Positions 1-64,000 of a DNA stretch of 64,000 nucleotides are shown here, piece by piece. The translations under genes and the position numbers were made by a program. Positions within the stretch are counted from its first letter, which is position 1. Every line of letters begins with the position of its first letter. The stretch covers positions 62,001-126,000 of the forward strand of contig NZ_BBMA01000006.1 of NCBI RefSeq assembly GCF_000971215.1, read 5' to 3'. Origin of the DNA: Demequina silvatica (GTDB lineage: Bacteria; Actinomycetota; Actinomycetes; Actinomycetales; Demequinaceae). The notes beneath the pieces are model-generated. The model was given only the letters and a program-made list of their open reading frames with translations, made no database searches and was not told where the DNA came from.

Positions 1-74
1 TACTGCAGCGCGGCGGTGATGCCGACGCCGATCACCAGTCCCACCAGGGCGGCGATCCATACCTCGGGGCTCAT
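1..74 (-). CDS. senX3: SenX3-like sensor histidine kinase, N-terminal fragment
   Basis: Only the first 24 codons lie in the window. They read MSPEVWIAALVGLVIGVGIT followed by AALQ, a short polar start and one hydrophobic helix, as expected for the first membrane segment of an actinobacterial SenX3/PhoR phosphate-sensing kinase. The gene is divergent from phoU across about 140 bp, and gpmA lies beyond; senX3-regX3 beside gpm or phoU is a common actinobacterial arrangement. No kinase domain is visible, so the assignment rests on context and the helix alone. Confidence 0.5.
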   Translation of the reverse strand, partial: MSPEVWIAALVGLVIGVGITAALQ

Positions 75-214
75 GGCGCCACAGTATCCATCGCCCTGGG
101 AGTTCACCCAATGTTCACGGCGACCCCCGATTGTTCACCTGTCCGCGAGGGTGACGCGCGCATCGTCCCCCCGCCCGATGCCAGACTGGAGCCCTTGAGT
201 CTGTAAGGAGAGTC

Positions 215-874
215 ATGCGCACCCTGTTCAACGCCGAGATGGCGGTCCTGGCCGAGGACCTCGTCGCGATGGCCCGCCACGTCGAGTCCGCGATCACCAA
301 GGCCTCGGAGGCCATCCTCACCGGCAACCTCGAGCTGGCCCAGACCGTCATCGCCGACGACGAGGCCCTCGACGAGCTCGAGCACCAGGTCGACGAGCGC
401 TGCGTCCTGCTCATCGCACAGCAGCAGCCCGTGGGCCTCGACCTCCGCACCATCATCTCCGCGCTGCGGATCTCCGCGTCGCTCGAGCGCATGGGCGACC
501 TCGCCGAGCACATCGCGAAGGACGTCCGCCGCTCGTACCCCGAGTCCGCGATCCCCGACTCGCACCGCGAGATCATCGAGGGCATGTGCAAGGCCGCCAC
601 CGAGGCCGCCGGCGAGATCATCCGCCTGCTCGAGACGCGCGACCTCAACGTCGCCGCCGCGATCGTCGAGGACGACGACACCCTCGACGCCCTCCACGAG
701 CAGGCCTACAAGAGCCTCATCGACGGTACCTACACGGGCTCGGCGCAGAACACGCTCGACATCGCGCTGCTCGCCCGCTACTTCGAGCGCTTCGGCGACC
801 ACGCGGTGGGGATCTCCCGCCGCATCGTCTACCTGGTCACGGGCGACCACTCGGGTTCCGACGCCAAGATCTGA
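215..874 (+). CDS. phoU: Phosphate transport system regulatory protein PhoU
   Basis: This 219-residue cytoplasmic helical protein has the size of PhoU, which links phosphate import through Pst to the SenX3/PhoR kinase. The two internal three-helix repeats are visible through their paired signatures, ERMGDLAEHI at residues 91-100 and ERFGDHAVGI at 191-200, whose acidic residues bind metal clusters in the family. The ATG is preceded by AAGGAG eight bases upstream. It is divergent from the senX3-like start and is followed by a strong hairpin. The sequence gives no hint whether it also affects persistence, as reported for mycobacterial PhoY proteins. Confidence 0.95.
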   Translation: MRTLFNAEMAVLAEDLVAMARHVESAITKASEAILTGNLELAQTVIADDEALDELEHQVDERCVLLIAQQQPVGLDLRTIISALRISASLERMGDLAEHIAKDVRRSYPESAIPDSHREIIEGMCKAATEAAGEIIRLLETRDLNVAAAIVEDDDTLDALHEQAYKSLIDGTYTGSAQNTLDIALLARYFERFGDHAVGISRRIVYLVTGDHSGSDAKI

Positions 875-890
875 CCCGCCAGGCATACGC

Positions 891-922
891 GAAGCCCCCC
901 GACCGGACGGTCGGGGGGCTTC
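891..922 (+). terminator. Hairpin terminator after phoU
   Basis: A perfect 14-bp stem (GAAGCCCCCCGACC with its complement GGTCGGGGGGCTTC) closes a four-base GGAC loop 17 bp after the phoU stop. There is no long T tract, which is common in high-GC actinobacteria. It sits between phoU and the convergent gpmA. Confidence 0.8.
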
Positions 923-930
923 GTGGTTCA

Positions 931-984
931 GGGGGACGATGCGGGGGCCGGGCCTCGTACGAGGGGCGACCCGCGCATCGTCCT
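931..984. repeat. Inverted pair of the 11-mer between phoU and gpmA
   Basis: A forward copy of GGGACGATGCG at 933 faces a reverse copy at 974 (last base changed). The intervening bases also pair (GGGCCTCG with CGAGG-type sequence around 950-964), so the unit can fold into a hairpin of about 50 nt just before the gpmA stop on the other strand. It could serve as the gpmA terminator. Confidence 0.6.
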
Positions 985-989
985 CCCTG

Positions 990-1736
990 CTACTTCTTCT
1001 TGCCCTGGTTGGCGACGGCCTGGATGGCGGCCGCGGCGGCCTCCGGGTCCAGGTAGGTGCCGCCGGGGTTGGTGGGCTTCAGGGTCTCCTCGTCGAGGTG
1101 GTAGACCAGCGGGATGCCCGTGGGGATGTTGACGCCCACGATCGCGTCATCCGCGATGCCGTCGAGGTGCTTGACGATCGCGCGGAGCGAGTTGCCGTGC
1201 GCGGCGACCATGACGGTCTTGCCGGCCTTGAGGTCGGGGACCACGGCCTCCTCCCAGTAGGGGAGGGCGCGCTCGAGGACGTCCTTGAGGCACTCGGTCT
1301 TCGGGATGGCCTCGCCGGCGTAGCGCGGGTCGCCCTCCTGGGTCCAGGGGTTGTCGGCGCTGATCTCCGGCGGCGGAACGTCGTACGAACGGCGCCAGAT
1401 CATGAACTTCTCCTCGCCGAACTGCTCGAGGGTCTCGGCCTTGTTCTTGCCCTGGAGGTCGCCGTAGTGGCGCTCGTTGAGGCGCCAGTTGCGCTTCACG
1501 GGGATCCAGTGGCGGTCCGCGGCGTCGAGCGCGAGGTTCGCGGTCATGATCGCGCGGCGCAGGAGCGACGTGTGGAGCACGTCGGGGAGGATGCCCTCCT
1601 CCTTGAGCAGCTCGCCGCCGCGGGTGGCCTCGCCCGTGCCCTTCTCGTTGAGCGGGACGTCGACCCAGCCGGTGAACAGGTTCTTCTCGTTCCACTCGCT
1701 CTCGCCGTGGCGGAGCAGGATCAGTGTGTAGGTCAT
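990..1736 (-). CDS. gpmA: 2,3-bisphosphoglycerate-dependent phosphoglycerate mutase
   Basis: The enzyme interconverts 3- and 2-phosphoglycerate in glycolysis and gluconeogenesis in the cytoplasm. At 248 residues it matches the dPGM family. The phosphohistidine motif LRHGESEWN is at residues 8-16 (His10), Glu88 lies in [10 protein letters not shown], and the second catalytic His180 lies in [10 protein letters not shown]. The C-terminal GKKK tail resembles that of other actinobacterial GpmA proteins. It converges with phoU. Its upstream side abuts an IS110-type element, so its promoter must lie within roughly 1740-1900, where no clear hexamers were recognised. Confidence 0.97.
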
Positions 1737-1899
1737 GCGGTCAGCCTAGTCGGGGCGGGCGGGCGCGTGCTGGACTGAGGTCCCGCCGCCCCCTCTCGAG
1801 TTCGCTCCTGCAAGTCTCGGGCGTGGCTGGCCCGGGGCTGGCTGGCGGGGCGGATGCTGGTGCTTGCGCCTGATCGTGACTCAGTTCGCTCCTGACCCG

Positions 1900-2095
1900 C
1901 GCATGCGGTGTCTGTCGTGCGGCATGTCCGGTCGGGTGTGGGGACCGGCGCCGTCCCGCCCACCGCGATGGCTTGATAGAAGCATGCCCAACCCGCAAAG
2001 CGTTGTGGCTGGTTGCAGGAGTGCCTCGCAGTGACTCCACCGGGTCGACGCCGGTCCTAGATGGCGACGTCACACCCGAAAGGAGCTCCACCACC
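1900..2095 (+). ncRNA. Candidate IS110 bridge (seek) RNA region
   Basis: About 200 non-coding bases precede the transposase start. Visible hairpins include CCGGTC (1928-1933) with GACCGG (1943-1948) and GGAGT (2018-2022) with ACTCC (2034-2038). In the IS110 group the 5' non-coding end is known to encode a structured RNA that pairs with donor and target DNA. Its presence here is inferred from the family; guide loops could not be assigned from a single copy. Confidence 0.3.
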
Positions 2096-3154
2096 ATGGC
2101 TATCGTCGCAAACACCTACGCCCATGTCATCGGTATCGACACGCATGCCCGGACTCACACCCTCACCGTCGTTGCGGCAGCAACAGGCGCGGTCGAAGCA
2201 TCAGCGTCGTTCCCCGCGACCGGCGCCGGGATGTCCCGCGCCGTGACCTGGATCATCCGACGGATCCAGTCGCTGACGTTCACCCTTGTGGTGATCGAAG
2301 GGATCGGCGCGTACGGCGCCCAGCTCGCTCGCGCATGCCGGGACGCCGAGTTGCGCGTCGTCGAGCCCTTGCCGACTCCGAAGGGGCTACGAGCGGGCCG
2401 GGGCAAGTCTGACCCGATCGACGCGGAGCTGATCGCCCGGTCCGTGCTGGCTGCCGACGTCCAACGGCTACGTGAACCCCGCACGGACGAGGGTGTTCGT
2501 GCGGCGGCACGCATCCTCGTCGGCGCCCGTGAGCAACTCAACGCCTATCGCATCGCGACGATCAACGCTCTGACCGCGCTGGTGCGGACCGTCGACCTAG
2601 GCATCGATGCCCGCCGGCCCCTCACGTCCGTCCAGATCGCCACGATCGATGCCTGGCGTGATCGCAACGAGGACGTCGCTGTCGCGACCGCACGTCGGGA
2701 AGCACGCCGCATGGCACGTGTGATCCGCGCCACCGAAGACGACCTCGTTGCCAACGAGCGCGACCTCGCGGCGCTGGTCGCGGTGTCGGACGCAGCGCCG
2801 CTGCTGGACATGCCCGGCGTCGGCGCGATCACTGCAGCCACGATCCTCACGTCCTGGTCCCACGCCGGACGCATCCACTCCGAAGCGGCATTCGCCGCCA
2901 TCGCGGGAGTCAGCCCGATCCCCGCGTCATCGGGCAACACCAGCAAGCATCGGCTCAACCGAGGTGGTGATCGACGACTCAACAGCGCCTTGCACGCGAT
3001 CACGCTGACACGGATGTCGCACCACCAGCCCACCAAGGACTACGTCGCACGCCGCCGCGCAGAAGGCCTCTCCACCAAAGCCATCCGCCGCTGCCTCAAG
3101 CGATACCTCGCCCGCCAGATCTACCGCACCCTCACCCAAGCAGCCGCCGCTTGA
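2096..3154 (+). CDS. IS110-family transposase (DEDD recombinase)
   Basis: A 352-residue protein. The N-terminal RuvC-like DEDD domain begins VIGIDTHARTHTLTV (Asp15), continues through VIEGIGAYGAQLARA and then GKSDPIDAELIARSVL. The C-terminal Tnp20-type domain has LLDMPGVGAITAATIL and GVSPIPASSGNTSKHR, which carries the conserved serine region. The ATG at 2096 is chosen over the in-frame ATG at 1973 because AAAGGAG sits just upstream and the RuvC fold starts directly after it. The gene appears intact. It acts on its own element, probably with the RNA encoded in the upstream non-coding end. Confidence 0.93.
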   Translation: MAIVANTYAHVIGIDTHARTHTLTVVAAATGAVEASASFPATGAGMSRAVTWIIRRIQSLTFTLVVIEGIGAYGAQLARACRDAELRVVEPLPTPKGLRAGRGKSDPIDAELIARSVLAADVQRLREPRTDEGVRAAARILVGAREQLNAYRIATINALTALVRTVDLGIDARRPLTSVQIATIDAWRDRNEDVAVATARREARRMARVIRATEDDLVANERDLAALVAVSDAAPLLDMPGVGAITAATILTSWSHAGRIHSEAAFAAIAGVSPIPASSGNTSKHRLNRGGDRRLNSALHAITLTRMSHHQPTKDYVARRRAEGLSTKAIRRCLKRYLARQIYRTLTQAAAA

Positions 3155-3167
3155 CAAACATAGAAGC

Positions 3168-3257
3168 GTCGCACGGTTTCGCCCGCGACACCCCGGCGAT
3201 CACGGGCCGAATCGGGCGACACGCCTCGTCACACCCGGTGAAACCGTGCTGAGCGAA
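3168..3257. repeat. Palindromic intergenic element, diverged family-1 copy
   Basis: The arms GCACGGTTTC (3171-3180) and GAAACCGTGC (3240-3249) are exact complements, and TGAGCGAA follows the right arm. Read on the minus strand this gives TTCGCT-AGCACGGTTTC, matching the left end of the family-1 copy at 33401. The interior is not conserved and lacks the 11-mer. It lies immediately after the IS110 transposase. Confidence 0.5.
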
Positions 3258-3284
3258 GTGGTGGGCAGGAGAGGGGGCCGCGGG

Positions 3285-4361
3285 TCAGACCTGGATCACG
3301 CAGGCCGGGCTCTCGATCTCGCCCTCCGCGTAGGGCAGCGACACCACGTCGCCGATCCCCTGCTCCGCCGGCAGCCCCAGCACGTCCGCGAGCGCGAAGG
3401 AGCGGGCGCGATGCCCGCGCTCCTCCCCCACCACCAGCCGGTCGCCCAGCACCGCGAAGTACCGGGGCCAGTGCCCGGCGTCGAACGCGCCCCGGTAGGT
3501 GAGCTCACCCTCGGGCGCGACGTCGAACACGCTGATGACGTCCGCGCCGCGCACGCTCACCAACAGCACGTCGCCGGCTCCGCGCGAGACGCCCGGCACC
3601 AGCAGCACGTGCGCGTCCTGGAGCTCGGCGCTGCGGGGTGCCGCCAGCGTGGACGGCACCTCCGCCACCATCTCGGCCGTCGCGGACTCCGGATCCCAGC
3701 GCAAGGTCCGCAGCTGGTGGTCCAGCTCGCACGTCACATAGAGAAGGTGTCCGCGCACCGCGACGTGGCGCGGTCCGGCGCCCGGCGGCAGGGTCGCGGC
3801 GATCCCGTCGGGGTCGAGCAGGCCGTCGGCGAGCACCTGGTAGCGGCGCAGCTCGTCGGTCCCGAGGTCCGCCACGAGCACGTGCCGCCCGCCGGGCGCG
3901 AACAGTGCCGAGTGCGCATGCGGGCCCTCCTGCCGCTCCTCCACCGGGCCCGAGCCGGCGTGACCGAGGAGCTGGGCCGGCGCATCGTCCCTGGGTAGCC
4001 CGTCCATCCCCAGCGGGATGACCGCGAGGTCGCCGCTCGAGTAGTGGCTGACGTAGAGCGTGAGCGCGTCGGGCGCGAGGAGCAGGTGGCAGGCGTCGGC
4101 GCCGCCGGTCGCCAGGGTCGCGACGATGCGCGGCGCGGCCGGGCGGCGCACGTCGAGCACCACCACCTGGCTGGCGGCGAGCTCGCACGCGACGTACACC
4201 AGCGGCAGCGTCGGGTGCGCGATCAGGAAGGACGGCGCGGGCAGCTCGAGGACGCGCTCGGCGTGCGGCGACTCAGGCGCCGCCGACCGGAAGATCCCCT
4301 CGCCCAGCCCCGCCGGCGTGCCGAGCCCGGCCGCCGGGTAGGTGCCCCAGAGGAGCGTCAC
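3285..4361 (-). CDS. Lactonase-family beta-propeller protein
   Basis: A 358-residue protein of the lactonase family (PF10282), the seven-bladed propeller fold that includes 6-phosphogluconolactonase Pgl. It starts TLLWGTYPAAGLGTP-like, then has repeated blades such as LIAHPTLPLVYVACEL, ACHLLLAPDALTLYVSHY and GPRHVAVRGHLLYVTCEL, the last carrying the usual PRH motif. The GTG start at 4361 overlaps the lsr2 stop by four bases (GTGA), implying translational coupling; longer upstream readings run antisense-like through lsr2. The substrate is unknown; pentose-phosphate lactonase is one option but many members have other roles. One copy of the 11-mer encodes RDDAPA in a loop. Confidence 0.8.
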   Translation of the reverse strand: MTLLWGTYPAAGLGTPAGLGEGIFRSAAPESPHAERVLELPAPSFLIAHPTLPLVYVACELAASQVVVLDVRRPAAPRIVATLATGGADACHLLLAPDALTLYVSHYSSGDLAVIPLGMDGLPRDDAPAQLLGHAGSGPVEERQEGPHAHSALFAPGGRHVLVADLGTDELRRYQVLADGLLDPDGIAATLPPGAGPRHVAVRGHLLYVTCELDHQLRTLRWDPESATAEMVAEVPSTLAAPRSAELQDAHVLLVPGVSRGAGDVLLVSVRGADVISVFDVAPEGELTYRGAFDAGHWPRYFAVLGDRLVVGEERGHRARSFALADVLGLPAEQGIGDVVSLPYAEGEIESPACVIQV

Positions 4362-4681
4362 TGTGCGGCGTCGTAGGCCTCGCGGACCTTGGCCGGGATG
4401 CGGCCGCGCTCGGGGACGTCGACGCCGTTCTCCTTGGCCCACGTGCGGATGGCCGCGGCGTCGCCGCCGGACGATGCGCGGCGCACCTTCGCGGTCACCT
4501 TGCGGGTGGTGGTGCGACGGCCGGCGGAGATCCACGGCGCGAGCGCGTCGCGGAGGGCGGATGCGTTGGCCTCGTTGAGGTCGACCTCGTAGGACGAGCC
4601 GTCGAGAGCGAACGAGACGGTCTCCGTCGCGACGGAGCCGTCGACGTCATCGACCAGAACGACCTGAACCTTCTGCGCCAC
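4358..4681 (-). CDS. lsr2: Lsr2 nucleoid-associated protein
   Basis: Lsr2 is the actinobacterial H-NS analogue: a dimer that coats AT-rich, often foreign DNA and silences it. The 107-residue product begins AQKVQVVLVDDVDG after the start, the canonical N-terminal dimerisation strand, and ends with the minor-groove-binding domain WAKENGVDVPERGRIP containing the Arg-Gly-Arg hook. The GTG at 4681 is preferred over an in-frame GTG five codons upstream because AAAGGA lies just before it and the family start aligns. Upstream 4682-4843 is noticeably AT-richer than its surroundings and must hold the promoter; Lsr2 autoregulation is known in relatives. Confidence 0.95.
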   Translation of the reverse strand: MAQKVQVVLVDDVDGSVATETVSFALDGSSYEVDLNEANASALRDALAPWISAGRRTTTRKVTAKVRRASSGGDAAAIRTWAKENGVDVPERGRIPAKVREAYDAAQ

Positions 4682-4843
4682 TGCATTTCCTTTCACGGGA
4701 GGTGAGGCGATATTCGCATTTCATTGTGATGCGCGTCAATTCGCCTCGCGGCGCCGTGGAAAAAGCGGGGGACGATTATCGGCGAAAGCAATGGGCGCGC
4801 CTCTTCGCGCGATTTCTCGCGCGCCCCGGCGGAGAATCGAGAA

Positions 4844-5161
4844 ATGCAGGTGCAGGTCGTGTCGATCGCAGGGTGTCCGCACGCGAGCGCGGCGCTCGTG
4901 CGGACTCGAGAGGCGCTCGATGGGCTCGGGCTCGGTGACGTCGCCGTCGAACCGGTGGTCGTGACCACACGGGTTGACACCGCCCGGATCGGCTTCGCGG
5001 GATCGCCGACGATCCTTGTCGACGGCAGCGACCTGCTCCCTACCGGTGCGAATACCAGCGCATTCGCATGCCGGGTCTACCGCTCCGGCGACGGCCTCGA
5101 CGGCTCACCCACGGTCGTGGCCATCACCACGGCTCTGCTCACCCGGCTGCGCCGCGCCTGA
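4844..5161 (+). CDS. Small thioredoxin-fold protein (DF-family/alkylmercury-lyase-like)
   Basis: A 105-residue protein starting MQVQVVSIAGCPHASAALV, a thioredoxin-like beta-alpha start with one cysteine (Cys11) in GCPH rather than CxxC. It contains FAGSPTILVDGSDLLP and SAFACRVYRSGDGLDGSPTV, motifs I associate with small (seleno)protein and alkylmercury-lyase-like families of thioredoxin fold. No in-frame TGA that would suggest selenocysteine is seen; Cys occupies the site. GGAG lies about nine bases before the ATG. The substrate is unknown; a redox or metal-related role is inference. It is divergent from lsr2. Confidence 0.65.
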   Translation: MQVQVVSIAGCPHASAALVRTREALDGLGLGDVAVEPVVVTTRVDTARIGFAGSPTILVDGSDLLPTGANTSAFACRVYRSGDGLDGSPTVVAITTALLTRLRRA

Positions 5162-5185
5162 GCGAGCCGCGCCGCCACCGCGACC

Positions 5186-5395
5186 CTAGGCCTGGCGAGG
5201 CTCGTCGGCGGTCTCAGCCGCCGCATCGTCCCCTGCCGGCGACGCCTGAGCGGCAGCCGCTTTGGCATCTTCTTCAGCGAGAGCGGCACGCTCATTTCTG
5301 TCCGCGCGGATCACGGAACGCATCGCGAACCAGAAGATCGCGCCCACGCCGATCGACGGGATGATGCCGATCGCGACCGCCTGCCAGGTCTCCAT
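5186..5395 (-). CDS. Small single-helix membrane protein after lysS
   Basis: A 69-residue protein: METWQAVAIGIIPSIGVGAI begins one transmembrane helix, followed by a basic patch (RSVIRADRNERAAL) and an acidic, alanine-rich tail. It starts 11 bp after the lysS stop and is probably cotranscribed with it. Small proteins of this type commonly follow lysS in Micrococcales. No function is known. The tail holds an exact reverse copy of the 11-mer, read as GDDA. Confidence 0.65.
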   Translation of the reverse strand: METWQAVAIGIIPSIGVGAIFWFAMRSVIRADRNERAALAEEDAKAAAAQASPAGDDAAAETADEPRQA

Positions 5396-5405
5396 GCCCG
5401 CGCCC

Positions 5406-8452
<3,047 letters not shown>

Positions 8453-8535
8453 ACCGGCACCTCGGCGAGCCTTGCGAGGGGCCCGCCATCCGCGCATCGT
8501 GCCCGATCCGTCGCGATCGGGACCAAGGTCGGAAT

Positions 8536-8551
8536 ATACCCCCGGGGGTAT
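8536..8551 (+). promoter_or_regulatory. CsoR/CstR-type operator before the CoADR-rhodanese gene
   Basis: ATACCCCCGGGGGTAT is a perfect 16-bp palindrome 41 bp upstream of the reductase start. It is the same site as at 8128 without the extra centre base, so one repressor should control both promoters. Confidence 0.88.
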
Positions 8552-8592
8552 CGGTTAGCCTGGTTCCCGAAACCTCGACGGAAGGACCTCAC

Positions 8593-10275
8593 ATGCGCAT
8601 CCTGGTGATCGGTGGAGTGGCAGGCGGCATGAGCGCCGCGGCCCGCGCGCGCCGCCTCGACGAGCACGCGGAGATCATCGTGCTCGAGAAGGGCAAGTAC
8701 GTCTCGTTCGCGAACTGCGGCCTGCCCTATCACGTGAGCGGCGAGATCGAGCAGGACTCGTACCTGCTGCTGCACACGCCGGAGACCCTCCGCGCGTCGC
8801 TCGACCTCGACGTCCGCACCGAGCACGAGGTCATCGGCATCGACCGCGTCGCGCAGACCGTCCTGGTCGCGACGCCCGCCGGCACCGAGACGCTCGCCTA
8901 CGACGCGCTGGTGCTCTCCCCCGGCGCGGACGCGATCGTCCCGCCGATCCCCGGCATGGACCTCCCCGCCGTCACCCACCTCCGCACCGTAGACGAGGCA
9001 CGCTCGCTCGCCTCCCGCGCCGCCACCGCCAGGCGCGCCGTGGTGATGGGCGCCGGGTTCATCGGCATCGAGACCGCCGAGGCGTTCCGCCACCGCGGCC
9101 TCGACGTCACCCTGGTCGAGCTCGCGCCGCAGGTGCTGCCGCCGCTCGCGCCCGAGATGAGCGCGCTCGTGGAGGCCGAGCTCACCGCCCACGGCGTCGA
9201 CGTCCGCACCGGCGTCGCGGCCACCGGCGTGCGCGCCGGCTCCGCCGGGGACGATGCGGCGGTCACCGTGTCTCTCGGCGACGGCACCGAGGTGGTGGCG
9301 GACATCGTGGTGGTGTCGGTGGGCGTGCGGCCCAACTCGTCGCTCGCGGCCGAGGCGGGCCTCGACGTCACCGACCGCGGTGCGATCGTGGTCGACGAGC
9401 TCCAGCGCACCTCCGACCCGCACATCTGGGCTGCGGGCGACGCGACCGCGGTGCGCCACGGCGTCACCGGCCAGGTGGGTCCGGTTCCGCTCGCGGGCCC
9501 CGCGAACCGGCAGGGCCGCCGCGCCGCCGACTCGATCATGGGACGCGTCGACAAGGCGCAGCCGGTGCTCGGCACGGCGATCGTGCGGGCGTTCGGGCTG
9601 ACGGCCGCGATGACGGGCGCCTCGCCCCGCATGCTGGACGCGGCGGGCATCGAGTACTTCGTGGTCCACACCCACCCCGGCAACCACGCCGGTTACTTCC
9701 CCGGCTCGGAGGTGCTCCACCTCATGGGCGTGTTCTCCCCCACGGGCGAGCTGCTGGGCGCCCAGGCGGTGGGCCCGGACGGCGCCGACAAGCGCATCGA
9801 CGTGCTCGCCACGGCGCTGCGGGCGGGCTTCTCTGCCGACGACATCGCGGAGCTCGAGCTCGCATACGCACCTCCCTTCGGATCCGCGAAGGACCCCATC
9901 AACATGCTGGGCTTCGCGGCGCAGAACGTCATCAACGGCACCACCACCTTGTGGACGGCGGACGACCTCCCGTGGGTCGTGGACAACGCTCTGCTGCTCG
10001 ACGTGCGCAGCGAGCGCGAGTACGCGAGCGGCCACCTGCCGCAGGCGGTCAACCTGCCGCATACGCACCTGCGCGAGTACATCGAGGGCGTGAGGCAGCT
10101 GGCGGACGGCCGTCCCGTGCGCGTGATCTGCGCCTCGGGCGTGCGCTCGTATTACGCCCACCGGGTGCTGAGCCAGCACGGCTTCGACTCGGCGACGTTC
10201 GACGGCGGCATGTTCACGCTGGTCGAGGCGGCCCCGGGCGTCGAGCTCGCGACGGGCGCGTTCCAGCCGGCCTGA
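8593..10275 (+). CDS. CoA-disulfide/persulfide reductase with C-terminal rhodanese domain
   Basis: A 560-residue flavoprotein with two parts. Residues 1-450 form a pyridine-nucleotide-disulfide oxidoreductase: FAD motif VIGGVAGGMSAAARAR, redox-active Cys42 in SFANCGLPY, NAD(P)H motif VVMGAGFIGIETAEAF and FAD motif IWAAGDATAV. The C-terminal 100 residues are a rhodanese (LLLDVRSEREYASGHLP) with active-site Cys513 in ICASGVRS. Proteins of this architecture reduce CoA persulfide or polysulfide, with the rhodanese domain carrying sulfane sulfur. Position behind a CstR-type operator supports a sulfide/persulfide detoxification role. An 11-mer copy encodes GDDAA in a loop after the second nucleotide motif. 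Confidence 0.92.
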   Translation: MRILVIGGVAGGMSAAARARRLDEHAEIIVLEKGKYVSFANCGLPYHVSGEIEQDSYLLLHTPETLRASLDLDVRTEHEVIGIDRVAQTVLVATPAGTETLAYDALVLSPGADAIVPPIPGMDLPAVTHLRTVDEARSLASRAATARRAVVMGAGFIGIETAEAFRHRGLDVTLVELAPQVLPPLAPEMSALVEAELTAHGVDVRTGVAATGVRAGSAGDDAAVTVSLGDGTEVVADIVVVSVGVRPNSSLAAEAGLDVTDRGAIVVDELQRTSDPHIWAAGDATAVRHGVTGQVGPVPLAGPANRQGRRAADSIMGRVDKAQPVLGTAIVRAFGLTAAMTGASPRMLDAAGIEYFVVHTHPGNHAGYFPGSEVLHLMGVFSPTGELLGAQAVGPDGADKRIDVLATALRAGFSADDIAELELAYAPPFGSAKDPINMLGFAAQNVINGTTTLWTADDLPWVVDNALLLDVRSEREYASGHLPQAVNLPHTHLREYIEGVRQLADGRPVRVICASGVRSYYAHRVLSQHGFDSATFDGGMFTLVEAAPGVELATGAFQPA

Positions 10276-10332
10276 GCCGGGCGAATCGGCGCTGGACGTC
10301 GACCCCCGGGGGCCCGGCGCCCAGCGGCTGCG

Positions 10333-10436
10333 GTGAGTGCACGCTCCTCCCGCTATTTATGCACGAAGCGGCATGGCATAGACCGCATGGCCGCGTGCGG
10401 CAAAGTGCATAAATACCGAGAGCGTCGCGCACTCAC
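10333..10436. repeat. Long inverted repeat with AT-rich arms
   Basis: The 347-bp gap 10276-10622 has no gene but holds this structure. Its 32-bp arms, 10333-10364 and 10405-10436, match at 26 of 32 positions and enclose a 40-nt loop. Each arm carries the AT-rich string GTGCATAAATA in an otherwise GC-rich gap. A third half-copy, GTGCATAAAAACCGCGAGCG, lies at 10549-10568 in the orientation of the second arm. The repeat is not recognised. It could be a transcription terminator after the CoADR gene, an operator array or a mobile-element remnant. Confidence 0.6.
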
Positions 10437-10622
10437 CTGCTCAGCCGAGCGAGCGGCGCTTCCGCGGGCGCCCCGGAAGCCCCATGTCAGCGAAGTGGCG
10501 CCCGGTGCACGCTTCCGGGCACCGCCGGGCACCCCGAGCGCCACCAAAGTGCATAAAAACCGCGAGCGTGGCGACACGAGCCACGGCCTCCGCTCTCGAC
10601 GCGGGCGCGCCGGGGGTGGAGC

Positions 10623-11408
10623 ATGGCACGCATGAGCCACGTGACCTCCGCCGATGGCACCCTGATCGCCCATGAGGTGCAGGGCGCCGGGCCCGCGATC
10701 GTGGTGGTCGACGGCGCCATGTGCTTCCGCGGATCGGGACCCGCCCGTGGGATCGCCGCCGCGCTCGCGCCGCACCTCGAGGTCCATCTCTACGACCGCC
10801 GCGGCCGCGGCGACAGCGGCGACACCCTGCCCTACGCCGTCGAACGCGAGATCGAGGACATCGCGGCCGTCATCGACGAGGCCGGCGGCTCCGCGGCGCT
10901 GCTGGGCATGTCCTCGGGCGGCGCCCTCGCCGCGCGGGCCGCGGCAGCACTGGGCACCGCGGTCACGCGCCTGCTGGTCTACGAACCCCCGTTCATGCCG
11001 CCTCCCGCGCGCGACGGTGCGGCCACCTACACCGCGGCCCTCGCGGCCGCGCTGGACCGCGGCGATCGCGAGGGTGCGCTCGCCGCGTTCTTCGCGCGGG
11101 TGGGCGTCCCCGATCAGGCGGTGGAGACGATGCGCCGGTCACCCGGGTGGGCCACCAGCCTCGCGCTCGCGCCCACGCTGGCATACGACGACGCGGCGAT
11201 GGGCGACTCGTCGATCCCGGCCGAGCTCGCCACCATCACCGCACCGACCCTCGCGCTGGCCGGCGGCGACTCCCCCGGCTTCCTCCAATGGGGCGCACGC
11301 GAGGTCGCCGCGACGGTACCCGGTGCGCGCTTCGAGGCCCTCGAACACCAGGGCCACGCGGTGCACCCGGACGCGCTCGCCGCGAAGGTGGTGGCGTTCG
11401 TCGGGTAG
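10623..11408 (+). CDS. Alpha/beta hydrolase
   Basis: A 261-residue single-domain alpha/beta hydrolase. The nucleophile elbow is GMSSGG near residue 98, the oxyanion strand region is AIVVVDGAMCF near residue 28, and a candidate catalytic His lies in EHQGHAVHPDAL near the end, with an Asp in LALAGGDSPGFL. Similar proteins are annotated as general hydrolases or carboxylesterases; the substrate cannot be told. An alternative ATG lies three codons downstream. It converges with nadB with a four-base gap, so termination must be shared or overlapping. Confidence 0.8.
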   Translation: MARMSHVTSADGTLIAHEVQGAGPAIVVVDGAMCFRGSGPARGIAAALAPHLEVHLYDRRGRGDSGDTLPYAVEREIEDIAAVIDEAGGSAALLGMSSGGALAARAAAALGTAVTRLLVYEPPFMPPPARDGAATYTAALAAALDRGDREGALAAFFARVGVPDQAVETMRRSPGWATSLALAPTLAYDDAAMGDSSIPAELATITAPTLALAGGDSPGFLQWGAREVAATVPGARFEALEHQGHAVHPDALAAKVVAFVG

Positions 11409-11412
11409 CGGC

Positions 11413-13107
11413 CTACTCGCCTAGCTCGAGGGGCGCCTGAGCGAACTCCAGGTCGCCGTCCGGCGACAGCCGCGCCGCGAGGTGGACCGCCCACGCGGGG
11501 TCCGTCTCGGGGAAGTCGGAGCGCTGGTGACCGCCGCGCGACTCCTCGCGCAGCAGCGCCGCCTCGACCAGCACGGATGCCGCCGCGACGATGTTCGTGG
11601 TCTCCCACTCCGCCACCTGCGGCACCACCGCCGTCACCGGGTCCGTATGGAAACGGGCACGGATGCGATCCAACCGGGCCACCGCATCGTCCAGCGTGTC
11701 GCCGTCGCGAACCGGCCCCGCGCCCTCGTGGGCGATGGCCTGGACTCGCGGGCGCATCGTCGCCGGTACCAGGGCGGACTCGCCCGGCCGGTCGGCGGGC
11801 TCGATCTGCGTGAGGACCCCGTCGGCGACCATGGCGGCCGCGTCGCGCGCCGCGCGCCGCGCGAACACCAGCCCCTCGAGCAGCGAGTTCGACGCGAGGC
11901 GGTTCGCGCCGTGGACGCCGGTGCAGGCCGCCTCTCCGATCGCGTAGAGGCCGCGCTGCGTCGAGCGGCCGTTGAGGTCCGTGAGGATGCCGCCGGAGTG
12001 GAAGTGCTGCGCCGGCGCGACCGGGATGAGGTCGCGCGACATGTCGATGCCGTGGTTCTTGAGCGAGCGCCAGATCGACGGGAAGCGCTGCTTGAGGAAG
12101 CCGCGGTCCAGGTGGCGGCAGTCGAGGAAGACGGAGTCGGACTCGTCCTCGCGCATCACGTCGACGATGTTCCGGCTGACCACGTCGCGGGGCGCGAGCT
12201 CGGCGAGCTCGTGGCGGCCCACCATGAAGCGCTCGCCGGCGCCGTTGAGAAGGTAGGCGCCCTCGCCGCGGACCGCCTCCGAGATGAGGGGCAGCTGGCC
12301 GCGGGCGTTCGCGCCCTGCCACAGCACGGTCGGGTGGAACTGCACGAACTCGACGTCGCCCACCGCGGCGCCCGCCCGCAGCGCCGCCGCGAGGCCGTCG
12401 CCGGTCGAGGACGCGGGGTTGGTCGAGGAGCGGAACACCTGCCCGATGCCGCCGGTCGCGAACACCACCGCCTTCGCGAGCGCCGCGCCCACGCCGTCGC
12501 GCGAGCCCTCGCCGATCACGTGGATGGTGGCGCCGCAGACCGGGCCCGGGCGGCCGTCCGCGTCGGGAGCGCCGGTGAGGAGGTCGACCACCATGGCGTG
12601 CTCGATGACCTCGATACCAGGGTCGTTGCGGATGGCCTCGAGCTGCTCGACCAGGGCGCGGGAGACCTCCGCGCCGGTGGCGTCGCCGCCCGCGTGCACG
12701 ATCCGGTCGCGGTGGTGGCCGCCCTCGCGGGTGAGGGTGAGGTCGCCGTCGGGGCCGGTGTCGAACTGTGCGCCGCGGCGCAGCAGCTTGCGGATGGAAT
12801 GCGGCCCCTCGGTCACCAGGACGCGCACGGCCTCCTCGGAGCACAGCCCCACGCCGGCGACCAGGGTGTCCTCGAGGTGCTCCTCGGGGGTGTCCTCCGG
12901 GTCGAGCGCCGCGGCGATCCCGCCCTGCGCCCACACGGTGCTCCCCGAGCTGAGGACGCCCTTGGTCACCACCAGCACGCGGTCCACGCGCTCGCGCAGG
13001 TCGAGCGCGGTGGTGAGGCCCGCGATGCCGGAGCCGACCACGATGACGTCGGTCTCGATGGTCCAGCCGGGCTGAGGCGCGGCGAGGCTGCGCACGAAGG
13101 CGGTCAT
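11413..13107 (-). CDS. nadB: L-aspartate oxidase
   Basis: It oxidises L-aspartate to iminoaspartate, the first step of de novo NAD synthesis. The 564-residue flavoprotein has the FAD-binding start DVIVVGSGIAGLTTALDL, then SSGSTVWAQGGIAAALDP, the catalytic-loop segments REGGHHRDRIVHAGGDATG and HFHSGGILTDLNGRST, and GLYAIGEAACTGVHGANRL with the succinate dehydrogenase-like fold. The ATG at 13107 gives the family start; further upstream in-frame sequence runs into a repeat element. panD follows upstream on the same strand, so nadB may be read with the pantothenate genes despite the 163-bp gap. Confidence 0.96.
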   Translation of the reverse strand: MTAFVRSLAAPQPGWTIETDVIVVGSGIAGLTTALDLRERVDRVLVVTKGVLSSGSTVWAQGGIAAALDPEDTPEEHLEDTLVAGVGLCSEEAVRVLVTEGPHSIRKLLRRGAQFDTGPDGDLTLTREGGHHRDRIVHAGGDATGAEVSRALVEQLEAIRNDPGIEVIEHAMVVDLLTGAPDADGRPGPVCGATIHVIGEGSRDGVGAALAKAVVFATGGIGQVFRSSTNPASSTGDGLAAALRAGAAVGDVEFVQFHPTVLWQGANARGQLPLISEAVRGEGAYLLNGAGERFMVGRHELAELAPRDVVSRNIVDVMREDESDSVFLDCRHLDRGFLKQRFPSIWRSLKNHGIDMSRDLIPVAPAQHFHSGGILTDLNGRSTQRGLYAIGEAACTGVHGANRLASNSLLEGLVFARRAARDAAAMVADGVLTQIEPADRPGESALVPATMRPRVQAIAHEGAGPVRDGDTLDDAVARLDRIRARFHTDPVTAVVPQVAEWETTNIVAAASVLVEAALLREESRGGHQRSDFPETDPAWAVHLAARLSPDGDLEFAQAPLELGE

Positions 13108-13160
13108 GAACGCCAGGTTACCGGCGCGGATGCGGGACCCCGACCGGGCGTCCGCCCCCG

Positions 13161-13257
13161 GTTCGCTGCGCACGGTCTCAGCCGCGACACGCCGCTCGAC
13201 CGGGACGATGCGCGGGCTGGGGCCCGCGTGTCGGCCGCCCGACCGTGCGGAACGGAT
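13161..13257. repeat. Family-1 palindromic intergenic element (nadB-panD)
   Basis: Left end GTTCGCTGCGCACGGTC, centre CGACACGCCGC with the exact 11-mer at 13202, right end GACCGTGCGGAACGGAT. It is nearly the same as the copy at 6999 and fills most of the gap between two same-strand genes. Confidence 0.78.
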
Positions 13258-13270
13258 GGGGGGGTGGGGG

Positions 13271-13738
13271 TCAGCGCGCGGGGAACGCGTCCCAGCCGCG
13301 CTCGTGGAACTCGTGGACGGGCAGCCCGGAGGGCTCCAACCCGTCAGCGGAGGCGGGGACCAGGCCCGGCTCGTCGGACAGCTCGACCACGCGGTTGGCG
13401 CCGTCGACGAACACCACGTGCGGCTCGAAGGTCCGCGCCTCGGCGTCGGCGAGCATGCCGTACCCGATGATGATCACCAGGTCGCCCTCGTGGATGAGGT
13501 GCGCCGCGGCGCCGTTGATGCACAGCACCCCGGACCCTCGCGCGCCCGGGATCGCGTACGTGGTGAGCCGTGCGCCGTTGGTGACGTCGACGATGTCGAC
13601 CTGCTGCCCCGGCAGCAGGTCCGCCGCCTCCATGAGGTCGACGTCGATGGTGACGGAGCCCACGTAGTGGAGGTCCGCCTGGGTGACGGTCGCGCGATGG
13701 ATCTTGGAGATCATCATCGGGCGCTGGAGCGAGGTCAT
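13271..13738 (-). CDS. panD: Aspartate 1-decarboxylase (pyruvoyl enzyme precursor)
   Basis: It makes beta-alanine for pantothenate. The precursor cleaves itself between Gly27 and Ser28 in [13 protein letters not shown] to form the pyruvoyl group; Lys12, Tyr25 and the [19 protein letters not shown] segment are conserved. At 155 residues it is slightly longer than E. coli PanD because of a C-terminal tail rich in acidic and Pro residues ([12 protein letters not shown]). The ATG at 13738 has GGAAGGA upstream; internal Met8-Met9 are alternatives closer to the usual start. It is followed by nadB and preceded by panC in the same direction. Confidence 0.95.
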
Positions 13739-13775
13739 GAGGGGTCCTTCCGACGCGGGCGGGGCGGGGTCGCGC

Positions 13776-14648
13776 TCACCCCAGCAGGGGCCCGATCCGC
13801 GTCACCACGTTGTCGATGAGCCGCGTCTCGCCCACATGGGCGGCCACGGCGATCACTGCCTCTCCACGGTAGTCCCCGTCGAGGCCCTCGGCGGTCACGG
13901 GATCGAGCGCCGCCAGATAGTCCAAAGCGACCCCGGGCTCGCGCGCCAGCGCCGCCTGGGCGGCGGACACGGCCTCGTCGAGGTCCGCGCCGGCGCGGGC
14001 CGCGGCATCGGCGGCCATGACCGCCTCCGAGAGGATGAGCGCCTGCGCGCGCTGCGGCGCGGTGAGGAACACGTTGCGCGAGGACAGCGCGAGGCCGTCG
14101 GCGTCGCGGACGGTGGGCACGGCGACCACCTCGACCCCCATGGTGAGGTCGCGCACCATGGTCCGCACGGCGATCAGCTGCTGCGCGTCCTTCTGCCCGA
14201 AGAACGCGAGGTCGGGCTGCGTGAGGTGCATGAGCTTGCACACCACGGTGAGCACGCCGTCGAGGTGGCCGGGACGATGCGCTCCTTCGAACACCTCGCC
14301 GATCCGCCCCGCGGACACCGTCACCACCGGCGGCCCGCCCGGGTACACCTCCTCGACGCCGGGCGCGAAGACCACGTCGACGCCCAGCGGCTCGAGGAGC
14401 GCGCAGTCCTCGTCGAGGGTGCGGGGGTAGGTGTCGAGGTCCTCGGCGTCGTCGAACTGGAGGGGGTTGACGAAGATGGTGACCACCACCTCGTCGGCGG
14501 CCTCGCGGGCGGCGCGCACCAGCGCGAGGTGGCCCTCGTGGAGCGCGCCCATGGTCATGACCACGGCGCGCGAGGGCCGGTCCCCGGAGCGCCGGGCCGG
14601 CCGCAGCGCCGGCCCCCGCAGCTCGCTCGCGGTGTGGACTACGCGCAT
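13776..14648 (-). CDS. panC: Pantothenate synthetase (pantoate-beta-alanine ligase)
   Basis: It condenses pantoate and beta-alanine with ATP. The 290-residue protein has the HIGH-type motif [15 protein letters not shown], the ADP/pantoate region [32 protein letters not shown] and the KMSKS-like SSRNVFL. Its ATG overlaps the stop of the DUF2520 gene upstream (TGATG), so the two are translationally coupled; panD follows after 37 bp. An exact 11-mer copy lies within the reading frame around PGHLDG. Confidence 0.96.
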
Positions 14649-15577
14649 CAGTCCCCCATCCCTTCCGTGCCGAGCGTCGCGATGAGGTCGGCGTACTGGG
14701 CGGGGCCGATCCGGCCGCCGCTGAGAGCCAGGTCTGCCGTCGCGCGCGCCATGGCACGATACGCGAACAGCGCCTCCGGCTGCCCCTCCAACGCCCGCAG
14801 GTGGGCCGCGACGGTGCCCGCGTCGCCGCGCACCACGGGTCCGGTCAGGGTCGACACGGCGCCGGGCGCATCGCGCAGCGCGCCATCGACGGACGCATGG
14901 ATGAGCGGCCCGAGCACCCGCGCGGGCTCCTCTATCCCGATCCGGGACAGCACCTGGCTGGCCTGCGCGACGGCGGTCACCACGTGGTTCGCGCCGTGCA
15001 CCAGGGCCGCGTGATAGAGCGGCCGGTCCCACTCCTCGACCACCACGGGCTCGCCGCCCATCTCCACCACGAGCGCCTGCGCGATGGGCAGCATCCCAGG
15101 CGGCGCGGTCACCGCGAACACGGCATCGATCAGGCGCGACCGGTCCAGCGACGTCCCCGTGAAGGTCATGGCGGGGTGGATCGCGAGGGGGACGATGCCC
15201 GGGGTCGCCGTCTCCGACAGCACCTCGATCCCGTGGCGGCCGGAGGTGTGCACCACCAGCTGCCCGGGACGCCACGCCTCGACCTTGGCGAGGCCGGTCG
15301 CGACCGGCCCGATCGCGTCGTCGGGCACGGTGAGCAGCACCAGCTCGGCGGCGCGGACCACCTCGTCGGGGTCGGCGATGGGCACGCCGGGCAGCAGCGC
15401 CTCGATGCGGGCGACGGTCGCGTCGGACACGCCGGAAGCGGCGACCACGTCGTGGCCCGCCTCCCGCAGCGCGGCCGCGAGCACGGCGCCCACGCGCCCC
15501 GCCCCCACCACGCCGATCCGCAGCCGGCCCGGCCGGCGCGTGTTGCCGTTGACCGCGTGACCGCGGACGTCATCCAT
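14648..15577 (-). CDS. Rossmann-like/DUF2520 oxidoreductase in the pantothenate operon
   Basis: A 309-residue protein with an N-terminal NAD(P)-binding motif (IGVVGAGRVGAVLAAALREA) and a helical DUF2520 C-terminal half (LYHAALVHGANHVVTAVAQA). The fold resembles ketopantoate and 6-phosphogluconate dehydrogenases. It is coupled to panC by a one-base overlap and overlaps the upstream PH-domain gene by eight bases. In many actinobacteria DUF2520 precedes panC where a classical panE is missing, so ketopantoate reduction is a reasonable inference but is not shown by the sequence. Confidence 0.85.
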   Translation of the reverse strand: MDDVRGHAVNGNTRRPGRLRIGVVGAGRVGAVLAAALREAGHDVVAASGVSDATVARIEALLPGVPIADPDEVVRAAELVLLTVPDDAIGPVATGLAKVEAWRPGQLVVHTSGRHGIEVLSETATPGIVPLAIHPAMTFTGTSLDRSRLIDAVFAVTAPPGMLPIAQALVVEMGGEPVVVEEWDRPLYHAALVHGANHVVTAVAQASQVLSRIGIEEPARVLGPLIHASVDGALRDAPGAVSTLTGPVVRGDAGTVAAHLRALEGQPEALFAYRAMARATADLALSGGRIGPAQYADLIATLGTEGMGD

Positions 15578-17108
15578 GAGCGGACTCCTTCTCCAACCCG
15601 ACCGCGCTCATCCACTGCTCCGGCGACTGCCGGCGCCTGCCCTCCCGCGCCCGCTGGGCCTGGGCGTCCAACAGGGCCACCGCATCGTCCACCGAGAGGT
15701 GCGCGGCAACGGGCGAGACGGGTCCCTGCGTCGAGTGGACCACCACGTTCGCGAGGCCGAGCGAGCGGCGCAGCGGCCCCTGCGTGAGGCCGAGCGACTG
15801 GGTGCGCTCGTGCGGGACCACGAACAGCTCGCGCTCCCAGCGGCCGCGGCGGATCAGCAGCGCGCGGTCGGTGGCGCGGACGCCGCGGAAGCGCCACTGC
15901 AGCGGGTCGAGCCGGCGCGCGGCCGGGGGGCTGGTGGTGAAGCCGCCCTCGTCGCCCTGGCCCGACATCGCGCGGCCGAGCGTGCCCGCCGGATCCGGGT
16001 CGCCCAGGTCGGGCAGCACCAGCCACACCGCGCGCAGCGCCTCCTCGCGCGTCGCGACGGGGTGGAGAACGGAGACGGACTCGTTGTCCTCGCCGTAGCC
16101 GGCGACGTTGATGGTGATGCGCCACCAGTCCTTCTGCCGCCAGAGCCAGGGCTGATGCAGGCGGATCGCGGCCACGCGGCCCGGCGGCACGGTCTGCTTG
16201 CGCGTCTCCGTGAGGCCGTGGCGCAGCCGCAGCCCGTCCGCGGAGATGCCCGCCGTGAACCCGAAACCGCCGTTGAGCCGGGTCCAGAAGAAGCCGAGCA
16301 GACCCGCGAGCGCACCGACGATCGCGACCACGCTGGTGCCCACCACCGCGGCGACCGCGGCCCACACGTCGTAGTCGAAGCCGAACACCGCGACGAGCGC
16401 GACCACCGGCGTCGCGAGCAGCACCAGCGCGGGCCCGGACAGCAGGATCGAGCCGATGAGCCGGCCCGCGGGGAGGCTGTAGACCTCGCGCTCCTCGGCC
16501 GCGGCGACGGCCGTGCGGGGACGCTCGAGCGGGTGGCCGATCAGGCCGGGGGACGATGCGGGGGTGACGTCGGCGTCCGGGGCGACCGGGGCATCGTCCC
16601 CGGCCTTGAGACCCGCGGCGAGCGCGAGGATCTCGTTGCGGAGCGCCTCGGCGTCGCCGAGGCGGAGGAACTTGAGCTCGACGCCGGACTTCTGGCCGCC
16701 GGCGACCTGGATGGTGATGGCCGCGAAGCCGAAGATGCGGGCGAGCAGCGGCTGGACCACGTCGACGGCCTGGAGGCGGTCCAGGCGGGCCTGGCGCTGC
16801 TGCGTGGTGACGATCCCTTGGCGGAGGTAGACCGCGTCGTCGCCGATGCGGAACTCGGTGCGCCGCCACTGCCAGTAGGAGATGGCGATGGTGATCGCGA
16901 ACGCGAGGGTCGCGGCGGCGATGATCCCGAGGAGGGGGAAGCGGTCGAAGAACTCGAAGCCCTCGTCGCCGCCGTCGACCCAGTCGGGCAGGTACTGATG
17001 GATCCAGTACGCGAGGACCAGGCCCAGGATGGCCCAGCCGCCCAGGAAGGGCGAGACCGGGTGGAGGCGGGTCCACTCACGAGGTGCCTGGTAGATGTGG
17101 CTGTTCAT
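15570..17108 (-). CDS. Multi-PH-domain membrane protein (YdbT/DUF304-like)
   Basis: A 512-residue membrane protein. Two hydrophobic segments near residues 22-40 and 58-80 precede a bacterial PH domain (FRIGDDAVYLRQGIVTTQQRQARLDR). Another membrane pair near 205-260 precedes a second (RHGLTETRKQTVPPGRVAAI), and a third stretch lies near 400 (RATDRALLIRRGRWERELFV). This matches the YdbS-YdbT pair of B. subtilis. An inverted pair of the 11-mer (16550 and 16590) encodes GDDAP and ASSPG in the linker after the first domain. The gene is 15 bp from the smaller PH gene and they probably act together. Molecular function is unknown. Confidence 0.85.
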   Translation of the reverse strand: MNSHIYQAPREWTRLHPVSPFLGGWAILGLVLAYWIHQYLPDWVDGGDEGFEFFDRFPLLGIIAAATLAFAITIAISYWQWRRTEFRIGDDAVYLRQGIVTTQQRQARLDRLQAVDVVQPLLARIFGFAAITIQVAGGQKSGVELKFLRLGDAEALRNEILALAAGLKAGDDAPVAPDADVTPASSPGLIGHPLERPRTAVAAAEEREVYSLPAGRLIGSILLSGPALVLLATPVVALVAVFGFDYDVWAAVAAVVGTSVVAIVGALAGLLGFFWTRLNGGFGFTAGISADGLRLRHGLTETRKQTVPPGRVAAIRLHQPWLWRQKDWWRITINVAGYGEDNESVSVLHPVATREEALRAVWLVLPDLGDPDPAGTLGRAMSGQGDEGGFTTSPPAARRLDPLQWRFRGVRATDRALLIRRGRWERELFVVPHERTQSLGLTQGPLRRSLGLANVVVHSTQGPVSPVAAHLSVDDAVALLDAQAQRAREGRRRQSPEQWMSAVGLEKESAHG

Positions 17109-17123
17109 GGTGCTTGTGTGTGC

Positions 17124-17600
17124 CTAGAGGCCGGCGAGGCGGGCCTCGCCTCGCGTGGTGAGGCGGTCGCGGAGGCGGGCGGCCTCGTCCGCGGGGACGC
17201 CGGCGATCGAGGCGTCCGTGCCGGGGCTCGCGGTGTGGAGCTGGACGGTCGCGATGCCGAGCGCGCGGTCGATCGGGCCGGCCTTCACGTCGACGAACTG
17301 CATGCGGCCGTACGGCACCACCGTGACGGAGCGGAACATGCGGCCCTTCTTGACCATGAGGTCGTCGGGCTGCTCCGCCCAGGCGTGGGCAGTGACCTGG
17401 CGGACGATGATCCAGGAGCCCCAGGCGCCGAGCGCCGCGAGGGCCGCGGGGGCGGTCCAGACCCAGACGGCGCCGGTCAGGAGCGCGGTGACGGCGGAGG
17501 CGAGGATGAGGATGCCGAGCGTGATCCACAGCGTGATCAGGCGGGCCGTGATGAGGCGGCGTGACACGGGGATCCACGCGGCGTTGTCGTACCAGCTCAT
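17124..17600 (-). CDS. PH-domain membrane protein (YdbS-like)
   Basis: A 158-residue protein with two membrane helices (LITLWITLGILILASAV and VWTAPAALAALGAW) followed by one bacterial PH domain (LMVKKGRMFRSVTVVPYGRM, then FVDVKAGPIDRALGIATVQL). It is the small partner of the downstream multi-domain gene, as in ydbS-ydbT. The ATG at 17600 begins MSWYDNAAWIPVSRR; an upstream in-frame GTG at 17633 would add 11 residues with a worse context. The upstream 241-bp gap holds a repeat structure that lies in its leader. Confidence 0.83.
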   Translation of the reverse strand: MSWYDNAAWIPVSRRLITARLITLWITLGILILASAVTALLTGAVWVWTAPAALAALGAWGSWIIVRQVTAHAWAEQPDDLMVKKGRMFRSVTVVPYGRMQFVDVKAGPIDRALGIATVQLHTASPGTDASIAGVPADEAARLRDRLTTRGEARLAGL

Positions 17601-17717
17601 GGTGTCCAGTCTGCCAGGGGTGGGCGCGGCCACCGCGCTCCGCGCCGCTGCGCTCCGCCCACCCCCGACGCGCTTTGGGTAGCTCAGCGTCGGCTTCGAG
17701 AGATCGCGGCGCGCTGT

Positions 17718-17813
17718 GGGGAGCTGAGCGTCGGTCGCCTCGAGCGCTCCAGTGAGCGTCGCTCAGTTCCCCATGGCTGACTCGAACCTCGCGTAACCGA
17801 CGGTCAGCTCCCC
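17718..17813. repeat. Nested inverted repeats with competing arms
   Basis: GGGGAGCTGAGCGTCGGT (17718-17735) can pair with GCTCAGTTCCCC (17761-17772) or, over a longer stem with one mismatch, with ACCGACGGTCAGCTCCCC ending at 17813. The two pairings exclude each other. A further related string, GGTAGCTCAGCGTCGGC, lies at about 17678. The gap 17601-17841 holds no gene. On the minus strand this is the leader between DUF3180 and the PH gene, so terminator or attenuator use is possible. The right part resembles 36325-36352. Confidence 0.5.
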
Positions 17814-17841
17814 ATGGCGCGCGCGGGCTGGGGGTGTGCTG

Positions 17842-18318
17842 CTACGGCGTGGTCTGCGGGGCCTTGCCGCCCTCGTCCGAGGAGGACGAGTCGTCCTTGC
17901 ACCAGTGCTCCGCGATCAGCGCGGCGACCACCATGGCGAGTCCGCCGAGCGCCGCGATGAGCGCGGAGATCGCGACCTCGCGCCGCGGCGCGTGCGACCA
18001 CTCGAGCGCGATCGCGAGACCGTAGCCGGCGAACGCGCCCGCGAGGATCGATCCCGTGTAGGCGCATGCCTGGGCGAACACCGCGGTGCGCGCGGCGCGC
18101 AGGCCGCTCAAGCCCGGGTTCTTCCCGCGCCGGTACTGGCGCACGCCCCAGCCGAGCCACAGCGCCACCAGCCCCACGCCCACCGCGATCGCGGCGACGG
18201 TCCACGGCACCGCCATGGGCGAGGCGCCCGAGTTCACCGCGGTGACGGTCACGCCCCACGCGACCGCGCCCACGATGGCCGCGAGCACGGCCACCCTGAC
18301 CCGGCTCAGCGGCTCCAT
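17842..18318 (-). CDS. DUF3180 membrane protein
   Basis: A 158-residue protein with four hydrophobic helices (near residues 8-28, 34-56, 80-104 and 112-133) and a polar tail with a Ser/Asp run. Length, topology and position directly after folBK identify the actinobacterial DUF3180 family. The ATG at 18318 starts MEPLSRVRVAVLAAI; upstream codons have no membrane character. It lies 31 bp after the folBK stop. The function is unknown; the steady linkage to folate genes is the only clue. Confidence 0.8.
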   Translation of the reverse strand: MEPLSRVRVAVLAAIVGAVAWGVTVTAVNSGASPMAVPWTVAAIAVGVGLVALWLGWGVRQYRRGKNPGLSGLRAARTAVFAQACAYTGSILAGAFAGYGLAIALEWSHAPRREVAISALIAALGGLAMVVAALIAEHWCKDDSSSSDEGGKAPQTTP

Positions 18319-18349
18319 CGCGCGCGCTCCACCGGGCCGACCACCGAGA

Positions 18350-19363
18350 TCACTGCTGCGCGGGCCACTGCGCCTGGACCAGCTCCACGCCCTCGGACCC
18401 GACCGCGGCGGCGAGCGACTCGACCGTCCCGGCGCCGGGCACGTCGTAGTGCGGCGCGACCGTCGCCCACGGCTGCAGTACAAAAGCGCGCTCGGTGGCG
18501 CGCGGGTGCGGGATCACCAGGTCGTCGGCCGCGAAGGCGCGGTCGCCGTACGCGAGGATGTCGAGGTCGAGCGTGCGGGGACCGTTCTCGACGTGACGCT
18601 CGCGGCCGTGCAGCACCTCGATGCCCTGGCACGCGGCCAGCAGCTCGCGCGGCGCCATCGCGGTCATGATCTCGACCACGGCGTTGAGGAAGTCGTCCTG
18701 CTCGGGTCCGCCCACGGGCCGGGTCCTGAACAGGGAGGACGCGCGCTGGACCATGATCCCGGGGATGCGGTGCAGCTCCCACAGCGCCTCGCGGAACGTG
18801 GTGTCGACGTCGCCGACGTTGCCGCCCAGCGCGAGGTACGCGACCACCGGCTGGACGGGCGGGTTGTCGGCAGGGTCGTCGGAGTGGACGCGCGGCGCGA
18901 ACGGGTCGCCGGACAGCCCCGCCGAGGAGCCGATCCTCTTGTCCGCCCACAGCGCCCCCGACCTCAGGTCGCGGCGGATCTTCACCATGACGTCGCGGAA
19001 CTCGACGTGCAGCGGCGCCTGCGGCTTGTGCACCACCACGTCGACGCAGTGGACGCCCTCCATCTCGAGGATCGCGCGCGCGATGTGCTCGGCGACGGTC
19101 TCGAGGAGGTCGGACGGGTCGCCGCCCAGCACCTCGGCGGCGCGGTCGGCGATGTCGGAGTAGTTGACGGTCTTCTCGAGGTCGTCGCGCGAGGCGGCGC
19201 TGCGGGTCGACACGTGCGCGACCACGTCCGCGAGGAACAGCTGCCCGGATTCCTTCTCGGGCTGGTAGACCCCGTGGAAGCCGGTCACGCGGATCCCCTG
19301 CACGATGATCTGGTCGAGCTCGACCCCGTCCTTGACGTACGGGCTGATCGTGGGCTGCGTCAT
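18350..19363 (-). CDS. folBK: Bifunctional dihydroneopterin aldolase / HPPK
   Basis: A 337-residue fusion of two consecutive folate enzymes. Residues 1-130 are FolB (ITVQGIRVTGFHGVYQPE-type start, GFHG motif, then NYSDIADRAAEVL and ETVAEHIARAIL), which splits dihydroneopterin. Residues 170-337 are FolK (VAYLALGGNVGDVDTTFREA, RTRPVGGPEQDDFLNAVVEI, GPRTLDLDILAYGD), which pyrophosphorylates hydroxymethyldihydropterin. The acidic, Pro-rich 40-residue linker is unconserved. The ATG at 19363 has GGAAGG at proper spacing and lies five bases after the folP stop. FolB-FolK fusion is seen in several actinobacteria. Confidence 0.94.
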   Translation of the reverse strand: MTQPTISPYVKDGVELDQIIVQGIRVTGFHGVYQPEKESGQLFLADVVAHVSTRSAASRDDLEKTVNYSDIADRAAEVLGGDPSDLLETVAEHIARAILEMEGVHCVDVVVHKPQAPLHVEFRDVMVKIRRDLRSGALWADKRIGSSAGLSGDPFAPRVHSDDPADNPPVQPVVAYLALGGNVGDVDTTFREALWELHRIPGIMVQRASSLFRTRPVGGPEQDDFLNAVVEIMTAMAPRELLAACQGIEVLHGRERHVENGPRTLDLDILAYGDRAFAADDLVIPHPRATERAFVLQPWATVAPHYDVPGAGTVESLAAAVGSEGVELVQAQWPAQQ

Positions 19364-19368
19364 GCCTG

Positions 19369-20187
19369 TCATCCTTCCGTTCGAGCGGCGTTCTCCCAAG
19401 CCGACACGACGCGGATGGCGTCGACGGCGGCGCGTGCGTCGTGCACCCGGACCGCCCACGCGCCGGAGGCGGCGGCGAGGGTGGTGACGGCGGTGGTGGC
19501 GGCCTCGCGGGCCGCGGGGTCGGCGGCGTCCACGCCCGGGCGGGCGATCGCGGCGCCGAGGAACCGCTTGCGGCTCGCGCCCACCAGGACGCGGCGGCCG
19601 CCGGCCCAGTCGGGCATGCGGGCGAGCAGCGGCCAGTTGGATTCGGTCACCTTGGAGAAGCCCAGGCCTGGATCGAGGACGATGCGCTGCTCGGCCACGC
19701 CTGCCGCCACCAGGGCGTCGACGCGCGCCTGGAGCTCCGCGCCCACCTCGCGCACCACGTCCTCGTAGGTGTCGAGCCCGTCCATCTCCGTGGAGTGAGC
19801 ACGCCAGTGCATGGCGACGAACTCGCAGGCGAGGTCGGCAACCGTCCCGGCCATCGCACGGTCCGCTAGCCCGCCCGAGACGTCGTTGACGATTCCCGCG
19901 CCGGCCTCGACTGCGGCGCGCGCGGTCGAGGCGTTCATGGTGTCGATGCTGGTCGCGACGCCGGCCTCGGTGAGGGCGCGGATGACGGGCACCACGCGGC
20001 GCCGCTCCTCCTCGGGGCTCACGCGGGCGGCGCCGGGGCGGGTGGACTCGCCGCCGACGTCGACCAGGTCCGCGCCGTCGCGGGCGAGCTGGAGGCCGCG
20101 GGCGATCGCGGCGTCGAGCTCGGCGTAGCGTCCGCCGTCGCTGAAGGAGTCCGGCGTGACGTTGAGGATGCCCATGACGAGGGTCAC
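19369..20187 (-). CDS. folP: Dihydropteroate synthase
   Basis: It joins hydroxymethyldihydropterin pyrophosphate to p-aminobenzoate and is the sulfonamide target. The 272-residue TIM barrel shows both signatures: MGILNVTPDSFSDGGRY with the first loop, and GADLVDVGGESTRPGA. It also has DVSGGLADRAM, VLDPGLGFSKVTESNW and the C-terminal LVGASRKRFLG and VRVHD. The GTG start has GGAGG five bases upstream. It lies 10 bp after folE and 5 bp before folBK, in one operon. Confidence 0.97.
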   Translation of the reverse strand: MTLVMGILNVTPDSFSDGGRYAELDAAIARGLQLARDGADLVDVGGESTRPGAARVSPEEERRRVVPVIRALTEAGVATSIDTMNASTARAAVEAGAGIVNDVSGGLADRAMAGTVADLACEFVAMHWRAHSTEMDGLDTYEDVVREVGAELQARVDALVAAGVAEQRIVLDPGLGFSKVTESNWPLLARMPDWAGGRRVLVGASRKRFLGAAIARPGVDAADPAAREAATTAVTTLAAASGAWAVRVHDARAAVDAIRVVSAWENAARTEG

Positions 20188-20197
20188 GGTGCCTCCC

Positions 20198-20764
20198 CTA
20201 CTTGCCGACGATCAAGCTCATGGCCTCCGCGCGCGTCGCGCCGTCGCGCATGATGCCGCGGACGGCGGAGGTGACGGTGCGGGAGCCGGGCTTGCGGACG
20301 CCGCGCATGGACATGCAGAGGTGCTCCGCCTCGACCACGACGATGACGCCGCGCGCGCCGAGCTCGTCGACCAGCGCGTCCGCGACCTGCGTGGTGAGGC
20401 GCTCCTGGACCTGGGGTCGCTTCGCGAAGACGTCGACCAGGCGCGCGAGCTTGGACAGGCCGGTGATGCGGCCGTCCGCGCCGGGGATGTAGGCGACGTG
20501 CGCGACGCCGTGGAAGGGGACCAGGTGGTGCTCGCACATCGAGTACAGTTCGATGTCCTTGACCAGGATCATCTCCTCGTGGCCCAGCTCGAAGACGGCG
20601 CTGAGGACGTCCGCGGGGTCCTGGTGGAGGCCGCCGAAGAACTCCTCGTAGGCGCGCGCCACCCGGGCGGGGGTGTCGCGCAGGCCGTCGCGGTCGGGGT
20701 CCTCGCCCACTGCGGCCAGGATCTCCCTGACCGCCGCCTCGATGCGGGGCTTGTCGACGGACAC
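20198..20764 (-). CDS. folE: GTP cyclohydrolase I
   Basis: It opens GTP to dihydroneopterin triphosphate, the first folate step. The 188-residue protein carries the zinc ligands in [20 protein letters not shown] (Cys and His) and [15 protein letters not shown] (second Cys), and the core [19 protein letters not shown]. The GTG at 20764 lies two bases after the ftsH stop and its ribosome-binding sequence GGAGA is inside the ftsH 3' end, so the two genes are coupled. ftsH-folE-folP-folBK is the standard actinobacterial order. Confidence 0.96.
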
Positions 20765-20766
20765 AG

Positions 20767-22833
<2,067 letters not shown>

Positions 22834-22907
22834 CGTGACCCCGACTCTACGCGGTGGGTCTGACACTGGGTAAAGGTTTCGCTCAGGGCTTGTCGAGAGT
22901 TTCCTGA

Positions 22908-23022
22908 GCGCCTCTCCACGCACTTGAGGCACTCCCCCACCAGGGTGTCGGCGTGTTGTCGGCGAGTCGCCGTTGTGGCCCCCGAGACGACGTCGCCCTC
23001 GGCGCCGTGCGTGGATAGGTGC
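22908..23022. repeat. Family-2 palindromic intergenic element, copy A
   Basis: Terminal arms GCGCCTCTCCACGCAC (from 22908) and GTGCGTGGATAGGTGC (ending 23022) are complements with two mismatches. Inside the left arm comes TGAGGCACTCCCCCACCAG, shared with copies at 31690 and, inverted, 23966. It separates the DUF559 gene from ftsH. Confidence 0.72.
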
Positions 23023-23028
23023 ACGCGG

Positions 23029-23856
23029 TCAGTACGCCAGCGCGGCGCGGACGTCGGCGATCACCCGCGTCATGTTCGCCATCACGTCCTGGTAGGTGAA
23101 CCGCAGGACCCGGTATCCCGCCGCTACACACGCGCGGTCCCGGCGCCGATCCTCGACGAACGCGACGGGGTTGTCGTGGCGCTCGCGGCCGTCGGTCTGA
23201 ACGACCACCTTGCCCTCGACCACGAGGTCTACTCGGCCCGCTCCCTCGATCCACACCTGGGACCGTACCGCCCAACCCTCCCCGACCAGGTTGACCCGGG
23301 TCATGGTCTCGAGGAGCGACTCGGCGCCGGGGTCCACATGGTCACGAAGCCACTGGAGGCGGGCTTCGTCGGTGATCGCGAAGGCGGCGAGGTCGCCAAG
23401 CGTGAGGAGCCCCTGACGGAGCGCGGCGTCGATCGCGACGAGCTGCTGCATCCGATCTGCACAGAGACCGAGCATGTCGAGTCCCACGGGCACGCGAACC
23501 TCCTCGGGCACGATCTGGTCACCGTGACGGTGGAGCACGACGTCTGTGGTCGGGCGTCGATCGTCGGTGCGGCGACCGCGATCACGCGGCACCACCAGGT
23601 GGACCGCCTTGTCACGCTTGATGACCGGCAGGCCCATCGCTTCGCACAGGCTGGTACAGCAGAGCTCCGCTCGGTAGGCGGCTCGAAGGATGTCGGCGCG
23701 CGAGGCTTTCGGCAACGCATAGCACCCGTAGATGGGGCGGACGATGCGCTGGGCGGCCACGGCGCGCGCCAAGGCCCGGCGGCTCACGCCTACACCGGTC
23801 AGGGTGCCGAGGCGAGCGGCACCGCCGAGAGTATCCAGTACACGCACCGGGTCCAT
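23029..23856 (-). CDS. DUF559 protein with AbiEi-like N-terminal region
   Basis: A 275-residue protein. The N-terminal 100 residues (GVSRRALARAVAAQRIVRPI, then YGCYALP) look like the winged-helix AbiEi/antitoxin-type domain often joined to DUF559 in actinobacteria. The C-terminal part is a Vsr/restriction-endonuclease-like DUF559 fold: GAGRVDLVVEGKVVVQTDGR, then HDNPVAFVEDRRRDRACVAA and GYRVLRFTYQDV, with the Asp and Lys-type residues of the PD-(D/E)xK core visible. The gene sits between two family-2 palindromic elements and interrupts the normally adjacent hpt and ftsH, suggesting insertion. Nuclease activity and any defence role are inferred. The 11-mer occurs once in the frame. Confidence 0.7.
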   Translation of the reverse strand: MDPVRVLDTLGGAARLGTLTGVGVSRRALARAVAAQRIVRPIYGCYALPKASRADILRAAYRAELCCTSLCEAMGLPVIKRDKAVHLVVPRDRGRRTDDRRPTTDVVLHRHGDQIVPEEVRVPVGLDMLGLCADRMQQLVAIDAALRQGLLTLGDLAAFAITDEARLQWLRDHVDPGAESLLETMTRVNLVGEGWAVRSQVWIEGAGRVDLVVEGKVVVQTDGRERHDNPVAFVEDRRRDRACVAAGYRVLRFTYQDVMANMTRVIADVRAALAY

Positions 23857-23965
23857 GGCTCGACCATGCCGCCGCCGGTGCTCAGCTACCAGCGCGATCC
23901 GCCGACTTGGGGACAGGTGAGGACCTACCTCGCGGCTGGGGACATCGGTCCGCCCGCGCGTCCCT

Positions 23966-24085
23966 GAACACCTCTCCACATCCGCCCGGCTCCAGAGCCG
24001 TGTTTGCGGTGAGCCCGAGCGCGACACGCCGCCGACACGCCCAACACCAGGTGGGAGAATGCCTCACCCGCGTGGATAGGTGCTC
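23966..24085. repeat. Family-2 palindromic intergenic element, copy B
   Basis: Arms GAACACCTCTCCACAT (from 23966) and GCGTGGATAGGTGCTC (ending 24085). The conserved internal block is next to the right arm here, so this copy is inverted relative to copy A. The two copies flank the DUF559 gene in opposite orientation. Confidence 0.7.
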
Positions 24086-24097
24086 GAGCGCGCGGGG

Positions 24098-24652
24098 CTA
24101 CTTTTCGTAGACCTCGGGCTTGAGGACCGCGACGAACGGGAGCGTGCGGTAGTTCTCCGCGAAGTCGAGGCCGTAGCCGACCACGAAGTCCGGCGGGATG
24201 TCGAAGCCGATGTACTTGACCGGCACGTCGACCACCGCGGCCGCGGGCTTGCGCAGCAGCGCCGCCACCTCGACCGAGGCCGCGCCACGGGTCCGCAGGT
24301 TCCCCAGCAGCCACGAGAGCGTGACGCCCGAGTCGATGATGTCCTCAACAATGAGAACGTGACGCCCCGTCAGGTCCGCGTCGAGGTCCTTGAGGATGCG
24401 CACCACGCCGGAGGACTTGGTCCCCGACCCATAAGACGAGACAGCCATCCAGTCCATCTGCACGGTGGGCGGCATGCGGCGCGCGAGGTCGGCCATCACC
24501 ATGACGGCGCCCTTGAGCACGCCCACGAGCAGCAGGTCCTTGCCCTCGTAGTCGGCGCGGATGGCGGCGGCCATCTCGTCGAGCTTGCGCCCGATCGCGT
24601 TCTCCGAGACGAGCACCTCCGAGAAGTCGCTCATGTCGTACTGGAAGCTCAC
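24098..24652 (-). CDS. hpt: Hypoxanthine phosphoribosyltransferase
   Basis: It salvages hypoxanthine or guanine with PRPP. The 184-residue protein has the PRPP-binding motif VLIVEDIIDSGVTLSWLL, the LVGVLKGAVMVMADLAR loop and VVGYGLDFAENYRTLPFVAV near the end. GTG at 24652 has GGAGAG upstream and follows tilS by 12 bp; an in-frame ATG six codons later is the alternative. tilS-hpt-ftsH is a highly conserved order, here broken after hpt. Confidence 0.95.
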   Translation of the reverse strand: MSFQYDMSDFSEVLVSENAIGRKLDEMAAAIRADYEGKDLLLVGVLKGAVMVMADLARRMPPTVQMDWMAVSSYGSGTKSSGVVRILKDLDADLTGRHVLIVEDIIDSGVTLSWLLGNLRTRGAASVEVAALLRKPAAAVVDVPVKYIGFDIPPDFVVGYGLDFAENYRTLPFVAVLKPEVYEK

Positions 24653-24664
24653 GCTCGGCTCTCC

Positions 24665-25684
24665 TCAGGAGTTCGGGACATCGGGATGGCTGATGACCAG
24701 CCTGCCATATTCACGCCTGGCCTCGTAGCCGCCGGGGAGCGAGATCGCGCCCTGGCCCTTCCACGACGTCACCAGCGAATCCAACGCGGCCACATGAGTC
24801 GCGGTGAGCGGCCCGGCGCCGCGGTTCTCGGCCAGCATCTTGAGCATGCGGGTCCGGATCGCGTCGGGCAGGGCGGCGAGCATGTCGCAGCGCCACTCGT
24901 CGGAGCGCACCGTGGACGCGGAGACCGACATCGCGGACCGCGCCTGGCGGTCGAGCTCGTCCGCATCGGCCTGCAGCAGCGCCGCCGACCTCGCCAGCCC
25001 CGACACCACGCCGGGCCCCAGCACCTCCACCAGAGATGGCATCACGCGCGCCCGCAGCGCGGACCGGCGCGGACCGTCCTCGGAGAAGTTGGTGGGGTCA
25101 TGCCACGGGTCCAGCCCCAGCGCCTGGCACGCGGCCACCGTGTCCTTGCGCCGCACCGTCAGGAACGGCCGCACGATCCGCCCGCGCCGCGCCGGGATCC
25201 CCGACAGCGCCCGCGCCCCAGACCCGCGGGCCAGTGCCAACAGCACCGTCTCCGCCTGGTCATCCATGGTGTGCCCCGTCACCAGCAGCGGCGCGAGTCC
25301 ACCCTCGGCATCCATGCGCGCCTCGAGCGCCGCGTACCTGGCCTCGCGCGCGGCGGCCTCCATGCCGCCGGCGCGCCCGACCACCACGCGCTCGACAAAC
25401 ACAGTCGAGAGACCGGCCCGACGCACCTCGGCAGCCGCCCGCTCCGCCACCACCGCGGAGTCGGGCTGCAGCCCGTGGTCCACGATGATCGCCCCGGCGA
25501 ACAGCCCCTGCTTCCGCGCCACGAACCCGACCGCGGCGGCAAGCGCCAGCGAGTCCGGCCCGCCCGACACGGCTACCCACACGCGCGTCCCGAGCTCCAG
25601 ATCGCCCAGCGCGTCGCGCACGGCCACCCGGCATGCGGCTACGGCGGGATGGGGTCCCGTCAACGGATTGCCCTCATCCCTCAC
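24665..25684 (-). CDS. tilS: tRNA(Ile)-lysidine synthetase
   Basis: It converts the CAU anticodon wobble base of tRNA-Ile2 to lysidine, using ATP and lysine. The 339-residue protein has the PP-loop VWVAVSGGPDSLALAAAVGF, then VDHGLQPDSAVVAERA and LLVTGHTMDDQAETVLLALA, and the RPFLTVRRKDT segment. It is shorter than E. coli TilS at the C-terminus, as in other actinobacteria. The GTG at 25684 is the best-placed start and overlaps the dacB 3' end by 11 bp; a weak ribosome-binding site leaves this uncertain by a few codons. Confidence 0.94.
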   Translation of the reverse strand: MRDEGNPLTGPHPAVAACRVAVRDALGDLELGTRVWVAVSGGPDSLALAAAVGFVARKQGLFAGAIIVDHGLQPDSAVVAERAAAEVRRAGLSTVFVERVVVGRAGGMEAAAREARYAALEARMDAEGGLAPLLVTGHTMDDQAETVLLALARGSGARALSGIPARRGRIVRPFLTVRRKDTVAACQALGLDPWHDPTNFSEDGPRRSALRARVMPSLVEVLGPGVVSGLARSAALLQADADELDRQARSAMSVSASTVRSDEWRCDMLAALPDAIRTRMLKMLAENRGAGPLTATHVAALDSLVTSWKGQGAISLPGGYEARREYGRLVISHPDVPNS

Positions 25685-27107
25685 AGCCGCATTCTGCCAG
25701 CGCGCCCAGGAAGTCGTCGAACGCACCCATCGGCGCATCCTGCCCGTACGGCATGCCGTCCGCGAGGATCGCGACCGCCAGCGGCCGCCCGTCCGCCGTC
25801 ACGAGCACCCCCGCGATGGCGGTGACGCCGGTGAGCGAGCCGGTCTTCGCGCGCCAGTACCCGGCGGGCGGCAGGCCCTCGTACCGCTCGGCGACGGTGC
25901 CCTCGAGCCCCGCGAGCGGCAGCCAGTCGAGCAGGCCCGACAGCGACGGCTCGTCGCGCGCGGCCAGCAGCGCGCCGGTCATGGTCGCGGGCGAGATCTG
26001 GTTGCGGTCGGAGAAGCCCGCGCCGTCGTGCAGCTCGAGCCCGTCGACCGTCACCCCCAGCGCCTCCAAAGCAGCGGTGATCGCGCGCGCCTCCCCCGCC
26101 GGCGTCGCCGGCTCCCCGCTCGCGAGCGCGAGGTTCCGCGCCACCTGCTCGGCGACCGTGTTGTCCGACACAGATAGAAGGTGTCGCGCGACCTCCGCCA
26201 ACGGCGCGGATTGCACCGCGGCCACCTCGACCGCCCTCGCACGGGACGATGCGCGGGTCGCCTCCCCCTTCACGGTCACCCCGCGCTCCTGGAGACGTTC
26301 CACGAACAGCGACCCCGCATGCAGCGACGGGTCCTCGGCCCGGGCGACGTAGTTGCCCTCGGTCAGCCGGGCGCCGTTGACCGCGAGACCGGACACCGGC
26401 CCGGCGTATCCCATGGTGAACGCGTAATCGGGCCACTCCTTGGGCCATGCCGGGCCGGGGAACGCGTCGTCGTCGACGCGCACCTTGACGGCCCGCGCGC
26501 CGTCGCCGGTGACGCTGTCGAGCGCGGCGACCACCTCGTCGGCGAGGTCGCCCAGGCCGGCCCAGCCGTTGGCGGCGTCCTCGGCGGACGCGACGTCCCC
26601 GTAGCGGCCGGCGTCCGCGGCGAGCATGACGTCGCCGCCCGCGACCAGCGTGAGCGTGCGCGTCGAGGCGTCCCAGGTGACCTCGGTGGTGGTCGTGTAG
26701 TCGGCGCCCAGCTGCGAGACGGCCGCGACCGCGGTGATGAGCTTGGTGGTGGAGGCGGGGACCTGCGGGTCCGCGGCGTCCACGTCCGCGTAGACCGTCC
26801 CGTCGAGGTAGTCGACCACGGAGATGTTGGTCGAGGTCCCGGTGCGCGAGTCCTCGCGCACCGCCTCCGCGAGGGCCTGGACCTCCGACGCCGAGGGCCG
26901 GGGAGCGTCGGCGTCCAACCCGGCCGCCGCATCGTCCCCCTGCACGGGCGCGGGCGCGACCGGGGAGGCCGTGATGAAAGGCGCCTGGGGGATCTCGGCG
27001 GGCTGCGCGGTGATCCAGCCGGGGACCACGTCCTGCGCGTCGAGGAACAGGTAGCCCCCGCCCAGCGCCAGCATGCCGACGCCTACCCCTGCGATGATTC
27101 CGCGCAC
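25674..27107 (-). CDS. dacB: D-alanyl-D-alanine carboxypeptidase, PBP4/S13 family
   Basis: A 477-residue exported penicillin-binding protein that trims or cleaves peptidoglycan peptides. An N-terminal helix (GIIAGVGVGMLALGGGYLF) acts as signal or anchor. The three active-site motifs are present: SxxK in ASTTKLI, SxN in SDNTVAEQ and KTG in AKTGSLTG. The linker after the anchor has an 11-mer-encoded GDDAAA, and a second copy in the opposite orientation encodes ASS. GTG at 27107 is chosen because GGAGG lies six bases upstream; an earlier GTG at 27149 lacks this. It overlaps tilS and diverges from ppa. Confidence 0.93.
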   Translation of the reverse strand: MRGIIAGVGVGMLALGGGYLFLDAQDVVPGWITAQPAEIPQAPFITASPVAPAPVQGDDAAAGLDADAPRPSASEVQALAEAVREDSRTGTSTNISVVDYLDGTVYADVDAADPQVPASTTKLITAVAAVSQLGADYTTTTEVTWDASTRTLTLVAGGDVMLAADAGRYGDVASAEDAANGWAGLGDLADEVVAALDSVTGDGARAVKVRVDDDAFPGPAWPKEWPDYAFTMGYAGPVSGLAVNGARLTEGNYVARAEDPSLHAGSLFVERLQERGVTVKGEATRASSRARAVEVAAVQSAPLAEVARHLLSVSDNTVAEQVARNLALASGEPATPAGEARAITAALEALGVTVDGLELHDGAGFSDRNQISPATMTGALLAARDEPSLSGLLDWLPLAGLEGTVAERYEGLPPAGYWRAKTGSLTGVTAIAGVLVTADGRPLAVAILADGMPYGQDAPMGAFDDFLGALAECGCEG

Positions 27108-27184
27108 CCACGACCTCCGAACATGCGCCAGACTAGTACCGTTCCTCACCAGGACCTCTGACCTAACGCTTAAGGACGCCAGGC

Positions 27185-27709
27185 ATGGAATTCGACGTCA
27201 CCATCGAGATCCCGAAGGGCTCGCGCAACAAGTACGAGGTGGATCACCACACCGGCCGCATCGTGCTGGACCGCATGCTGTTCACCTCGACGCGCTACCC
27301 GGACGATTATGGCTTCATCGACGGCACGCTCGGCGAGGACGGCGACCCGCTGGACGCGCTGGTGCTGCTCGAGGAGCCCACGTTCCCCGGCTGCCAGATC
27401 CGCTGCCGCGCGCTCGGCATGTTCCGCATGCGCGACGAGGCCGGCGGTGACGACAAGGTCCTGTGCGTGCCGGTCGGCGACCAGCGTCAGACGTGGCGCC
27501 AGGAGCTCACCGACGTCTCCGACTTCCACCGCCTCGAGGTCCAGCACTTCTTCGAGGTCTACAAGGACCTCGAGCCCGGCAAGTCCGTCGAGGGCGCCAA
27601 GTGGGTGTCGCGCGAGGAGGCCGAGGAGGAGATCCGCTCCTCCTTCGAGCGCGCCAAGGGCACCCCGTTCGCGCACATGAACCCGCTGTACCCGCCGCAG
27701 GAGCACTGA
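27185..27709 (+). CDS. ppa: Inorganic pyrophosphatase, family I
   Basis: A 174-residue soluble enzyme that hydrolyses pyrophosphate. The start [18 protein letters not shown], the region [20 protein letters not shown] with its metal-binding aspartates, and [12 protein letters not shown] are typical of the family. AAGGA lies upstream of the ATG. Divergence from dacB matches other Micrococcales. It is followed at once by a family-2 element containing a stable hairpin that probably ends transcription. Confidence 0.97.
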
Positions 27710-27723
27710 GGGACGGCGCCCGC

Positions 27724-27832
27724 GAGCGCCTCTCCACCAGCTTTGTGCACTGATCCACCAGCAAGGCCCGGATTCGGCAGCAGATGCTCGCGCATCGGCC
27801 GATCCGGGCCTTGTTGTGTGGAGAGACGCGCG
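27724..27832. repeat. Family-2 palindromic intergenic element, copy C, with terminator-like hairpin
   Basis: Outer arms GAGCGCCTCTCCAC and GTGGAGAGACGCGC are close complements. Inside, CAAGGCCCGGAT-CGG (from about 27763) pairs with CCGATCCGGGCCTTG (to about 27814) as a strong hairpin placed right after ppa, suitable as its terminator. The internal block of copies A, B and D is degenerate here. Confidence 0.65.
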
Positions 27833-27855
27833 GGGGCCGAGAGCCAGCCACCGCT

Positions 27856-27956
27856 GATTCGCTGCGCACGGTCTGAGCTCCGACACGCCGCCCCGGAGGG
27901 ACGATGCGCGGGCTGGGTCCCGCGTGTCGCGCGGCTGACCGTGCGGACCGAATTCG
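27856..27956. repeat. Family-1 palindromic intergenic element (ppa-nlpC gap)
   Basis: Left end ATTCGCTGCGCACGGTC, exact 11-mer at 27898, right end GACCGTGCGGACCGAATTCG. The last 16 bases of the right end are repeated at 27965-27980, a small tandem duplication at the element edge. Confidence 0.72.
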
Positions 27957-27989
27957 AGGGGAGAGCGTGCGGACCGAATTCGGGGAGGG

Positions 27990-29405
27990 CTACGGCCTTC
28001 CGATGAAGGGCATCATGTTGCCCGCCATCCAGCCGTACAGCGACCGCACGCCCGCCGGCTTGGAGTAGTTGACCGCCTCCATGACCTGGCCGTTGCCGAT
28101 GTAGATCGCCACGTGGAAGATGGTCGACGGGTCCGAGGTGTCCGTCGCGTAGAACACCAGGTCGCCCTCGCGGATCTGCGAGTACGCCAGGTGCGTGGTC
28201 GCGAGGTACTGGCTGCGCGAGGACCGCGTGATCCACTGGCCCGCCACGGACCAGGACTCGGACGTCACGCCCGAGCAGTCGTACTTGGGGCCCGAGCCGC
28301 CCAGCAGGTACTCGCGTCCGACCAGCGTGAGCGAGTGCTGCGCCGCCTTCACGCCCTGCGCCGCCGTCGAGTTCCACGTGGTGCCGGGCGTCTCGGGCTT
28401 CGGGGTCGACGTGGTGGTCGGCTTGGGGGTCGAGGTGGTGGTGGTCGGCTCCGGCTCGGACGTCTTGGTCGCGGTCGGCTTGGGAGTCGAGGTCTTGGTG
28501 GCCGTGGGCTTGGGAGTCGAGGTCGACGTCGAGCCCGGCGTCGAGGTCTTGGTGGGACGGGGGCGCGGCGTCTCCGAGGCGGCGGCCTCCTCGGCGGCCT
28601 GCTGGCGGGCCTCGGCCTCCGCCTGCTCGGCGGCGGCGCGCTCGGCCTCGAGGCCGGCCTGGCGCTGCTCCTCGAGCGCGACGGTGACGCCGCGCAGCTC
28701 GGCCAGACGGTTGACGGCGTCGGAGCGGGTCTCGGCCGCCATCGCGACGGCCTCCTCGGCGTGCTGCTGCGCGTCCTGCGCCTCGGCGTACGAGGACTTC
28801 GCCTCCTCGGCGGCCTCGGCGGCGGACGTCGCGGCCTCGTCGGCGTAGGAACGCATGGTGGTCGCGACCAGCTCGGCGGCCTTGACGCGCTGCACCCACA
28901 TGTCGGCCTCGTCGGAGCCGCGCGAGAACGCCTCGGTACGGGCGATGACGTCGTCGACGGTCTCGGCACCCACCACGGCGCCGATCTGGCTCATCGAGCC
29001 GGCGTCCCTGTAGGCGGCCTGCGCGACGGACGCGAGGTTCTCGCGCGCCTCGGCGAGCTCCTTCTCCGCCTCGGCGGCGCGCTCGTTCGCAGCGTCCAAC
29101 GTGTCAGCGGCGGCGTCGGAGGCCTCCTGCGCCTGCACGTAGTCCTCGCCCGCGACCAGGGCGTTCGCCTCGGCCTTGTCGCGCGCGTCCGCGAGCGCGG
29201 CGATCGCGTTGTCGAGCTCGTCGATGCCGGCGGCGAGGTCGTTCGCGGCCGCGCGGGCCTCGTCGATCTCGGCCTGGCCCGGGTAGTCCTCCGCGCGCGC
29301 CTGGTGGACGGGTCCGGCCACCACCACTCCGCTCGCCACCGCGAACATGGTCGCGAGCACGAGCATGCGCCTCAGCCCTACCGTCACATCAACCGCCCTA
29401 GTCAC
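27990..29405 (-). CDS. Secreted NlpC/P60 peptidoglycan hydrolase with coiled coil
   Basis: A 471-residue exported protein. A signal peptide (LVLATMFAVASGVVVAGPV, cleavage near ARA-ED) is followed by a 230-residue coiled coil rich in Ala and Glu. A Thr/Pro/Lys linker follows with repeated STPKPTATKT-like units (about residues 285-335), and a C-terminal NlpC/P60 domain has catalytic Cys in KYDCSGVTSESW and His in IFHVAIYIGNG. The layout is that of RipA/CwlO-type hydrolases, in which the coil gates activity. The start is uncertain: GTG at 29405 is reported, with GTG 29387 and ATG 29366 as alternatives. The preceding bases carry repeated GTCACA. Confidence 0.92.
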   Translation of the reverse strand: MTRAVDVTVGLRRMLVLATMFAVASGVVVAGPVHQARAEDYPGQAEIDEARAAANDLAAGIDELDNAIAALADARDKAEANALVAGEDYVQAQEASDAAADTLDAANERAAEAEKELAEARENLASVAQAAYRDAGSMSQIGAVVGAETVDDVIARTEAFSRGSDEADMWVQRVKAAELVATTMRSYADEAATSAAEAAEEAKSSYAEAQDAQQHAEEAVAMAAETRSDAVNRLAELRGVTVALEEQRQAGLEAERAAAEQAEAEARQQAAEEAAASETPRPRPTKTSTPGSTSTSTPKPTATKTSTPKPTATKTSEPEPTTTTSTPKPTTTSTPKPETPGTTWNSTAAQGVKAAQHSLTLVGREYLLGGSGPKYDCSGVTSESWSVAGQWITRSSRSQYLATTHLAYSQIREGDLVFYATDTSDPSTIFHVAIYIGNGQVMEAVNYSKPAGVRSLYGWMAGNMMPFIGRP

Positions 29406-29434
29406 ATCAGTTCACATCTGTCACACGAGTCACG
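29383..29434 (+). promoter_or_regulatory. GTCACA direct repeats at the hydrolase start (possible MtrA site)
   Basis: GTCACA occurs at 29383, 29401 and 29420, with GTCACG at 29429, on the plus strand around the start of the minus-strand hydrolase gene. A -10-like TAGTAT for that strand lies near 29444-29449. Direct GTCACA-type repeats are known for the actinobacterial response regulator MtrA, which controls NlpC/P60 and Rpf genes. The link is inferred from motif and target class. Confidence 0.35.
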
Positions 29435-29638
29435 TCCGCCCCGATACTAGGCGGATCCCCGCAAAACGTGAAGCCCCCTGTGCCGCATCTCACGCCGGCA
29501 CATGGGGACCTCTCCCCGGACATCGGCGACCCTGCCGCCCGACTTGAGCCCCGCATCGTCCCCCCTGGACAAACCCTGGACAAACCGGGTCTTCCGCCCA
29601 TCCCGCCCCGTGGCTACTCTGGCCGCGAGGGGGCAGGC

Positions 29639-30415
29639 ATGGCGCGCAATCGCTCGGGGGGACAGGGCTGGCTCGCCCGCGATCATCGCGGGATCACCGG
29701 CTGGGGGCTGCTGGTGGCCGCGTTGGTGGTCATCGGGATCGGCGGCGCGTACGCGTACGCCCAGGCGCAGCCGGCCCCCGCCGCGCAACCGGGCGCCACC
29801 GCCTCCCCGGTCCCGAGCTTCAGCGCGCCGTCGCACGTGACGCCCATCGCGCTGTTCATCGGCGACTCGTACACGGCGGGCGTGGGCGCGACCGAGGAGA
29901 GCGACCGATGGAGCTCGATCGTGTCGCGCGAGCTGGGCTGGCGCGAGGTCAACTACGGCCGCTCCGGCACCGGCTACGCGGCCACCGCGGGCCTCACCGG
30001 CTGCGGTCGCACGTTCTGCGGCGACTACCGTGCGTCCATCTCGGAGGCGGTGGGCGACCAGGTGAGGCCGGACATCGTGGTGATCTCGGGCGGCTACAAC
30101 GACGGCTCCCGCTGGAACGACAACGTCGACCAGACCATCGCCGCGATCGACGCGACCTACCTGGCGGCCCGGCAGGCGTACCCGGAGGCGGAGATCATCG
30201 CGATCGGCCCGCCTTGGCTCGACATCGAGGCCGAGTGGAAGACCGAGTTCGACCTCGCCGTCTCCGCCGCATCCGGCGTGGTCGACGGCACCTTCATCTC
30301 CCTCACCCGCCCGCCCGTGCTCGACGACCCGGCCATGGCGCTCGGCGACGGCGCGCACGTCAACGACCTGGGCCACCAGGCGATCGCCGACTGGGTGGTG
30401 GATCAACTGTCGTAG
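29639..30415 (+). CDS. Membrane-anchored SGNH hydrolase
   Basis: A 258-residue protein with one N-terminal membrane helix (GLLVAALVVIGIGGAYAYA, residues 23-41), a Pro/Ala linker and an extracytoplasmic SGNH/GDSL domain. Block I is IALFIGDSYTAG with Ser77, the Gly block is VNYGRSGTGY, the Asn block is ISGGYND and the C-terminal Asp-His pair lies in HVNDLGHQAI. The catalytic set is complete. Close relatives lie at 33503 and 34273, and an acyltransferase-3 protein at 31890; together they suggest glycan O-acetyl transfer. The stop codon overlaps an exact 11-mer copy. Two tandem TGGACAAACC units precede the gene. Confidence 0.85.
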   Translation: MARNRSGGQGWLARDHRGITGWGLLVAALVVIGIGGAYAYAQAQPAPAAQPGATASPVPSFSAPSHVTPIALFIGDSYTAGVGATEESDRWSSIVSRELGWREVNYGRSGTGYAATAGLTGCGRTFCGDYRASISEAVGDQVRPDIVVISGGYNDGSRWNDNVDQTIAAIDATYLAARQAYPEAEIIAIGPPWLDIEAEWKTEFDLAVSAASGVVDGTFISLTRPPVLDDPAMALGDGAHVNDLGHQAIADWVVDQLS

Positions 30416-30484
30416 GGACGATGCGGCGGCCGGGTCTCCCGGCACCGCGCCTCGCGCGCGCGCACGACCTCTAGGCTGAGCGCC

Positions 30485-31681
30485 ATGGATGACGACGGCA
30501 TCGAGACCGACGCGCTCGCCGCTGACCAGGGGCCCGGCCCCGGCGCGCCGATCCCCGCGAGCGCAGCGTGGCGCGAGGGCGACCACCCGGGCCGGCGCAT
30601 CTTCTTCGCGCTGGGCGACCTGCCGCTCGAGGCCGACCCGCTCGGGGTCCTCCCCCAGACGGTCCTCGCCTACGAGACCTGGGGAACCCTCAACAAGGCG
30701 AAGGACAACGCCGTCTACGTCGCGCACGCGCTCACGGGCGACAGCCACGTGTTCGGCCCGGCGGAGCCCGGGCACCACACGGGCGGCTGGTGGAACGCGA
30801 TGGTCGGGCCGGGCAAGCCGATCGACCCGGAGCGCCACTTCATCGTGTCCGCGAACGTGGTGGGCGGCTGTCAGGGGTCCACGGGGCCCGCGTCGGCGCA
30901 CCCCGAGGACGGGCGGCCGTGGGGCTCGCGCTTCCCCTACGTCACCATGCGGGACATGGCGCGCGCCGAGATCGCGCTCATGGACCACCTCGAGATCGAC
31001 CGCTGGCGGCTCATGACCGGCCCGTCGATGGGCGGCATGCGCGCGCTCGAGTGGATCGCGATGGCGCCGGAGCGCGTGGGCGCGATCGCCCCGGTGGGCT
31101 CGACGGGCGCGACCACCGCGGACCAGATCGCGTGGTCGACGGCACAGCTCGCCGCCATCCAGGCGGACCCGAAGTTCCGCGGCGGCGACTACTACGACGC
31201 CGCCGACGGCGATGGCCCGCACGTGGGCATGGGCATCGCGCGCATGATCGCGCACACCACGTATAGGAGCGCGGGCGAGCTCAACGAGCGCTTCAACCGC
31301 TCCTACCAGGGCGATTCCGACCCGCTGGGCAAGGGTGGCCTGTTCGCGGTCCAGTCCTACCTCGAGCACCACGCGCGCAAGCTCGCCCGCCGCTTCGACG
31401 CCAACACCTACGTGCGGCTCGCGCAGGCGATCCAGTCGCACGACGTGGGCCGCGACCGCGGCGGCGTCGAGACCGCGCTGGCCCGCTACACGGACCCGGC
31501 TCTGGTGATCGCGATCGACTCGGACCGCCTGTACCCGATGGCGAACTCGCAGCGCCTCGACGCGGCGCTGTCCGGCTCCAACGGCATCAAGGTGGTCCAC
31601 TCCCCCGTAGGCCACGACGGCTTCCTGGTCGAGGCCGCCCAGATGATCGCCTTCATGGACGAGTTCGAGAAGTCCCTCTAG
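30485..31681 (+). CDS. metX: Homoserine O-acetyltransferase, first paralogue
   Basis: A 398-residue alpha/beta-hydrolase-fold enzyme activating homoserine for methionine synthesis. It shows LAYETWGTLN, ALTGDSHVFGP, nucleophile Ser181 in TGPSMGGMRALEW, ARRFDANTYVRL, catalytic Asp in AIDSDRLYPM and His in GHDGFLVEA. Both triad residues and the family length are intact. Unlike the second copy at 38645 it stands alone, following an SGNH gene by 69 bp. Acetyl rather than succinyl specificity is assumed from actinobacterial MetX; the sequence was not tested for the discriminating residue. Confidence 0.93.
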   Translation: MDDDGIETDALAADQGPGPGAPIPASAAWREGDHPGRRIFFALGDLPLEADPLGVLPQTVLAYETWGTLNKAKDNAVYVAHALTGDSHVFGPAEPGHHTGGWWNAMVGPGKPIDPERHFIVSANVVGGCQGSTGPASAHPEDGRPWGSRFPYVTMRDMARAEIALMDHLEIDRWRLMTGPSMGGMRALEWIAMAPERVGAIAPVGSTGATTADQIAWSTAQLAAIQADPKFRGGDYYDAADGDGPHVGMGIARMIAHTTYRSAGELNERFNRSYQGDSDPLGKGGLFAVQSYLEHHARKLARRFDANTYVRLAQAIQSHDVGRDRGGVETALARYTDPALVIAIDSDRLYPMANSQRLDAALSGSNGIKVVHSPVGHDGFLVEAAQMIAFMDEFEKSL

Positions 31682-31689
31682 CCGCTACC

Positions 31690-31797
31690 GAGCACCTGTC
31701 CACGCGCCTGAGGCGCTCCCCCACCAGAATCGCGGGTTTCCGGCCCCAAAGGGCGCGCAGGGACGATGCAGCGGTCGCCTCGCGTGGAGGAGTGTCC
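31690..31797. repeat. Family-2 palindromic intergenic element, copy D
   Basis: Left arm GAGCACCTGTCCACGC, internal TGAGGCGCTCCCCCACCAG as in copy A, right arm GCGTGGAGGAGTGTCC. A one-mismatch 11-mer sits inside at 31760, the only case where the two repeat systems overlap. The rest of the gap to 31889 holds the promoter of the acyltransferase gene, with CAAATGTCC at 31806. Confidence 0.7.
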
Positions 31798-31889
31798 GCC
31801 CTACCCAAATGTCCAGTTTTGCGTGACATGTCCCCCACGCCGGGTCTACGGTTCTGAAAGGACCGCGACACGGCTGGAGGGGGCGTGCC

Positions 31890-32906
31890 ATGGGGGGACG
31901 GGATAAGGTCGTCGATTCGCTGCGGGGGATCGCGTGCATCCTGCTGGTGACGTTGCACGTCGCGCAGAACAGGTTCGGCGAGGCCGACTGGCTCGAGTGG
32001 TACGGCGACACCTTCATCTACATCCGGATGCCGCTGTTCGCGTTCCTCTCGGGCGTGGTCTACGCGTGGCGCCCGCTCACCAGCACCGCCGCGTACGGCA
32101 CCTACATGGGCAAGAAGGTCCGCCGGCTGCTGATCCCGTACGTGATCTTCGTGCCGCTGATCGGGCTCGCGCAGGTCGCGCTCGACTTCGGCACCCCGCC
32201 GCCGGACGCCATCTACGACTGGTTCCTCTACTCGCTCCCGCCGTACTGGTTCCTGCTCGCGACGTTCTGGGTCTACGCGGTGGTCGCGCTCGCCGACTCC
32301 TACAAGCTCCTCGACACCAAGCTCAAGGTCGGCATCCTGTTCGGGGCGCTGCTCGCGGTGAACCTCATCTTCAACATGCAGGACGCGTCCGGCTTCCTGC
32401 AGTTCAGCAGCGCCGTCTACCTGGGCCTCTTCTTTGTCGCGGGCCTCGCGGCCACGCGCTTCGGCTGGAAGAACATCGGGCTCACCGGCGCGTGGATCAC
32501 CGCAGGGCTCACCGTCGCGCTGTTCGTGTACACGCAGTTCGCGGTGCTCGGCATCTGGGAGGCCGCGGAGAACCAGCGTCAGGACCCGTTCGGGATCCTG
32601 CTGGGCATCACGTTCCCGCTGGCGTTCATCGCGTTCGGCTTCAAGAACAGCTTCCTCGCGTGGGTGGGCGGATACTCGTACGGCATCTTCCTCCTGCACC
32701 CGTTCGCCGTGGTGGTGACGGCCGGCGCGCTGCAGGTCGTCGGGTTCGAGCCGCTCATCCCGTCGCTCATCCTCATGACCATCGCGGGCCTGTTCGGCTC
32801 GATCCTGGGCGTGATCGTGCTCCGCAAGGTCGCCGTCGGGCGCATCATGCTGGGCGAGCGCGGGCGCAAGCCGGTCGTCCCGGCCAAGGTTCCCGAGGCG
32901 GCATAG
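31890..32906 (+). CDS. Acyltransferase-3 (OafA/YrhL-like) membrane protein
   Basis: A 338-residue integral membrane protein with about ten hydrophobic helices and no soluble domain. The family signature is at the start: VDSLRGIACILLVTLHVAQN, with Arg12 and His23 that are essential in relatives. These proteins move acyl groups, usually acetyl, across or onto cell-surface glycans and often work with an SGNH domain, either fused or separate. Three anchored SGNH proteins encoded within 3 kb make a split pair likely. The acceptor could be the polysaccharide made by the island beyond 44 kb, or a wall polymer. Confidence 0.88.
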   Translation: MGGRDKVVDSLRGIACILLVTLHVAQNRFGEADWLEWYGDTFIYIRMPLFAFLSGVVYAWRPLTSTAAYGTYMGKKVRRLLIPYVIFVPLIGLAQVALDFGTPPPDAIYDWFLYSLPPYWFLLATFWVYAVVALADSYKLLDTKLKVGILFGALLAVNLIFNMQDASGFLQFSSAVYLGLFFVAGLAATRFGWKNIGLTGAWITAGLTVALFVYTQFAVLGIWEAAENQRQDPFGILLGITFPLAFIAFGFKNSFLAWVGGYSYGIFLLHPFAVVVTAGALQVVGFEPLIPSLILMTIAGLFGSILGVIVLRKVAVGRIMLGERGRKPVVPAKVPEAA

Positions 32907-32913
32907 TTCAGAA

Positions 32914-32970
32914 GGGACGATGCGCGGGTTCAGTCCCGCGCGCGCGTCGCCAGACCGCGCCGCCCGAGAC
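32914..32970. repeat. Family-1 element, right half only
   Basis: It begins with the exact 11-mer and continues GGTTCAGTCCCGCGCGCG and CGCCAGACCGCGCCG. The left arm (TTCGCT-CGCACGG) is missing, so this is a truncated or decayed copy just after the acyltransferase stop. Confidence 0.5.
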
Positions 32971-33047
32971 ACCACTGTGCCGATGCCTCCAACGTCCAGG
33001 CTGCGGAGAGCCCCGACTCGCGCACGCCCAGTGGATACGATGTCGAA

Positions 33048-33368
33048 ATGGCTGAACTCGCACCTGCAGTAACGGTCGACTTCTCCGCCAATGCTGCTTA
33101 CCTCACGCTCACCAACAATGCCGTCGAAGAGACGCGCGAGCTGACGGACTCCGTGCTCGTCGATCTCGACGAATTCTCAGTCGTGGTCGGAGTCGAGGTG
33201 CTTAACCTCGCTGCGCCATTGCCGGTCGCCACGCTTGTTCGGGACTTCCACGTGCCCGAAGCCGCGCTCGAACTTCTCAGCCCCATGCGCGCCACGGTCC
33301 TGCAGGTAAGCGGGACCGAGACCGAGAACGGTCAGGCGACGAGCTCTCAGGCTTTCCAGACCATCTAG
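33048..33368 (+). CDS. DUF2283 protein
   Basis: A 106-residue protein whose first 60 residues fit DUF2283 (VTVDFSANAAYLTLTNNAVE, then LTDSVLVDLDEFSVVVGVEV), a small beta-rich domain often found alone or beside toxin genes. The remaining 45 residues are not recognised. No partner gene is adjacent: family-1 repeat copies lie on both sides. Base composition is lower in G+C than the neighbours. The function is unknown. Confidence 0.7.
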   Translation: MAELAPAVTVDFSANAAYLTLTNNAVEETRELTDSVLVDLDEFSVVVGVEVLNLAAPLPVATLVRDFHVPEAALELLSPMRATVLQVSGTETENGQATSSQAFQTI

Positions 33369-33400
33369 CGCCACGTCGCCCCCAGGCTCACGCACCCCCA

Positions 33401-33498
33401 AGTTCGCTCCGCACGGTTTCAGTTCCGCCACGCCGCCGCAGGGGGACGATGCGCCGGTTCAGTCCCGCGCGTCGCCCGCCAGACCGTGCGACGCGAAG
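33401..33498. repeat. Family-1 palindromic intergenic element (DUF2283-SGNH)
   Basis: Left end AGTTCGCTCCGCACGGTTTC, exact 11-mer at 33443, right end AGACCGTGCGACGCGAAG, so here the outer bases TTCGC also pair with GCGAA. It ends four bases before the stop of the convergent SGNH gene and may act as terminator for both neighbours. Confidence 0.78.
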
Positions 33499-33502
33499 AG
33501 AA

Positions 33503-34276
33503 CTAGCCGAGCTGCTCGATCACCCTTTCCGCGATCGCGGCGTGCCCCTCGTCGTTGACGTGCTGCCCGTCGCCCGCGTCGAAGCTCTCATCGAGCACGC
33601 GCGGCTCGAGCAGCGAGATGTACTCGGCCCCGACCGCCTCGGCCCCCTCACGCACCGCGTCGTTGAAGTCCCGCTGCCAGGACTCCTCCGAGAACGGCCA
33701 CGAGGGACCGATCGCCACGATCCTCGCGTCGGGGAACCGCGCGGCAGCCTCCTCGAACGTCGCGTCGATCGCCTCCCGCACCGCCGCCGCGTCCGCACCC
33801 CACGCGTCCGTGTCGCTCTGCCCGCCGGCGATCACCACCACGTCCGGCTCCACCCCATCGCGCGCCGCCGTAGCGATCATGTCGGCATACGGCGGGCAGT
33901 CGTCCAGACCGCAGCTGTTGAACGTCCCGGCGGTCGCGTAGCCCGTCCCGCCGCGGCCGTAGTTGGCCTCCTCCCAGCCCTCCTCGACCGCGACCAGCGA
34001 CGTCCAGCGCTTGGACTGCGGCGCCGCGCCCACCCCCACCGTGTACGAGTCCCCGATGAACAGCGCCACCGCCCCCGACGCGGTCGGCGAGGGCGAGCCG
34101 GCGCCCACGGCCGTGAGGTCCTCGGTGGCGTCGGCGCGGGAGGCGACCGGCGCATCGTCCCCCCGACCGCCCAGGGCGACCGCCAGGACACCCGCCACCG
34201 CGAGCACCACCAGCAGCCCGCCCCACACCGGCAGCCCCGCGAACTCGCGCGTGAAGAACGCGCCCACACGGCTCAC
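33503..34276 (-). CDS. Membrane-anchored SGNH hydrolase (tandem copy 2)
   Basis: A 257-residue protein: one N-terminal helix (LPVWGGLLVVLAVAGVLAVA), a linker carrying an 11-mer-encoded RGDDAP, and an SGNH domain with VALFIGDSYTVGVGA, ANYGRGGTGY, IAGGQSD and HVNDEGHAAIAER. In the Asn block, GGQSD replaces the GGxND seen in the other two copies, so the Asn of block III is Ser here, which may reduce activity. The GTG start overlaps the stop of the next copy by four bases, showing cotranslation of the tandem pair. Confidence 0.83.
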   Translation of the reverse strand: MSRVGAFFTREFAGLPVWGGLLVVLAVAGVLAVALGGRGDDAPVASRADATEDLTAVGAGSPSPTASGAVALFIGDSYTVGVGAAPQSKRWTSLVAVEEGWEEANYGRGGTGYATAGTFNSCGLDDCPPYADMIATAARDGVEPDVVVIAGGQSDTDAWGADAAAVREAIDATFEEAAARFPDARIVAIGPSWPFSEESWQRDFNDAVREGAEAVGAEYISLLEPRVLDESFDAGDGQHVNDEGHAAIAERVIEQLG

Positions 34277-35025
34277 TGCAACCCCTCGAGCACGCGCTTG
34301 GCGATGAGGCGGTGGCCCTCGTCGTTCACGTGGACGCCGTCGCCCGCGTCGTAGAGGCGGAACTTGACGGCCTTGGGGGCGAGCAGGGAGATGAACTCGG
34401 CGCCCACGGGCTCCGCTGCGGCCGCCACCGCCGCGTCGAAGTCGAACTTCCAGCCGCGCGGCGCGCCCGGCAGGTGCGGGCCGACCGCGATGATCCGCGC
34501 CTGGGGGAACGTCGCGCGCGCGATCCGGTAGGTCTCGTCGATGTCGAGGGTGACGGCGTCGGGGTCATCCCACCAGAGAACCGTGTCGTTCTGGCCACCG
34601 GAGATCACCACCACGTCGGGCTCGACGCCGTCCGCGGCGGCCGCCTCGACGGTGCCGGCGAAGGTGTCGCAGAACTCCTCGGCGCAGCCCTCGACGCCCG
34701 AGGTCGCGGAGTAGCCCGTGCCGCCGAGCCCGTAGTTGATCTCCTCCCAGCCCTGCTCCTTCGCGACCAGGGTGGTCCAACGCTTCGCGTCGGAGGACGC
34801 GCCGGTGCCCACCGTGTACGAGTCCCCGATGAACAGCGCCTCCACCGCCGTGTCCGCGGGGCTCGCCGCCGCCGAGGCCGCCGCGCGCGAGCTCGCCGCC
34901 GAATTCACCATCCACAACGCGCCCACCGCGACCAGCACCATGGCCATCGCGAGCGCGCCCCACACGGGCAGCCCGCCCCACGTGCGCGTGAGCCAGGACT
35001 CGCGGTGTGCGGCTCGTCCGGCCAT
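34273..35025 (-). CDS. Membrane-anchored SGNH hydrolase (tandem copy 3)
   Basis: A 250-residue protein with one helix (LPVWGALAMAMVLVAVGALW) and an SGNH domain: EALFIGDSYTVGTGA, INYGLGGTGYSA, ISGGQND and HVNDEGHRLIAKR. All four blocks are intact. The GLPVWG stretch before the helix is shared with the downstream copy, showing recent duplication. The promoter should lie in 35026-35178, where CAAATGTCC occurs at 35075, a string also found before the acyltransferase gene. Confidence 0.85.
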   Translation of the reverse strand: MAGRAAHRESWLTRTWGGLPVWGALAMAMVLVAVGALWMVNSAASSRAAASAAASPADTAVEALFIGDSYTVGTGASSDAKRWTTLVAKEQGWEEINYGLGGTGYSATSGVEGCAEEFCDTFAGTVEAAAADGVEPDVVVISGGQNDTVLWWDDPDAVTLDIDETYRIARATFPQARIIAVGPHLPGAPRGWKFDFDAAVAAAAEPVGAEFISLLAPKAVKFRLYDAGDGVHVNDEGHRLIAKRVLEGLQ

Positions 35026-35177
35026 GGCGTCCCCCTCGCCCCCGCCGCCAGCCTACAAAGCGGGTGGGCCCGTGCAAATGTCCGATTCGTGACAATCGTC
35101 GCCGGGGTGGGTGTTCAGGGGTGCGTGCGACACGCCGCGGGGGTGCGCGACGCACGGTTCGTGCGGAGTGGGGCCCC

Positions 35178-35270
35178 GAGCTCGCTGCGCACGGTCCGCG
35201 CCGCGACACGCCGCGGCAGCGGGACGATGCGCGGGTTCAGCCCCGTCCCCGAGTTCGCTGCGCACGGGTT
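35178..35270. repeat. Family-1 element, rearranged copy
   Basis: Left end GAGCTCGCTGCGCACGGTC, exact 11-mer at 35221, then a second left end GAGTTCGCTGCGCACGGGTT from about 35250 in place of the right arm. The 340-bp gap 35026-35365 contains no gene; it is filled by this element, a partial CGCACGGTTCGTGCG at about 35152, and the palindrome at 35307. Confidence 0.55.
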
Positions 35271-35306
35271 GAGATCCGCCACCCCGCCACCAAGGCGACT
35301 CAGCAA

Positions 35307-35360
35307 GCACCAAGAACGAAGCCCTGAACCGGCGCCGGTTCAGGGCTTCGTTCTTGGTGC
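35307..35360. terminator. Perfect 54-bp palindrome after the secreted-protein gene
   Basis: Two 27-base arms are exactly complementary without a spacer (GCACCAAGAACGAAGCCCTG at the left edge, its complement at the right, GGCGCC at the centre). It begins five bases after the stop of the minus-strand gene at 35366, so a terminator for that gene is the plain reading. The length and perfection exceed what a terminator needs. Confidence 0.65.
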
Positions 35361-35365
35361 GCTGA

Positions 35366-36163
35366 TCAGGCGACTGCGCCGACGATGTACGTGCTGCCGT
35401 TGTACTCGCACGCCTCGCCGTAAAAGGCTTTGTACCTCGCATTCGGGGCCCACATCTTCTCGCACGGAGGGAACTCGGCCTTGCCTGCCCATGCGAAGCG
35501 CCACACGGATGTCGGTGACTTGTAGTACAGCGCCGTGGACGAGCCGCTGTACGCGCCGAGAGCCATGATGCGCAGGTCACGTGACGCGTACCCCTGGTAG
35601 GAGCTCGCGCGGGTGGTCGAATCAAGGATCCACTCTCTTGCGTACAACATGCCTCGCTGCTCGTGCATCTTCTGCAGCAGTGGCTTCACACCCTTGATGA
35701 CCGATGTCGCACGCTTCGCCGTGGCGCACGCGATAGGCAAAGGGGCATTGATGCCACACACGAGCCCGTTGCCCTTGTACAGCGAAGTCTCTCTGGCGCC
35801 GACCTTGGTCACAATCCTGGTCAGGCCTCGCGCGCGCAGCTTCTTGTCGAGCGTAGAGACGTAAACGCTATTCGCCTTCGTCGACAGCGAGCCGCCCCAG
35901 CCCTCGCTTGTCACCGCGTATCCGGGCACCTGAACGTAAGACTGCATCGTCGGGACCTTGGCGGCGACGCTTCCCCTCTGGAGCACCAGTGGCAGCGTCT
36001 CACCGGTGACGCGCTTCACTTCCGCTGCTGCGGCTTTCGCGACGGACATCACGAAAGTGTCCGGATCCGGTGTCGCTGCACTCGCTGGTGCGACAGCCGC
36101 GATCGTCGCGGTAGCCATCAAAGTGGCGACGGCCACGTGTCGCCACATCGTCTTCGATTGCAT
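35366..36163 (-). CDS. Secreted protein of unknown function
   Basis: A 265-residue protein with a clear signal peptide (VAVATLMATATIAAVAPASA, cleavage near ASA-AT). The mature part has cysteines in VCGINAPLPIACATAK and PPCEKMWAPNARYKAFYGEAC, probably two disulfides, and is rich in Tyr, Ser and Lys. No domain is recognised. G+C content is visibly lower than in the housekeeping genes. GGGGGATC precedes the ATG. It is followed by the perfect palindrome and isolated from other genes, so it may be a recent acquisition. Confidence 0.65.
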   Translation of the reverse strand: MQSKTMWRHVAVATLMATATIAAVAPASAATPDPDTFVMSVAKAAAAEVKRVTGETLPLVLQRGSVAAKVPTMQSYVQVPGYAVTSEGWGGSLSTKANSVYVSTLDKKLRARGLTRIVTKVGARETSLYKGNGLVCGINAPLPIACATAKRATSVIKGVKPLLQKMHEQRGMLYAREWILDSTTRASSYQGYASRDLRIMALGAYSGSSTALYYKSPTSVWRFAWAGKAEFPPCEKMWAPNARYKAFYGEACEYNGSTYIVGAVA

Positions 36164-36324
36164 TGATCCCCCAGCAGATTTCGCTACCGCGAATGACTCG
36201 TTGTCCAGGCCTTACCTGGCTGATCGTCAGCGTAGCGAGATGCCCCTGCCGGCACTAGCACATCACTCGCCTGTTGCGCATGAGAGTCGCTCTCGGTGCG
36301 CGAGCTTCAACGACGGCGTCGCTT

Positions 36325-36352
36325 GCGCTCCAGTAAGCGCCGCTCACTCCCC
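36325..36352. repeat. Short repeat shared with 17744-17772
   Basis: GCGCTCCAGTAAGCGCCGCT and the following CACTCCCC match GCGCTCCAGTGAGCGTCGCT at 17744 with a few changes. It lies 16 bp after the lipoprotein gene's stop on the minus strand. Confidence 0.4.
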
Positions 36353-36367
36353 GTCGCCCGCCGCGGG

Positions 36368-36844
36368 TCAATCGAAACCGCGGATGTCCGGTACCGCCTC
36401 CCCCGTGAACGCGTCGATGATGGTCCGATCACCGACCGGAGCGTCAAGCTCTACGGTCGTAATTCTCGCGCACATGAGCTCGGGCCCCTCGAGCACCTCG
36501 GTGCTGATGAGCGTCAACGTGATCGTCGTCGCGGTTTCGACGGCGGTGAGCACGGGGTCTCCTTGGCATGCGACCGTCGTCATCACAGAATCGGCGCGCG
36601 GCTCGGCGGCGCCGTCGTCGCCCGCCAAGTTCCACCCACGCTCCACGCCGCGAATCTCAACCGGGCCGCGGACCGTGACACCGGCATCCGAGGTGTGGGT
36701 CACGTACGGCATCGACGAGGGTGCCGCCGCCGGCGCGCTGGTCGACGCCGGTCCGACCCACGCGGTCGGCGCGCACCCCGCGAGCGCGGCGGCGGCGACG
36801 CACGCGGCACCACCCACAGCCACTCGACCAAGACCAGCAAGCAT
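36368..36844 (-). CDS. Putative lipoprotein
   Basis: A 158-residue protein with a lipoprotein signal: a hydrophobic stretch GGAACVAAAALAGC with lipobox ALAGC, so Cys is the expected lipid-modified residue near position 24. The mature part (VTHTSDAGVTVRGPVEIRGV, ITLTLISTEVLEGPELMCAR) is probably all-beta. No family is recognised. An adjacent GTG at 36847 is an equally possible start. It is bordered upstream by a family-1 element. Confidence 0.6.
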   Translation of the reverse strand: MLAGLGRVAVGGAACVAAAALAGCAPTAWVGPASTSAPAAAPSSMPYVTHTSDAGVTVRGPVEIRGVERGWNLAGDDGAAEPRADSVMTTVACQGDPVLTAVETATTITLTLISTEVLEGPELMCARITTVELDAPVGDRTIIDAFTGEAVPDIRGFD

Positions 36845-36916
36845 CACATCCGCCCCCAGATGACCCGACCGCCGCGCGCCCGCGACCGCGAGCGCCTGCT
36901 GCGGACATTAGCAGGC

Positions 36917-37016
36917 AGTTCGCTGCGCACGGTCCGCGCCGCGACACGCCGCCCAGAAGGGACGATGCGCGGGCCGGGCCCCGCGCGTCGCCCACCAGAC
37001 CGTGCGGAACGGATTG
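36917..37016. repeat. Family-1 palindromic intergenic element (lipoprotein-metY)
   Basis: Left end AGTTCGCTGCGCACGGTCC, centre CGACACGCCGC with exact 11-mer at 36959, right end GACCGTGCGGAACGGATTG. It is the most complete copy together with those at 6999 and 13161. Confidence 0.78.
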
Positions 37017-37115
37017 GAGGGTGGGGTTGCGCTCCTCCCCCACCTCGCCCTAGGGTCACACCCATGTTCCGTCGAATGTGTCGCTGACCAGCGCACGTTC
37101 GGCGTGCCTCCACAC

Positions 37116-37250
37116 GGGGGCAGCCTGCGAGTGAGGCCCTAGGAGCCCCCGCAGCACACACCGCGCGTGTCGCACCGCATCCCTGAGGGTTGCGGGCGGT
37201 CGGCGCGCTTGCACGCCCGGCGGCCGGTGCCACCTGACTCCGGGATGCGG
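37116..37250 (+). promoter_or_regulatory. Structured leader candidate before metY-metX
   Basis: The 279 bp before metY hold no gene. A hairpin CGGGGGC/GCCCCCG begins near 37116, and a second domain is closed by an exact 9-bp stem CCGCATCCC (37175-37183) with GGGATGCGG (37242-37250), 45 bp before the start codon. Methionine genes are often under SAM riboswitches, but the conserved cores of the SAM classes known to me were not found, so only a structured leader is claimed. Confidence 0.3.
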
Positions 37251-37295
37251 ATCCGAGTCCAACCCAGACAAAGATCCAGACACCCAGGAGCCATC

Positions 37296-38648
37296 ATGAC
37301 CAACCCCGCCTACGCCTTCGAGACCCTCCAGATCCACGCCGGCCAGACCCCCGACGCGGAGACCGGCGCCCGCGCCCTCCCCATCTACCAAACGACGAGC
37401 TTTGTCTTCGAGGACACCCACCAGGCGGCGGCCCGCTTCGCGCTCGGCGAGCTCGGCCCCATCTACACCCGCCTGGGCAACCCCACCACCGAGGCCGTCG
37501 AGAATCGCATCGCGGCACTCGAGGGAGGCGTCGGCGCCCTCCTCGTCGCCTCCGGATCCGCCGCCAACACCCTCGCGATCCAGAACCTCGCGCAGGCCGG
37601 AGACCACATCGTCGCCAGCCCGTCCCTCTACGGCGGCACGTACAACCTGTTCCAGCACACGCTCCCCCGGTTCGGCATTGAGGTCACCTTCGTCGACAAC
37701 CCCGACGACCCGCAGGAATGGGCCCGAGCAATCCGCCCCAACACCAAGGCCTTCTTCGGCGAGTCGATCTCCAACCCCAAGCAGGACCTCCTCGACATCG
37801 AGGCCGTCGCCGCCGTCGCCCACACACACGGCATCCCCCTCATCGTCGACAACACCGTCGCCTCCCCGTACCTCATCAACCCCATCGCGTGGGGCGCCGA
37901 CATCGTCACCCACTCCGCCACCAAGTACCTGGGCGGGCACGGCACCGCGATCGGCGGCGTGATCGTCGACGCGGGCACGTTCGACTACGCGCAGCACCCC
38001 GACCGCTTCCCGGGCTTCAACTCCCCCGACCCGAGCTACAACGGCCTCACCTACGCGCGCGACCTCGGCGTAGAAAGCCCCCTCGGCGCCAACCTCGCCT
38101 ACATCCTCAAGGCCCGCGTCCAGCTCCTGCGCGACACGGGCGCGGCCATCAGCCCGTTCAACGCGTTCCTCATCGCGCAGGGCATCGAGACCCTCTCCCT
38201 CCGCGTCGAGCGCCACGTCGAGAACGCCAAGAAGGTCGCCGACTTCCTCGAGGGCCACCCCCAGGTCGAATCGGTCGCGTACAGCGGGCTGAGCAGCAGC
38301 CCGTGGCACCACCTCCAGCGCAAGTACGCGCCCAAGGGCGGCGGCGCGGTCCTCGCATTCGAGATCCGCGGCGGCAAGGAGGCGGGCCAGGCCTTCGTCG
38401 ACGCGCTCGAGCTGCACTCCCTGGTCGCGAACATCGGCGACGTCCGCTCGCTCGCCATCCACCCCGCCACCACCACGCACTCGCAGCTCACGGAGTCGCA
38501 GCAGCGCGCGGCCGGCGTCACCCCCGGCCTGGTCCGCCTCGCCGTCGGGATCGAGCACATCGACGACATCCTCGGCGACCTCGGCACCGGCTTCGAGGCC
38601 GCGGCGGCCACGGCCGCCCAGAGGGACGATGCGGCGGTCGCCTCGTGA
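37296..38648 (+). CDS. metY: O-acetylhomoserine aminocarboxypropyltransferase (sulfhydrylase)
   Basis: A 450-residue PLP enzyme of the Cys/Met metabolism family that makes homocysteine from O-acetylhomoserine and sulfide. It shows ETLQIHAGQTPDAETGARAL, YQTTSFVFED, YTRLGNPTTEAVENRIAALE, ASGSAANTLAI, the PLP lysine in HSATKYLGGHGTAIGG and VRLAVGIEHIDDI. The C-terminal tail QRDDAAVAS is encoded by an exact 11-mer. Its stop overlaps the GTG of metX (GTGA), so the two methionine enzymes are coupled. The ATG has AGGAG nearby. Confidence 0.96.
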   Translation: MTNPAYAFETLQIHAGQTPDAETGARALPIYQTTSFVFEDTHQAAARFALGELGPIYTRLGNPTTEAVENRIAALEGGVGALLVASGSAANTLAIQNLAQAGDHIVASPSLYGGTYNLFQHTLPRFGIEVTFVDNPDDPQEWARAIRPNTKAFFGESISNPKQDLLDIEAVAAVAHTHGIPLIVDNTVASPYLINPIAWGADIVTHSATKYLGGHGTAIGGVIVDAGTFDYAQHPDRFPGFNSPDPSYNGLTYARDLGVESPLGANLAYILKARVQLLRDTGAAISPFNAFLIAQGIETLSLRVERHVENAKKVADFLEGHPQVESVAYSGLSSSPWHHLQRKYAPKGGGAVLAFEIRGGKEAGQAFVDALELHSLVANIGDVRSLAIHPATTTHSQLTESQQRAAGVTPGLVRLAVGIEHIDDILGDLGTGFEAAAATAAQRDDAAVAS

Positions 38649-39847
38649 GCGACCACGTCGAGACCGCGTGGGATCCGGTGGGCCGGACGCCCAAGCCGAT
38701 CCCCGCATCGTCCGCCTGGCGCCCGGGCGACCACCCCGGGAACCGGAGGTTCCTGGACCTGGGGTGGCTGCCGCTCGAGGCTGACCCGCGCGGCGGCATC
38801 GAGGCGACCCTCGCGTACGAGACGTGGGGCACCCTCAACGCCGACGCGACCAACGCGGTCTACGTGGCGCACGCGTTCACGGGCGACAGCCACGTGGCCG
38901 GCGAGCGCGCCGAGGGCCACCTCACGGGCGGCTGGTGGAACGGGCTCGTGGGCCCGGGCAAGCCGATCGACACGGACCGGTACTTCGTGGTGAGCGCGAA
39001 CGTGCTGGGTGGATGCCAGGGTTCCACGGGGCCGGCGCACCCGCACCCGGAGGACGGGCGGCCGTGGGGCTCGCAGTTCCCGTACGTCACGCTGCACGAC
39101 ATGGTGGTCGCCGAATCCCGCCTCGCCGACCACCTCGGGATCGACGCGTGGGCGCTGGTGATCGGGCCGTCGATGGGCGGGATGCGCGCGGTCGAGTGGG
39201 CCGCCAGCTTCCCCGAGCGCGTGCGCGCGATCGGAGCGATCGGCGCGACGGCCGCCACCACGGCGGACCAGATCGCGTGGCACGCGACGCAGGGCGCGGC
39301 CATCCGGCTGGACCCGCACTTCCGCGACGGCGACTACTACGACGCCGCTCCCGGCGAGGGCCCGCACACGGGGCTCGGGATCGCGCGGGCGATCGCGCAC
39401 ACCACCTACCGGTCGGGGCCGGAGCTCAACGCGCGGTTCGGGCGCGACGCGCAGGACGGGGACGTGCTGCGACCGGAGGGGATCTTCGCGGTCGAGTCCT
39501 ACCTGGACCACCACGCGGACAAGCTCGCGCGCCGCTTCGACGCGAACACCTACCTGCGGATGCTGCACGCGATCAACACCCACGACGTGGGCCGCGGCCG
39601 CGGCGGCGTCGAGGCCGCGCTGTCCCGTTACGAGGGCGAGGCGCTGGTGGTCGCGATCGACTCCGACCGGCTCTACCCGCTCAGCGACTCGGAGCGGCTG
39701 GCCGCGGCGCTCCCCCGTTGCGAGGGCGTCACGCTGCTCCACTCGGAGGTGGGCCACGACGGCTTCCTAGTCGAGGGGTCAGGCCTGGACGATGCGGTGC
39801 GCGCCATCCTCGCGAAGGTCGAGGAGGGCGTGGCGGTGGTTCGGTAA
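38645..39847 (+). CDS. metX: Homoserine O-acetyltransferase, second paralogue
   Basis: A 400-residue homologue of the protein at 30485, with LAYETWGTLN, AFTGDSHVAGE, Ser176 in GPSMGGMRAVEW, RRFDANTYLRML, Asp in AIDSDRLYPLS and His in GHDGFLVEG. The triad is intact. It is coupled to metY and so is likely the main methionine-pathway enzyme. The two copies share the N-terminal pattern PIPAS-AWR-GDHPG, pointing to duplication within the genome rather than unrelated import. Why both are kept is not clear from sequence. Confidence 0.94.
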   Translation: MSDHVETAWDPVGRTPKPIPASSAWRPGDHPGNRRFLDLGWLPLEADPRGGIEATLAYETWGTLNADATNAVYVAHAFTGDSHVAGERAEGHLTGGWWNGLVGPGKPIDTDRYFVVSANVLGGCQGSTGPAHPHPEDGRPWGSQFPYVTLHDMVVAESRLADHLGIDAWALVIGPSMGGMRAVEWAASFPERVRAIGAIGATAATTADQIAWHATQGAAIRLDPHFRDGDYYDAAPGEGPHTGLGIARAIAHTTYRSGPELNARFGRDAQDGDVLRPEGIFAVESYLDHHADKLARRFDANTYLRMLHAINTHDVGRGRGGVEAALSRYEGEALVVAIDSDRLYPLSDSERLAAALPRCEGVTLLHSEVGHDGFLVEGSGLDDAVRAILAKVEEGVAVVR

Positions 39848-39856
39848 GCGCGCGAG

Positions 39857-39883
39857 GCGGCGCGGCCCCGTGGGGCCGCCGCC
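39857..39883. terminator. Convergent terminator after metX
   Basis: GCGGCCCC and GGGGCCGC form a tight stem extended by GGCG/CGCC on the outside. It lies between the metX stop and the stop of the convergent exported-protein gene and can serve both. Confidence 0.65.
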
Positions 39884-39889
39884 AGTCTG

Positions 39890-40861
39890 CTAGACCGAGG
39901 TGGTCCCAGGGAGCTCGGTGACCGCGCCGCTCGCGGTCGGCGAGGTACCACGGAACTTGAGCGTGAAGGCGACCGGGTTGTTCTTGTTCGCGTTCGCGAC
40001 TCTCGGAATCATGAACACGAACTGCGTCGCGTTGTACGACGGAGCCAGGGTGCCTGCAACGAGCGGGAATCGGAAGGTGGTGGTACCTGCGGCGGTGTCG
40101 ACCGTCGAGTCCGCGTAGGACCACGCGCTGGTCCACGCCGCCACCTGCGGGGTGCCCGCACCGAGCGTGTTGGTCGCCACGGTGACGTAAGCAGCGAGAC
40201 CGACGATGCTGGCAGTGTTGTCCGAGGGGTTCGCGAGGATCGCGCCCTGGAGGTTCGTGTAGCGGGTGTTCCCGCTTCCCCCGACATCGCCTTGGGGCCC
40301 GTAGTTCCAAGCAAGGACCGAGTAGGCACCGACCGGAGCGGTCGTGTCGCTCGACTGCACCGAGGCGGTGTTGGACGTGCCCGCCGCGCGCACGGTGAGC
40401 GACGTGGCGGTGCGGTCGGTCGTCTTGGGGATGCTTGCGACGAGAGGCGCGGTGGGTGCAGCGGCGGTGACGTCACCCGTCCACGCGAATACGACCGTGC
40501 GCGTGGCGCCGACCTGCGCCTCGGTGGACTCGTATGCCCAGCCGGCGCTCGAGGTCGACGGCGTACCGGAGCCGAGCCGCGCCGCCGGGACAGCGATACG
40601 CACCTTCACCAGCGAAACAGGGTGGTCCGCCTGAGGTGCACCGTCGCCGACATACGCGGCGGTCGCCCTAACTGTGAAGGTGGTCGTGTCTTGGATCGCA
40701 GACACTCCCGCGAGCACCAGCCCGCCGGTGACGGCGGGCGAGGCTGCAGCAGCGGGCGAGGCCGTCGCGATGAGCACCGCAGGCGCGGACCACGCCATGC
40801 CCTGGACGATGCGGCGGCGCGAGACAGCGCCGGAGCGCACGGAGTCCTTCTGAATGGTCAT
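39890..40861 (-). CDS. Exported protein with double-arginine signal, large paralogue
   Basis: A 323-residue protein. The N-terminus has SRRRIVQGMAWSAPAVLIAT and then ASPAAAAS, a Tat-like signal with a short hydrophobic core and AxA cleavage site near residue 40. The mature protein is rich in Thr, Ser, Ala and Val with alternating polar-hydrophobic strands (TTTFTVRATAAYVGD, TTFRFPLVAGTL), suggesting an all-beta surface or fibre protein. A paralogous signal lies in the gene at 41028. The ATG at 40861 aligns with the paralogue; GTG 40840 with AAGGA upstream is a strong alternative. The function is unknown. Confidence 0.65.
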   Translation of the reverse strand: MTIQKDSVRSGAVSRRRIVQGMAWSAPAVLIATASPAAAASPAVTGGLVLAGVSAIQDTTTFTVRATAAYVGDGAPQADHPVSLVKVRIAVPAARLGSGTPSTSSAGWAYESTEAQVGATRTVVFAWTGDVTAAAPTAPLVASIPKTTDRTATSLTVRAAGTSNTASVQSSDTTAPVGAYSVLAWNYGPQGDVGGSGNTRYTNLQGAILANPSDNTASIVGLAAYVTVATNTLGAGTPQVAAWTSAWSYADSTVDTAAGTTTFRFPLVAGTLAPSYNATQFVFMIPRVANANKNNPVAFTLKFRGTSPTASGAVTELPGTTSV

Positions 40862-41027
40862 GGGGGGCGACCTATCTTCCTCAACTAGCGGCGCCCCTCA
40901 GCGAGCACCGCGGAAGGCTAGATTACAGCGTCATAGGAGATACGAGGCGCACCAAACGTGCGCGAGGTGTACGCGTTGGCGCCGTTCCACGAGTGTTCGA
41001 CGCGGCAAGGGCACCGAGCTGGCTACG

Positions 41028-41612
41028 TTAGGTGGCGGGCGAGAGGTTCACGGACGGCATGGTGTTGGTGCCGCCGTACTGTCCCTGCACGCGAGCGAGA
41101 GCAATCGTGCCGACGTTGGTGAAGGCGACCGAAACACCGCTCGTCACGGCGTCGTCTGCCAGAGGACCGTTGTAGCGGACAATCAGGACGCCGTCGACTG
41201 GCGCTGTCTGCTTGCCATCCGAGGCCTGGCGGGTCTCCGTTGTCACCTCGGACCAGCCGTCGCCCGCAATCACCCACGAAGGCGCCACCCAGGTGTTGCC
41301 GTTGCGGTTGAATCGCTGGAATTCGATCCGAATCTCCGTGCGGGTGATGGCGTACGTCGAGTTGTTGTCCACGCGCTGAACTGTCGCAGTTACGGTGCGG
41401 GCCGAGGCCGCAGTGCCACCCGAACCTGTAATCGTTTGCTTTCCCGAGTTCCCGACAACACCGAAGAGCGGCGTCATCAGGGGGTCCGAACCGGCGAACG
41501 CCGGCGCCGCGGTAGCGATAAGTACCGCAGGCGTGGCCCACGCGGCACCCTGCACCAGGCGGCGACGCGAGATCCCCGCACCCGACCGAGCGTTGGTCGA
41601 CTCGACAGTCAT
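41028..41612 (-). CDS. Exported protein with double-arginine signal, small paralogue
   Basis: A 194-residue protein starting TVESTNARSGAGISRRRLVQ after Met and continuing GAAWATPAVLIATAAPAFAG, almost the same signal as in the gene at 39890. The mature part is beta-rich (YAITRTEIRIEFQRFNRNGN, NTWVAPSWVIAG) with no recognised domain. GAGGGG precedes the ATG. It ends with TAA, less common in this GC-rich DNA. The pair follows the PqqD-kinase operon on the same strand and could be its exported targets or simply surface proteins of the same island; the link is positional only. The 166-bp gap 40862-41027 shows nothing notable. Confidence 0.65.
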   Translation of the reverse strand: MTVESTNARSGAGISRRRLVQGAAWATPAVLIATAAPAFAGSDPLMTPLFGVVGNSGKQTITGSGGTAASARTVTATVQRVDNNSTYAITRTEIRIEFQRFNRNGNTWVAPSWVIAGDGWSEVTTETRQASDGKQTAPVDGVLIVRYNGPLADDAVTSGVSVAFTNVGTIALARVQGQYGGTNTMPSVNLSPAT

Positions 41613-41729
41613 GAAGTACCCCTCAGTGCTCATGAGCGCGCCCCTCAGCGGACGCGTTTGCCCTGAGAGTAGCGGCACCCGGCGCCATTGACCACACAGT
41701 TAACGCGGAAGTTACTCAACGCGCAGGAA

Positions 41730-41879
41730 TCATGCGGCGTTCATCGCCGCGTAGGTGAGCATCACCACCACCACCGTGATCGAGACGATGATCGCCCAGC
41801 CCGGCATCCCACCGTGCTCGCGCACCAGCCAGTGACGATGCCCCATCGGCGTGTAGGAGCGCTGACGCCGTCTTGCCAT
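41730..41879 (-). CDS. 49-residue single-helix membrane peptide
   Basis: A small gene with GGGGGG before the ATG. The peptide has a basic start (ARRRQRSYTPMGHRHWLVRE), a Gly-Gly, then a helix (GWAIIVSITVVVVMLTYAAM). It lies 75 bp after the second PqqD gene on the same strand, and before the two exported paralogues. A membrane peptide next to PqqD-type peptide-binding proteins could be a modified precursor, with Gly-Gly as a processing site, but a plain structural membrane peptide is equally possible. Confidence 0.55.
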   Translation of the reverse strand: MARRRQRSYTPMGHRHWLVREHGGMPGWAIIVSITVVVVMLTYAAMNAA

Positions 41880-41954
41880 GAGTGACCCCCCAGTAACCCA
41901 GACGCTGTCATGGAGGCTAGCGAGCGACATGCGATCTGTGAAGAGCCACGCATA

Positions 41955-42233
41955 TCAGTCTCGGGAGACGAGTCCCAGTTCTATCAACGCGACGACGAAC
42001 GCCTCGACATCGGCCGCGATCTCGCCGGCGTCGATCCCATACGCCTCCGCGAGCTCGTCCACGATCGCGTCCACGTCCCGCGTGCCGTCGATCCGTGCCC
42101 AGATCTCGAACGACGACCCCTCGAACAGGTGCGGCACCTGCTGCGCCTCGATGCGTGGGAGGTTCAGCACCACCGCGTACTCGTCATGGAGCACCTCGGC
42201 GATCCCGGACGCGCGGCTGAGTTCGCCGGTCAT
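41955..42233 (-). CDS. PqqD-family peptide-binding protein, second copy
   Basis: A 92-residue winged-helix PqqD/RRE domain: the beta part DEYAVVLNLPRIEAQQVPHL, then EGSSFEIWARIDGTRDVDAI and the helix DELAEAYGIDAGEIAADVEA ending FVVALIELGLV. PqqD proteins bind a leader peptide or a partner protein for modification. Its ATG overlaps the nucleotidyltransferase stop (ATGA). It ends the tightly overlapped part of the operon. The binding partner is unknown. Confidence 0.85.
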   Translation of the reverse strand: MTGELSRASGIAEVLHDEYAVVLNLPRIEAQQVPHLFEGSSFEIWARIDGTRDVDAIVDELAEAYGIDAGEIAADVEAFVVALIELGLVSRD

Positions 42234-43186
42234 CGCAGGTCTCCGTCGAGGATCGACGCGTCCGTCACACCACGACGGGCCAGCACGCGGCCCCAGAGAG
42301 CGCGCGGGGCGGCACGCAGGCCGCGGACGATGCGCGCCCACCGGCCGTGGATAGCCGAACCGCGGCCGGGGGGAACCTCGGGATGGACGCGTCGAAACTC
42401 GGCCTCGCGCGGCCAGATCATGCGGGCAACCATGCCGGGCTTCGCCCGCCATCTTGTTCGACCGATCAGGATCATCCATTGAGCCGTGGTCTCCCCACGC
42501 CCACCCACACGTGCGCGCCAGGCGTCGAGCGCGGGGTCTGCGCCGTAAGGCGTCGCCGTTGGCAAGTCGACCCCGAGGCGCTCCAGCACTGGCCGCGCCG
42601 TGTCCGCCGCGCCCGCCGCGATCGCGAGCGCCACCACGTCGGCACGGTCATGGTCGTCGAGCCCCGGCAGCACCTCATCCACGAGTCGCCGGATCTCGGC
42701 AGCGTGGCGCGGCGTCTGCGCCGGTGTCCTCAGCGCGTGTAGTGCGGCGATGAGGATCGCGCCGGACCGGTCGACCATGTCGATCTCGACGCCCGCGAGC
42801 GTCAACGGCTGGCGCCGGGACCAGAGCTCGTCGAACACCTGCTGCTGCTGCTGCGCAAGGAAGCCGGGGAACTGGACGTGCGCGTCGATGTCGCATGGCC
42901 ACGCGTCGTGGATCAACGTCACCGAGTGAATCGCCTTCGGACCGATGCCGTCCCCGGCTGGCCGCTCATGCCAGCCGTACCGTTGCAGCGCCTCGACGTA
43001 CGTGCCGAATCCATCTGGAGACACCATCACGTCGGCGTCGGCGCTGACGCGCTCCGCTCGGAGGCCATGCGCGGCGGCGCTCGGGCCCTTGATCACCAGC
43101 ACGCGGATCCCGGCCCGCCGCGCGACCTCGACCGCGAGCGCGTGCGCAAGCGGCACGGCATCCGCGGTCGCGAGCGCGGCGTTCAC
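42230..43186 (-). CDS. Nucleotidyltransferase (NTP_transf_5-like)
   Basis: A 318-residue protein of the uncharacterised nucleotidyltransferase family PF14907. Features are VLVIKGPSAAAHGLRAERVS at residues 29-48 and the metal-binding SADADVMV with Asp50 and Asp52, followed by LIHDAWPCDIDAHVQFPGFL. The carboxylates are intact, so activity is plausible; the acceptor is unknown. It overlaps both PqqD genes by four bases (GTGA and ATGA). The same kinase-PqqD-nucleotidyltransferase set occurs elsewhere beside polysaccharide or peptide genes without a proven function. Confidence 0.85.
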   Translation of the reverse strand: MNAALATADAVPLAHALAVEVARRAGIRVLVIKGPSAAAHGLRAERVSADADVMVSPDGFGTYVEALQRYGWHERPAGDGIGPKAIHSVTLIHDAWPCDIDAHVQFPGFLAQQQQQVFDELWSRRQPLTLAGVEIDMVDRSGAILIAALHALRTPAQTPRHAAEIRRLVDEVLPGLDDHDRADVVALAIAAGAADTARPVLERLGVDLPTATPYGADPALDAWRARVGGRGETTAQWMILIGRTRWRAKPGMVARMIWPREAEFRRVHPEVPPGRGSAIHGRWARIVRGLRAAPRALWGRVLARRGVTDASILDGDLR

Positions 43187-43500
43187 TCGGGCGAGTCCAC
43201 CGTCATCACGCCTCGCGAGACCAGCACCGTGATGATGTCGCGGGCCATGTCGCTCGGGTCGACCGCGCCGGGCTCCCCGAACTCGAGCACGAGCCGTCGG
43301 CCCAGGTCCGCGACCGTGATCCCGCGTCGCGACGCAAGCACCGCCTCGGTCGCCACCGGCGACAGCAGCGTGACGTCGTTACCGGCCAGGACGAGCATCT
43401 CGCCGCCTCGCTCAAGGGCGTCATCCCATGCGGACCGGACCACCGCATCGTCCGGAAGCCTGTACGGGTCGGTAGCCTCGTCCACCAGCATGTCGGTCAT
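43183..43500 (-). CDS. PqqD-family peptide-binding protein, first copy
   Basis: A 105-residue protein. The first part (TDPYRLPDDAVVRSAWDDAL, ERGGEMLVLAGNDVTLLSPV) and the second (ATEAVLASRRGITVADLGRR, then DMARDIITVLVSRGVMTVD) give the PqqD-like strand and helix pattern. It is coupled by four-base overlaps to the kinase gene upstream and the nucleotidyltransferase downstream. It diverges strongly from the second copy, so the two may bind different partners. Confidence 0.8.
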   Translation of the reverse strand: MTDMLVDEATDPYRLPDDAVVRSAWDDALERGGEMLVLAGNDVTLLSPVATEAVLASRRGITVADLGRRLVLEFGEPGAVDPSDMARDIITVLVSRGVMTVDSPE

Positions 43501-44894
43501 CGCGCCCCTTCGAAAAGGGTCGGCATGAGCGGCAGAAGGTCGCGCGACTCGGCGTATCGGATCCGGACCAGGCCACCGATCGACTCGACCAGGTCCGCGA
43601 GCGTGTGCAGCTTCTGCGGCAGCCGGGACAGGTAGGACACCTGCTCGGCCAGGTGAGCGAGACCGTGCAGCAGCGGCAGCTCCTCAACCACCGGGTCCGA
43701 CCCGACCGAGGCATCCCGCTCCACCAGGGCGAGGCGCACCAAACGCAGCCGCCCCGATGGCGGAGACATGAGGTCGAGCGACTCGGGCCCCCACTGTTCC
43801 TTGGTGGGGCTCGTACCGTCGAGCACGGACAGCGGCTTCGGGTACGGCAGCACGGTGCGGCCCACATCGATCGCGAGGGTCTCGTCGGTGACATAGCCGT
43901 AGTGGGCACCGAGAGTGCGCGACAACGTGGTCTTGCCCGTGCCCGAGGGTGCGATGAAGCCGACGACGTCGCCGTCGGGCGAGGCGAGTCCGGCCGCATG
44001 GAGCATCACAAGCGATCCCACGCGCTGCTCGATCGCCCGCACCGTCACCGCGGAGGACAGGTAGTGCAGCGCCCGCTCGACGTCGGGATACGCCAGCACA
44101 CCGCGACTGCGGGCCTCAGCGAGCACTTCGGGATCACGGTCGACCATCACGTCGACGCGGGCCTCGGGCTCGCCGTCCGGGATCACGCACCGTCCCCAGG
44201 CGCGGTGGCCCGCCGCTGCGAGCGCCTCGCGCTCCGAGCCCTCGCAATGGACCGCGACCGTCACGCCGAACGCGTCGACCAGGCACGTCGCCGAGTCGCC
44301 ATCCGAGCCGGACGCCACCACCTGATGTGGCGGCGCCATCGCCGCCCAGAGGTCGGCGATCCACATGGTCGCCTCGTTGATCCGCTCGCCGACCGCGTGG
44401 GCGCGGTCCTCGAGCCGCTCCCACGGCGGCAGCTCCCAGTCGGAGGGCAGGTCATGACGACGCCGCGTGCGCTCGAGGATGGCGGCGTGCTCGCGCAGCG
44501 GCGCGATCATGCTCAGGCCATCATAGAGGTGCGCGAACTCGGACATGGTGAAGGAACGGCCCAGTGCGCGCGGGTGCCGGCGGACCAGCTCGTCACGCTC
44601 GATGCCCGTACCGACCACGAAGAGATCGGTCGACTCGACCATCGCGTCGCTGAGCGAGCGCGCCCTGAAACCCTGGACGCTGCCGCCCTGCTCGAGGATG
44701 ACTTCGCGCGCGAGGTCCTGCATGGCCGCGCCGTCTTCGGCGTTGAGCCCAGCCGAGGTGATGCGGATCCGGTCTGCTCCCACGCCGCGCGCCCAGAGGT
44801 GCTTGCGCAGCAGCCGCTCCCCCACCACCGAGCGCCCGGTGTTGGTGGCGTCGACGATCAGGACGCGGAATGCGATCCCGGACTCCCACGGCAT
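43497..44894 (-). CDS. Inactive LMW-phosphatase domain fused to HprK-like kinase
   Basis: A 465-residue two-domain protein. Residues 8-185 follow the low-molecular-weight tyrosine phosphatase fold: the P-loop reads IVDATNTGRSVVGERLLRK at 13-31, where the family has V-C-x-G-N-x-C-R-S-P. Asp15 replaces the catalytic Cys, and ELPPWERLE near 154-162 replaces the general-acid DP loop. Arg21 and Ser22 remain. Residues 195-465 resemble HprK serine kinase/phosphorylase, with Walker A IAPSGTGKTTLSRTLG at 314-329 and DETLAID at 337-343. It starts one base after the BY-kinase stop and overlaps the first PqqD. A phosphotyrosine-reading role for the dead domain is inference. Confidence 0.82.
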   Translation of the reverse strand: MPWESGIAFRVLIVDATNTGRSVVGERLLRKHLWARGVGADRIRITSAGLNAEDGAAMQDLAREVILEQGGSVQGFRARSLSDAMVESTDLFVVGTGIERDELVRRHPRALGRSFTMSEFAHLYDGLSMIAPLREHAAILERTRRRHDLPSDWELPPWERLEDRAHAVGERINEATMWIADLWAAMAPPHQVVASGSDGDSATCLVDAFGVTVAVHCEGSEREALAAAGHRAWGRCVIPDGEPEARVDVMVDRDPEVLAEARSRGVLAYPDVERALHYLSSAVTVRAIEQRVGSLVMLHAAGLASPDGDVVGFIAPSGTGKTTLSRTLGAHYGYVTDETLAIDVGRTVLPYPKPLSVLDGTSPTKEQWGPESLDLMSPPSGRLRLVRLALVERDASVGSDPVVEELPLLHGLAHLAEQVSYLSRLPQKLHTLADLVESIGGLVRIRYAESRDLLPLMPTLFEGAR

Positions 44895-44895
44895 G

Positions 44896-46386
44896 TCAGG
44901 CTCGCGGGTGTTCGGCGGGTGCGTCTGCGCTGGCGACGTGGTCCCAGGCAAGGTCGCCCCGCGCGGGTGGGGGCGTCACGCTGGACTGTGCATCGGTGTC
45001 GTTCTTGCCGCGCTTGCGGTCGCCCTCGGTTGAGTAGTCGTACGCATACGCGTAAGCGTCCTTGTAGGCACCCTTGCGCGGCATTGCATCGACGATGATG
45101 CCGAGCGCACGCCCATTGACACGGTCCAAGTTCTGCAGCGCGCGGTCGAGCACGTCGATGGTGGTGCGCCCCGAGGCCGCGACCACGAGCGCGCCGTCGG
45201 TGCGCGCGGTGAGCACTGCGGCGTCCGTCACAGGGATAAGCGGCGGCGTGTCGATGAGGATCAGCGCGTCCGTCGGGAAACTGTAGAGGAGCTTGTGCAT
45301 CGCATCGGAGGCGAGCAGCTCGGACGGGTTCGGCGGGATCGCCCCCGAAGCGAGCACGTAGAAGTGGTCGGTGTCGCCGTACGGCTGAAGCACGTCCTGG
45401 GCGCGAGCGCGACCGACGAGCACGTCGGTGAGGCCTGCGTCCGCGCCGAGGCCGAGGTTCTTTGCGACCGTGGGACGGCGCAGGTCAGCATCGATCAGCA
45501 CGACGTCACGGCCGGACTCGGCGACGGCCTCGGCAAGCTTGATGATGGTGGTCGACTTGCCGTCGCCAGGGAGTGAGCTGGTGACGACGATCACGCGCGG
45601 CGGATTGTCGACGTCCATGAACTGCAAGTTGGTGCGGACCTGGCGAATGGCCTCGGACATGGCGAAGTCGGACTTCGCGTTCGCGACGCCGTTCTTGGCG
45701 ATCGCGTCGTCGTAAGGCAGCGCCCCCAAGACGGGGATGTCAAACTCGCGCTCCACGTCCTCAGGCTTGCGCAGACGCCGGTCGAGCGTGGACTTGATCA
45801 GCGCATAGCCGACGCCGAGAGCGAGGCCGACAAGCAACCCGAGTGCCACGGCGAGCTTGACGTTGGGGCTGGAGGGCGCGCCAGGAAGCACTGCGCTGTC
45901 GAGAGTCTGGAGAGCGACAACCGACTCAGCGTCACCCCCGCCGGCCCCGGAGTTCTCGATGTCAGCGACAGCCTGCGTCATGCCGGAGATCCAGGCCTCA
46001 ACCAGGTCACGCGCCTCTTCTGGGGTCGAGCCGTTCGCCGCCACGCGAAGGACGGCCGTGTCGAGCGGGTTAGAGACCGTCACACGGGCGACCAGTCCGT
46101 CCGGGCTCGAATCGAGATCGAGTTCCGCGACTGCGTACTCGGCGACCTTGCGGGACTTCGCGATGTCGAGGTAGCTCTTGACCCGGGACTTCGCATAGTT
46201 GTCACCTACCAGCGCACTGCCGAGGTCCTGGCTCGCACCGGTCGTGATGATGGCCGAACCTGTGGCGGCGTAGACCTTGGGCTGTGTGAGGGTCCAGCCG
46301 AACGCAGCCGCCCCGCCCAACGCGGCCGCGAGCAGTATCGCGACCCAATGCGTGCGGAGCACGCGAAGATAGTCGTCGAGTTCCAT
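44896..46386 (-). CDS. Wzz-domain bacterial tyrosine kinase, first copy
   Basis: A 496-residue polysaccharide copolymerase/autokinase. Two membrane helices (near 15-33 and 178-198) flank a Wzz domain. The cytoplasmic BY-kinase has Walker A SSLPGDGKSTT (270-280), Walker A' VVLIDADLRRP, Walker B LILIDTPPL and a tyrosine cluster AYKDAYAYAYDYSTEGD that is autophosphorylated in relatives. It controls chain length and export of an exopolysaccharide. It heads the operon that contains the dead-phosphatase/HprK fusion. Start: MELDDYLRVLRTHW, the same as the second copy at 60075. The promoter must be in 46387-46589, cut off from further upstream DNA by an IS256 insertion. Confidence 0.93.
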   Translation of the reverse strand: MELDDYLRVLRTHWVAILLAAALGGAAAFGWTLTQPKVYAATGSAIITTGASQDLGSALVGDNYAKSRVKSYLDIAKSRKVAEYAVAELDLDSSPDGLVARVTVSNPLDTAVLRVAANGSTPEEARDLVEAWISGMTQAVADIENSGAGGGDAESVVALQTLDSAVLPGAPSSPNVKLAVALGLLVGLALGVGYALIKSTLDRRLRKPEDVEREFDIPVLGALPYDDAIAKNGVANAKSDFAMSEAIRQVRTNLQFMDVDNPPRVIVVTSSLPGDGKSTTIIKLAEAVAESGRDVVLIDADLRRPTVAKNLGLGADAGLTDVLVGRARAQDVLQPYGDTDHFYVLASGAIPPNPSELLASDAMHKLLYSFPTDALILIDTPPLIPVTDAAVLTARTDGALVVAASGRTTIDVLDRALQNLDRVNGRALGIIVDAMPRKGAYKDAYAYAYDYSTEGDRKRGKNDTDAQSSVTPPPARGDLAWDHVASADAPAEHPRA

Positions 46387-46589
46387 CAATTCCCTCGCCC
46401 TAAAGTCGCAGTGGGAGCAAGTGTAGGCGCAATGCGAAGCACCTCGTGCAAGCGCTCAACCGGGGGCCGGTGCGACCACTCACAGGTCACGGAGTTGCGA
46501 CCGATGGCTGCCACTGCACACACATTGGGCATGTCAGCGCCGCCACGAACGGGCGAGCTCGGGACTCACCCAGACCGCTAGGTTGCGCA

Positions 46590-47992
46590 GGTGACGTCCC
46601 GCTGTGTGGTGGAGTTTCTCGACACCGTGCGGGTCAGTCGTTCTGATTATGCAGCGGTGAGTTCGGGGATGGCTACCTCCTCGGGTTCGGCTAGGAGCAG
46701 TGCCATGGAGTGCTCGCTGAAGTAGCGGCGGTCGGCACCGTCCCATTCGTCGTGTTGCTCGATCAGGACGTGCCCGGCCAGGCGAAGCAGCGCGGCGGGG
46801 TTGGGGAACGTGCCGACGACGTCGGTGCGGCGCTTGATCTCCTTGTTGACCCGCTCGAGCGGGTTCGTGGACCAGATCTGACGCCAGTGCGGAAACGGGA
46901 ACGCCGTGAACGCGAGCAAGTCGTCACGGGCCGCCTCGAGCATGTCGGCGATCTTGGGATGCGAACGGGTGAGCATCGTCACGACCTCGTCGAACTGGGC
47001 GTGGACGTGCTCACGGTCGGGTTGGGCGAAGATCGTGCGGATGATGGACGCGACCATCGACCCCGCCGCCTTCGGAACATTCGCGAGGACGTTGCGCATG
47101 AAGTGGACCCGGCATCGCTGCCAGCTCGCGCCCTGCATCACAGTGTGGATCGCCGCGATGAGCCCGGTGTGCGCGTCAGAGATCACCAGCTGCACCCCGC
47201 CCAGCCCGCGGGCCTTCAATGAGCGCAGGAACTCGGTCCAGAACGGCTGGGACTCGGTATCGCCGACGTCGAAGCCGAGCACCTCACGCCGTCCGTCCGC
47301 GGCCACACCCACCGCGACCACGATCGCTTGGGACACGACCCGCCGGCCGACCCGGGCTTTGCAGTACGTCGCGTCGAGGAACACGTACGGATAAGCCTGA
47401 TCCGACAGGGGTCGGTCGCGGAACGCGGCGACGTCCTCATCCAGATCAGCGCAGATGCGTGACACCTCGGACTTCGAGATCCCGGTGTCCGCGCCGAGGG
47501 CCTTGACCAGGTCATCGACCTTGCGGGTCGATACGCCGTGGACGTAGGCCTCCATCACGACCGCGAACAGGGCCTGGTCGATCCGGCGGCGGCGTTCCAA
47601 CAGCGACGGGAAGAACGAGCCCGTGCGCAGCTTCGGGATCCGCAGATCGAGCTCACCGGCGGTCGTGGTCAGGGTGCGCATGCGGGAGCCGTTGCGTTGC
47701 GTGGTGCGGGCCTCGGTGCGCTGGTACGGGGCGGCACCGATGAACGCGGCCGCTTCCGCATCGATCAATTCTTGATAGAGCGTCTCGGTCGCGACGCGAA
47801 TCCGGTCGCTGACCTCGGTGAGTTTGAGTTCCCCGAGCAGCTCGAGCAGGGCAGACTGGTCAAGAGCCATCGTGCGTTGTGTCCTTCCGTGAGATTCCTA
47901 GACAGTTCTCACTGACCATCGCACGATGGCTCCTCAGCGTCTACGACACCGAAGACCCCGCCGGAAAGTCCACCACCCCACGGGACGTCACC
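46590..47992. mobile_element. IS256-family insertion sequence with 9-bp target duplication
   Basis: Both ends were located. The left end reads GGTGACGTCCCG and then GTGGTGGAGTTTC; the complement of the right end reads GGTGACGTCCCG and then GTGGTGGACTTTC, giving imperfect inverted repeats of about 30 bp. GGTTGCGCA stands directly outside both ends (46581-46589 and 47993-48001), a 9-bp target duplication typical of IS256. The element is 1403 bp and holds one intact transposase. It inserted between the minus-strand BY-kinase operon and a plus-strand glycosyltransferase. The exact duplication suggests a recent event. Confidence 0.93.
46647..47870 (-). CDS. IS256-family transposase (Mutator type)
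   Basis: A 407-residue DDE transposase. The first Asp lies in YPYVFLDATYCKARVG, the second in VQLVISDAHTGLIAAI, followed by ASWQRCRVHFMRNVL with the C/D(2)H motif, and the Glu in STNPLERVNKEIKRRTDVVG. N-terminal RTTQRNGSRMRTLTTTAGEL and LRIPKLRTGSFFPSLLERRR are typical. No frameshift is seen. The short palindrome CCATCGCACGATGG overlaps the promoter side just beyond the start. Confidence 0.96.
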   Translation of the reverse strand: MALDQSALLELLGELKLTEVSDRIRVATETLYQELIDAEAAAFIGAAPYQRTEARTTQRNGSRMRTLTTTAGELDLRIPKLRTGSFFPSLLERRRRIDQALFAVVMEAYVHGVSTRKVDDLVKALGADTGISKSEVSRICADLDEDVAAFRDRPLSDQAYPYVFLDATYCKARVGRRVVSQAIVVAVGVAADGRREVLGFDVGDTESQPFWTEFLRSLKARGLGGVQLVISDAHTGLIAAIHTVMQGASWQRCRVHFMRNVLANVPKAAGSMVASIIRTIFAQPDREHVHAQFDEVVTMLTRSHPKIADMLEAARDDLLAFTAFPFPHWRQIWSTNPLERVNKEIKRRTDVVGTFPNPAALLRLAGHVLIEQHDEWDGADRRYFSEHSMALLLAEPEEVAIPELTAA

Positions 47993-48090
47993 GGTTGCGC
48001 ACCAAGCGCACTCCCTTGACTGGACCGAACGTTCGGCCGGCCAGACATCGATGCGGACCTTGGGCCAATCCGGTGAGTAGGATCTTCGGC

Positions 48091-49077
48091 ATGCTAAGTG
48101 TTCTACTCGATACCCGTGAGCGCCACTACGAGCAGAACCCCTATATCTTCGATCTAACGCAGCAGTCAGCGGAAGTCGAATATATTCCTTTTAGCTGGCG
48201 GACTCTTATCTTCGGCCGCTATGACATCTTTCATGTGCACTGGCCGGAATGGCTAGTCGTTCACCGAAATAGCGCCGCGCAGATCGCGATACGGATTCTG
48301 TTCGCGTTAGGATTCCTAGCACTGCGTGCCAGGTCCAAGACCGTCGTCCGGACGGTTCACAATCTCGAGCCGCACAACGGTTCCTCCGCTTCCGTTCGCC
48401 GGGCCATTGCGCGCCTAGATTCGATAACTACAGCGAGAATCTGGCTCAACGAGTTGGATCGCGAAAATATGGGGCCCAGAGATTCGGTTATCGGACACCC
48501 AGATTACCGACCGTGGATGGAGCGAATCGGTCATACGCCGAGCGATCCGCCGGGCCAGTCCCGCGCGCTTTGCCTCGGGTCACTAACGCGATACCGCAAC
48601 TTCGAGGAAGTCATTGCTGGGGTTGGAGAATTGAGCAAAGCCGAACTCAAAATCGCGGGGGCAGCGACCGACGCCGTGTACCAACGTGAACTTGAGATCC
48701 AAGCGCACAATCAGCAAGCCCGAATTGAGATCACGGGGCACCGCCTAAGCGATCCGGAGCTTGCGAAGCTAGTAAATGACGCCGATGTGGTGTTTGTACC
48801 GTACACGAACCTATACAACTCGGGGATCATCTTTCTTGCGCTGACGCTTGAGCGTCCCGTAGCGCTGAAATCAGGAAACTACGCAGATGCGCTCGTACGT
48901 GAGTTCGGCAGCGACTGGATCCGAGTTTGGGACGGCAACCTTGATCATCAGCAGGCCTCTCAAATACTCAACCACAGTCAGCCAACCTTCGGAGCAACGT
49001 CTCGAGCACGGAACTGGCAGTCCGTGGCGGCGGCTCACGCACGCTTCTACGAGAAGGCCCTGGAAGTGGGGAACTAG
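48091..49077 (+). CDS. Glycosyltransferase, GT-B fold
   Basis: A 328-residue enzyme with an N-terminal Rossmann half (FGRYDIFHVHWPEWLVVHRN, TVVRTVHNLEPHNG) and a C-terminal half with SRALCLGSLTRYRNFEEVI and DADVVFVPYTNLYNSGIIFL. The HVHWPE motif is shared with beta-mannosyltransferase-like enzymes of actinobacterial polysaccharide clusters; donor and acceptor are unknown. DNA is clearly lower in G+C than the housekeeping region, with many A/T-ending codons, suggesting transfer. The ATG at 48091 lies beyond the IS256 end; earlier in-frame codons come from the IS and are not real. Its last 89 bases are repeated at 51387. Confidence 0.82.
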   Translation: MLSVLLDTRERHYEQNPYIFDLTQQSAEVEYIPFSWRTLIFGRYDIFHVHWPEWLVVHRNSAAQIAIRILFALGFLALRARSKTVVRTVHNLEPHNGSSASVRRAIARLDSITTARIWLNELDRENMGPRDSVIGHPDYRPWMERIGHTPSDPPGQSRALCLGSLTRYRNFEEVIAGVGELSKAELKIAGAATDAVYQRELEIQAHNQQARIEITGHRLSDPELAKLVNDADVVFVPYTNLYNSGIIFLALTLERPVALKSGNYADALVREFGSDWIRVWDGNLDHQQASQILNHSQPTFGATSRARNWQSVAAAHARFYEKALEVGN

Positions 49078-49611
49078 TATCTCGACTTTCAACGGGACCC
49101 CAGGAACCCGCAACCGCGTCAGGGCAGTTCCCTAATTAGCCTTGCGGGCACTCCCCCGTACAATCCATTAGGTGCAAGAGTCGAGACCACGACGGCACCA
49201 GCCGCTATTACCGAACCCGCGCCAACTGTCACACCAGGCAGAATTGTCACATTTGCCCCGATCCAACAACCATCCTCGATGGTCACGGGCGCACTAACTA
49301 CCCGACCCCCGCGGCAAGACGAATCAGCGATTTCGTGCGTAGCCGTAATGAAGCTCACACCCATTCCGACGAGAACCTTATCGCCTATGCCAACGCGAGC
49401 TGTAGCGTCAAAGCGAACATTGTAGTTAATGAACGTTTCACGACCGATAGAGACATCGCGACCGGAAAACCAACAACGAGGCGAGATCTTGCAGTCACCT
49501 ACTTCCATGCCAAGCAGCCGCAACGCACGCGGCCGCATGGGCCTCGGCAGCAATGGCGAACTCACGAGGATATTGAGGACAAAGTCTCGGCCAATGTTCT
49601 CAAAGAACGCC
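48989..49611. repeat. 623-bp direct repeat, left copy
   Basis: From TCGGAGCAACGTCTCGAGCA to the CAAAGAACGCC at its end, the segment was matched to 51387-52009 at both borders and at several internal points, and no difference was seen. It spans the glycosyltransferase 3' end and most of the acetyltransferase gene. The repeat stops exactly at the left terminus of the IS1634-like element. Confidence 0.92.
49119..49611 (-). pseudogene. Acetyltransferase copy lacking its 5' end
   Basis: This is the duplicated part of the acetyltransferase gene at 51517. It lacks the start codon and first ten or so codons; reading upstream into the IS gives a stop within six codons and no ATG. A GTG at 49565 could give a 148-residue protein with the whole hexapeptide region but without a visible ribosome-binding site. 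It is treated as a remnant created by the IS insertion. Confidence 0.8.
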
Positions 49612-51386
49612 CCTGAGTTGGCTCATTCGCTTAGTGCGTGAGTTCAGGCTCGCTCGAGGGCGTCGAGGATGGCTTGCTCGGCTTCGGGGATCTCGGGTGT
49701 GAAGGTCTGTTCGGTGCCGTTGATCGCGATGGTCGCGGACCGTAGCGGCCGTAGTTGACGGATGACGTTGCGGATCGCGAGTCCGCTGCGGGCTTGGATC
49801 TCGCGGCTGACGGCCAGGGCGGTGAACACGATGGTCAGGTGCGCTTCGATCGCATCGCGGGTGTGGTGGAACATGGGCCGGGCGCGCAGGTCGGTCTGCG
49901 ACATCCGGAACGACTGCTCGACGTTCCATAGCGCGTGGTAGCTGGTCATGACCTCACGGGCGGGCATGAGCTCGGCGGGGATGTTCGTGACGTAGCCCTT
50001 GAGTCCGACCAGTCGCCGTGCACGAGCTAGCGACGCTTCGTCGAGTCGGCGTGCGCCGTTGGTCGTCTTCACGAAGCGGGGCGTACGTGTGGCCTTGTCA
50101 CCGGACACGACGTCACGAGCGCGCTGCTCTTGCAGTGTCAGGGTGCGGTTGTCGCGCACGGCGCGCTTGGCGGAGTACGCCCACACGGCCCGCCACGACC
50201 GCTCGTGGTGGTCGGCGTTCCAGATGGGTTCGGCCTTGACCAGCGGGTTCGATGCGCCGTCCTTGCGAGCATGCCCGGTGCGTGGGGTGATGGTGTCGAT
50301 GACCTGCCCGTCAACGAAGGCGTCGCCGTGCCACCGGAAGTGGGACTCCAGGTCCACTGGTGCCTTCGTGACGCGGGACCCGACGATGAAGTTCAGCCCT
50401 GCGTCGTCGAGCTCGCGCAGGTTCGTCGCGGACAGCATGCCGGCGTCGGCGACGATGACGATCTCGGCCAGGCCGTGGCGCTGTTGGAACTGGCGCACGA
50501 TCGGCACCAGGGTGAGGGTCTCGGCCTTGTTGCCTTCGAAGCATCCGATCTCGAGCGGGAAGCCGTTGCGGTCGACGAGGAGTCCGACGACGACCTGCGG
50601 GTCGACGCGACGCTCTTTCGAGTAGCCGACCTTGCGGAGGCCGTCTTCCTTCTCTGCTTCGAAGTACAACGTCGTGACGTCATAGAGCACCAGCGAGATG
50701 TCGCCGGCGTTCATCGCGTGGGTGAAGCAGGCGGCGGCGATCGTGTCGCGGTAGGCGCCCGCCATCGACCTACCTAGGGTGCGCTTCATCGTCGCGTACG
50801 ACGCCGGCGTGCGCCCCAAGTCCGTGAGCACGCGCCCGGTATCGAGCAGCGAGGTCGGTTCCACGATTCGTGAGATCACCAGGTCGCGGAACACGTCGTC
50901 GTCGACGGCGTCGAACCCCAAGGACGCGTACACGCGGGCCAGGACGTCGAACAGCAGGCGCGAGTCGGTGCCGACGACCCGACCAGACCCATCACGACGC
51001 GCCGCCGTGCTGCGCGGCTCCACGTCAACAAGGTCGTCGCGTCGCGGACTCACGAGGTCCGCGACCAGCGGGGTGGGGGTGACGTCGAACTCGAGCGCGC
51101 CCTGATCGGGATCGCCGAGCAGCTGGCCGGCCTGCTCAAGCAGGATCCCCAGCTCGGCTTCCGTATGCGCCGACCCGACATGACGCACAATCCGCTGCCG
51201 CCCGCCGGCGTACTCGGCGATCTGGACCGCCGTCGCTCCCGACGCGGTCCGCACCCGCCTGATGAACGCCACACCGAGACCCTAGACGCCCACGCCTTAG
51301 TGCGTGAAAACGCACTAAGCACCAACCATCACCCCAGGTACACCGGATGCGCCATCGCCGACGGCCGGCGCGTGAGCCAAGTCAGG
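49612..51386. mobile_element. IS1634-like insertion sequence (IS4 superfamily)
   Basis: A 1775-bp element with 14-bp terminal inverted repeats: CCTGAGTTGGCTCA at the left and, on the complement, CCTGACTTGGCTCA at the right, one mismatch. Subterminal CTTAGTGCGT occurs near both ends, and at the right forms a perfect hairpin with ACGCACTAAG around GAAA (51296-51319) before the transposase start. The element lies exactly between two 623-bp direct repeats. IS1634 of Mycoplasma is known for target duplications of up to several hundred bp, so the repeats are best read as its target-site duplication. Confidence 0.9.
49644..51272 (-). CDS. IS1634-family transposase
   Basis: A 542-residue DDE transposase of the IS4/IS1634 group. 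It begins AFIRRVRTASGATAVQIAEY after the start and has an N-terminal region with RIVRHVGSAHTEAELGIL. Asp residues lie in LVLYDVTTLYFEAEKEDGLR and IVIVADAGMLSATNLREL, and the Glu lies in LWNVEQSFRMSQTDLRARPM, followed by HHTRDAIEAHLTIVFTALAV. GTG start. The frame is intact, so the element may be active. Confidence 0.93.
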   Translation of the reverse strand: MAFIRRVRTASGATAVQIAEYAGGRQRIVRHVGSAHTEAELGILLEQAGQLLGDPDQGALEFDVTPTPLVADLVSPRRDDLVDVEPRSTAARRDGSGRVVGTDSRLLFDVLARVYASLGFDAVDDDVFRDLVISRIVEPTSLLDTGRVLTDLGRTPASYATMKRTLGRSMAGAYRDTIAAACFTHAMNAGDISLVLYDVTTLYFEAEKEDGLRKVGYSKERRVDPQVVVGLLVDRNGFPLEIGCFEGNKAETLTLVPIVRQFQQRHGLAEIVIVADAGMLSATNLRELDDAGLNFIVGSRVTKAPVDLESHFRWHGDAFVDGQVIDTITPRTGHARKDGASNPLVKAEPIWNADHHERSWRAVWAYSAKRAVRDNRTLTLQEQRARDVVSGDKATRTPRFVKTTNGARRLDEASLARARRLVGLKGYVTNIPAELMPAREVMTSYHALWNVEQSFRMSQTDLRARPMFHHTRDAIEAHLTIVFTALAVSREIQARSGLAIRNVIRQLRPLRSATIAINGTEQTFTPEIPEAEQAILDALERA

Positions 51387-51475
51387 TCGGAGCAACGTCT
51401 CGAGCACGGAACTGGCAGTCCGTGGCGGCGGCTCACGCACGCTTCTACGAGAAGGCCCTGGAAGTGGGGAACTAG
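51387..51475 (+). pseudogene. Glycosyltransferase 3' remnant
   Basis: The last 29 codons of the gene at 48091, present only because of the 623-bp duplication. There is no promoter or start. The full gene remains intact on the other side of the IS. Confidence 0.85.
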
Positions 51476-52009
51476 TATCTCGACTTTCAACGGGACCCCA
51501 GGAACCCGCAACCGCGTCAGGGCAGTTCCCTAATTAGCCTTGCGGGCACTCCCCCGTACAATCCATTAGGTGCAAGAGTCGAGACCACGACGGCACCAGC
51601 CGCTATTACCGAACCCGCGCCAACTGTCACACCAGGCAGAATTGTCACATTTGCCCCGATCCAACAACCATCCTCGATGGTCACGGGCGCACTAACTACC
51701 CGACCCCCGCGGCAAGACGAATCAGCGATTTCGTGCGTAGCCGTAATGAAGCTCACACCCATTCCGACGAGAACCTTATCGCCTATGCCAACGCGAGCTG
51801 TAGCGTCAAAGCGAACATTGTAGTTAATGAACGTTTCACGACCGATAGAGACATCGCGACCGGAAAACCAACAACGAGGCGAGATCTTGCAGTCACCTAC
51901 TTCCATGCCAAGCAGCCGCAACGCACGCGGCCGCATGGGCCTCGGCAGCAATGGCGAACTCACGAGGATATTGAGGACAAAGTCTCGGCCAATGTTCTCA
52001 AAGAACGCC
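51387..52009. repeat. 623-bp direct repeat, right copy
   Basis: It begins immediately after the right terminus of the IS and ends within codon 11 of the intact acetyltransferase gene. It includes a remnant of the glycosyltransferase 3' end at 51387-51475. Confidence 0.92.
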
Positions 52010-52041
52010 GCGAGCCGTCGCCTGTGACCGACGCGATTCAT
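51517..52041 (-). CDS. Hexapeptide-repeat acetyltransferase
   Basis: A 174-residue left-handed beta-helix acyltransferase of the WcaF/NodL/maltose-acetyltransferase kind, expected to O-acetylate the polysaccharide or a precursor. The N-terminal SSPLLPRPMRPRALRLLG is followed by hexapeptide turns VGIGDKVLVGMGVSFITATH, with the catalytic-type His in ATHEIADSS, then VTIEDGCWIGANVTILPGVT. The ATG at 52041 gives the usual N-terminus; no start was found between it and the glycosyltransferase stop at 52202. Most of the gene is duplicated at 49119. It follows a GT4 gene in the same direction. Confidence 0.85.
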   Translation of the reverse strand: MNRVGHRRRLAAFFENIGRDFVLNILVSSPLLPRPMRPRALRLLGMEVGDCKISPRCWFSGRDVSIGRETFINYNVRFDATARVGIGDKVLVGMGVSFITATHEIADSSCRGGRVVSAPVTIEDGCWIGANVTILPGVTVGAGSVIAAGAVVVSTLAPNGLYGGVPARLIRELP

Positions 52042-52201
52042 CCAAGCCGCCCCAGTGCGCCAGTGCCCCCCAAAGGCATGCAGCGTAGTAAGCGGCCAAT
52101 CAAACTCGCGGACGGCTTGGACGCGCCGGCCGAACCCGCCACGAGCCTCGCGCTCGCCACGCCGCGCAGCCTGGCGTAGGAGGTCCAGGGTGGATCCCCG
52201 G

Positions 52202-53338
52202 TCACTTGCCTGACGCCAAGGCGTAGAACTCACTGAGTTTCTGAAAGCGATTCGCACCGAAACGCACCGCCTGTATGCTTGCCACTTCGGTCCTTCTTTC
52301 CCACCAATAGTCCGGGTCTGCAGCATAGCGCCGGATCGCGTCAGCCAGTTGTACCGAGAGCCCGACGATCGCATCCTCATAGTGGTCGGGGCCCTGCCCA
52401 ATGCCAGCCCACTCGGAATTTCCGTCGAGTGGCAGCTCCAGTTGCCACCCGTGGCCGCCAACTATCTCCGGCAAAGCCTGAATATTCGTGTGCACCACCG
52501 GGACACCATGGACTGCGGCTTCCGCCGCGAAATAGCCATACGTGTCGGCGAGCGAAGGCAGAACCGCCATGTCTGCTGCTTGCAGCAACTGAAGAACCTT
52601 TGGGTGTGGGGCCGATGGGAAGTAAGAAATTCCGCCGGTCGATGTCAACAACTCACGCAAGCGGGCTACATCCGTTGCATTACGATGAGGCGCGGCGTAG
52701 TCACCGACTTGGACTGGGCTCACCACGGTCAGGTCCAGAGGAAGTTCCGGGGAAAGTTCACGGTATGTACGTAACACCGCCTCGCCTCCCTTCCTGAAGA
52801 AATCATTGCCAACGAAGACCAAGCGGATGCGCCGATCTTTATTGTGGCGCCGTGCCGGACCCGCCGGAGATGCTGGACGCACAGCCGGAGGGATGATACC
52901 CACCTGCACGTCACGCGATAGCTCCAACTCCAAGTCAACGAGCGCCCGTCGAAACCGCATATGGGCATAGGACGAGAGCGGAACAAGGAATTTTAGGTCG
53001 GTGTCGCTGACGAGAATCTCCAACAACCTCTTGCGCAAACCTGGATTGTCATCTGCAACCCTTGGCAATCTACTCTCGAACGTGACACCCCATGGTCCTC
53101 GACCGCCAATTCGAATGCGATTCCAGAGGTGCAACAACTCACCGTTCTGCGGCCGGAGCGGCGCGTAGGCCGCATGATAGTGGCGCAGACGCCGACTCGG
53201 AAGCCTTGAGAAAGGAACGCCGGGTGCAGGTACGACCGCCCAGCCAGGCGCCCCGCAATTGTGCGCCAAGTGATAGTTCAACGCTTTCGCGCGGCTGTCT
53301 ACGAGAAGTTTCCTCACGTGGTCCCGTTCCTTCACCAT
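52202..53338 (-). CDS. Glycosyltransferase family 4
   Basis: A 378-residue GT-B enzyme. The C-terminal half has RRIRLVFVGNDFFRKGGEAV, VLQLLQAADMAVLPSLADTY and the nucleotide-sugar motif GYFAAEAAVHGVPVVHTNIQ with ALPEIV, as in GT4 retaining transferases. It adds a sugar to the growing repeat unit at the membrane's inner face. The ATG at 53338 has no good ribosome site; GTG seven codons later with AAGGA upstream is possible. About 70 bp separate it from the flippase gene upstream. Confidence 0.85.
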   Translation of the reverse strand: MVKERDHVRKLLVDSRAKALNYHLAHNCGAPGWAVVPAPGVPFSRLPSRRLRHYHAAYAPLRPQNGELLHLWNRIRIGGRGPWGVTFESRLPRVADDNPGLRKRLLEILVSDTDLKFLVPLSSYAHMRFRRALVDLELELSRDVQVGIIPPAVRPASPAGPARRHNKDRRIRLVFVGNDFFRKGGEAVLRTYRELSPELPLDLTVVSPVQVGDYAAPHRNATDVARLRELLTSTGGISYFPSAPHPKVLQLLQAADMAVLPSLADTYGYFAAEAAVHGVPVVHTNIQALPEIVGGHGWQLELPLDGNSEWAGIGQGPDHYEDAIVGLSVQLADAIRRYAADPDYWWERRTEVASIQAVRFGANRFQKLSEFYALASGK

Positions 53339-53406
53339 TTAGCCAATGCCAATCCGAATACGGACAACGCGTCCGCGCAGGGGGTGGAGCTATTATGAAC
53401 TCCCAA

Positions 53407-54738
53407 TCAACCAACTAAAGCCGCACGGCGCCGGCGCGCGACAACGGCTGCCAGCCCCAACACCTCAGTGACAATGATCGCCAGTCCGGCGGCCAACGGC
53501 GGGCCTGCTGGGCCGATCGTCTTGGCCAAGGCAATTGCTGCAGGGATCGAGATCGCAAGGCCAATGATGCGGGCGAACGCCTGCTGCCTAATCCCACGCG
53601 GGTCAGTGAGTGTTGCTGCGGCGGGTCCGGTGAGCGCCTGGGCCATGAGCAGAAATCCGAACGCTCCCAGCACCGCCAGTGAGCTCGGGACCTGCCCTCC
53701 GCTCATTAGTGACACAAGCCAGGGCCCGGCCAGGACCAGTGCGATACCTGCTGAGATCGCCACGCAGCCAAGCACCGTAGCGGATCTCCAGTAGTCCTTT
53801 GCCGCCGGGATCCGCGCAGAAAACGGCTTCACGAGGGCCATTCCGGTGAGAAAAACGACCGAGGCGAGCGGTTGATACAACTGCGAAGCCATCGCATACT
53901 CCGACAGGTCGAGTGCAGTCCCAACGTGTGCGACGACAATCTTGCCACTTTGAACTTGGACAGCGTATGCGCCACTCAGGATGAGCGCGGCGACTGCTGA
54001 GGCCCACAACTGAGTGTGCGGAAGTCGCGAATAGTCGATTCTCTCCAACAATTTCGTGACACTGTAGCGATTTATCGAAACGCGCCAACTTGCGACAAAG
54101 TAGTACGCATTCTGAACTAGCACGCCAATTGCGGGGATGACCGCGTATATAGAAAGGCTATCGACGCCTAGCGCCACTGAAAGTACGGTCAGTAGAAGCG
54201 ACGCCACAGGGGCGATGCCCGTTCCGAGCGAGACAATCTGGGTCCTTCCAGCACCAATCAATACTCGTTGCGCGAGCCCAAGAGGAACTGCAATCACAAA
54301 AATGCTGAGCGATACCGCGGTTGCCTTATTTACTTCTGCCGAGTAGGCATCCTCAACTCCCAGCAGCCCAGCCCAAGTTCCAGCACGCGCCAGGACGAAG
54401 AAAGCTGCGCAGGCAACCATCGCTGCCACAACGAGAATTCGATAGGTTCGGATCAACGTTACAATGGCAATTCGCGCGTCGTGGCCCGTAAGTCCACGTC
54501 GCGCGAGAGATCTTGCCACGGCAACACCGAGGCCCAAATCCGCAAAGGGCAACATCAGAAACAGCTGCCCAATCAGGCTAATGAGGCCATATTGCTCAGC
54601 GCCGGTGGCCTCAACTACAAGGCGCGCGGTAAGCAATGCGGATATGGCCGAAACTGGCAGCACTGCGAGACGACTACCGGCCGTCGCAACCAGGTCGCGA
54701 CGGATCGTGTCACCACTTCGACTGCGCCAGAGACTCAC
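53407..54738 (-). CDS. Wzx-like polysaccharide flippase
   Basis: A 443-residue MOP-superfamily protein with about 12 membrane helices, starting LWRSRSGDTIRRDLVATAGS and including QYGLISLIGQLFLMLPFADL near the first pair. It would turn lipid-linked repeat units to the outer face. The GTG start overlaps the GT2 stop (GTGA), supporting cotranslation. G+C content is lower than in the backbone. Confidence 0.85.
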   Translation of the reverse strand: MSLWRSRSGDTIRRDLVATAGSRLAVLPVSAISALLTARLVVEATGAEQYGLISLIGQLFLMLPFADLGLGVAVARSLARRGLTGHDARIAIVTLIRTYRILVVAAMVACAAFFVLARAGTWAGLLGVEDAYSAEVNKATAVSLSIFVIAVPLGLAQRVLIGAGRTQIVSLGTGIAPVASLLLTVLSVALGVDSLSIYAVIPAIGVLVQNAYYFVASWRVSINRYSVTKLLERIDYSRLPHTQLWASAVAALILSGAYAVQVQSGKIVVAHVGTALDLSEYAMASQLYQPLASVVFLTGMALVKPFSARIPAAKDYWRSATVLGCVAISAGIALVLAGPWLVSLMSGGQVPSSLAVLGAFGFLLMAQALTGPAAATLTDPRGIRQQAFARIIGLAISIPAAIALAKTIGPAGPPLAAGLAIIVTEVLGLAAVVARRRRAALVG

Positions 54739-55658
54739 TTCTTTTTCTCCAACAAGGGGCTGAGTCCGATTGCAGCGGCGGCTAGGTGCGGGACACCCAC
54801 CGCGCTCGCGCGAATAGCCTGGATTGCGCCGCGCGGGTCCTTGCCGCGCAAGGCCGCACGTAGCCCTATGCTCAGCACGAAGTCCGCACTCGCGCGCCTC
54901 GAGTCCGGGGCTTCCATCGACGCGAGCCAATCTAGGCTCGCGCGCCAATCAGCGGACTTCGAGATCGATCCTGCGGAGGCCTGGTAGACATCAACCAGTG
55001 GTTCCGGCGCAGTATGAAAGACCACGCCTGATCGATGCCATCGTATGACGAGATCCCAGTCCTGGTGACGGCGCAGGGACTGGTTCCACGGCAGTTCGCT
55101 AAGCAGTGACCTCGGCGCGATCAACATACTGGTCTGCATGAAGTTGTCGCGCAGCCGTAGGTGACGCCGAGCGAGTAGGTAACTTGCCATGTCCCGTTCA
55201 TTGTCGTACGGGGTCTCGGGAACGACGCGAAAGGCTGAAGTCGATGGATCGATCAGCCGCGCGCGACAAGCCGCTACGGAACGGGCGCCATCTGACGCGT
55301 CAAGCAAGGCGAGTTGTCGTCGAGTCTTGTCCGGGTGCCATGCGTCATCGTCGTCTAGAAATGCAACGTATTCGGTAGTCGAAGCCGCGACCCCAACGTT
55401 CCTTGCCTCCGCACCGCCTTGATGCCCGGCGGTGCTTATCGCGCGGAAGCCGAACCTGTGAGCGACTTGCTCGACCGAACTGCTCTCGTCGAGCTTGTCA
55501 CACACTACGACCGCCTCGACTGGCACGGATTGACTGGCCACCGAGGCAAGTGCCCGCGCAAGCGTCTCGCGTCCGGACGTTGGTATCACCGCGGTAACTC
55601 GAGGCTCTCTCCCGGCGGTCAACGCGTGCCCAGCCGGCGGCGAATCAGTGCCACGCAT
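54735..55658 (-). CDS. Glycosyltransferase family 2
   Basis: A 307-residue GT-A enzyme: VTAVIPTSGRETLARALASV, the nucleotide-binding and first Asp region, EYVAFLDDDDAWHPDKTRRQ with the metal-binding DxD, and RHQDWDLVIRWHRSG with the catalytic-base region. It overlaps the WecG-type gene by 40 bp and the flippase by four. ATG 55658 is chosen as giving a normal N-terminus; other in-frame starts lie further upstream inside the neighbour. Confidence 0.86.
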   Translation of the reverse strand: MRGTDSPPAGHALTAGREPRVTAVIPTSGRETLARALASVASQSVPVEAVVVCDKLDESSSVEQVAHRFGFRAISTAGHQGGAEARNVGVAASTTEYVAFLDDDDAWHPDKTRRQLALLDASDGARSVAACRARLIDPSTSAFRVVPETPYDNERDMASYLLARRHLRLRDNFMQTSMLIAPRSLLSELPWNQSLRRHQDWDLVIRWHRSGVVFHTAPEPLVDVYQASAGSISKSADWRASLDWLASMEAPDSRRASADFVLSIGLRAALRGKDPRGAIQAIRASAVGVPHLAAAAIGLSPLLEKKK

Positions 55659-56380
55659 AGCTTCACAGGCTCGAGCAAGTATCGAGAGGCGAGCCGCGCA
55701 GGATCGCGGGACAGTCGGTAAAGCCACTCAAGACCGACCGCGCCGAGCCATCGCGGAGCAAGATCTTGGGTTCCCGCGAAGTAGTCAATACAGCCGCCCA
55801 CGTTCGCAACGACCTTGTTTGCTAGCAGCGGCCGGTTGTCGAGAATCCACCTCTCTTGCCGTGGCATGCCCATTCCGACAAGCACGAGCGAGGCTGCGGC
55901 AACTGCCCTCGCGATGGATTCTGCGCTCCGTTCTAGCTGGTATCCGGGTACACCTACCCAGGTAATCGAAGGATAGTCACGACTGATCGCCGCAGCTGCC
56001 AGCGCACTTGCTTCCGCGGTGCCCCCAATTGCCGCGATCGTGAGGGGCACCCCACTGTCCAGCAGCTCCTGTAGCCAGTCGGTCGACCCTGTGCGGAACC
56101 TCGCCGCGCGATGCCTTCGACTGCGAAGCAGTTTCAGGATCGGCCACCCATCAATCAGGCACAGGTCGGCTGACTCTGTGTACGTTCGGAAAGCCTGATC
56201 ATGCTCGAATAGGTACGCTCCATGAAGGTTCATGTTTGCGATCGTCAAACCTGCCGAGTCGCTTGCATGCGCCAAGATCATTGACGCAACATCAGCGGCC
56301 GGCAATGGCGTCGTTCGGAAGCCAAGGATCCGAACCCGCACTGCTTCCGTGGAGCTGGCCCGAAGGTCAGTCTTCTTCAA
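55619..56380 (-). CDS. WecG/TagA/CpsF-family glycosyltransferase
   Basis: A 253-residue GT26 enzyme that usually adds the second sugar (often N-acetylmannosamine or uronic acid) to the lipid-linked primer. It shows TIANMNLHGAYLFEHDQAFR, SADLCLIDGWPILKLLR, LVLVGMGMPRQERWILDNRP and VANVGGCIDYFAGTQDLAPR with WLGAVGLEWLYRL. The proposed start is TTG at 56380 behind GGGAAGAAG; GTG 56341 is an alternative. Confidence 0.9.
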   Translation of the reverse strand: MKKTDLRASSTEAVRVRILGFRTTPLPAADVASMILAHASDSAGLTIANMNLHGAYLFEHDQAFRTYTESADLCLIDGWPILKLLRSRRHRAARFRTGSTDWLQELLDSGVPLTIAAIGGTAEASALAAAAISRDYPSITWVGVPGYQLERSAESIARAVAAASLVLVGMGMPRQERWILDNRPLLANKVVANVGGCIDYFAGTQDLAPRWLGAVGLEWLYRLSRDPARLASRYLLEPVKLCVALIRRRLGTR

Positions 56381-56525
56381 ACTTCTTCCCCATCTGTGAG
56401 TTACTCGAGATCTCTTAGAGACGGTCGCACGCGCCGCGAGCGACCTGACTCGTGCTGGGCGCGCACTGCTCCCCCCACCCGAGGACGATGATTTCGGCCG
56501 CCGTCCGGCACCTCGCGCGCCGCGC

Positions 56526-57884
56526 TCACAACCGCCTCGATGAGCTTGTGCTCCGCATCGCGGAAGACCGGACGCTCCTCCGACCGTTCAGGTGTCCTCG
56601 TCGCGACGACGGCTCGGTCTCCTGTTGAAGGCTTGGGGCAGCGCGTTGTCGTGGGGAAGTGTCGTGTGGGCGCGCTCGCGCTCGATGGCGCGGAACACGC
56701 CAGAGGCCGAGGCTTGAGGCAGCGACAAGGGCCAGGATGAGCGTGCCGACCGGTCGCACTGCCCGTGCCTCGGTCACGTTGTATGCGAGCAATACGCTCA
56801 ATACCAGCGCCAACGAGACAAAGCGCCGATCCGAAACGGCGAGTTCCACGGAGCGGTAAAGTGCGGGCGCGGCCGTGAGCACGTAAAGAGTCAGCCCAAC
56901 AATCCCGACCTCAAGCAGGACTTCGAGATATCCGTTGTGAGCAGAGTTCGCCGCCTCATACCCGAATGCCTCTTGAATGGATCGCCCAACCTGAGATGTC
57001 CACACGCCTCCCCATCCATAGCCTGCGGCGGGGCTCTCGGCACTTGCTTCGAGGACCAGATCCCAGATCTCCGTCCGACCGGTCAGCGTCTCGTCGCGTC
57101 CGAGAAATACGATGATTGAGTCCAGCGAGCGCACGGCCCATGGCACCGCAAAGCCAAGAAGGGCGATCAAGGTTATCGGTAAGACCGCGCGCAAAATACG
57201 GACATCAATCCTGCTCGCTCCCGCGAGCCCAAGTGCGACGACCAATACGGCGAAGGTAATTGCGAGGGCCGTACTGGACTGCGCAGATATCGTCGCGGCG
57301 GCAAAAGCAGCGATCATCACGAGCGACACTAACGCCCGGCCCTCGCCCGCCATCAGTCTGGCGATCGCCATTGTGGCGCCAAGGACCATGACGGTCGCGA
57401 ATGTATTTCGGTGATCGTAGATTCCCTGTATTGCTCCGAAACCGTACGCGTCGCTGACCCTGCCTACGCTTGGAACCACCCACGCAAGCACTACTGACGT
57501 CACCAGCACGAAAATAGCCCCGCCTAGGAGGCCTCGGGTGACCGCACGTAGGCCGTACCTCGAGAATGCAATTCCCATCACAACAGTCGTGATCAAAGCT
57601 ACTAGGGCGTAGACGGTTCCGCGGGGGTCACGACTCCACCCGATGCTCACGACTGCCCAGCCTACAAAAGCGCAGAGTGCGACGGGAATCGCGACGGGTT
57701 GATTGCCCTTCACTACAAGCGCGCCCAGTGCGAGCATTGCGAGAACAATCGCGAATACCAGCCCATTGCCGAGGAAGATGGGCTGAGTCGCCGCAACAAG
57801 TGAGGCGCCTACGATTGCCGAGCGAAGGGCGTCACTTCGAACCGGTGCTCGTCGACTCGTCGGACGGCGCGCTGTGCGGATCAT
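56526..57884 (-). CDS. Wzy-like O-antigen polymerase/ligase
   Basis: A 452-residue membrane protein with about ten helices and the Wzy_C pattern: large loop with GIYDHRNTFATVMVLGATMA and a C-terminal EAANSAHNGYLEVLLEVGIV. It polymerises repeat units or ligates polymer outside the membrane. The last 55 residues after the final helix are highly basic with Arg/Ser runs, unlike the family, and may reflect a 3' frameshift or an added tail. The ATG at 57884 starts IRTARRPTSRRAPVRSDAL. The gap 56381-56525 shows no feature. Confidence 0.85.
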   Translation of the reverse strand: MIRTARRPTSRRAPVRSDALRSAIVGASLVAATQPIFLGNGLVFAIVLAMLALGALVVKGNQPVAIPVALCAFVGWAVVSIGWSRDPRGTVYALVALITTVVMGIAFSRYGLRAVTRGLLGGAIFVLVTSVVLAWVVPSVGRVSDAYGFGAIQGIYDHRNTFATVMVLGATMAIARLMAGEGRALVSLVMIAAFAAATISAQSSTALAITFAVLVVALGLAGASRIDVRILRAVLPITLIALLGFAVPWAVRSLDSIIVFLGRDETLTGRTEIWDLVLEASAESPAAGYGWGGVWTSQVGRSIQEAFGYEAANSAHNGYLEVLLEVGIVGLTLYVLTAAPALYRSVELAVSDRRFVSLALVLSVLLAYNVTEARAVRPVGTLILALVAASSLGLWRVPRHRARARPHDTSPRQRAAPSLQQETEPSSRRGHLNGRRSVRSSAMRSTSSSRRL

Positions 57885-58463
57885 GCCCACCCACGCACCG
57901 TAGGTCTCATTGTGACGGACGGCGATGGTTGACTTGTCGATGCCCGCATTTCCCAGCCCGTACAACCCAGTGCCGCAGCGCGCTCACCGCGGGCCTCTGG
58001 GAGCACGCCAGTTAGCGCTGTCATGACCACTCGCCTCGATTCCCTGCTTCGGCTCACCCTCAGCTTCTTGACGGCGTCCATCGGAGGAACGACCGCGAGC
58101 GTGCGGAATGGACTTGGCCTCGTGACGGGTATTTCACTGAGACGTGTTGCAGCCAGCGTATCCGTGGGATTGTTCAGCATGGACAGGCATCGTTCGTTGC
58201 GCCCAGTGCAGGGTACGGTGCCCGCGTACCGTGTGCCGAGCTTTGTGACAGGCGTCGCACGTGGCGCCCGCGCACCTTGTCCCACGTGCTCGGAAGTCGC
58301 GGTCGAGCTTCGCCGCGGTCGACAAGGCAAGACCGATATCCGTAGCGCCCTCGCGCGAAACGGGGTAGACGCGCCCTTCCGGTCATTCCCACGCCCGCGT
58401 GTCCACGCCCCGCGGCGACTCGAGCAGGCATGCTCGTCTCGGCTGCGACGAGCAGCCTCCAAC
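57885..58463. other. 579-bp gap without a recognisable gene
   Basis: Open frames exist on both strands (for example plus 58023-58487 and minus 57881-58513), but neither shows family motifs, convincing starts or normal amino-acid patterns; both are rich in Arg, Ser and Thr as antisense frames are. Some inverted repeats with CGTGCGCGG-like arms occur. A decayed gene or the promoter region of the polymerase gene is the likely content. Confidence 0.45.
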
Positions 58464-59948
58464 TTAGTACGCACCGCGACCGAATAACACGGCGCCCACC
58501 GTCCGTAGGACAATGATCAGGTCGCCCGCGAGACTCCAGTTCTCCGTGTAGTAGAGGTCAAGCCGAACGCTCTCGTCCCAATTCAAGTCGCTACGACCAC
58601 TCACTTGCCAAAGTCCAGTAATGCCCGGTTTGACGAGCTGCCGTCGGGCAACCCGCGGGTCATCCCACAGGTCAACTTCAGACTGCAGAGGCGGACGCGG
58701 CCCCACGATCGACATGTCGCCTCTAAGGACATTGAGGAGCTGCGGCACTTCGTCAATGCTGAAACGGCGCAACAACTTGCCAACCGTGGTGACGCGAGGA
58801 TCGTCCTTCATCTTGAACAATACTTCGTTGCCTTCGGCGCGCTGGCGCTCGCGGAGCTCGTCTAGCCGCTCACCTGCGTCGACATACATAGATCGGAACT
58901 TCAGCATCGCGAACGGCTCGTAGTCGCGACCGACACGTTCCTGTCTGAAGAAGACTGGGCCGTGACTAGTCGTCTTGATAAGTACAGCCACCACCAACAT
59001 CGGAACCGACCCGAGCAATAGCAGGAGGAAAGCCGTCATACGATCGGCAGCTTGCTTGAGGTAGTACTTGCCGCCATCGAATCGGGGGATGTCGACGTGA
59101 AGGAGCGGCAGTCCTTCAACTGGACTCATGGAAACGCGCGGCCCAGCCACGTCCACCATTGCAGGCGCGACGATGAGTCCAACTTCCGTGCCCTCGAGTT
59201 CCCACCCCAACTGGCGGGACTCCCGCAGCGACATCGCGTCCGTGCCAGACAAGAGGACGTACTCCGCGTTCTCGCGCTTCGCTACTTCCGCTGCATCCGA
59301 GACGGCGCCGAGCACCGGCACGTCCTGCATATCCGCGTCAACGAAACGATGGCCTTCTGGCAGGCATGCGCCAATGACGCTGTAGCCAGCGCGCCGCGAA
59401 CGTCGAATGCGTCGGATCATCTGTTGCGATGTGAGCATCGGTCCGACCACGATCACGTGAGCGAGGAGCTCACCTCGGTCGCGCTGCGCGTGCATCCACG
59501 CGCGCCACGCTGCGCGGTACACCGCGAGCGCGACCGTGCCGAGTGGAATCGCAAAGAGAAGGTAGCCACGGCTCACCTGCCACTGAGTAAGAAAGCCGAC
59601 GATCGCGACCGCTGTGAACGTATGCCAGGACGCGGCGAGCACCCGCTGGAACTCTTGCAGCCCATGCCCGAGGACGAGCGCATCGCGGGAACGTGTCCAT
59701 CCCAGAGCAAGGATCCAAAGCGCTGCTACCGCCACCGTGACCTGCCAATAGGCCGGTGACGCGGCGCCTGCGACACCAACAAACGGATCCCAGCCGAATC
59801 GAGCGGCGTGTGCTCCCACCATGACGAGCGCCACGACGATGACGTCCGTGACGAAGAGGCGGAACTCGTACTTGCGTGCCCATCCGCGCATCCCAAACAT
59901 CCGCTGCTGCGAGACCGGCGCAAGGGTCTCGCCCCCCGTGGCGACCAT
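58464..59948 (-). CDS. Undecaprenyl-phosphate sugar-1-phosphate transferase (priming)
   Basis: A 494-residue polyprenyl glycosylphosphotransferase. Four or five N-terminal helices precede a Rossmann-like CoA_binding_3 region (AHVIVVGPMLTSQQMIRRIR), then a reentrant helix and the catalytic domain: HGPVFFRQERVGRDYEPFAM, LKFRSMYVDAG, LRRFSIDEVPQLLNVLRGDM, SIVGPRPPLQSEVDLWDD, and KPGITGLWQVSGRSDLNWDE. It attaches the first sugar phosphate to the lipid carrier and so starts repeat-unit assembly. It diverges from the second BY-kinase gene. CAAATGTTC upstream resembles CAAATGTCC seen before other envelope genes. Confidence 0.94.
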   Translation of the reverse strand: MVATGGETLAPVSQQRMFGMRGWARKYEFRLFVTDVIVVALVMVGAHAARFGWDPFVGVAGAASPAYWQVTVAVAALWILALGWTRSRDALVLGHGLQEFQRVLAASWHTFTAVAIVGFLTQWQVSRGYLLFAIPLGTVALAVYRAAWRAWMHAQRDRGELLAHVIVVGPMLTSQQMIRRIRRSRRAGYSVIGACLPEGHRFVDADMQDVPVLGAVSDAAEVAKRENAEYVLLSGTDAMSLRESRQLGWELEGTEVGLIVAPAMVDVAGPRVSMSPVEGLPLLHVDIPRFDGGKYYLKQAADRMTAFLLLLLGSVPMLVVAVLIKTTSHGPVFFRQERVGRDYEPFAMLKFRSMYVDAGERLDELRERQRAEGNEVLFKMKDDPRVTTVGKLLRRFSIDEVPQLLNVLRGDMSIVGPRPPLQSEVDLWDDPRVARRQLVKPGITGLWQVSGRSDLNWDESVRLDLYYTENWSLAGDLIIVLRTVGAVLFGRGAY

Positions 59949-60074
59949 GGACCCAAGGGTACTTGGACCGCGGCTTGCGCCTGCACAAATGTTCGGCGCC
60001 TACTCAGCGCCATGGCAAGATTGTGGGTCGCGGGGGGCGCGCCCTCGCTCGCACGGGAGAAACCGGGGACACAG

Positions 60075-61448
60075 GTGGAGCTACAAGACTATCTCCGGAT
60101 TCTCCGCAAGAACTGGATCATGATCGTCCTCCTCATGCTCGTCGGCGCGGGTGCCGGCCTGACGTACTCGATGTTGGCGACTCCGACGTACGCCGCCTCG
60201 GCCAAGGTGTTTGTCTCGACCTCGGCCGGCTCGACCGTCGCGGACCTCGCGCAGGGCAACAGCTTCACCCAGCAGCGTGTCAAGACCTACGCGGACCTCA
60301 TCAACACGGCGGCGGTCCTGCAGCCCACCATCGACGACCTACATCTTGACCTGAGCGTCGCCGACCTGCGCGCCAAAGTTGCTGCAACCTCCCCGCTCAA
60401 CACTTCCGTGATCGACATCGCCGTCACCGATTCTGATCCAGTCTTCGCAGCATCTCTTGCGACGGAATCCGCCAACCAGCTCATCCACGTCGTAGAAGGA
60501 ATCGAAACCACCGATGCGGCGGAGGGGTCGCCGGTGAGTCTCACGGTGGTGCAGGAGGCCGAGGTCCCGGTGCAACCCGTCAGCCCCAAGAAGACGCTAA
60601 ACGTCGCGCTTGGCCTGCTGCTTGGGCTAGCCCTGGGTGTGGGCATCGCCTTGCTTCGCACCACTCTTGACACCCGCATCCGTGGCGAGCGAGATCTCGA
60701 GCGCATCACCGACGTCCCGGTGCTCGGCGGCATAGTGTTCGACCCGAAGGCCAAGCAGCGCCCCCTCCTCGTTCACGAGGATGCACGCAGCCCACGCGCA
60801 GAGTCCTTCCGCACGCTGCGCACCAACCTGCAGTTCCTCGACACCGAGCGCTCGTCGCGAAGCTTCGTGGTGACGTCGTCGATCCCTTCGGAAGGCAAGT
60901 CGACGACGTCGGCGAACCTCGCGATCACCCTGGCAGACGCCGGCGCCCGTGTGCTGCTTGTGGGCGCTGACCTTCGCCGTCCCAAGATGGCGCAGTACAT
61001 GGGCATCGAGGCGGGAGTGGGGCTCACCGACGTCCTCATCGGCCGCCTCGACATCGACAGCGCAATCCAGCGCTGGGGCCGCAGCGAGCTCTACCTGCTC
61101 CCCGCCGGATCGATCCCCCCGAACCCTTCGGAGCTCCTCGGCTCGTCCCGCATGGATGAGCTCATCAAGCAGCTCGACTCGAAGTTCGACGTGGTCCTCT
61201 ACGACGCGCCTCCGCTCCTGCCCGTCACCGACGCGGCCGTACTGGCCAAGCTCGTGGGCGGCGCGGTCGTCATCGTCGCCGCTGGCAAGACTCACGCGCC
61301 CCAGCTCGACAGTGCCCTCCAATCGCTCGAGACCGTAGGCGCCCACGTTTCCGGCCTGGTGCTCTCGATGCTGCCGTCGCGCGGTCCCGACGCTTACGGC
61401 TACGGGCGCTACGGCTACACCTACGAGGAAGAGCCCGCCGGCAAGTAG
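60075..61448 (+). CDS. Wzz-domain bacterial tyrosine kinase, second copy
   Basis: A 457-residue homologue of the protein at 44896: Wzz domain between helices (near 13-33 and 190-210), then a BY-kinase with Walker A SSIPSEGKSTT, Walker A' VLLVGADLRRP (Gly for the usual first Asp), Walker B VVLYDAPPLL and tyrosine cluster YGYGRYGYTYEEE at the end. The GTG at 60075 with GGGGA upstream gives a start (ELQDYLRILRKNW) matching the first copy. It belongs with the plus-strand gmd and fcl genes. No active tyrosine phosphatase is seen in the window. Confidence 0.92.
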   Translation: MELQDYLRILRKNWIMIVLLMLVGAGAGLTYSMLATPTYAASAKVFVSTSAGSTVADLAQGNSFTQQRVKTYADLINTAAVLQPTIDDLHLDLSVADLRAKVAATSPLNTSVIDIAVTDSDPVFAASLATESANQLIHVVEGIETTDAAEGSPVSLTVVQEAEVPVQPVSPKKTLNVALGLLLGLALGVGIALLRTTLDTRIRGERDLERITDVPVLGGIVFDPKAKQRPLLVHEDARSPRAESFRTLRTNLQFLDTERSSRSFVVTSSIPSEGKSTTSANLAITLADAGARVLLVGADLRRPKMAQYMGIEAGVGLTDVLIGRLDIDSAIQRWGRSELYLLPAGSIPPNPSELLGSSRMDELIKQLDSKFDVVLYDAPPLLPVTDAAVLAKLVGGAVVIVAAGKTHAPQLDSALQSLETVGAHVSGLVLSMLPSRGPDAYGYGRYGYTYEEEPAGK

Positions 61449-61542
61449 GGCCACCCACCCCCTTCCCTCATTTCGGACATTCTGGCTATAGTCCGCAATA
61501 GGTGCGTAGTTGCGCGCCGACGCTGAGGCTTGAGGGGGGATC

Positions 61543-62574
61543 ATGCCGAAGAAGGCCTTCATCACGGGCATCACCGGCCAGGACGGCTCATATCTGGCAG
61601 AGCTGCTGCTGAGCAAGGGGTACGAGGTTCATGGCCTGATCCGCCGATCCTCGTCCTTCAACACGCAGCGCATCGACCACTTGTACGTGGATCCGCACGA
61701 GCCCGACGCTCGGCTGTTCCTGCACTACGGCGACCTCTCCGACGGCGCACGTCTCGTGTCGCTGCTCGCGGGGATCAACCCTGACGAGGTCTACAACCTC
61801 GCAGCACAGTCGCACGTGCGCGTGAGCTTCGACGAGCCCGAGCACACGGGAGACACCACCGGAATCGGGTCGGTTCGCCTGCTCGAAGCCGTGCGCATGG
61901 CAGGAATCAACACTCGGTTCTACCAGGCCTCGTCCTCCGAGATGTTCGGCGCTTCGCCGCCGCCGCAGGACGAGTCGACGCCGTTCTACCCGCGCAGCCC
62001 GTACGGCGCCGCGAAGGTCTACTCGTACTGGGTGACCAAGAACTACCGCGAGGCGTACGGCATGTTCGCCGTCAACGGGATCCTGTTCAATCACGAGTCG
62101 CCCCGCCGCGGCGAGACATTCGTCACCCGCAAGATCACCCGCGCCGCCGCGCACATCAAGGCCGGCCTGCAGGACGACCTATGGCTGGGCAACCTCGACT
62201 CCATCCGCGACTGGGGCTACGCCGCCGAGTACGTCGAAGGCATGTGGCGGATGCTGCAGGTCGACGAGCCTGACGACTACGTCCTCGCGACCGGCGTCGG
62301 CTACACCGTCCGCGACTTCCTCGAGGCTTCCTTCTCGCACGTGGGCCTCGACTGGCACGACTACGTGAAGTTCGATGAGCGCTACCTGCGCCCCACCGAG
62401 GTCGACGCCCTCATCGGCGACGCGTCGAAGGCCAAGGAGAAGCTCGGCTGGGAGGCCACCGTCGACGGGCTCGCGCTCGCGCGCCTGATGGTCGACGCGG
62501 ACCTCGACGCGATCGGCTACGAGGCCAAGCCGTGGCACGACGTGGTCAACCTCCAGTCATGGCGAGCGGCCTGA
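61543..62574 (+). CDS. gmd: GDP-mannose 4,6-dehydratase
   Basis: It converts GDP-mannose to GDP-4-keto-6-deoxymannose. The 343-residue SDR protein has the NADP motif [48 protein letters not shown] with Ser/Glu, the YxxxK pair in [18 protein letters not shown], and [29 protein letters not shown] precedes the ATG. It overlaps fcl by 16 bp, so the two products are made together. Confidence 0.97.
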
Positions 62575-63563
62575 CCCTCGCGCCCGCCGAGTCGGACGGC
62601 GTCGGGTACACCCCGGCGCCGCTCGATCGCGAGGCGACCTTCTACGTCGCCGGCCACCGCGGACTGGTCGGAAGCGCGATCGTGCGCCGGCTCGAATCGG
62701 CAGGCTTCACCCACGTAGTGGGTCGCCCCTCAGCGGACCTGGATCTCAAGGACCGCGACGCGACCTTCGCGTACTTCGCTGAGGCGAAGCCTAGGTACGT
62801 GGTGCTCGCCGCTGCCAAGGTTGGCGGCATCCTCGCCAACAGCACCTACCCTGTCGACTTTCTCAGCGACAACATCCGCATTGAGACCAACGTGATCGAC
62901 GCCGCGCTCGCCCACGATGTCGACCGGCTGCTCTTCTTGGGGTCGAGCTGCATCTACCCCAAGTACGCGCCACAGCCGATCCGCGAGGACAGCCTGCTCA
63001 CCGGCCACCTCGAGCCCACCAACGATGCCTATGCGATCGCGAAGATCGCGGGCATCCTCCACATCCAGGCCGCCCGACGCCAGTACGGCAAGCCGTGGAT
63101 CTCGGCGATGCCCACCAACCTCTACGGCCCGAACGACAACTTCTCGCCGCAAGGTTCCCACGTGCTTCCGGCGCTCATCCGCCGGTACGACGACGCCGCA
63201 CGCTCCGGCGCGCCATCGGTCACCAACTGGGGCACCGGGGCCCCGCGGCGCGAGTTCCTGCACGCCGACGACATGGCTGACGCCTGCCTGTACTTGATGG
63301 AGCACTACGACGGCCCCGCCCAGGTCAACGTCGGCACGGGCACCGACGTCACCATCCGCGAGATCGCCGCGACCATCGCCCAGGTCACCGGCTTCACCGG
63401 CCGCACGGAATGGGACACCAGCAAGCCCGACGGGACGCCGCAGAAGCTCCTCGACGTCTCGACGCTCAGCGCGCTCGGATGGACCGCGCAGATCTCTCTT
63501 GAGGAGGGCCTGCGCCGCACCTACTCCTGGTACCAGGAGAACATCGCCGAGCTGCGCGGCTGA
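62559..63563 (+). CDS. fcl: GDP-L-fucose synthase
   Basis: An epimerase-reductase that finishes GDP-L-fucose. The 334-residue SDR has [20 protein letters not shown], the typical [40 protein letters not shown], the YxxxK pair in [12 protein letters not shown], and [20 protein letters not shown]. The N-terminal 25 residues before the fold ([20 protein letters not shown]) are an unusual extension. With gmd it implies fucose in the polysaccharide of this island. Confidence 0.96.
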
Positions 63564-63566
63564 GCG

Positions 63567-64000
63567 TCAGCAGCCCTCGCTCGCGGCCGCGGTGTCCCGT
63601 TTGACCACGGTCTCCTGCGCGCCCGGCGTCTGCACGTATGCCGGCGGCAGCACGCCCCGCTCGTTCGCCGCGATTGTGTATCGCAGCGTCGCGGTCTCGC
63701 CGGGCGCGATCTCGATACGTGCCGTCGCCATCGCGCGCCCCTCCTCATGCTCGGGACGCACCTTGGCCTTCTTGCCGTCCAGCGTCACGCCGGTGACGCC
63801 GGTGCCCACCGCCGGGTAGATGAGCACGTTGGCATGGAACTCGCCCAGCGAAACGTAGATGCCGCCGCCGCTGACGTACTCGGGCAGGGCCTCGAGATCG
63901 CCGTCAAAGGCGTGCGTGAAGGCGACCTCGACCTCCTGACCCGCGATCGAGCCGTCGGGGCACATGAGGTCCGTCACTGTCGCGGCGGTGTCGACGTAGT
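63567..64000 (-). CDS. C-terminal part of a large exported protein, possibly DUF4012
   Basis: The frame is open to the window edge, so only the last 144 or so residues are seen. They are beta-rich: VEVAFTHAFDGDLEALPEYV, IYVSLGEFHANVLIYPAVGT, IEIAPGETATLRYTIAANER. The pattern of a proline-glycine strand with a final unstructured tail ending in EGC resembles the end of DUF4012 proteins common in actinobacterial polysaccharide clusters, but this is a weak match. It converges with fcl with a three-base gap. Confidence 0.5.
   Translation of the reverse strand, partial: YVDTAATVTDLMCPDGSIAGQEVEVAFTHAFDGDLEALPEYVSGGGIYVSLGEFHANVLIYPAVGTGVTGVTLDGKKAKVRPEHEEGRAMATARIEIAPGETATLRYTIAANERGVLPPAYVQTPGAQETVVKRDTAAASEGC

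Follow-up and report, generated by a model that had tools for sequence, protein, structure and literature searches.

A Demequina fusion gene joining a catalytically dead LMW-PTP fold to an HprK/PEPCK-fold kinase-like domain beside a BY-kinase

In Demequina silvatica, a tyrosine phosphatase domain of the LMW-PTP type that has lost its catalytic residues is joined in one protein to a kinase-like domain of the HprK/PEPCK fold, and the gene lies directly behind that of a BY-kinase in the window (the whole stretch of 64,000 nucleotides analysed here). The phosphatase fold is kept under purifying selection, the BY-kinase and a PqqD-like protein are conserved at the fusion, and proteins with an SRRR motif are encoded nearby in the same operon. 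What is new here is the conserved combination of known folds with a known tailoring set. Our tentative reading, possible rather than established, is that the dead phosphatase is a dock independent of phosphate, which would hold the HprK-like tailoring kinase on the BY-kinase, with the SRRR-motif proteins as its most likely candidate clients.

To our knowledge, pseudophosphatases are known mainly from eukaryotes. Among the matches listed in openly licensed literature, the fusion was not described in any title, abstract start or passage, and no bacterial LMW-PTP pseudophosphatase was found. The cassette under its NCBIfam names was likewise not found in openly licensed literature, and the listed matches on Demequina and exopolysaccharide did not mention the system in their titles or abstract starts.

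The fusion protein and its two domains

The gene and its functional parts are as follows, in coordinates of the window.

43497..44894, minus strand: fusion gene, pseudo-LMW-PTP plus HprK/PEPCK-fold kinase-like domain, 465 aa (from the ATG at 44894 to the stop at 43497)
44340..44873, minus strand: pseudo-LMW-PTP domain, residues 8–185 (Pfam LMWPc, VIA-align, purifying selection)
44829..44852, minus strand: P-loop, residues 15–22, DATNTGRS, with Asp replacing the catalytic Cys (sequence and orthologue alignment)
44421..44432, minus strand: L155-P-P-W158 instead of the D-P general-acid loop (sequence and orthologue alignment)
43506..44288, minus strand: HprK/PEPCK-fold domain, residues 203–463 (model of residues 199–465, structural matches)
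43926..43952, minus strand: Walker A, A315-PSGTGKTT323 (invariant in 21/21 orthologues)

The N-terminal part is matched by Pfam LMWPc over residues 11–94 (E 2.6e-8, above the cut-off). In the AlphaFold model of the 465-aa protein (pLDDT 89.4, pTM 0.82), residues 5–184 superpose on the LMW-PTP 2cwd with a Z of 21.7 and an rmsd of 1.6 Å over 149 residues (VIA-align); the modelled domain thus has the LMW-PTP fold, which settles the doubt, raised by the sequence-only reading, that the fold might be unlike that of an LMW phosphatase. The two domains are connected by a linker (residues 186–202) that is variable (19% mean identity) and poorly predicted in the model, and therefore the model does not fix the place where the PTP domain docks.

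When modelled alone (residues 199–465), the C-terminal domain reached a pLDDT of 96.3. Its best structural matches are PEPCKs, with 2pc9 aligned over the whole length (Z 15.1, rmsd 4.3, 246 residues), while HprK 1knx is found by Foldseek at E 1.4e-4 with a TM-score of merely 0.33. By sequence, the model of HprK-related kinase A (TIGR04352) gives 21 bits, and 22.2 bits (E 6.4e-5) for the domain, where its cut-off requires 200; at the Walker A region, ABC ATPases match about equally well. Owing to this weak match and its near-equal competitors, it is the structural match that decides the HprK/PEPCK identity. In the kinase-domain alignment, 38 of the 39 members match TIGR04352 at E up to 0.01, and in terms of sequence scores the domain is a relative of HprK-related kinase A, not a member by the cut-off of that model. 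A canonical HPr kinase/phosphorylase was rejected, since the fusion protein has no PF07475 match up to E 1; in the own genome as a whole, no match to PF07475 (Hpr_kinase_C) is above the cut-off. The intact Walker A of the sequence-only reading is a feature of all 21 orthologues, and its ‘HprK-type’ label has to be widened to the HprK/PEPCK superfamily.

Lost catalysis and preserved fold in the genus Demequina

Active LMW-PTPs are described as carrying the motif CXGNXCRS together with an acid in the D-loop (PMC7948962). In the fusion, the P-loop reads V14-D15-A-T-N-T-G-R21-S22, with Asp at the Cys position, and Pro occupies D-loop position 157; both the Asp15 substitution and the replacement of the general-acid loop by LPPW had been read correctly from the single sequence. 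A search of 199 related genomes returned some match in 53 and a full-length fusion in 21 (own included), every one of them within the genus Demequina, for which 44 genomes were covered (21/44). At the Cys position, Asp is found in 18 fusions, Gly in two and Ser in one. The Cys of CX5R(S/T) is thus kept in 0/21 fusions versus 67/67 other LMW-PTP/ArsC-like ORFs, a comparison set that comes from the collected loci, was mostly chosen for resemblance to the fusion protein or to LMW-PTP, and does not extend to C12:151885 and C12:152180, the weaker LMWPc matches in the own genome. Homologues retaining the Cys, envisaged earlier as a sign of a local change, were accordingly absent among the fusions, and a local mutation or sequencing error is ruled out by a loss common to 21 genomes.

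Further residues were compared with 47 of the 67 ORFs, namely the 50 with E <1e-27 placed in the tree minus three long or odd rows. P-loop position 17 is Gly in 44 of these 47 active relatives and another residue in 19/21 fusions, with Asp or Glu in six; the second Cys has become Gly in 18/21, and Asp stands at the column aligned with position 157 in two of the 21. Arg21 and Ser22, which the sequence-only reading noted as remaining, do so in the own protein, but across the orthologues they are kept in just 18/21 and 12/21. Asp15 and Arg21 co-vary, both being present in 18 fusions and neither in three, in a count where related sequences contribute repeatedly. In a 71-row tree, a branch supported at 100/98 separates the fusions from the other rows, so that their history is explained most simply by one loss of the Cys, in the common ancestor or earlier.

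Despite the lost chemistry, dN/dS for the PTP domain ranges from 0.12 to 0.39 in nine close pairs, 18 of its residues are invariant among the 21 fusions, and internal stops occur in none of them, so that sequence comparison places the dead domain under purifying selection. Four of the nine pairs show a dN of 0 for the stretch of P-loop and first helix; in one pair (L015/L016) this stretch outpaces the domain (dN 0.288 versus dS 0.67). Glu26, Arg27 and the SAG turn (residues 47–49) are among the invariant positions. Other residues are conserved in the fused form only, namely P132, H136, L140 and W183 in 21/21 and Y124 in 20/21, which suggests a new contact face; this face may touch the HprK-like domain rather than the BY-kinase. 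Since evolution has preserved the dead domain, it is probably a part for docking or control and not an enzyme.

The fusion appears to be confined to the genus. Among the matches listed for 394 genomes sampled from the class, the own genome alone joins both parts, and a search of a one-genome-per-species collection with two peptide patterns gave 55 loci, 18 of which hold both domains in one frame, all in Demequina. Separate genes are seen in Nocardioides alkalitolerans, N. zeae and N. sp. ChNu-153, where an LMW-PTP with intact motifs in all three species (CxGNxCRS and DVPDP) and an HprK-like gene lie ~0.25–0.5 kb apart on one strand, the BY-kinase being divergent; two of these species have a PqqD-like match in between, on the other strand. 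Judged from these sequences, the arrangement is that of the same partners before fusion. The genus-level case, set beside its separate and active Nocardioides relatives, shows how a pseudophosphatase domain can arise.

Operon partners and candidate clients

The neighbours of the fusion gene are listed below in operon order, which runs from the BY-kinase through the fusion, PqqD-like protein 1, NTP_transf_5 and PqqD-like protein 2 to the SRRR-motif proteins.

44896..46389, minus strand: BY-kinase (Wzz-Wzc type tyrosine autokinase), Tyr cluster 442–452 (NCBIfam TIGR01007, above cut-off)
43183..43500, minus strand: PqqD-like protein 1, 105 aa (start overlaps the fusion stop by 4 nt)
42230..43186, minus strand: NTP_transf_5 nucleotidyltransferase, 318 aa (PF14907, E 9.1e-9, above cut-off; 4-nt overlap with PqqD-like protein 1)
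41955..42233, minus strand: PqqD-like protein 2, 92 aa (PF05402, E 1.1e-12, above cut-off; 4-nt overlap with NTP_transf_5)
41730..41879, minus strand: 49-aa peptide, basic N-terminus, hydrophobic C-terminus (relatives in 7/18 named loci)
41028..41678, minus strand: candidate client protein carrying the signal-like motif SRRRLVQGAAWATPAVLIATAAPA (uncertain start codon)
39890..40861, minus strand: another candidate client protein, with a motif of this kind (motif pattern)

The start of the fusion (44894) comes 1 nt after the stop of the BY-kinase (44896). In each of the 20 other fusion genomes, the fusion is likewise preceded on its own strand by a BY-kinase, 58–91% identical to that of the window; the matched parts are 5–176 nt apart in 20/21, and 1,208 nt apart in one genome, where the BY-kinase is fragmented. 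The coupling to the BY-kinase proposed from the single sequence is thus upheld by adjacency and strand, but the tyrosines (442, 446, 448, 450 and 452) were described as its tail, and because 45 more residues come after them, they form a cluster near the end and not at the end. The wider region of the window contains polysaccharide genes (Wzy_C, WecG, Bac_transf and glycosyltransferases).

This setting recalls the Wzb/Wzc systems of E. coli and V. vulnificus, which the fusion resembles in fold and in being encoded next to a BY-kinase within a polysaccharide locus. Wzb is reported to remove phosphate from the clustered tyrosines of Wzc, its BY-kinase (PMC2777267), so that a dead Wzb fold has a natural partner in the BY-kinase. 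Unlike Wzb, the fusions are devoid of the nucleophilic Cys, the P-loop Gly, the second Cys and the general-acid Asp in all or most members, and the PTP domain is joined to another enzyme fold. A dead signalling enzyme proposed as scaffold is described for EcpK, a BY pseudokinase of exopolysaccharide (EPS) synthesis in Myxococcus xanthus (PMC12004946); there the kinase is dead, whereas in Demequina it is the phosphatase, which is moreover joined to another kinase.

PqqD-like protein 1 comes after the fusion in all 18 named Demequina loci. Of the 19 members aligned, 10 match Pfam PqqD with an E of 10 or lower (best 7.9e-6), the protein of the own genome not being one of them, and a sequence search of the PDB with the profile of PqqD-like protein 1 gave a best E of 0.33. 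PqqD-like protein 2 matches TIGR04353 at E 5.4e-5 (24 bits, cut-off 35); its matches to the PqqD_rel_X and lasso PqqD models are below cut-off. The NTP_transf_5 gene is 3′ of PqqD-like protein 1, as in the window, in 5/18 named loci and 5′ of the fusion in 13/18 (one a partial match). In the HPr-rel-A system (TIGR04352 kinase, TIGR04353 PqqD family), both models have their counterpart here, in the Demequina kinase and PqqD-like protein 2, with the difference that the window proteins stay below the curated cut-offs (22/200 and 24/35 bits) and that the kinase carries a PTP domain.

The conserved set reported for linear polyphosphorylated peptides (LPP) includes an HprK-like kinase, a discrete RRE and an NTP transferase, and the same trio typifies paeninodin-like lasso peptides; in LPP, the kinase places several phosphates on a single Ser, and the NTP transferase showed no activity in the test host (PMC13381572). 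For lasso peptides, the RRE protein B1 is described as a PqqD homologue (PMC7533575). The same three kinds of protein are united in one Demequina operon, the NTP transferases being likened by kind and not by PF14907, and the Demequina cassette differs from the paeninodin/LPP clusters by its place in a polysaccharide locus with a BY-kinase. It is not a usual lasso cluster, since the own genome has no match to the lasso B2 protease (Transglut_core3, PF13471). A search of 18 loci for conserved small ORFs gave no clear candidate for a small RiPP precursor and returned PqqD-like protein 2, the SRRR proteins and the 49-aa hydrophobic peptide.

The two SRRR proteins have a leader-like N-terminus in common (SRRRxVQGxAWxxPAVLIATAxPA), and judging by this motif they would be exported via the twin-arginine route. 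A DNA pattern for the SRRR core has two matches in the 2.9 Mb genome, both at the operon (backward control, 0). Across 44 genomes, with a pattern differing from the single-genome one in two codons, 33 of the 43 matches fall within 8 kb 3′ of a fusion (backward control, 2 in total). Such a match is found in 17 of the 21 fusion genomes; for the four others, a weaker BLAST match is found nearby at the named loci L106, L107 and L110 and none at L111. A relative of the first SRRR protein is present in 17/18 named loci (BLAST, E up to 1e-4).

Beyond the genus, 35 loci were surveyed with flanks of up to 8 kb (L112–L146), giving PqqD at 33, a BY-kinase at 19 and an LMW-PTP/ArsC-like ORF at 12. With 19/35 and 12/35, the BY-kinase and the LMW-PTP are not needed by the HprK-like kinase as such. 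Furthermore, HprK-like and PqqD domains share one frame in 19/53 loci; from these and the preceding counts, the kinase and PqqD emerge as the steady pair and the BY-kinase and PTP as frequent but inconstant companions. On this sequence evidence, the Demequina fusion makes one frequent partner link covalent. The one-frame form of HprK-like and PqqD domains is also seen in one Demequina genome without the PTP fusion, with a divergent BY-kinase adjoining; that assembly has 230 contigs and 4% contamination.

Possible roles of the dead domain

The docking reading that we tentatively prefer can be spelled out as a sequence of steps. In the Demequina line, a Wzb-type LMW-PTP, once beside a BY-kinase and an HprK-like gene, would have become one protein with the HprK-like kinase, and its chemistry would have been lost while the fold stayed. 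As a docking and control module independent of phosphate, the PTP domain would hold the HprK-like kinase on the BY-kinase of the operon, together with the kinase's PqqD partner and the NTP_transf_5 enzyme. The kinase module would phosphorylate protein clients, perhaps followed by further modification, the most likely clients being the SRRR-motif proteins next door, and the tailoring of these clients would thereby be tied to polysaccharide export. The PqqD and NTP_transf_5 neighbours point to the likely kind of client, and a role of the kinase is plausible. Docking on the BY-kinase, the direction of control, the activity of the kinase and the clients are what we infer; the docking step gains plausibility from the reported action of Wzb on the tyrosines of Wzc (PMC2777267) and from the scaffold proposed for EcpK (PMC12004946).

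A more specific form, in which a tailoring machine of HprK-like kinase, two PqqD-like carriers and NTP transferase would be clamped to the BY-kinase by the dead phosphatase domain and would modify SRRR-leader proteins in the cytoplasm before export, is unlikely. In that case, surface proteins and surface polysaccharide would be made in step, a RiPP-like cassette would act on whole exported proteins, and the domain would be the first LMW pseudophosphatase with a bacterial role among the literature matches listed.

The locus brings together three subjects that have been investigated separately, namely the control of polysaccharide export by BY-kinases, tailoring of the HprK-like/PqqD kind and proteins bearing signals. 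Concrete candidate substrates for an orphan kinase family are at hand in the SRRR proteins, and with the Demequina fusion the function left to a phosphatase fold after its chemistry is lost can be tested cleanly.

A role inside the fusion protein, with the PTP fold contacting its own HprK-like domain or dimerising and making no contact with the BY-kinase, is somewhat unlikely. It would account for the positions that only the fusions conserve (P132, H136, L140 and W183) and for the purifying selection, and it has a parallel in PTPRG, where blocking of D1 by the inactive D2 domain is proposed to take place within a dimer (PMC8766859). However, HprK-like domains occur elsewhere without a PTP domain, the linker is variable and modelled with low confidence, and the adjacency of the BY-kinase in 21/21 genomes is left unexplained.

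The sequence-only reading had proposed that the pseudophosphatase reads phosphotyrosine, the dead pocket binding the phosphorylated BY-kinase tail and switching the fused kinase. Of this proposal, a conserved pseudophosphatase that is fused to a kinase-like domain and tied to a BY-kinase stands, and the reading step is weakened by the pocket residues, which makes the proposal improbable as a whole. Retention of Arg21 in 18/21, the adjoining BY-kinase with its Tyr-rich tail and the pseudophosphatase STYX, which binds the substrate of an active phosphatase (PMC10211241), are in its favour. Yet Asp15 is at the phosphate site in 18/21, Gly17 is replaced in 19/21 (by an acidic residue in six), and the three fusions without both Asp15 and Arg21 still have the BY-kinase next to them. 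The joint loss of Asp15 and Arg21 fits an Asp–Arg pair closing the pocket, or an abandoned pocket, better than a binding site, and from these alignments the dead pocket probably does not read phosphotyrosine as a rule.

The same pocket objections apply to an equally improbable decoy role, in which the dead domain would cover the BY-kinase tail and keep an active LMW-PTP off it. STYX is reported to compete with DUSP4 in this manner (PMC10211241), and an intact LMW-PTP (CTGNICRS) is indeed encoded in the own genome ~31 kb away on the same contig, but a decoy gives no account of the fusion to a kinase, nor of PqqD or NTP_transf_5.

New chemistry, with Asp15 as nucleophile or phospho-acceptor, either in HAD fashion or supplied by the kinase domain, is very improbable: Asp15 occupies the old nucleophile place in 18/21, but Gly or Ser replaces it in three, the general acid is lost and position 17 varies widely. 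A HAD-like nucleophile in particular is disfavoured, Asp15 not being universal and a second conserved acid being absent. A tolerated, functionless relic in decay would agree with the variation in part of the P-loop and with the loss of even Arg21 in 3/21, but is just as hard to credit in view of the dN/dS of 0.12–0.39 in nine pairs, the 18 residues invariant among 21 fusions and the uninterrupted reading frame in all 21.

Genes flanking the cassette

On its 3′ side, the cassette is followed by two proteins that have a leader-like N-terminus in common, and a pattern search of the genome for the leader core motif returned no match beyond these two. In 17 of the 18 named Demequina loci, the cassette is likewise followed by a relative of the first protein. 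Relatives of a 49-aa peptide lying 3′ of the second PqqD gene are present in seven of the 18. The 5′ side of the operon is closely flanked by transposases.

39890-40861 (-), second protein with the leader-like N-terminus
41028-41678 (-), first protein with the leader-like N-terminus
41730-41879 (-), basic and hydrophobic 49-aa peptide
46647-47870 (-) and 49644-51272 (-), IS256-type and IS1634-type transposases

Variant loci in Demequina and Nocardioides

At the Demequina sediminis locus (L099, 5403-7621), the BY-kinase is split into two pieces, and a partial NTP_transf_5 match sits between it and the fusion. Two further loci of the genus (L184 and L185), from one fragmented assembly (G019), carry a single frame with HprK-like and PqqD domains, without the PTP fusion, adjoined by a divergent BY-kinase. 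In two Nocardioides loci, the LMW-PTP and HprK-like genes are separate, and between them lies, on the opposite strand, a PqqD-like match that may be a gene or a chance reading.

L112 8620-8832 (-), PqqD-like match
L114 8624-8845 (-), PqqD-like match

Related genes on the same contig

Two paralogues of the operon BY-kinase, 40% and 59% identical to it, respectively, are encoded on the same contig (C12).

60075-61445 (+), BY-kinase paralogue
C12:131990-133435, BY-kinase paralogue (locus L080)

An intact LMW-PTP is found at C12:138111, and together with both paralogues it falls within about 35 kb.
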